IMG/VR virus record: IMGVR_UViG_3300023087_000127
Coordinates: 1 to 21,683 of that record
Strand: one strand, 5' to 3'
From: a virus
DNA length: 21,683 nucleotides
Shown here: in pieces, positions 1-21,683 of the stretch
Position numbering within the stretch: position 1 is the first letter of the stretch
Layout: every line of letters begins with the position of its first letter
Made by a program: the position numbers and the translations under genes
The notes under the pieces: model-generated
Database searches by the model: none
What the model saw: the letters and a program-made list of their open reading frames with translations, nothing else
What the model was told of the DNA's origin: nothing

Positions 1-96
1 CCAATCAGTTGGGTCGTTAAAACCTGCACTCATGCCTGTAATGGATTTAGTTAACGAAGTTCTAAACTTCGTAGGATCAAATGCTTTTGATGCCAT
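1..96 (-). CDS. 5' end of a probable RecA-like (UvsX-type) recombinase, cut by the window edge
   Basis: An open frame begins with ATG at 94-96, preceded by a good ribosome site (GGAGAT, about 8 bases upstream), and runs off the window after 32 codons. The visible N-terminus contains GMSAGFNDPTDW. This resembles the region just before the Walker A part of phage RecA/UvsX-type recombinases, where a phrase of the kind FxDPxxWIxTGNY is common. It is my recollection of the family, not an alignment. UvsX next to gp32 would make functional sense because the two cooperate in T4 recombination. The gene is separated from gp32 by a terminator, so it may rely on read-through or on a promoter not seen here. 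Confidence 0.45.
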   Translation of the reverse strand, partial: MASKAFDPTKFRTSLTKSITGMSAGFNDPTDW

Positions 97-111
97 GTTT
101 ATCTCCTATCT

Positions 112-139
112 AAAAAGCAAATGGGGGATTGCTCCCCCA
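112..139 (-). terminator. Intrinsic terminator downstream of gp32
   Basis: The minus strand carries a perfect 7-bp stem, TGGGGGA/TCCCCCA (122-128 with 133-139), around a 4-base loop, followed by TTTGCTTTTT. It lies 8 bases beyond the gp32 stop codon and before the next gene, where a rho-independent terminator is expected. Confidence 0.8.
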
Positions 140-146
140 CTAATTA

Positions 147-1136
147 TTACTGTCCTTGACGTGCTCTAATCATTGCTAGAATGTCTTGAGCGTTGCCACC
201 TTCTGCAGGAGCCGCTTCAGCCGCAGGTGCTGCTACTGGTGCTTCTTCTGCTACTGGAGCTGCTGGTGCAGCCTCAGGTGCTGGTGCCGCTGCTGGTGCA
301 GGAGTACTTGCTGCCGGTGTTGCTACCGGGTCGCCTGTACGCTGTGCCATACCTGCTGGACGGAAGTAGTTACCCCAACGATCCATATCAAATGCTTCAC
401 CGTCTACTGACGCTTCAAACATTTCTTGCATGACCTTAAGTTCTACTTCACCTGGCTTCTTAGGTAGGAAGTCTGCTAGATTAAACAAACCATGTGTGTT
501 AACTGCCTGCATCTCTGCATCGTTTAATGGACGCTCTCTACGTGCCCAATTAGATGTAGAATAATCTGCATATCCGCCTTTTGAAGTTTTGTTAAGACGG
601 AAGTCAACACCAGCAGTATAATCTGTTGGCAACTCTTCCATATCTGGATCCATAAGCGCCTGCTTAATGATTTGGAAGATTTGTGGACCAATGATAAATC
701 TACGGATTGGATTCTCCGGAGTCTCATCGTCACTTAGTGGGTTATCCACAACAAAGCCTTGGAAGATATATGAACGCTTTTTCCAATACTTACGACCCAT
801 ATCTTCTAGACTTGGATCTTTAAACCAACCGCGCACTTCGTTAAGAATGTTACACTGCTCGCCATACATTTCCATACATGGAATCTGTACTTGTACTGGA
901 CGTGAATCAGTTTGACCTTTGACGCCTGCAAATGGTAGTTTAATTACCAAACGCTCTTGCCAAAAGAAAGTGTTGTCTGCATTGCCATCAGGAAGGAAAC
1001 GTAGCGTTGCGCTATCGCCTTCTTTAATATTCCAAAATGGGTAAATGCTGTTATCACCACCGCCTGACTGACGGTTGCCTGAAGCGCCTGCTTCTTGTTC
1101 TTTGAGCTTTGCTCGGATTTCTGCTAATGATGCCAT
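147..1136 (-). CDS. 32: Single-stranded DNA-binding protein, T4 gp32 type
   Basis: The 329-residue product matches the gp32 architecture. It has a basic N-terminal segment (residues 1-20) of the kind used for cooperative self-interaction, then an OB-fold core (about 30-245) with many aromatic and basic residues, including YWKKRSYIFQGFVV around 116-130. The C-terminal tail (about 270-329) is rich in Ala, Pro and Glu and takes the place of the acidic tail that recruits replication partners in T4. T4 gp32 is 301 residues. The T4 zinc site (His64, Cys77, Cys87, Cys90) is not obvious here: only Cys87 and Cys95 are present in that area. The start has a strong ribosome site, TAGGAGG, 7 bases upstream. 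A sigma70-like promoter and a late-type motif lie upstream. In the cell it should coat ssDNA during replication, recombination and repair. Confidence 0.93.
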   Translation of the reverse strand: MASLAEIRAKLKEQEAGASGNRQSGGGDNSIYPFWNIKEGDSATLRFLPDGNADNTFFWQERLVIKLPFAGVKGQTDSRPVQVQIPCMEMYGEQCNILNEVRGWFKDPSLEDMGRKYWKKRSYIFQGFVVDNPLSDDETPENPIRRFIIGPQIFQIIKQALMDPDMEELPTDYTAGVDFRLNKTSKGGYADYSTSNWARRERPLNDAEMQAVNTHGLFNLADFLPKKPGEVELKVMQEMFEASVDGEAFDMDRWGNYFRPAGMAQRTGDPVATPAASTPAPAAAPAPEAAPAAPVAEEAPVAAPAAEAAPAEGGNAQDILAMIRARQGQ

Positions 1137-1140
1137 AGTT

Positions 1141-1191
1141 GTGCCTCCTATAATGTTATGCCTATGTGCTTGTGCCTATTTGTGCAGCACA
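1141..1191 (-). promoter_or_regulatory. Repeat-containing 5' leader of gp32, possible autoregulatory region
   Basis: Read on the minus strand, the leader holds the repeats ATAGGCACAA, ATAGGCATAA and, over the ribosome site, AGGAGGCACAA. An 11-bp dyad TGTGCAGCACA (1181-1191) lies at the predicted transcript start. T4 gp32 represses its own translation by binding cooperatively from a structured leader element. Whether these repeats do that here is inference. Confidence 0.35.
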
Positions 1192-1197
1192 GTGTTA

Positions 1198-1226
1198 ATA
1201 ATACACTCTACTGTACAGCATGTCAA
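1198..1226 (-). promoter_or_regulatory. Sigma70-like promoter driving gp32
   Basis: On the minus strand a perfect -35 box TTGACA (1221-1226) is followed by a 17-bp spacer and a -10 box TATTAT (1198-1203, one mismatch to TATAAT). The spacer contains the palindrome CTGTACAG (1211-1218). Transcription should begin near 1191, giving a leader of about 55 bases before the gp32 ATG. Use by host RNA polymerase early in infection is inferred. Confidence 0.8.
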
Positions 1227-1277
1227 GTCTTTTCTTAAAAAAACTTGCAAAAAATCAATGGACTACATGTCCAAAAG

Positions 1278-1284
1278 TATTTAG
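1278..1284 (-). promoter_or_regulatory. Late-promoter-like motif CTAAATA upstream of gp32
   Basis: The minus strand reads GGCTAAATACT about 9 bases past the stop of the 568-residue gene. It matches the motif found before most structural genes in the window. With the sigma70 promoter downstream it could give gp32 both early and late expression, as T4 gene 32 has. There is no direct evidence of use. Confidence 0.45.
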
Positions 1285-1292
1285 CCAATCTA

Positions 1293-2999
1293 TTATAGAC
1301 CGGCCAATCTCATGATATCGTTTTCTTCTTGTGATGCAACTGTTACTTGCTCACGTTCTTTAAATGTTTTGTATGTTTCTTGAATACGTCCAATAAAGTC
1401 TTTTGCAGGAGTAATATACTTTTCACCGTAGTCTTTTTCTACGCCAGTTAATACTGCTGTTTCGCCTTTTGGAAACTGTCCTGTTTCTCTATCAAACATT
1501 GAAAGGATATATTCTGTTACAGGAATCTGTGCGGGCTCTTCAAATGCCATTTCTGACTCGTCTACTGGTACACAGTTAGGAACTTCTTTTCCGTCCTTTT
1601 TCTTCATACCAATCTGTTTGTAACCTGTCCAACAAGGACCGTCATCTTCTGCTACAGCACTATCTGCAAACTGACCCATTAAAGAATCAATTGCACTTTC
1701 AATCGAATCTTCGTCAACTGTTCCTGAACGTGTTGTCCAACCTGAATTTAGTTCGTCACCAATACGTTGTACTTCTACATCCATGTCGCCTGTTTCTAGT
1801 TCGTTTTTACGAATCTCGTTATACAAACAAACTCTTGCGTCATTTAAACAACCTTGTTCAATACTTCTAATTTTGCCGTCATCATATCCGTTAGATGCAA
1901 GTACTCTTTTTAGTAATTCAGCATCATCTAGTTCTTTTTGATATGCAGCATTGTTTCTATCTTGAATGCCTTTAACTTTATCTTTAATCCAATCAATTGG
2001 ACCTTCTTCTAAATCTTCTGGACCTAATTCTTTTGCTTTTGATGCTTCACTTACTAGTTTGTAAATGTAAGGAAATACGTCTTTAAGTTCTTCATTAAAC
2101 TGACGAATAGTAAGTTGATCAATCCAGTTCTCAGCAACGTCTTCTGGAACTTCTTCAATAACAGGGGCTTCGAAGCTCTCGACAGTTTGTTTGTAATATG
2201 ATTCTCTTTGCAATGATTCTAATGTCTTTTTAACTGTAGCAATACGCTCTTTAACTACATCCATATATTCGCTTAGGCTTTCTGCCATTACTGCTGAACG
2301 ACCCATGTAGTTTTTAAACTTACGTAGTTTTGACATTTCTTCAGACATGCTAACAATATGCTTGCCAAAGTCATCAAATGGTTTGCCGCCTTCGCTTACA
2401 TGACGTGCCATTGCTCTAGCACCAGTTAGATGTTTGTATGGATATTTGAATCTTTCACCTTCTGAACTTTCAACATAGATAGCACCAATTTTTTGTGTGC
2501 GTCCTGTTGCTAATTCTTGATTAACACTTTCAGTGTGTCTAATGTTAAGTCTAGCAGTACCAATGTCTTGATAACTTACTCTGCTAGTGCCGTATAATTT
2601 TGATTCACTCATCATTGCATCTCCGCCCTGTTGTTGCGCTAGGAATTTATAATCTCTCTTATTTAAATTTGACTTTGTAATATCTCTAGTGTCGAACGAA
2701 AGCAATCTTTTTTTAGCAAACGTTCTTAGTTCTCTTAAAAAGTCAAACCATCTTGATTTTGTTGTACTGTCTTGATCTTCAACAAAGTTATTATGATACA
2801 TTACAGCAAGAGCATTTTCGTCAATACTAATACTTACTTTACCTAAGTTTTTATCACCTTCTTTAAAATCAAAATCAAAGAAGCGAGCTGCTAACGGGTC
2901 GTTAATAACTTTACCTTCACCGTCGCCAATAGTAACGCTAGGAAAGCGTCCACGAATTTTATTAAATAGATCTTCTGCTATGTTGTCAAGACTTTTCAT
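1293..2999 (-). CDS. Conserved T4-like phage protein of unknown function with a CWxGYK...PNCVP motif
   Basis: The chosen start is the ATG at 2997-2999 (568 residues). It lies 5 bases after a GATAAATA late motif; the frame continues upstream to a TTG inside that motif, which is less likely. I do not know its function. Visible parts are an N-terminal segment (1-110) with KIRGRFP and RFFDFDF, and a central mixed region with probable helices and coiled coil (about 220-275). An acidic, Cys-containing region follows (360-450), then a compact motif at 455-478 (CWTGYKQIGMKKK...VPNCVP, with Cys456 and Cys476). From memory, this last motif recurs in several head- or prohead-associated proteins of marine T4-like phages. 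Lying directly downstream of gp17 under its own late promoter, it is probably a virion or capsid-assembly protein. That role is inference. Confidence 0.8.
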   Translation of the reverse strand: MKSLDNIAEDLFNKIRGRFPSVTIGDGEGKVINDPLAARFFDFDFKEGDKNLGKVSISIDENALAVMYHNNFVEDQDSTTKSRWFDFLRELRTFAKKRLLSFDTRDITKSNLNKRDYKFLAQQQGGDAMMSESKLYGTSRVSYQDIGTARLNIRHTESVNQELATGRTQKIGAIYVESSEGERFKYPYKHLTGARAMARHVSEGGKPFDDFGKHIVSMSEEMSKLRKFKNYMGRSAVMAESLSEYMDVVKERIATVKKTLESLQRESYYKQTVESFEAPVIEEVPEDVAENWIDQLTIRQFNEELKDVFPYIYKLVSEASKAKELGPEDLEEGPIDWIKDKVKGIQDRNNAAYQKELDDAELLKRVLASNGYDDGKIRSIEQGCLNDARVCLYNEIRKNELETGDMDVEVQRIGDELNSGWTTRSGTVDEDSIESAIDSLMGQFADSAVAEDDGPCWTGYKQIGMKKKDGKEVPNCVPVDESEMAFEEPAQIPVTEYILSMFDRETGQFPKGETAVLTGVEKDYGEKYITPAKDFIGRIQETYKTFKEREQVTVASQEENDIMRLAGL

Positions 3000-3004
3000 A
3001 CTAG

Positions 3005-3012
3005 TATTTATC
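3005..3012 (-). promoter_or_regulatory. Late promoter motif GATAAATA overlapping the gp17 stop codon
   Basis: The minus strand reads TGATAAATACTAGTATG. The first TGA is the gp17 stop (3011-3013), GATAAATA is the late motif, and the ATG of the next gene follows 5 bases after it. By analogy with T4, where TATAAATA is centred near -10, the transcript would begin at or next to the A of the ATG. Confidence 0.7.
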
Positions 3013-4591
3013 AATAGTTGCTGCTAATGAAGATCGGCATTGGTGGTTCATAGTCTTCATCTTGTTCTGCTTGATTAAACGTATTATACACTCTAGGATC
3101 CCAATCTTTTAGTACTTCCATCATTCTTATTGCAAGAATGCTGGCCATAATTAAATCATCTGTTGCTCCACTTTTTGCTTGATACGAGCTACCTGTTGCT
3201 ACAAATGTTTTTAGTTCGCTTACTAAGGGTTTACTCTTAATAGTCATTTTGTCGTTTTCAATCATAGTTTTTAAACGACTACAGGCTGTAATTTTAGTGC
3301 TATGTGTAGTATTAAATCCTTTACGGAATTTTCTTACGTGTCCTTTTCTAATAGGTTCAGACACAAAAAGTCCAGGAATATTTTCTTCCCCAAAATCGTT
3401 TATAACGATTAGGCATGCTTCTCCAATGCCGTTGTTCTCTACACTCCAATACACATTATTTGGTGACTTAGTTTGATCTGCTATGTATTTGCATATATCA
3501 GATAAAATTCTCACCTGTCCCGGTATGCCTGTTTGATTGTGTTGCCATTCTGCTACCTGTTCGTATGTAGGTAATTCGTAAACCTGAATAGCAGCATAGT
3601 CACCACCTGTACCCATACTAGGGTCAAGTGCTACAGCATATGTATACTGACTGGTTGGCTTTTTATACCAACGTGTTTGTCCCATATTAAGTAACGGAGT
3701 AACACCTTCCATGCCAGCAAGTTTAATTGAGTTAATTAGTGTTTCATCAAATACTAAGAACTCACAGCCGTATTCACGACGGAACTTTTCTTCGCCAATA
3801 CGCCCAATCTCTGCTTCTTTCCACTCTTCATCGCGATCTGGATGTTCTTGCCATTCTGCTCTAAATGCATGGAAACCGTTTATACCTACTTCTTGTTCGT
3901 TGCCGTGTTCGTCAAACTTTTGCTCTGCTTGTTTCCAAATAGTAGCAAATGTGTCTTCGTCTGAGTTTGGTGTTGATGTAATAATAGCACGACCACCTGT
4001 TGCTAGTGTAGGTGAAATAGAAGTCCAAAATTCTTCTGCAATGTTGGGCATAACAAACGCAAACTCGTCACAGTATAGTAGTGAGATAGACATACCACGT
4101 CCTGTGTTGCCTGTTGTTGTTTGACTTACAATCCTTGAACCATTCTCAAACTCTATGCTACCTTTGTTATAACTAGTAACACCTGCTCTAATATGATCTG
4201 GACAAGTTTCATAAACATAGCGTATACGTGCCATAATTTCCTGCGCACCTGTGTATTTGTGTGCTGCAATTAGAATAGTTTGATCTGGATTAAACATTGC
4301 ATACCAAGCAAGATAGATAGCAGCACAGGTAGTTTTACCTGTTTGTCTAGGCATCATATTAATATTAAATCTATAACTATGATAACTGTGCAACAAACGA
4401 AGTTGATATTCATAAGGATCAAACATAAGTTTGCCTTGCACAGGGTGCTGTATGTAAGCAAAATGCCTTGCAAAATGCAAGTACCCCTCATTAGGATCCA
4501 TACATGATAACAAGTCTTCAACTTGTTCATTTGTAAATGTTTCTTTTTGATTTGCTTTTTTTGTTAATACACCGTCTAAACTTTTACTCAT
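3011..4591 (-). CDS. 17: Terminase large subunit, T4 gp17 type (packaging ATPase and nuclease)
   Basis: The 526-residue product has the full set of large-terminase motifs. In the ATPase domain, Walker A is PRQTGKTT (81-88), Walker B is LLYCDEF (171-177, Asp175 then catalytic Glu176) and the coupling motif is TSTPN (205-209). In the RNase H-like nuclease domain the acidic residues lie in ALDPS (Asp323), VENNG (Glu385) and the later TDDLIMA segment. It pumps DNA into proheads and cuts the concatemer, with the small subunit encoded upstream. T4 gp17 is 610 residues, so this is a shorter member. The start is the ATG at 4589-4591. A TTG five codons upstream lies in the T-tract of a terminator and is rejected. 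No Shine-Dalgarno is visible, and a TAAATA motif lies 4 bases before the ATG. Confidence 0.96.
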   Translation of the reverse strand: MSKSLDGVLTKKANQKETFTNEQVEDLLSCMDPNEGYLHFARHFAYIQHPVQGKLMFDPYEYQLRLLHSYHSYRFNINMMPRQTGKTTCAAIYLAWYAMFNPDQTILIAAHKYTGAQEIMARIRYVYETCPDHIRAGVTSYNKGSIEFENGSRIVSQTTTGNTGRGMSISLLYCDEFAFVMPNIAEEFWTSISPTLATGGRAIITSTPNSDEDTFATIWKQAEQKFDEHGNEQEVGINGFHAFRAEWQEHPDRDEEWKEAEIGRIGEEKFRREYGCEFLVFDETLINSIKLAGMEGVTPLLNMGQTRWYKKPTSQYTYAVALDPSMGTGGDYAAIQVYELPTYEQVAEWQHNQTGIPGQVRILSDICKYIADQTKSPNNVYWSVENNGIGEACLIVINDFGEENIPGLFVSEPIRKGHVRKFRKGFNTTHSTKITACSRLKTMIENDKMTIKSKPLVSELKTFVATGSSYQAKSGATDDLIMASILAIRMMEVLKDWDPRVYNTFNQAEQDEDYEPPMPIFISSNY

Positions 4592-4595
4592 ACAG

Positions 4596-4604
4596 TATTT
4601 AACC
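4596..4604 (-). promoter_or_regulatory. Late promoter motif GGTTAAATA before gp17
   Basis: The minus strand reads GGTTAAATACTGTATG, with TAAATA at 4596-4601 and the gp17 ATG 4 bases later. It follows a strong terminator directly, so gp17 seems to be a separately promoted unit. The predicted mRNA start is within a base or two of the ATG. Confidence 0.65.
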
Positions 4605-4630
4605 AAAAAAATAGCGCCCTAAGGCGCTAT
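4605..4630 (-). terminator. Intrinsic terminator between the PG-binding protein gene and gp17
   Basis: A perfect 8-bp stem ATAGCGCC/GGCGCTAT (4611-4618 with 4623-4630) around a 4-base loop is followed on the minus strand by seven T residues. It is a textbook rho-independent terminator, 19 bases after the stop of the upstream gene. Confidence 0.92.
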
Positions 4631-4649
4631 TGAGTTCTGGGGGGATGTA

Positions 4650-5879
4650 TTACTTTCTTGCTGCTAGTGCTGCACGAAGTTGAGATTTAATTTGTTCTTC
4701 TAAATCTTCATCTTCTGTATTCATTGGATTGTCGCCGCCTGCTGTTGCTGGATAAGATCCTTTTTCTTTATGTAGATCGTTACCCGATGGCATACTTGCA
4801 CTTACATCGTTTGCATATTCTTCATCAGGCTCTGTACTAGCATCTTGGAAATTGCCATCATAATCTTCTTCTTCCATTGCTTCGCCTGGTGCCATCATAC
4901 GAATCATGTCGCCCATTTCTGGCTCTTTTGGTTTTGCACCACAGCCGCCCATTGGTTGGCTTGGACCGTGAATTTTACCGCAAATTGGGCAAGGTTTTGG
5001 ACCTGGATTAATATCATCTGGGCCAACTACTTTGGCACCATCTGCACCTGCTAGTTGCATCATACGTAGTATTTCTGCTACTTCGCTTGCATCTGCACCG
5101 TTAATGTTGATACTTGCTTCGTCTAATTGTTTTTTGTCTGTCATAACTGACTCCTTTGGTAACACAGGTTTCATATTAACTTCATTTGGCGAAGCCCACT
5201 CTATATTTGCAGTTATTCTTTTACTAAAAGTACCATCATCATTTCTCTTTAATCGTGTAATTGAATAGTTTTTTTGGCCTGCCACACCGTTCATTTCCGG
5301 CTGTACCGAAGTAACTGCAAAGTCGTTGCCTTTTTGAATTAACACCTTATTTTGGTCATAACTAAATCCAGGAGGTTGAGGGTTAACTGCTGTCCATTTT
5401 GAACTTGTTTGAGCCATACCAGCAGATCTTGTCTTTGCTTGGCTTTGGTCTACATTTACCTTGCTTGGATCTTTATCTGGATTGTTTGCATATTTTTCAA
5501 TCATGCCTCTAGTTTCTGGACCAACAATACCATCTACTTTTGCACCTGAATTCTTTTGGAATGTACGCACTGCTTTTTCTGTAGCAGGACCAAAAATACC
5601 ATCAACTTCTGAACCTGTCATACCTAGATTTCTTTGTAGTTGTTTAACACCTTCGCCTCTGCTGCCACGTTTCATAATTTGATTATAGTCTGCGCCTTGT
5701 GGAGCAGGTCTTGCTGCTGCTTGCTGTTTATCTGGATCTTTCCAAGCGCCTGTTTGTGCATCATTAACAGCCTGTGCTGCTGCCTTTTTTGCTTTTTCTT
5801 TTTCTAGTCCCATACCGACTAGTGCGCCCATTAATGCAATTGCTAATGGATTTTCTGTTAATACTTCTTTACGTTTCAT
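4650..5879 (-). CDS. Probable virion/prohead protein with peptidoglycan-binding-type domain and Cys cluster
   Basis: The 409-residue product begins with a hydrophobic, Ala/Gly-rich segment (11-40). A clear PG_binding_1-type repeat domain follows at about 71-131, with the paired signatures VDGIFGPATEKAV and VDGIVGPETRGMI. Next come a beta-rich middle (160-240) and a helical segment (264-280). A Cys-rich patch CPIC-x3-H...C (Cys297, Cys300, His304, Cys313) could hold a metal. The tail (330-409) is acidic and contains PDEEY and GGDNPM. I recall similar acidic tails in head-associated proteins of marine T4-like phages. The start overlaps the upstream stop (ATGA), so translation is probably coupled. 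A strong internal ribosome site before Met246 suggests a second in-frame product. Exact function is unknown. Confidence 0.78.
   Translation of the reverse strand: MKRKEVLTENPLAIALMGALVGMGLEKEKAKKAAAQAVNDAQTGAWKDPDKQQAAARPAPQGADYNQIMKRGSRGEGVKQLQRNLGMTGSEVDGIFGPATEKAVRTFQKNSGAKVDGIVGPETRGMIEKYANNPDKDPSKVNVDQSQAKTRSAGMAQTSSKWTAVNPQPPGFSYDQNKVLIQKGNDFAVTSVQPEMNGVAGQKNYSITRLKRNDDGTFSKRITANIEWASPNEVNMKPVLPKESVMTDKKQLDEASININGADASEVAEILRMMQLAGADGAKVVGPDDINPGPKPCPICGKIHGPSQPMGGCGAKPKEPEMGDMIRMMAPGEAMEEEDYDGNFQDASTEPDEEYANDVSASMPSGNDLHKEKGSYPATAGGDNPMNTEDEDLEEQIKSQLRAALAARK
5142..5157 (-). promoter_or_regulatory. Internal ribosome site and ATG (Met246) inside the PG-binding protein gene
   Basis: The minus strand reads AAAGGAGTCAGTTATGACAG: a strong Shine-Dalgarno (GGAG at 5151-5154) 6 bases before an in-frame ATG (5142-5144). 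Initiation here would give a 164-residue C-terminal product carrying the helical segment, Cys patch and acidic tail but not the PG-binding domain. Confidence 0.5.
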
Positions 5880-6430
5880 GATAACACCGCCTTACTGTTT
5901 TCAGCATCGCTAATATCTTTGCTATCACCTGCAGGTGCTTCACCAACGTAATCGTTGTCTCTTTCTTTACGTGCTGTTTCTAATTCTTTCAACAAGTTCA
6001 TTACACGATCTGGGCCTGCGTCTGCTTGTGCGCTTTCGCCTCCCAAGTCTTCCTGAGTCAATTTTGCTGTGTATTCGTCTTTTGCATCTTCTTGCTGATA
6101 TAGTTCTTGTGGTTCGTTTGGATTACGTACAATGATGTGACTTTGAGGAACACTGCATACACCGCCTAAGTATTCTTGTAATACTTGTACAGTTGTTGGG
6201 TATGTAAGTTCAACTTCATAATAATGAACTTCTGTATTTTCTAACTGTGGAAAATCTAATGGACGTTCTTGAATTGGAGTTTTCTTACCTGCTGACATTT
6301 TTGTGATGCCAAACTTTTGTAATCCTGTTTCAATCATGTCCTCGCATCCATCAGGTCTATCACCTGCGATGCCAATTTTAAATTCATATGTTTTCTTTGA
6401 TTCTGTTAAATAATCAGCAAAATTTTTCAT
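5876..6430 (-). CDS. Conserved phage protein of unknown function, possibly prohead-associated
   Basis: The 184-residue product starts MKNFADYLTESKK. From memory, this short Met-Lys-x-Phe-x-x-Tyr/Phe-Leu-Thr-Glu pattern is seen at the N-termini of several T4-like head-assembly proteins. Residues 15-105 look like a compact alpha/beta domain. The rest (about 110-184) is acidic, polar and probably disordered or helical (NLLKELETARKERD). It follows the probable small terminase gene under its own late motif (6454-6461), has a moderate ribosome site (AGGA) upstream, and overlaps the next gene by ATGA. I cannot assign a biochemical activity. Confidence 0.75.
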   Translation of the reverse strand: MKNFADYLTESKKTYEFKIGIAGDRPDGCEDMIETGLQKFGITKMSAGKKTPIQERPLDFPQLENTEVHYYEVELTYPTTVQVLQEYLGGVCSVPQSHIIVRNPNEPQELYQQEDAKDEYTAKLTQEDLGGESAQADAGPDRVMNLLKELETARKERDNDYVGEAPAGDSKDISDAENSKAVLS

Positions 6431-6452
6431 CGACGTATCCTAAACTATAATA

Positions 6453-6935
6453 CTATTTATCTTTATCCAAACCTTTTAGGCGCTCAAGTAGACTGTTTCT
6501 ATCAGTAACAACATAGCCTTCACCGCTTACAATATCGCCATCTGTAGGTCCGCTGTCTCTATCCATTTTTTCTTTTTTAAGTTGTAGTTCAACCATTTTA
6601 AGTTTTTTATCTAGTTTTGCAACTTTGGCATCTAATGATGTTTTTAACATTGTACCTGCAACTTCAAATACTCTACCACTGTAACGACTTTCTACGTTCA
6701 TGCCTAGGTCCATTAAGTCATCATATGCAGTCATTGCTTTGTCAGCAACTTCATTTAGTTCAGTATCTGCCATATTGCCTAAACCTTTTACAGCAGGCAA
6801 TGCACTAGCTATTTTGTCAAACTCTGCAATATCACGAAATGTATCTTCATGCTCAACAACAGGTTTACGATCTTCTTCTTCCTTGAGATCTTCGTTGTCT
6901 GGTAAGTTTAACATTTCTTCAAGTTTTTTAGTCAT
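6453..6935 (-). CDS. 16: Probable terminase small subunit, T4 gp16 type
   Basis: The 160-residue product is close to the T4 gp16 length (164). It has an acidic, flexible N-terminus and then a helical centre (about 60-125). The centre holds the pattern AYDDLMDLG...RVFEVAGTMLKTSLDAKVAKLDKKLKM (split here across residues ~70-113), like the helical core and coiled coil of small terminases, which assemble into rings. The C-terminus holds a short V-V-T-D-R-N-S-LL motif. It is encoded in the packaging cluster with gp17. Small terminases recognise packaging DNA and stimulate gp17. A late motif precedes it, but no clear Shine-Dalgarno is visible before the ATG at 6933-6935. The call rests on size, helical pattern and context rather than a catalytic motif. 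Confidence 0.68.
   Translation of the reverse strand: MTKKLEEMLNLPDNEDLKEEEDRKPVVEHEDTFRDIAEFDKIASALPAVKGLGNMADTELNEVADKAMTAYDDLMDLGMNVESRYSGRVFEVAGTMLKTSLDAKVAKLDKKLKMVELQLKKEKMDRDSGPTDGDIVSGEGYVVTDRNSLLERLKGLDKDK
6454..6461 (-). promoter_or_regulatory. Late promoter motif GATAAATA overlapping the gp16 stop
   Basis: The minus strand reads GATAAATAG, where TAG (6453-6455) is the stop codon of the upstream gene. The ATG of the 184-residue gene lies 23 bases after the motif. This spacing gives room for a short leader with a ribosome site. Confidence 0.6.
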
Positions 6936-6957
6936 ACTATAAATCCATTATATACTA

Positions 6958-7497
6958 CTATTTACCCCAGTTTTTATCAGTGTTCATATATGCGGTTATA
7001 GTTGCACGCCAGTTGTTGCCGCTTTCATAACTGTGCCAAGTTTCGTTGTCATTGCCGCATAATACCAAGCATCTGCCAGGTTGCCAAGGAATTTGAATTT
7101 TATTGCGTTGTTGATTGTTACTCATTACAAATGTTCCAATACTTTCTAAAGGTCCTACATATGTAACAAATGTCCAAATTTTTGTTTTATCATCGCAATG
7201 CGGCGGAAAACTGTAACCTGCTGTGTTTATTGCTAAATGTCCTAATGGATATATTTTTTCACTATTTCTAGCTGGCTCCGAATCAAATAAGTTGATAGTA
7301 TATGGCATTTTATCTATTGTCTTTTGCACAATGGTTTTATATGGTTCTTCTAGGTATTCAGGATTATAACTTTGTTTTACATTTTTGTTTTTTATACATT
7401 TTTTACAAAAGTGAGATAATATGTTTACATCTTTAGAATTTATAAAATCGTCAATTATCCAATGTCTCCAAGGAAACGTTTGTTTATATATTTTCAT
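6958..7497 (-). CDS. 2-oxoglutarate/Fe(II)-dependent oxygenase-like protein
   Basis: The 179-residue product has the iron-binding facial triad pattern: HCD (His100, Asp102) at the end of a beta strand after the GYSFPPH segment, a distal His155 (TWHSYES), and Arg164 (NWRATITAY) for 2-oxoglutarate. Spacing and order fit the prolyl-4-hydroxylase-like branch of the double-stranded beta-helix superfamily. Such oxygenases are common in marine T4-like phages but their substrates are mostly unknown. The gene is translationally coupled to gp4 (its ATG overlaps the gp4 stop), so it is expressed with head-completion and baseplate genes. It might modify a virion protein, which is only inference. Confidence 0.8.
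   Translation of the reverse strand: MKIYKQTFPWRHWIIDDFINSKDVNILSHFCKKCIKNKNVKQSYNPEYLEEPYKTIVQKTIDKMPYTINLFDSEPARNSEKIYPLGHLAINTAGYSFPPHCDDKTKIWTFVTYVGPLESIGTFVMSNNQQRNKIQIPWQPGRCLVLCGNDNETWHSYESGNNWRATITAYMNTDKNWGK
6959..6965 (-). promoter_or_regulatory. Late promoter motif GTAAATA overlapping the stop of the oxygenase gene
   Basis: The minus strand reads GGGGTAAATAGTAG. TAG at 6958-6960 is the stop codon of the oxygenase gene, embedded in the motif. The ATG of the probable gp16 gene is 23 bases further on. The first base differs from the GATAAATA form, so it is a weaker match. Confidence 0.45.
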
Positions 7498-7931
7498 TTT
7501 CGTTTGCCTTGATGGAAAATATCTCCTTCGTTGACAACTCTAAACATCATACCTTTTTGTTTACAATATGCTCTTGCTGCTGACCATTTTGCTTGATTTA
7601 TAACATAGTGTGCTTTATTAGCTCTGCTGTTTCCTAGTTTTTCTTTCAATGTATGATTAGCTGGTTTGATTTCTATTAGTTCAACGTGTTGCTTACCTGT
7701 TCTATCATTATATACAATAAAAAAATCAGGAACATAAATTGTGTATTTTCCTGTTAATGGATGTCTATAAGGAATTTTAATTGCTTCACTTGCCCACTTT
7801 GAAATATTTTCATTGCTATCACACATACGCATGAAAGCAAATTCCCAACTACTACGATAAGTTGGAGTACGTCCGCCTATGTATTTGTCAGGGTTTTTGA
7901 GTGTAAATTTACCCTGGGCAAAACGTGACAT
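7494..7931 (-). CDS. 4: Head completion protein, T4 gp4 type (nuclease-fold)
   Basis: The 145-residue product is close to T4 gp4 (150). It has the family features: YIGGRTPTYRSSWE (17-30), a following KWASEAIKIPYRHP, then PDFF (Asp69) and ELIEIKP (Glu87, Lys89). The last two form the D...ExK pattern of PD-(D/E)xK/TnsA-like nuclease folds. In T4, gp4 acts after DNA packaging to finish the head so that the tail can join. It starts with a TAATG overlap with the gene upstream and overlaps the oxygenase gene downstream (ATGA), so it belongs to the operon promoted at 9614-9621. Confidence 0.88.
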   Translation of the reverse strand: MSRFAQGKFTLKNPDKYIGGRTPTYRSSWEFAFMRMCDSNENISKWASEAIKIPYRHPLTGKYTIYVPDFFIVYNDRTGKQHVELIEIKPANHTLKEKLGNSRANKAHYVINQAKWSAARAYCKQKGMMFRVVNEGDIFHQGKRK

Positions 7932-8305
7932 TAGAGTCTCACATTCCTGTTTTCGGTAGTTTCTATATTGTAATTATTTTTGTAACCTAGTGCGCTGATT
8001 TTACTTCTATTGTTGTTTAATATTGCGCTTACCAATGTGCTAAGTTGAACTTCGTCTAATCCTGTTAACGTATCAATGATTTCAAACACATTTTTATTTT
8101 CTGCTTTTGCCTGCTGTATTACTATAGTAGCAACAGCAATTGCTGCATCTTTTGTAAATTTACGTTTTGTAAAAAATCCAACAACGGTATCAACTTCATT
8201 GCTTGTTAAACTAATTTGTTTAGTAAAGTATCTGTCAAAAAACTGTTTTGTTTCTTTTGCGCTATCTTGTACTTTGTTTAATTCTTCGTTGGCAAAACTG
8301 CTCAT
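7931..8305 (-). CDS. Small conserved structural-operon protein of unknown function
   Basis: The 124-residue product is predicted to be mostly helical: a charged N-terminal helix (1-30), then segments around NEVDTVVGFFTKRKFTKDAA (36-55, given as a 20-residue stretch) and VQLSTLVSAILNNNRSK, ending in a short charged tail (NRNVRL). I recall similar small proteins next to gp4 in marine T4-like phages, without known function. It overlaps both neighbours (ATGA with the baseplate gene, TAATG with gp4). That argues for coupled translation and a role in virion assembly. Confidence 0.75.
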   Translation of the reverse strand: MSSFANEELNKVQDSAKETKQFFDRYFTKQISLTSNEVDTVVGFFTKRKFTKDAAIAVATIVIQQAKAENKNVFEIIDTLTGLDEVQLSTLVSAILNNNRSKISALGYKNNYNIETTENRNVRL

Positions 8306-9609
8306 CCGATTACTCCAATATCTTTTAAATCACTTTCAAAATTAGTTCCAAAAGGAGAGCTTGTTCCTTGATTCATTTCGTTAAAATTATTTAACGCACT
8401 GGCTTCGATTTGTAATTTAATTGTGGGCGACAACGATTCGTAAAATTGCTTAGATTCTTGTCTATTCAATCCACTGTACACACTAATAAGCCTTACTGAT
8501 TGTCCTGCTGCATAGTCAGCAAGTTTTTGTGGATTATTTTGTAATTGTCTTTTATACTCTTGGTCGCTTAAACTTAAATTTTGATTACGCAACTGTACCG
8601 GAGTAGATTCAATGAATGTATTATTAAATGTGCTAGGAAAATAATTAGTTGTTGTAGCCGGTTGTCTTACAATTTGATTAATTGGTTGTGTAGATAATGG
8701 TAATTGTTCTTGCTTTTGTGTGCTATTAAATCCTGTCAAATCTACAACATTAGAAAGTAAGTCTTGGAATATTTCTGCCCAAAATGTATTGTCTGCTGTG
8801 TCTTTTGCAACACTACTTGTGCTTACACTATTGTAAGGACTTGGCACTGTATCGTAATGCTGTACATCTCCAAAGTTTTGAACTGTTTCTGGTGAAGTAA
8901 TAGCTCTATCATAAAATACACTTTCATATGCAAGACGCATTGTATTTTTCATCACGCCTGCACCGTCTGCTTGATCTACTCTATCGTGTTGCCATTCTTC
9001 TATTAATGGATTAACCAAAGTAAAACTTGTAAACGTGCTTTCTTTGTTTTGAGGATGTAATTGATGAATGACTATACTATTAAAGAAAGGTACATCTGTT
9101 GTTCTTCTTCTATTGAATCCATGTCTATAAGTGTTAGCAATATCTGTATCATATAATTTTGTTTGATATGCTCTTGGTTTTGTTCCTTCGGTATCATAGT
9201 TACCATCTTGATAATAATACCTGTAGTATGCTTCCCAAAGCAGTGTTGTTAATCCTGCATTATCATCATGGAATTCTATACTAATAGGATTGTAATTTAT
9301 TTGTGTTTGTATAACTTTTTTTCTATTATACTGATTTAACGTTTCAGTATTAAGAGTATAACTTGGTAAGTCTGCACTACTAGCCAATAAATTATATTCT
9401 TTTCTATTAAGTTGATTAAAGACATTTCTACCTAAAACACTCAATGCAACTGGATTTACTTCGATAACAATATGATATAAAAACTTATTTTTTGGTGCTA
9501 ATCTAAAATTATTACGTCTATAAAGTGCTGCCGCGTGTGCATAATCGCCCATAATGCCTTTGGACGAATCTAAACGACTAAAATTATCATAAAAACTATT
9601 CAACGCCAT
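8302..9609 (-). CDS. Baseplate tube-like protein (T4 gp54/gp48 type)
   Basis: The 435-residue product contains a tail-tube-like domain. The stretch around residues 75-125 (LPSYTLNTETLNQYNRK, then VIQTQINYNPISIEFHDD) lines up by eye with gp19 in this window (RPNIQFDPIQLDVYNSK, then HTWQPVTVNLRDD). T4 gp54 and gp48 are tube-like proteins that start and cap the tube at the baseplate, so one of these roles is likely; I cannot tell which. The C-terminal part (about 265-435) is polar, Gln/Asn-rich and of unknown fold. The ATG at 9607-9609 lies 4 bases after GATAAATA, with no Shine-Dalgarno, predicting a leaderless mRNA. It is the first gene of a four-gene overlapping operon. Confidence 0.75.
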   Translation of the reverse strand: MALNSFYDNFSRLDSSKGIMGDYAHAAALYRRNNFRLAPKNKFLYHIVIEVNPVALSVLGRNVFNQLNRKEYNLLASSADLPSYTLNTETLNQYNRKKVIQTQINYNPISIEFHDDNAGLTTLLWEAYYRYYYQDGNYDTEGTKPRAYQTKLYDTDIANTYRHGFNRRRTTDVPFFNSIVIHQLHPQNKESTFTSFTLVNPLIEEWQHDRVDQADGAGVMKNTMRLAYESVFYDRAITSPETVQNFGDVQHYDTVPSPYNSVSTSSVAKDTADNTFWAEIFQDLLSNVVDLTGFNSTQKQEQLPLSTQPINQIVRQPATTTNYFPSTFNNTFIESTPVQLRNQNLSLSDQEYKRQLQNNPQKLADYAAGQSVRLISVYSGLNRQESKQFYESLSPTIKLQIEASALNNFNEMNQGTSSPFGTNFESDLKDIGVIG

Positions 9610-9613
9610 ACTG

Positions 9614-9621
9614 TATTTATC
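9614..9621 (-). promoter_or_regulatory. Late promoter motif GATAAATA before the baseplate/gp4 operon
   Basis: The minus strand reads GAGATAAATACAGTATG. The motif ends 4 bases before the ATG and lies 6 bases downstream of a strong terminator. Confidence 0.7.
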
Positions 9622-9626
9622 TCATT

Positions 9627-9655
9627 AAAAAAGGAGTCATTAAGACTCCTTTTTT
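9627..9655 (-). terminator. Intrinsic terminator between gp19 and the baseplate operon (symmetrical)
   Basis: A perfect 12-bp inverted repeat AAAAAAGGAGTC/GACTCCTTTTTT (9627-9638 with 9644-9655) surrounds a 5-base loop. The G/C core is followed by six T residues on either strand, so it could act in both directions. It lies 22 bases past the gp19 stop. Confidence 0.9.
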
Positions 9656-9676
9656 GGTAGCAATCTCATTTAAGTA

Positions 9677-10315
9677 TTAAAGAGCTGCGCCGCCTGTAGC
9701 ACCTGTTCCTGTTTCACTGTTTCTATCTTGGAAGTTATTAGGTGTACCTACTCCAATATTTAATTGTACAGCGTTATCGTATGTGACATTTAAATTTACA
9801 GTCATTGCGTCATTTGTTGCGTATGACATTGAACCATAATCAACTTGGTTTAGATAACAACCATATAGTTCCCAAGTTTCTAAAACTTGTGGTGTATTAG
9901 CACCGTTACCACCATCTAAGATTTCAATACGCTGTGTAAATTTATAATCTTGACCGGTTGCAGCACTTGCTTGTTCAAAGAAGTCGAACTGTTTCTGTAG
10001 CTGTTCGCCAACTAGTTTTTGAACATTGCCGTTAATATCATCACGTAAATTTACGGTTACAGGCTGCCAAGTGTGCTTACCTGCCATAAAAATTTTACTG
10101 TTATAAACATCTAATTGAATAGGATCAAACTGAATGTTTGGTCTTGTTGCATCAATTACTTGTTTTGTTAATTCTGTTGTGTTTCCAGTAATACCAAAAT
10201 TTTCCAGTGTCACTCTAAAGCGATACTGAAGTTTTGGCATAAGCAAACCTTGACTACTTGAAGTAGTGTCGTTTGCTAATGGAACTGTTAAATTCAATAG
10301 AGTTGAGATTGCCAT
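9677..10315 (-). CDS. 19: Tail tube protein, T4 gp19 type
   Basis: The 212-residue product is the major tube subunit. It has an N-terminal strand region (PKLQYRFRVTLENFG, 27-41), the middle beta segment RPNIQFDPIQLDVYNSKIFM, and the YGCYLNQVDYGSMSY segment typical of tube and Hcp-like folds. T4 gp19 is 163 residues; the extra length is mainly a Gly/Thr-rich C-terminal tail and loops. It polymerises inside the contractile sheath and is the DNA conduit. Its place directly after gp18 is the T4 order. It has a normal Shine-Dalgarno (AAGGAG) and a late motif 25 bases upstream of the ATG. Confidence 0.92.
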   Translation of the reverse strand: MAISTLLNLTVPLANDTTSSSQGLLMPKLQYRFRVTLENFGITGNTTELTKQVIDATRPNIQFDPIQLDVYNSKIFMAGKHTWQPVTVNLRDDINGNVQKLVGEQLQKQFDFFEQASAATGQDYKFTQRIEILDGGNGANTPQVLETWELYGCYLNQVDYGSMSYATNDAMTVNLNVTYDNAVQLNIGVGTPNNFQDRNSETGTGATGGAAL

Positions 10316-10340
10316 CTATAGTTTCTCCTTAATACACAAG

Positions 10341-10348
10341 TATTTATC
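10341..10348 (-). promoter_or_regulatory. Late promoter motif GATAAATA before gp19
   Basis: The minus strand reads ATGATAAATACTTGTGTATTAAGGAG. The expected transcript start is about 19 bases before the ATG, leaving room for the AAGGAG ribosome site. Confidence 0.7.
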
Positions 10349-10352
10349 ATTT

Positions 10353-10378
10353 GTAGGGGGTTTTTAATCACCCCCTAC
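10353..10378 (-). terminator. Hairpin between gp18 and gp19, weak terminator or processing element
   Basis: A perfect 8-bp stem GTAGGGGG/CCCCCTAC (10353-10360 with 10371-10378) holds a 10-base A/T-rich loop. No T-tract follows on the minus strand, so it is not a classical intrinsic terminator. It may attenuate or stabilise the gp18 mRNA end. Confidence 0.5.
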
Positions 10379-10387
10379 TTTATGATA

Positions 10388-13300
10388 TTAAAGACCTGCG
10401 ATCTCTCCTGTGTTTTTGATACGTAGCGGAATGTAAATAAATTCTACTGCTTTTACTGGTTCAATAGCAATATCTACATACAACTCATTTCTGTCAATTC
10501 TAGCAGGAGTGTTGTTTGTTTCATCACACACAACTAAGAAGTCAAACAATGCTCTAAGTCCTACAAGTTCCACTAGTAAACTTTCAACTTGTTGTTTAAT
10601 TTCATCACGTGTGATTTTATCATTTGGCTCAAACAAATATGGTTTTGCAAGTGTGTTAAGTTGTGATCTTAAATATACAACTAATCTTGCAACATTTATT
10701 CTGTCTAATGCACTAGCATTTGCTGCTCGAGTTTTCTGTCCAAATACAACAAGCCCTGCTCCTGTTAGGAATGTGATTGGGTTAACGTTGTTTGAGTACA
10801 GTGTATCTCTTACACCTTCGTTTAATGCTGCCGGAACAAATTCGCCTTCACTGTTAATATAACCTGTTGAAGTTGCGTTTGTTACACCGCCGCGTCTTGT
10901 ACCTGCTGGAGCAAACCAAGGATAAGCAACTTGGTCATTAAGTGCAAATGTGCGTAATACCATATGTGATGCTGGAACAACAATATTGTTTCCTGCATTG
11001 TCACTGCTAAATCCGCTTGGATAATATACACCTAAGTATTCATCTCTACTTACTAGACCAGTATCGTTATCTTCTACTGCTGCATTTACGTTAGTTGCCC
11101 ATTCGTTAAGTGAAGTTGCATCATGTGTCAAACGCATTGGAGAATCACCTATAACAAATGCTGACAAACCTCTGTCATAGTTTAGTGTAATCATTTCACC
11201 AATTAGCTCTGGATAACCTGGTGATGCAATCAAGTTAAAGATACGTGATTCGTCATCACGGATATCTTGATTATCATTTACTAATGCTTGTAACGCTTGT
11301 ATTACAACTTTACGCTGTGCTTTACGTCCAAAGCTACCCGAGCCGTCTGCTTCGTTAGCTGATTCTGTTACCCAACGGTGTGGATAGTATCCTGCCATTG
11401 ATTCGTCACTTGCACGAGCGTTTGTAGCAGAAATGTCAATGTAGTTACGCACAAATTTCTTTACATTAAATCCACTTCTACGTGTGTTCCAAAGCAACAT
11501 ACCTTTTGGATATAATGCTGGATCTGGAGCATCTGGATCTAAGTAACCGCTTGTTAACAAGTCACTAATGTCACCAGCTTCATCGCTGTTTGCACCTGCT
11601 GTGTTGTAACGTGCATCTGCAAAAATAACACCGTTTTCTGTTGTTTGGTCAGTTGTATCTAATTCTGTCCAAGATGCTAATGTTTGATTGTAACGATAAA
11701 TTTGTGGGAAGTTTTCTAAGTCTGCTGTGCTTACCCAAAGATCGCCTGTTACAAGTGGTGAACCATCTGATTGTTCGTTAGGCTCAGTTGCACTTACAAT
11801 AGGTCCTTCTGGACTTGATGAAGCGTACTCGGTTTGATAACCTACCCACGAACTACCATCGTGTACCATAATATCAATTTCATCTACAACACTGCTGTAC
11901 CATAGAGCACCGTCTGCTGCTAATGCAGTTGGTGCGCTTGCACTTGCTGTGTATGTCAATTCTTTCCAAAGTGTAGCAATATACTCATTTGCTCCGCCTG
12001 TTGGTGAATCATAAAAGTTTGCTGTACCAGAATTTGCAGTGTAATCCCAAGCATCAAATGCTGATCCTAGTTTTGTATTTGTATCTACAAATCTAATTTC
12101 GCCTCCAAGTGCGTGTGTGATTACAACTTTGTTTCCTGTAGCTACACTTGCAGTTACATTTGCAAGACCTGCTGCGTTGATACCTGCTGCTAATAAATCA
12201 GCATCGCCAACTGCACCTGTTGGTGTAAAGCTAACTGTTACAGGTGTACTCATTGCTGCGCTGCCTTTTACACTTTCACTGATTGTAAAATCGCCTGCAC
12301 TTGCTGTAAATGTGGTTGCTGTAATAGCAGCACTTGTAATTGTTGTTGCACCTGCTGCATTACGCTTGAAGATTGTAAAATCTGCTAGGTTAGTTGCTGC
12401 TTCTGTAGTGTTTGTTTGTACGTAAACATCTGCTGTTGTTAAACCTAAACCACCGCCAGCTTGGTCCATATTATAGATTGCTGCGTGATTTGAATCATAA
12501 ATTGGAGCACTTGTTGTATCCCAAAGTCCTGTATCACTGTTCCACGCTTTTACACTCCAGTTTGCACCTACGTTCGGAGTTGTTGTTTTAATCCATATAC
12601 TACCTGTTGGTCTTGGGTTTGTATCACCTGATTTGTAAAGAGGTACACTTGTATGAGCAGAGGCCTGTAGTTTAGGAGCATAGTAGTTTGTGCCTGCTGT
12701 CAATCCTGCAACAGTTAATACTGTTCCAGTACCTGCAATTTGGAAACCATCGTGTGAACTACCGTCATTGAAAATTACAATGCGTGAATCAACAACATTT
12801 GCTGTAATACCTGAGCCACTTGCTGCTGTGTTAAAATCAGCTGCTAATTGTGCTGGAGTATTTCCTGTTAAAGCAAATGTAAAGATTTGTGTTGCACCGT
12901 CGGTTTGATTAATAGTGATATTGTCTCCTGGTGTAAACGGAGTTGCGGTAAGTGACTCTGTACCTGTCACACTTGCCCAACTTTCTTTCCAGTCTGCACT
13001 TCCTACTACTACCCAAGTACCTACTGTAATACCTGCTGCTGCGTTACCTGGTGATTTGTAATATATTGTTGGCACAGTTGTTAATGCAACAATTGCATAA
13101 TCGCCAATAGAACCTACTGATCCTTTTGGTGTGTAATCGCCACCGCTGTAATCTACAACTTGTGTTGAATCAGTAATTACAGTAGGAACTTTGTTTGTAA
13201 AACTTTGTCCTGTGGTATTTGATGTTGAAACTGTACTACCGTCCCATTCAAAAATACCATATCTACTGTTTGCAGTATCTAACCAATATGTTCCGTCTGC

Positions 13301-13690
13301 TGGATTTGCTGTTGTTGCAGTTGAACTTGCAGTTAAAGCACCTAAGTCTACATCTGCACGAACAACATATGCTCTATTGCTAACACCCAAATATGAGTAT
13401 GCAGCCTGCAATCCATATTCGTTTTGTTCTCCGCCATGGATTGGATTGTTATTATTATCTACATAAAATGTTGGATCACCGAATGTATCTACAAGTTCAC
13501 GCTGTGAAGTTAGTAGGTATGGTTTTCCAGCATTTGCTTTTGTGGTACCTGGAGCTGTTCCTGTTCCTGCACCATTTAGTTTATTTTCGCTTGTTGCGAC
13601 AAATATAATAGGTACTGTGCCTGGTTCTGCCGGAGTGTAAAAACTCTCGTCAATAACGCTGACCTCTACACCTGGTGATGTTAATGCCAT
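10388..13690 (-). CDS. 18: Contractile tail sheath protein, T4 gp18 type, with large inserted modules
   Basis: The 1100-residue product keeps the sheath core at both ends. The N-terminus has SPGVEVSVIDES (5-16), TVPIIFVATSE and VDTFGDP, and a segment SNRAYVVRAD (104-113). The C-terminal half (about 725-1100) holds the polymerisation and handshake parts, including FLVVCDETNN, DRNELYVDIAIEPVK and FIYIPLRI. T4 gp18 is 659 residues, so about 440 extra residues sit between roughly 118 and 690. That insertion is made of recurrent Gly/Thr/Ala-rich modules: Trp/Asp-Gly units near 132-151, 361-391, 592-620 and 648-678, and two longer beta-type modules near 244-330 and 455-545. They probably decorate the outside of the sheath. 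A ribosome site (AGGAG) and a CTAAATA motif precede the gene. Confidence 0.95.
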   Translation of the reverse strand: MALTSPGVEVSVIDESFYTPAEPGTVPIIFVATSENKLNGAGTGTAPGTTKANAGKPYLLTSQRELVDTFGDPTFYVDNNNNPIHGGEQNEYGLQAAYSYLGVSNRAYVVRADVDLGALTASSTATTANPADGTYWLDTANSRYGIFEWDGSTVSTSNTTGQSFTNKVPTVITDSTQVVDYSGGDYTPKGSVGSIGDYAIVALTTVPTIYYKSPGNAAAGITVGTWVVVGSADWKESWASVTGTESLTATPFTPGDNITINQTDGATQIFTFALTGNTPAQLAADFNTAASGSGITANVVDSRIVIFNDGSSHDGFQIAGTGTVLTVAGLTAGTNYYAPKLQASAHTSVPLYKSGDTNPRPTGSIWIKTTTPNVGANWSVKAWNSDTGLWDTTSAPIYDSNHAAIYNMDQAGGGLGLTTADVYVQTNTTEAATNLADFTIFKRNAAGATTITSAAITATTFTASAGDFTISESVKGSAAMSTPVTVSFTPTGAVGDADLLAAGINAAGLANVTASVATGNKVVITHALGGEIRFVDTNTKLGSAFDAWDYTANSGTANFYDSPTGGANEYIATLWKELTYTASASAPTALAADGALWYSSVVDEIDIMVHDGSSWVGYQTEYASSSPEGPIVSATEPNEQSDGSPLVTGDLWVSTADLENFPQIYRYNQTLASWTELDTTDQTTENGVIFADARYNTAGANSDEAGDISDLLTSGYLDPDAPDPALYPKGMLLWNTRRSGFNVKKFVRNYIDISATNARASDESMAGYYPHRWVTESANEADGSGSFGRKAQRKVVIQALQALVNDNQDIRDDESRIFNLIASPGYPELIGEMITLNYDRGLSAFVIGDSPMRLTHDATSLNEWATNVNAAVEDNDTGLVSRDEYLGVYYPSGFSSDNAGNNIVVPASHMVLRTFALNDQVAYPWFAPAGTRRGGVTNATSTGYINSEGEFVPAALNEGVRDTLYSNNVNPITFLTGAGLVVFGQKTRAANASALDRINVARLVVYLRSQLNTLAKPYLFEPNDKITRDEIKQQVESLLVELVGLRALFDFLVVCDETNNTPARIDRNELYVDIAIEPVKAVEFIYIPLRIKNTGEIAGL

Positions 13691-13724
13691 TTTCTTGTTC
13701 TCCTAAACAATGTTATTATAGTAT

Positions 13725-13731
13725 TATTTAG
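13725..13731 (-). promoter_or_regulatory. Late promoter motif CTAAATA before gp18
   Basis: The minus strand reads GCTAAATAATACTATAATAAC, 35 bases before the gp18 ATG. The leader contains TTTAGGAGA as ribosome site. A nested TATAAT (13714-13719) lacks a matching -35 box. Confidence 0.6.
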
Positions 13732-13744
13732 CAGATCTGGCGTA

Positions 13745-13773
13745 AAAACAGGGGTTTTGGTAGGTTATCTACC
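13745..13773 (-). terminator. Weak terminator-like hairpins after the dNMP kinase gene
   Basis: The minus strand carries a 5-bp stem GGTAG/CTACC (13759-13763 with 13769-13773) around ATAAC, then AAAAC-CCCT-GTTTT (13745-13758) ending in T residues. The stems are short, so this is tentative. The first overlaps the stop codon region of the kinase fragment. Confidence 0.35.
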
Positions 13774-13954
13774 CAGTTAATTTGCCTTTATACAGTTCAT
13801 CTACCCAAAACTCTAAGTCTTTAAGTGTGCCATTATTGTCTATATAAAAGTCAGCCATCCAAGGTTCTAGTGTCATACTTTCTACTGGCTCTTTGGGTAA
13901 GTAGTCGCTGCGGTCTACCCAAATAGCATAATCAAAAACATTTGTGTTTCGCAT
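13769..13954 (-). pseudogene. C-terminal half of the dNMP kinase, separated by an in-frame amber codon
   Basis: This 61-codon frame is in the same reading frame as the kinase N-terminal half just upstream. The two are parted only by TAG TTT GCA (13955-13963). It carries DYAIWVDRSDYLP and the ESMTLE...ADFYIDNNGTL segment, which in phage deoxynucleotide kinases follows the substrate-binding part. ATG at 13952-13954 could start a separate chain, but there is no convincing ribosome site. It ends in TAG at 13769-13771. The options are a decayed gene, rare suppression of the amber, two interacting chains, or a sequencing/assembly error. Confidence 0.6.
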
Positions 13955-13960
13955 TGCAAA

Positions 13961-14275
13961 CTATTCACGTTTGTTCCTTAGTCCGCAGTAAATATCATGC
14001 TCATTAAAGATAGCTCTGCCTAATGTAGCAGCATCACGTTTGTTCATGTCGCTTATAGCATTATACCATTCAGTCCTATGATTGTGTCTATCAGCATAGC
14101 ACTGTTCTTCAGTATCATAGTTGTACTTCTTTTTTAACAAATCATAAATGAAAAGTTTTGAACAGAAAGCACTGCTGCTTTCAAAACTATATCCGTACTT
14201 GTCTCTAAGTATTTCGCAGACAGTATCTTTACCGTGTCTGCCGTGACCGATTACCAACAGTTTCTTTTTATTCAT
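13961..14275 (-). CDS. Deoxynucleotide monophosphate kinase, N-terminal part (T4 gp1-like), ending at an amber codon
   Basis: The 104-residue product begins MNKKKLLVIGHGRHGKDT, with a P-loop GHGRHGKDT (10-18, Lys16). A middle region (SSSAFCSKLF; HRTEWYNAI) suggests nucleotide and deoxynucleoside monophosphate binding as in T4 gp1 and cyanophage dNMP kinases. These enzymes phosphorylate dNMPs to feed DNA synthesis. The frame stops at TAG (13961-13963) after GLRNKRE, where the family normally continues straight on; the missing part is found in frame immediately downstream. With the amber read through, the protein would be 168 residues. A sigma70-like promoter overlaps the gp13 stop, consistent with early expression. 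No Shine-Dalgarno is visible and the predicted transcript start is at the ATG. Confidence 0.75.
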   Translation of the reverse strand: MNKKKLLVIGHGRHGKDTVCEILRDKYGYSFESSSAFCSKLFIYDLLKKKYNYDTEEQCYADRHNHRTEWYNAISDMNKRDAATLGRAIFNEHDIYCGLRNKRE

Positions 14276-14280
14276 AATTT

Positions 14281-14309
14281 ATATTATGATAAAAGTTGTT
14301 GTTTGTCAA
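14281..14309 (-). promoter_or_regulatory. Sigma70-like promoter for the dNMP kinase gene, overlapping the gp13 stop
   Basis: The minus strand has TTGACA (14304-14309), a 17-bp spacer and TAATAT (14281-14286, 4 of 6 matches; an overlapping CATAAT is a 5 of 6 match with a 15-bp spacer). The TGA inside TTGACA is the gp13 stop. The -10 box ends 5 bases before the ATG. Confidence 0.6.
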
Positions 14310-15073
14310 CCAATTAGGAAGCTATATCCTGTGCCGCCGGCAACTGCCATTGCTAGATCTTCTTCTAGTTTTTCCATTTCGGCTTGTGCTTCTGCTTTCA
14401 ATGAATCACCGTTAAGTGTAGTTCCGCCACCTGGGCCAGCAATAGTAGCAAATTTACTTCGTGCTTCTCCTAGCATATATTTACAAGCTGCTAATGTATA
14501 ATCTTTAATCCATTGTGATGCTTTATAATCATCTAGTAATTGCATATCAGGTCGATAGTTATAACAATACAACAATGCTTCTTCTTCTGCTCTTGGACGT
14601 TGTAATATTGTAAGTTTGCTAGTTGTTGGATTCCATTTGAATTCTATAAAGCTACCAAACATACGTCCTACTAATTCTTGTTGTTGTGCAAAGAAATCAT
14701 AAGTTGCAAGACCACCAATACCACTTCCTGCTAACAAATAAGTGTTTGTATAAGCTAAGTTAAAAGGTTCAAACAAACTACCACCGTCTGCACTACCGCC
14801 TAATCTGCTGCCGATACTGCGTCTATAAATTTTTCTAACCTCAATAATTTCTTGAGGTAATTCATAGACATTTTGATCTTGATTGAATTTTACAGTTACG
14901 TAACTTTCTTCTACGCTGTTTTCGCTTCGTTGTCTATATTTTGTTAATGCTTTAGTCAAAGCAGTTTCATAATGGATTGGATCTAGTTCTACATCCACCA
15001 TTCCTCCGCCTAAAAAAGCGTTTACATAATCAAATACTTGTTGTTTTTGTGTAGTTAAATTACTATCTGCCAT
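14306..15073 (-). CDS. 13: Neck protein, T4 gp13 type
   Basis: The 255-residue product matches gp13. The N-terminal part (VDVELDPIHYETALTKALTKY, split around residues 26-46) parallels the T4 [21 protein letters not shown] region. The C-terminus has SQWIKDYTLAACKYMLGEAR, then GPGGGTTLNGDSLKAEAQAE and a final FLIG, like T4 RWVKDYATALAKELNG...LPGGVTIDGQRLIEEA...GILVG. T4 gp13 is 309 residues. It helps form the neck joining the filled head to the tail. It has a GGAG ribosome site 8-9 bases before the ATG and the minus-strand half of the palindromic late promoter. It is transcribed away from gp14, unlike T4, where 13, 14 and 15 are colinear. Confidence 0.88.
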   Translation of the reverse strand: MADSNLTTQKQQVFDYVNAFLGGGMVDVELDPIHYETALTKALTKYRQRSENSVEESYVTVKFNQDQNVYELPQEIIEVRKIYRRSIGSRLGGSADGGSLFEPFNLAYTNTYLLAGSGIGGLATYDFFAQQQELVGRMFGSFIEFKWNPTTSKLTILQRPRAEEEALLYCYNYRPDMQLLDDYKASQWIKDYTLAACKYMLGEARSKFATIAGPGGGTTLNGDSLKAEAQAEMEKLEEDLAMAVAGGTGYSFLIG

Positions 15074-15089
15074 TGGTTATCTCCAATTG

Positions 15090-15105
15090 TATTTATCGAT
15101 AAATA
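15090..15105. promoter_or_regulatory. Perfect 16-bp palindrome forming back-to-back divergent late promoters
   Basis: TATTTATC joins GATAAATA to make a perfect palindrome, so each strand reads CGATAAATA. The minus-strand copy serves gp13 (ATG 16 bases beyond, with GGAG). The plus-strand copy ends 5 bases before the gp14 ATG at 15111. Confidence 0.75.
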
Positions 15106-15110
15106 TGTGT

Positions 15111-16271
15111 ATGCCAAGACTAAGTTTATATAGACCAGAAAGATCACATGACTATGATTTCTTAGACAAAATGATCTATGAACAATTTACTGTTGGCGGT
15201 ACTGATCTTTTGATTCACAAGTACTTAGGGCCAAAAAATCCGTCCGATGACAACACAACATTTGAACAAAAGCAATATACAGAAGCAAGCGAAACTAACA
15301 TTCAAGATCTTTTGTTTTTAGAAAACCGCGATAGAAAATATGACGAAGACATTTATGTCGTAAGGGCACATTACAATGTGCAAGATCAAGACTTTGATTT
15401 AAGTCAGTTTGGTTTGTTTTTACAAAACGATACATTGTTTATGACAATGCATATTAATAGCAGTGTAAAAACAATTGGCAGAAAGATTATGCCTGGTGAT
15501 GTTTTTGAATTACCACACTTGATTGATGAGTATGCAGCTAACGATTACAGTGTTGCGTTGAAAAGATTTTATGTTGTTGATGAAGTAACTAGAGCAGCAG
15601 AAGGATTTAGTCAAACTTGGTATCCGCATTTATATAGAGTAAGATGTAAACAGATACTTGATTCACAAGAATACAAAGATATACTTGAGGCAAGTGCAGA
15701 GGATGAAGATAATCCAAATCTAAAACTAAGAGATGTATTAAGTACATACGAAAAAGAAATGCAAATAAACGATGCTGTAATTGCACAAGCAGAAGAATAT
15801 GCAAACCAAAGTGGTTATAGCACTATCCAGTTTTATACGCTGAGTGTTGACGACAAAGGCGAAATGGCAATTGTTAGTGCAGACTACAACGATCTGCTTG
15901 TTGACGGTACAATTGGTGCTGACACTATTTTTGTTACACCAGATGGAAATGGTTATCAAGGTTACTTAGTTGGAGACGGTATTCCGCCAAACGGTTATCC
16001 TTATGGACAAGGTACAGGATTTCCTACTGTAATAAATGAAGGTGATTATTTTTTGAGAACAGATTTATCTCCTAACAGATTATTTAGATATGACGGCAAT
16101 AGCTGGAGAAAAATTGAAGATAATGTTAGAACAGAAATTACACCAACAGATACAAGAGATACTCTAAAAGGCACATTTATCAACAACACAACAGTAAATA
16201 CCATTGGTGGTGAAGAAGTGCAAGAAAGACAAGCACTTAGTAAAGCACTTAGAGCAAAGGCAACTGACTAA
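15111..16271 (+). CDS. 14: Probable neck protein, T4 gp14-position homologue
   Basis: The preferred start is the ATG at 15111 (386 residues, MPRLSLYRPERS). Earlier in-frame starts (TTG 15087, ATG 15105) lie within the promoter palindrome. The central part has LTMHINSS, then IGRKIMPGDVFELPHLIDEY and a YPHLYRVRCKQI segment. The 'motif-GD-x-hydrophobic-P' strand layout resembles T4 gp14 (KEPKEGDLIYFP). Position between gp13 and a gp15-like gene also fits gp14. T4 gp14 is 256 residues; the extra C-terminal part (about 225-386) includes a module EGDYFLRTDLSPNRLFRYDG...SWRK (about 310-336), like those in the sheath. I recall homologues in marine phages labelled neck or structural protein. It overlaps gp15 by TAATG. 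Confidence 0.65.
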   Translation: MPRLSLYRPERSHDYDFLDKMIYEQFTVGGTDLLIHKYLGPKNPSDDNTTFEQKQYTEASETNIQDLLFLENRDRKYDEDIYVVRAHYNVQDQDFDLSQFGLFLQNDTLFMTMHINSSVKTIGRKIMPGDVFELPHLIDEYAANDYSVALKRFYVVDEVTRAAEGFSQTWYPHLYRVRCKQILDSQEYKDILEASAEDEDNPNLKLRDVLSTYEKEMQINDAVIAQAEEYANQSGYSTIQFYTLSVDDKGEMAIVSADYNDLLVDGTIGADTIFVTPDGNGYQGYLVGDGIPPNGYPYGQGTGFPTVINEGDYFLRTDLSPNRLFRYDGNSWRKIEDNVRTEITPTDTRDTLKGTFINNTTVNTIGGEEVQERQALSKALRAKATD

Positions 16272-17974
16272 TGCAATTTTTTTATGATGGACAAATCCGT
16301 AGATATCTAACACAAATTGTTAGAGCTTTTAGCAATTTTAGTTATCAAGACGGTGACGGTGATCTAAGACGTGTGCCAGTTATGTATGGAGATATAACAA
16401 GGCAAGTTGGAAGTATCATAAGAGAAAACTCAGAAAACAAATTGCCAAGTGCTCCTCGTATGGGTATATACATTACTAGCTTGCAAATGGACAGAGCTAG
16501 GTTAAGTGATAGCAGTTATATAAGTAAAATAAATTTACGTGAAAAAGAATTTGATGAAAATACTAGTAGTTACTTAAGAAGCCAAGCCAAAGGATACACA
16601 GTTGAAAGACTGCATCCTACTCCATATACACTAGCTATAAATGTTGATTTATGGAGTACTAGCACTGATCAAAAGTTACAAATACTAGAACAAATTTTTA
16701 TGTTGTTTAATCCAGACTTAGAATTCCAAACAACAGATAATTATGTTGATTGGACTAGTTTAAGTACTTTGTATTTAGAAGATATAAACTTTAGCAGCAG
16801 AAGTATTCCTGTTGGAACCAACGACGAAATTGATGTTGCAACAATTGGTTTTACTGCTCCAATTTATATTTCACCGCCTACTAAAGTTAAAAAACTTGGT
16901 ATTATTACAGATATTATTACAAGTATTTTTAATCAAGATCAAGGTACAATAAGTTTAGAAGGATTTAATCCACCAACAGATAGCGATCAAGGTGCATCAA
17001 GCGGAACAACTGTTTTAGCAGATGGCACAATAATTGATAATCAAAGTGGTGTAACCAGCACTCAAGCTGTAGGATTAGGAGGCAGACTAGATTTATCAAA
17101 TCCTGTGATATCAAGTTATAGAAATTTTGATTTGATTGTACAACAAGAAACAGGTAAACTTGCAATTAATAAAGAATTACGTGTAGGCGAAATTACGTGG
17201 TTAAACGTTTTAGAAGCAGAACTGCCAGCAAAATTCCAACCAGGTATTAGTCAAATTAGAATACGTAGAGCAGAACTACAATCAGAAATTGTAGGTACAT
17301 TATCATTAACAGAAGGCGACCATTTTACAATAAACATTGACTGGGACGAAGATACATTACCTAGCAACACTCTTATTACTGGTCCGACAAAAACAGATGG
17401 TACAATTAATTATATTGTAAATCCAATCGAATTTAATCCATTAAGTGTAAAACAATCAGGAACACGCATATTGTTGTTAGGTCCATTGGGCTTTCGTGTA
17501 GATAGAACGTTTACTGCAACTTATAGTGATGATAAAATATATACCGACATAGATTATTTTATTCAAAACAGCAGTTTTGAATCAAGAATAGGTTCGGAAA
17601 CAGTAAGTAGTTTTGATGTGTATGTTAACGGTGCTGTTGTTGCTGCAACAGGTTCTAACGACAACGATAAGTTCTTAATTACATTAGATGTTCCTTTAGT
17701 AGCAGGAGATGTTGTACAATATGTTCTAACACTAAACGAAGACGGAGCAGAAGCTTGGAAGAACGCAGATGCTAGTGATTTTGCAGCAGATAAAAATGAC
17801 ATTGTAGAATGGGATGGTAGTAATTGGCATATTATTTGGGATGCAAGTGCTGACGAAACCACAACATATGTTACAAATGTTACAAACGGTCAACAGTATT
17901 ATTGGAACAATTATTATTGGCAAACTGCTATAGATGGATATTATCCAAGAGGAACTTGGACAATAACTTTATAA
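16271..17974 (+). CDS. 15: Tail completion / sheath stabiliser protein, T4 gp15 type, with C-terminal extension
   Basis: The 567-residue product begins MQFFYDGQIRRYLTQI. This parallels T4 gp15 (YFYNSSFRRY), followed by RRVPVMYGD like T4 RVPITYAS. Residues about 112-175 (HPTPYTLAINVDLW, then ILEQIFMLFNPDLEF) match T4 NPSPIKMIYELSIF and IVEQILPYFQPHF. In T4, gp15 caps the tail and sheath before joining the neck. T4 gp15 is 272 residues, so about 300 residues are added. They comprise a Gly/Ser-rich linker (about 230-270), a beta-rich region, and a Trp-rich end (about 495-567) with VEWDGSNWHIIWD, recalling the sheath modules. Its start overlaps the gp14 stop. Confidence 0.85.
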   Translation: MQFFYDGQIRRYLTQIVRAFSNFSYQDGDGDLRRVPVMYGDITRQVGSIIRENSENKLPSAPRMGIYITSLQMDRARLSDSSYISKINLREKEFDENTSSYLRSQAKGYTVERLHPTPYTLAINVDLWSTSTDQKLQILEQIFMLFNPDLEFQTTDNYVDWTSLSTLYLEDINFSSRSIPVGTNDEIDVATIGFTAPIYISPPTKVKKLGIITDIITSIFNQDQGTISLEGFNPPTDSDQGASSGTTVLADGTIIDNQSGVTSTQAVGLGGRLDLSNPVISSYRNFDLIVQQETGKLAINKELRVGEITWLNVLEAELPAKFQPGISQIRIRRAELQSEIVGTLSLTEGDHFTINIDWDEDTLPSNTLITGPTKTDGTINYIVNPIEFNPLSVKQSGTRILLLGPLGFRVDRTFTATYSDDKIYTDIDYFIQNSSFESRIGSETVSSFDVYVNGAVVAATGSNDNDKFLITLDVPLVAGDVVQYVLTLNEDGAEAWKNADASDFAADKNDIVEWDGSNWHIIWDASADETTTYVTNVTNGQQYYWNNYYWQTAIDGYYPRGTWTITL

Positions 17975-17987
17975 AATAACTATTTGT

Positions 17988-18422
17988 ATGAATCAAATAA
18001 TTTGTAGTGGTGCTTTGTTTTATAGTTTGCAAACGCACAGATTTTTATTATTACATAGAGCAAAAAGTAAATCTAAAAATGTTTGGGGTCTTGTAGGTGG
18101 TACAAACGAAGGTTATGAAACACCCTGGGAAGGTCTAAAAAGAGAAATACAAGAAGAAATTGGCAGTGTACCAGAAATTAAAAAAACAATCCCATTAGAA
18201 ACATTTATTAGCAGTGACGAACATTTTCATTTTCACACTTATTTGTGTGTCGTTGAAAAAGAATTTTTACCAAAACTAAACGACGAACATGATGGATATT
18301 CATGGGTAAAATTTGGTTCATGGCCTAAACCCTTGCACAACGGACTATCAAACACTTTACGTAGTAAATATAATCAAAATAAACTAGAAACTATTATCCA
18401 GCTTGTTGATATAATTTCTTAA
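17988..18422 (+). CDS. Nudix hydrolase
   Basis: The 144-residue product contains a perfect Nudix box Gx5Ex7REUxEExG from Gly38 to Gly59 (GTNEGYE, then TPWEGLK, then REIQEEIG), with catalytic/metal Glu residues 53, 56 and 57. The fold around it fits (LLLHRAKSKSKNVWGLVGG before the box). Such enzymes cleave nucleoside diphosphates linked to another group; the substrate here is unknown. Phage members may clean nucleotide pools or act on RNA caps. It follows gp15 by 13 bases. A TATAAAATA stretch over the gp15 stop could be a weak late-type promoter. There is no clear Shine-Dalgarno. Its last 29 bases overlap the end of the convergent gene. Confidence 0.9.
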   Translation: MNQIICSGALFYSLQTHRFLLLHRAKSKSKNVWGLVGGTNEGYETPWEGLKREIQEEIGSVPEIKKTIPLETFISSDEHFHFHTYLCVVEKEFLPKLNDEHDGYSWVKFGSWPKPLHNGLSNTLRSKYNQNKLETIIQLVDIIS

Positions 18423-21036
18423 ACTCATCTTTCAACCAATTAAAATCATTGAGTTTTGCTAGTTCTACTGGATTATCTTTGTGCTCTTCGCCAAAGTTTT
18501 TACCTGCTATAGCACCAGCAATTGCTGCTTTACCAAATGGTTTATCATCGCCTTTACTGCACCAGGCATCTAATCTAAATTCTGTCTCGTCGTCTTTTTG
18601 TCTTGCAATAGTACGACTTGCAAGTTTTGCACATTCTCTAAATCCACTGCGCCAAGCACTAAACGAGTCTGTGTTAAATGCAGTAGTATTGCTCATTTCA
18701 TCAATGCCTTTGAACTTATCACTAATGCTAGTTGTCATATCTGTAGTAGATTCGTCTAAGTTCCTTGTTAAAGCAGTAGGCAATAATTTTACACCGCCGT
18801 AACCATATACAAGTCCATTAATAGGATTATAACTTCTCCATACGTGTACAGTTTCTTTACCATCTATATCATATGCAGGAACATAAAAGTCAAAATCAAA
18901 TCCGTCAATTATTTCAGCATCTCCATCTACTACCCAAAACATTTCCGTTTCTGCTAGTTCTGCTGCACGTTTGTGAGCAGCATGAATGCCTTTAATATCC
19001 ATTACACGTTTTGCTCTAGGAAATTTTTCGCTCAGTGAATTAAAGTTGTCATCAGCATTTGGTTCTCCATTACTAATAAAAACAATATCATAAGGTTTAG
19101 GACGACTGCCTACCTCTGGATATTCTTTTTTAGTAACAAAAAATCTATAATCAATTTCACGTTGACTAATGTTTAATTTTTTACTAGTTAATGAAATACC
19201 ATCATAAAATTCTCCGTTTTTCCAAACGTGATTAATTTTGCGTTCATATTGATTATGATGACTTATATAAAAATCCCAATTAAAATTATCTACAGGTAAA
19301 AAACTATCATTTACCATCCAGAACATATCAAAATTACAATCTTTTTTTGCTCGTAAATAATCTTGATAATCATTCACTGTGTAAATTGGATATTGCTTAG
19401 GATTACTTGCAACAATTTCGTGTTCTTTTTTCTTAATTAAAAATCTATGTTCTATTTCTTTTTCACTTACTAAAACATTTTTACTGAATAAAACAATACC
19501 ATCGTATGTGTCATTGTTTAAAAATACGTGATTGATATTTCTATCATAAGTGTTGTGATGATCAAAATATAGATCAAAAGCAAAATCTTCACACACTTCT
19601 ACATCATCTGGTATACCCCAAAACATTTCCGACTCACAATTATATAATGCTTCGGTGTAGTCTTCATATGAATTGATTACAAATTGTTGGAATTTTTTTG
19701 GTGTACTAGCAACAATATTGTGTTCTTTTTTGTTTACATAAAATCTATGATCAAATTCTTTTTCACTTATTTCAGACCTTGCACACATTAATGCAATGCC
19801 GTCATACGAATCTTCATTTAGGAAAACGTGATTTGTTTTCATATCAAAAGACTCTTGATCGTGAAAATATTTGTCCCATTCAAATTCTTCATTTACATCA
19901 ACATCGCTTGGTATTAACCAGAACATATCACTGCCGCAACTTGCTATTGCACTTTTGTATTGTTCATATGTATCAATATTAAAACGTTCAAAATCTTTTG
20001 GTACACTTGCAACTTCTTCATGATCAATCTTGTGTTCTAATTCTCTAAAAATAATTTCTTTTTCTGTCACAGGTGAGTTTTTACTAAACAAAAAGACACC
20101 ATTGTATTTGTTTCCATTTAACCAAGCGTGATTGCTTTTTCTATCTGAGCTATGATGGCTAATATAATAATCAAATTTAAAATCTTCATTGATAATAATT
20201 TGATTGCTATATCCCCAAAATAAATGCGTTGTTGATTTTTGTAATGCAGATTGATAATCGTAATAATCATTAATTTCAAAACAATCATATGGTCTAGGAT
20301 TACTTGCCATAATCCTTACTTCTTTTTTATCAATTAAGAATCTATGTTTTAATTCCCTTTCAGAAATATCATAATTTTTTGGTAGCAACATAACACCATC
20401 TAATTGATCAATGTCCCCGTTGCCAAAAACGTGTGGTGTATCATAACTCCATTCATCGGGTTTATAACTAAATTTAAATGTATCTCTTACAACAGTATCA
20501 TCGTAAACAATCCAAAACATATCAGTAAAACTTTGTTCTCTAGCTTGTTCAACCGTGTCTACAGATTGTACTTTGAATCCTCTTTCGATTAGATTATTGT
20601 GTACAGTTTTATCTTCTCCAATGTAAAAGATATCAAATTTTTCTTGCCCTTTATAAGGGCTGTAATGTCCAGCAATATATTTTTCTTCTATTTCAATAAA
20701 ATTATTCCAATGTGCATCTCTGCTTACTAAACGAACCAAATCATAGCTTTTTACTTCTCTACTTTTTTCAAATACATAAGGAAATTTAAACGTTGCTAAT
20801 TGATTAGGCATATAATACCAAGGAAAACTTGGATATATTTCTATACCTTTTTTTATTAGCCAAACATATTTTGTGGTAATTTCATTTTCTTTTTCTTTTA
20901 AGATAGAATAGTCAGTAGGATCATCAACATAAAAAACATTCCACTTAGGCAAAAAATGATTTTTTAAACTGTCTTGTCCAGGAAACAAACCTGGGGTTGA
21001 TTTTAATTTATCGAATTTTGAAAATGCTGTTTTCAT
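18394..21036 (-). CDS. Large tandem-repeat glycosyltransferase-like protein
   Basis: The 880-residue product has five successive units of almost exactly 100 residues. Each has an (L/M)FW strand (at about 173, 273, 372, 472 and 572), followed by degenerate Asp-containing turns, an EDFxFDxYxxHH-like segment, an NHVF segment (about 302, 402, 502, 602), a YDGIxLFSK segment, an (E)xEHRFxxxKKE segment and a closing ASxPK. A further N-terminal degenerate unit (57-130) shows a KYVWLIKKG/PYVF pattern. A final, longer unit (647-760) has EMFWVVDGDAEI, where DGDA resembles the DxD of GT-A glycosyltransferases. The C-terminal 100 residues (about 790-880) form a separate helical domain. It is translationally coupled (ATGA) to a GT-like gene upstream. 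Glycan transfer is inferred from the last unit and the neighbour; the repeat units may bind rather than catalyse. Confidence 0.82.
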   Translation of the reverse strand: MKTAFSKFDKLKSTPGLFPGQDSLKNHFLPKWNVFYVDDPTDYSILKEKENEITTKYVWLIKKGIEIYPSFPWYYMPNQLATFKFPYVFEKSREVKSYDLVRLVSRDAHWNNFIEIEEKYIAGHYSPYKGQEKFDIFYIGEDKTVHNNLIERGFKVQSVDTVEQAREQSFTDMFWIVYDDTVVRDTFKFSYKPDEWSYDTPHVFGNGDIDQLDGVMLLPKNYDISERELKHRFLIDKKEVRIMASNPRPYDCFEINDYYDYQSALQKSTTHLFWGYSNQIIINEDFKFDYYISHHSSDRKSNHAWLNGNKYNGVFLFSKNSPVTEKEIIFRELEHKIDHEEVASVPKDFERFNIDTYEQYKSAIASCGSDMFWLIPSDVDVNEEFEWDKYFHDQESFDMKTNHVFLNEDSYDGIALMCARSEISEKEFDHRFYVNKKEHNIVASTPKKFQQFVINSYEDYTEALYNCESEMFWGIPDDVEVCEDFAFDLYFDHHNTYDRNINHVFLNNDTYDGIVLFSKNVLVSEKEIEHRFLIKKKEHEIVASNPKQYPIYTVNDYQDYLRAKKDCNFDMFWMVNDSFLPVDNFNWDFYISHHNQYERKINHVWKNGEFYDGISLTSKKLNISQREIDYRFFVTKKEYPEVGSRPKPYDIVFISNGEPNADDNFNSLSEKFPRAKRVMDIKGIHAAHKRAAELAETEMFWVVDGDAEIIDGFDFDFYVPAYDIDGKETVHVWRSYNPINGLVYGYGGVKLLPTALTRNLDESTTDMTTSISDKFKGIDEMSNTTAFNTDSFSAWRSGFRECAKLASRTIARQKDDETEFRLDAWCSKGDDKPFGKAAIAGAIAGKNFGEEHKDNPVELAKLNDFNWLKDEFKKLYQQAG
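19099..20298 (-). repeat. Tandem array of ~300-bp coding repeats (100-residue units) in the GT-like gene
   Basis: Between Pro247 and residue 646 of the encoded protein, four units repeat with a spacing of 99-100 residues. They are anchored by Pro247, Pro346, Pro446, Pro546 and Pro646 and by the FW residues. A further, more divergent unit precedes them. The repeats are clear in protein but diverged in DNA, so the duplication is not recent. Confidence 0.8.
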
Positions 21037-21617
21037 AGTGTGTTTGCTTTCAATCCTAAATGAACTAATTTAATATCTGCATCTAACCAAACATCAATTC
21101 CGTGATGCATTGCTTGATTACAAAAGTATATATCCTCGCCGCAGTAATTATCTTCTGATTTATTATATTCGTGTGCAAACCAAGGCTTTGGTAACTCTTT
21201 AAATACTTCTGCTTTTACTAACATACAACCCATTCCTACAGCCCAAATTTTGTGTAATCCGCTGTTTTGGTTCAATCTTGTGTGTATGTTTTCTGGATCT
21301 GTAAATGCTACTGATCTATAAGGAGCATATCGTGTACTGTATTGTGCAGCAACAATATTTTTATTGTGTGTCATTAAAACATCAGCAGTATTTGCTGGAA
21401 ACTGCATATCGCTGTCTAGCCATAGTAGATGTGTTGCATCTTTTTCTAATGCAAGATTTGCTAAGTCGATACGTTGTTGCGCAATCACGCTTCCACAAAC
21501 AATGTGTAGATCAAATGGTATTTCTAACTTAGTAAGCCTACAAGTTAATTTACTTAAACTTTGAGCAAAAAAAGTGTGTACTTGATCTCTTGCAGGAACA
21601 CAGATACCAATTTTCAT
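21033..21617 (-). CDS. GT-A glycosyltransferase-like protein
   Basis: The 194-residue product has the layout of a small family-2-type GT-A enzyme. It begins MKIGICVPARDQ as the first Rossmann strand, then IAQQRIDLANLAL, and WLDSD (66-70) giving the metal-binding DxD. Next come GMGCMLVKAEVF and YCGEDIYFCNQA (about 158-169), where the Glu-Asp pair resembles the catalytic base region, followed by a late His (LVHLG). It would transfer a sugar from a nucleotide donor; donor and acceptor are unknown. Its ATG shares one base with the upstream stop (TAATG), and it overlaps the repeat protein downstream (ATGA). All three are thus likely one operon entering from beyond the window. Confidence 0.85.
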   Translation of the reverse strand: MKIGICVPARDQVHTFFAQSLSKLTCRLTKLEIPFDLHIVCGSVIAQQRIDLANLALEKDATHLLWLDSDMQFPANTADVLMTHNKNIVAAQYSTRYAPYRSVAFTDPENIHTRLNQNSGLHKIWAVGMGCMLVKAEVFKELPKPWFAHEYNKSEDNYCGEDIYFCNQAMHHGIDVWLDADIKLVHLGLKANTL

Positions 21618-21683
21618 TACAATACTGTGTTAGGAATCTCAGCTTCGTTTAATTCTTTTTCTGCTGCAACTGTTAAGTTATTC
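21617..21683 (-). CDS. 3' end of an unidentified gene cut by the window edge
   Basis: The last 21 codons of a frame entering from the right edge are visible, ending in IPNTVL and TAA at 21617-21619. The final A of that stop is the A of the next ATG. The C-terminus is acidic and helical in character (AAEKELNEAE). Too little is present to name it. Confidence 0.55.
   Translation of the reverse strand, partial: NNLTVAAEKELNEAEIPNTVL

Follow-up and report, generated by a model that had tools for sequence, protein, structure and literature searches.

An array of apparently non-catalytic GT-A-like units preceding a putative glycosyltransferase domain in an uncultivated large phage

Why would a virus encode a long protein in which a glycosyltransferase-like unit is repeated in tandem, with an intact metal motif in the last copy alone? 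An earlier note on this locus had claimed even repeats of about 100 residues, serially copied from a GT-A-like half-domain, and proposed self-comparison and structure prediction as checks. In the window analyzed here, which is the whole stretch of 21,683 nucleotides, the array gene occupies the minus strand, and the plus strand has stops throughout (Table 1). Self-comparison of the encoded protein gave a top ungapped diagonal of 656 at offset 100, followed by 360 at offset 200 and 216 at offset 299, compared to a maximum of 49 over 30 shuffles, which rules out chance repetition. A unit HMM trained on four units of the window's protein identified five full repeats of ~100 residues (termed beads; E 3e-22 to 8e-53), and also partly matched the C-terminal domain (C domain, E 1e-9). 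The even tandem repeats were thereby borne out, and the MFW/LFW strands begin at residues 173, 272, 371, 471, 571 and 699, each within one residue of the MFW positions read previously. The array gene is no assembly accident because a 99.9-100% identical protein is present in four further contigs (L002-L005), which excludes an assembly artefact as its source; repeat collapse is also unlikely, as the window's units share only 29-52% identity with one another.

Table 1. Coordinates of the array gene, its parts and the adjacent genes in the window
Feature	Position	Residues	Strand	Basis
Array glycosyltransferase-like gene, 880 aa (N-cap, five pseudo-GT-A units, catalytic-type C domain)	18394..21036		-	ORF, repeats, AF2 model
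U0, very degenerate N-terminal unit, weak	20713..20934	35-108	-	Unit HMM E 0.016
U1, longer strand-helix-strand start, triplet YDD	20284..20646	131-251	-	HMM match 154-251, E 3e-22; model
U2, triplet SNQ	19987..20283	252-350	-	HMM, alignment, model
U3, triplet PSD	19687..19986	351-450	-	HMM, alignment, full and two-unit models
U4, triplet PDD	19387..19686	451-550	-	HMM, alignment, full and two-unit models
U5, triplet NDS	19093..19386	551-648	-	HMM, alignment, model
C-terminal GT-A-like domain	18397..19092	649-880	-	VIA-align, conservation
DxD, Asp704-Gly-Asp706	18919..18927	704-706	-	DxD in 102/102 distinct C domains
Small glycosyltransferase-like gene, 194 aa	21033..21617		-	Stop/start overlap with array gene, 4 bases
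NUDIX hydrolase gene, convergent, end overlaps end of array gene	17988..18422		+	Pfam NUDIX E 1.9e-16
T4 gp15-like tail sheath stabiliser gene (context)	16271..17974		+	Pfam T4-gp15_tss E 2.4e-18

The full-length AF2 model, computed from 70 chosen rows of the 157 distinct C-bearing ORFs, has a mean pLDDT of 88.2 and a pTM of 0.58, so the mutual arrangement of the beads is unreliable. For a two-unit model of U3-U4, the alignment contained 84 pairs chosen from 343, together with the window's own pair; this model reached a pLDDT of 93.8 and a pTM of 0.86. The order of strands and helices is the same in every unit of both models. Comparison with the PDB aligned 90-101 residues to GT-A domains, the first unit in the two-unit model scoring Z 4.8-6.8 and the second Z 4.9-5.1, which are middling values. 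Each unit has matches of the same superfamily, and one further match spans both units with an rmsd of 13; a Foldseek search of the PDB with this model returned nothing under E 0.001 (best E 0.026). As the alignment runs end to end over 90-101 of ~100 residues, the modelled bead represents a complete GT-A core, reduced in size, and not half a domain.

The C domain adopts a Rossmann-like GT-A fold in the AF2 model, and superimposes onto B4GALNT1 with Z 11.3 and an rmsd of 2.7 over 139 aligned residues (VIA-align). Among the 50 matches listed are the peptide S-glycosyltransferases ThuS and SunS, SpsA and the PBCV-1 capsid glycosyltransferase; judged by their titles, the matches listed are GT-A enzymes or related nucleotidyltransferases. 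IspD/MobA-type nucleotidyltransferases score just below the glycosyltransferases, so that another NDP-sugar or nucleotidyl chemistry is still compatible with the fold. The DGD of this domain is the sole DxD of the window's protein, as had been noticed before, and the 102 C domains that share a DxD are distinct and come from closed ORFs, with 5'-open ORFs and the split gene L032 left out. Across 27 five-unit sequences (window included), 96 of 232 columns are invariant, with a mean consensus of 0.82, placing the C domain among the most conserved parts of the protein. In the sequence alignment, an invariant YGYG at residues 744-747 is a candidate G-loop, and candidates for the catalytic base are Glu801, which is invariant, and Glu817, which is nearly so; toward the C terminus, the 70-row alignment has no conserved His. 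A G-loop, an xED catalytic base and a C-terminal His are among the GT-A elements given in a section of PMC8233153. Both catalysis by the C domain and its use of a donor sugar are presumed.

At the position aligned with the DxD, the first Asp is gone from all of the window's units and the second remains in U1, U3 and U4. The triplets previously read at this place hold for units 1, 2 and 5, whereas those for units 3 and 4 were off by about one residue. No DxD occurs in 310 units, taken from the complete set of 157 ORFs as matches outside the C domain with E < 1e-4 and over 80 profile positions; the first Asp is retained in 0/310 of them and the last in 202/310. From the missing first Asp we infer that the beads have lost catalysis. 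The beads have conserved residues of their own, with Glu in 125/125, His in 122/125, and Gly and Leu each in 124/125 cluster representatives. Comparison of the unit and C-domain profiles by HHalign gave a probability of 97.3 (E 2.6e-11, spanning 62 columns), indicating that the bead and the C domain are homologous. The models, the alignments and this homology agree with serial copying of a GT-A-like unit, and the predicted structure has tandem similar folds with a metal site in the C-terminal one alone. On this picture, an enzyme domain gone dead has apparently been turned into a module that can be used repeatedly.

Array relatives are numerous among uncultivated viruses, with a bead number (n) from 0 to 16. 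Beadless C-domain genes are represented by 25 distinct closed ORFs, not counting L032, the C part of the split gene. When proteins of different n are compared, the first unit pairs best with the first, the penultimate with the penultimate and the last with the last, and the middle units vary in number; L042, which possesses seven full units and one remnant, differs from L038 by 69 residues in frame. The beads are under purifying selection, with dN/dS of 0.02-0.11, similar to that of the C domain (11 pairs, overall dS < 0.8); they must therefore do something, although selection leaves unspecified what that is.

Family membership was assigned above the curated cut-off for Pfam and NCBIfam, and at E < 0.001 for PHROG. 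The array protein matches no PHROG or NCBIfam entry, and its best Pfam hit, DUF3627 (E 0.097), is under the cut-off. In L156 and L200, the C-domain and paralogue genes likewise have no family match above cut-off, the best hit among them being that of the L200 paralogue to PF10111 Glyco_tranf_2_2 (E 0.0027, under cut-off). The C, paralogue and unit profiles had no PDB sequence match below E 0.1, and no array relative turned up among records of cultured phages or in curated families. A match to Caulobacter phage Cr30 (E 5) did not hold up: with the threshold relaxed to E 10, the C profile still hit none of the L048 ORFs of 60 aa or more. Titles and abstract openings of the open-licence literature yielded no account of such a bead array. 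The array marks out a widespread family of virus proteins that has no name.

The overlapping small glycosyltransferase gene matches PHROG 1574 (unknown function, E 2e-25), PHROG 12406 (glycosyltransferase, E 4e-5) and Pfam Anp1 (E 9.5e-5, under its cut-off). Its DSD and GED motifs are invariant in 12/12 aligned sequences, the window's included, which agrees with the earlier note's view of a coupled small enzyme with an intact DSD. Used as a negative control, its profile gave HHalign probabilities of 0.2 and 0.7 against the array, that is, no detectable homology, which rules out a recent common origin of the two. The small gene adjoins the array gene in 51/51 loci (n ≥ 5, 650 upstream bases present), and a NUDIX homologue is found in 56/56 loci (n ≥ 5, 400 downstream bases present). 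Upstream of the bead-rich genes lie the small glycosyltransferase and, in loci where one was visible, a tail fibre capped by S74 (Peptidase_S74, E 1.7e-13). This upstream fibre of the relatives is very long and Ser/Thr-rich, with 20-24% Ser plus Thr, a content that is ordinary for tail fibres. Its frames measure 3577-3637 aa at n = 5 (four phages), 3796 aa at n of about 7 and 3943 aa at n = 16; a matching of fibre length to bead number was rejected, as there is no scaling. None of 20 loci with n = 0 has a fibre match nearby, and the three few-bead loci that were scanned (n of 0, 0 and 1) have radical SAM/SPASM, epimerase/dehydratase, and weak GT8 and GDSL neighbours.

The best explanation, to which we give an even chance, is a virion-directed modular glycosyltransferase with one C-terminal GT-A catalytic part and a non-catalytic glycosyltransferase-like array for binding or spacing. 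The C domain with its DxD would be the catalytic part, and the beads, lacking the first metal-binding Asp, would bind or space the acceptor or the growing glycan and present the acceptor to the C-terminal site; we hypothesize that they may serve as a binding scaffold. Together with the co-translated small glycosyltransferase, the array protein would most likely decorate a virion protein, with the long S74-capped fibre of the relatives as the first candidate target. More tentatively, up to 16 pseudo-GT-A beads may form a multivalent holder, such that the single terminal active site works along a long fibre or glycan and the bead number is tuned between phages; we regard this extension as rather doubtful. 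The unscaled fibre length, the lack of a fibre match near beadless relatives and the middling fold scores of the units count against the virion-directed enzyme.

The location of the array gene between the tail fibre and tail genes in relatives would also suit a virion or adhesin-like binder, with lectin-like beads that recognize glycans of the host surface or of the phage, and a C domain that is mainly a binder. Bead number varies among phages as in modular adhesins, and a test of glycosyltransferases engineered to bind glycans is reported in PMC12274613. However, the high conservation of the C domain and its universal DxD are expected of an enzyme, and the C domain also occurs in beadless genes, so we consider such a binder unlikely.

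We consider it equally improbable that the target lies outside the virion, for instance in the bases of DNA or in a polysaccharide of the host surface, a polymer that the beads would hold. Phage glycosyltransferases that glucosylate DNA or alter host serotype are known (described in part of PMC12619734), and the few-bead relatives reside in sugar/radical SAM clusters of viruses and one Bdellovibrionia MAG contig; the bead-rich clade, in contrast, occurs with the small glycosyltransferase, NUDIX and tail genes, and no base-modification gene was recognized in the short flanking stretches scanned. Distinctly unlikely is a third reading, which takes the beads for passive spacers or for evolutionary debris that binds no ligand. 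The middle beads do come and go, including the in-frame L042/L038 difference, but in close pairs dN/dS is equally low for the beads and the C domain, and the unit-specific polar residues are nearly invariant, so the beads are not debris; they may still be purely structural spacers.

Among known systems, ThuS is both the best match of the bead (Z 6.8) and the fourth-ranked match of the C domain (Z 10.5). SunS/ThuS and SpsA share the GT-A fold at 5-13% identity in those matches, and to our knowledge they have no bead array. The PBCV-1 capsid glycosyltransferase (2p72, 2p6w and 2p73) is, like the C domain, a viral GT-A protein (Z 9.1-9.3) and is tied to a virion protein, but its chains have ~200 residues, and searching PDB sequences by profile did not recover it. 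Human B3GLCT (GT31) resembles the array protein in having two related GT-A modules per chain, of which the C-terminal alone is catalytic; its N-terminal module has a degenerate DxD and an unknown function, as stated in a section of PMC8233153. The likeness is one of architecture alone; B3GLCT is a eukaryotic ER enzyme with one non-catalytic module, compared to 5-16 trimmed ones in the phage array. In that precedent the dead domain is a single partner of the active copy, whereas the natural series of 0-16 dead copies beside one intact domain lets the function of a dead glycosyltransferase be asked directly. The autotransporter heptosyltransferase TibC/BAHT hyperglycosylates a protein as a multivalent assembly, which part of PMC4358343 describes as a dodecamer of active subunits, in contrast to dead domains within one chain. 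If the phage array does act on tail fibres, tail-fibre glycosylation in large phages would bear on host recognition. The predicted structures of two uncharacterized proteins of uncultured Caudovirales phage, A0A6J5LK21 and A0A6J5L5L5, match the full model (E 3.4e-36 and 4.3e-33) and the two-unit model (E 4.6e-7 and 1.0e-5) at 11-16% identity; both proteins are probably arrays of the same kind.

P0001, the 880-residue product of the array gene, comprises an N-cap, five units of about 100 residues (termed beads) and a C-terminal GT-A-like domain (the C domain) with a DxD motif. The tandem units of about 100 residues claimed in the earlier note are borne out by self-comparison, with diagonals of 656 at offset 100 and 360 at offset 200, where none of 30 shuffles scored above 49. 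They are also borne out by an HMM built from four window units, which detects five strong copies, a further weak copy close to the N-terminal end and, as a partial match, the C domain. Profile comparison of 85 unit pairs against 14 C domains revealed that bead and C domain are homologous (probability 97.3, E 2.6e-11, 62 columns); the small glycosyltransferase-like ORF coupled to the array gene (small GT), a control with a DxD-like motif, gave probabilities of 0.2 against the C domain and 0.7 against the units.

The full AlphaFold2 model (70 sequences; mean pLDDT 88.2, pTM 0.58) has a strand and helix order common to all units, and a two-unit model (85 sequences) reached a pLDDT of 93.8 and a pTM of 0.86. 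Residues 645-824 of the full model match GT-A enzymes, topped by B4GALNT1 (Z 11.3) with an RMSD of 2.7 over 139 aligned residues; other matches are ThuS, SunS, SpsA and a PBCV-1 capsid glycosyltransferase, together with related nucleotidyltransferases, IspD and MobA among them. Plain Foldseek search of the two-unit model against the PDB gave no match under E 0.001. Single beads of this model align end to end with GT-A domains over 90-101 residues, at middling Z-scores of 4.8-6.8, and the predicted bead is therefore best described as a trimmed GT-A core. Thus the earlier proposal of GT-A-like repeats stands on the common strand/helix order and the GT-A matches, whereas its half-domain part does not fit the end-to-end alignment.

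The DxD is present in all C domains (102/102), whereas none of 310 units has the first Asp or both, and 202 have the last, in agreement with the metal motif claimed for the last unit only; these units were gathered by an HMM seeded with window units, under which a fully C-like unit would count as C. Among 125 cluster representatives of beads, one Glu is invariant (125/125), and a His (122), a Gly (124), a Leu (124) and a Ser (120) are nearly so. In the 11 closest of 16 pairs (overall dS <0.8), dN/dS is 0.02-0.11 for beads and likewise 0.02-0.11 for the C domain; the remaining five, partly saturated, reach 0.32 and 0.12, respectively, and the N-cap is under weaker constraint (up to 0.53). Judging from these sequences, the beads are not decaying, because several of their residues are near-invariant and their dN/dS in close pairs is low. 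The invariant Glu at unit-profile position 76, with Arg and Lys nearby, is without obvious counterpart in the C domain and is perhaps a bead-bead contact or a ligand site.

In viral contigs, all 46 pattern matches obtained with the full protein were confirmed as relatives, the C domain was confirmed in 310 of 341 matched stretches, and a broader C profile gave at least 596 (596/600 among the matches listed), with the best 80 kept per search and matched stretches not being separate viruses in every case. Of 10 stretches matched in genome contigs, two proved to be relatives, and both of these lie in Bdellovibrionia MAGs. Among 50,697 phage records, from which those very near the window are possibly absent, P0001 had no match at E 1e-5, and neither the 293-residue paralogue of L156 (a second DxD protein in a few-bead or beadless locus) nor the Bdellovibrionia C domain had any at E 1; a C-domain query at E 10 returned only five matches, all at E 5-6. 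P0001 hits no significant family in Pfam, PHROG or NCBIfam; in BFVD, two long uncharacterised proteins of uncultured Caudovirales have a similar predicted structure.

Bead number (n) varies among 102 distinct ORFs that are closed at the 5' end and have a strong C domain, one split gene being dropped: n=0 in 25, 1 in 6, 2 in 5, 3 in 8, 4 in 2, 5 in 47, 7 in 1, 8 in 5, 9 in 2 and 10 in 1. One further phage encodes 16 beads in a complete protein of 2013 aa. Two n=1 cases, on contigs L186 and G019 (which contains L173), have more beads in a separate adjoining ORF; at L186:3362-5672, the array is split over two genes, the first with four beads and no full C domain, the next with one bead and the C domain. 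On the tree of 79 C domains, bead number must have changed 16 times or more (theoretical minimum 10). One clade (95/82) holds all n≥5 members and five of six n=3 rows, and the n=0 members lie on one side of a weakly supported branch (70/92); the tree is midpoint-rooted, and rooting and support do not fix which bead state came first. When proteins of n=3, 5 and 8 are compared, beads in first, penultimate and last place, like the C domain, find their best match at the corresponding position, and the middle beads are without clear partners. The proteins of contigs L043 and L038 differ by a single inserted stretch of 104 residues. That of L042 (n=8 in the census) has units identical to those of L038, save that one bead is mostly deleted, 69 of its residues being absent in frame. 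At L032:5938-8621 (the same contig as L089), the frame is broken between last bead and C domain, which could be a sequencing error. Two five-bead relatives with 1116-aa frames (L154:3297-6644 and L141:3291-6638) bear an extra C-terminal extension of ~220 aa, which in L154 hits the Pfam SCP-2 sterol transfer family (E 2.9e-8), unusual company for a glycosyltransferase.

Features of the window around and beyond the array gene
Feature	Coordinates	Strand	Remark
Array gene, 880-codon ORF	18394-21036	minus	ORF finding
Small GT ORF, 194 aa	21033-21617		its stop overlaps the array gene's start
NUDIX gene	17988-18422		convergent; its end overlaps the array gene's end
Terminase ORF	3011-4606		called by its matches
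Tail sheath	10388-13690	minus	1100 aa
Short kinase-like gene	13961-14275	minus	P-loop by eye

At n≥5, the small GT adjoins the array gene in 51/51 loci with 650 upstream bases, and homologues of NUDIX and gp15 occur in 56/56 loci with 400 and 54/54 with 1200 downstream bases, respectively. The small GT is adjacent in 4/7 loci at n=3 and in 0/35 at n=0, 1, 2 and 4 together. Further upstream comes a gene of 126 aa, followed by a tail fibre, which ends in a Peptidase_S74 chaperone (one example scanned); the window's own fibre would fall past the right edge and is visible in the near-identical contig L005. Where 1800 upstream bases are available, 38 of the 42 loci with n=3 or n≥5 have a homologue of the fibre (n=3 3/5, n=5 30/31, n=8 4/4, n=9 1/1, n=10 0/1), and none of the 32 with fewer beads or n=4 has one (n=0 0/20, n=1 0/6, n=2 0/4, n=4 0/2). 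Six complete fibre frames span 3577-3943 aa, with 20-22% Ser+Thr (for the longest, from part of the frame). Some few-bead and beadless relatives are adjoined by a ~295-aa paralogue, also with DxD (22/42 loci of n 0-4 with 650 upstream bases), and neighbours in three such loci (L156, L174, L186) include radical SAM/SPASM, epimerase/GDP-mannose dehydratase-like, weak GT8 and GDSL genes. Both Bdellovibrionia contigs (L200, L201) carry a beadless C domain paired with the paralogue; L200 resembles the few-bead clusters of viruses in that radical SAM/SPASM genes accompany the pair. The L200 locus is flanked by MoxR-type ATPase, DUF58 and S49 peptidase genes and therefore looks chromosomal.

We propose that the C domain most likely transfers sugar and that the beads most likely hold or space the acceptor, for which the tail fibre would be the first candidate. 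Fibre length and the number of beads do not vary together, and this speaks against the array being a simple length ruler. GT-A enzymes are already known, as are GT partners that lack catalysis. The nearest precedent we met is human B3GLCT, which has two GT-A modules, of which one is catalytic and the other is not (PMC8233153), and differs from the array protein in its single non-catalytic module. TibC shows that multivalency can serve hyperglycosylation (PMC4358343), and glycans are carried by capsid and tail tube subunits of mycobacteriophages, according to PMC12619734. No description of a protein series in which a single intact domain carries from 0 to 16 trimmed GT-A beads lacking the metal site was found in the open-licence literature searched.

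The window, a virus record of 21,683 bases, also contains tail and packaging genes, among them sheath, tube, gp15, head-tail adaptor and head closure. The best matches of its terminase, at 52.8% identity, are in PA5oct-type jumbo phages. The sheath is longer than the profile nearest to it, PHROG 10581, which has 915 positions; PHROG 23, the general profile for sheaths, has only 496. The kinase-like gene is cut early by a stop codon in the window and stays open in near-identical contigs.
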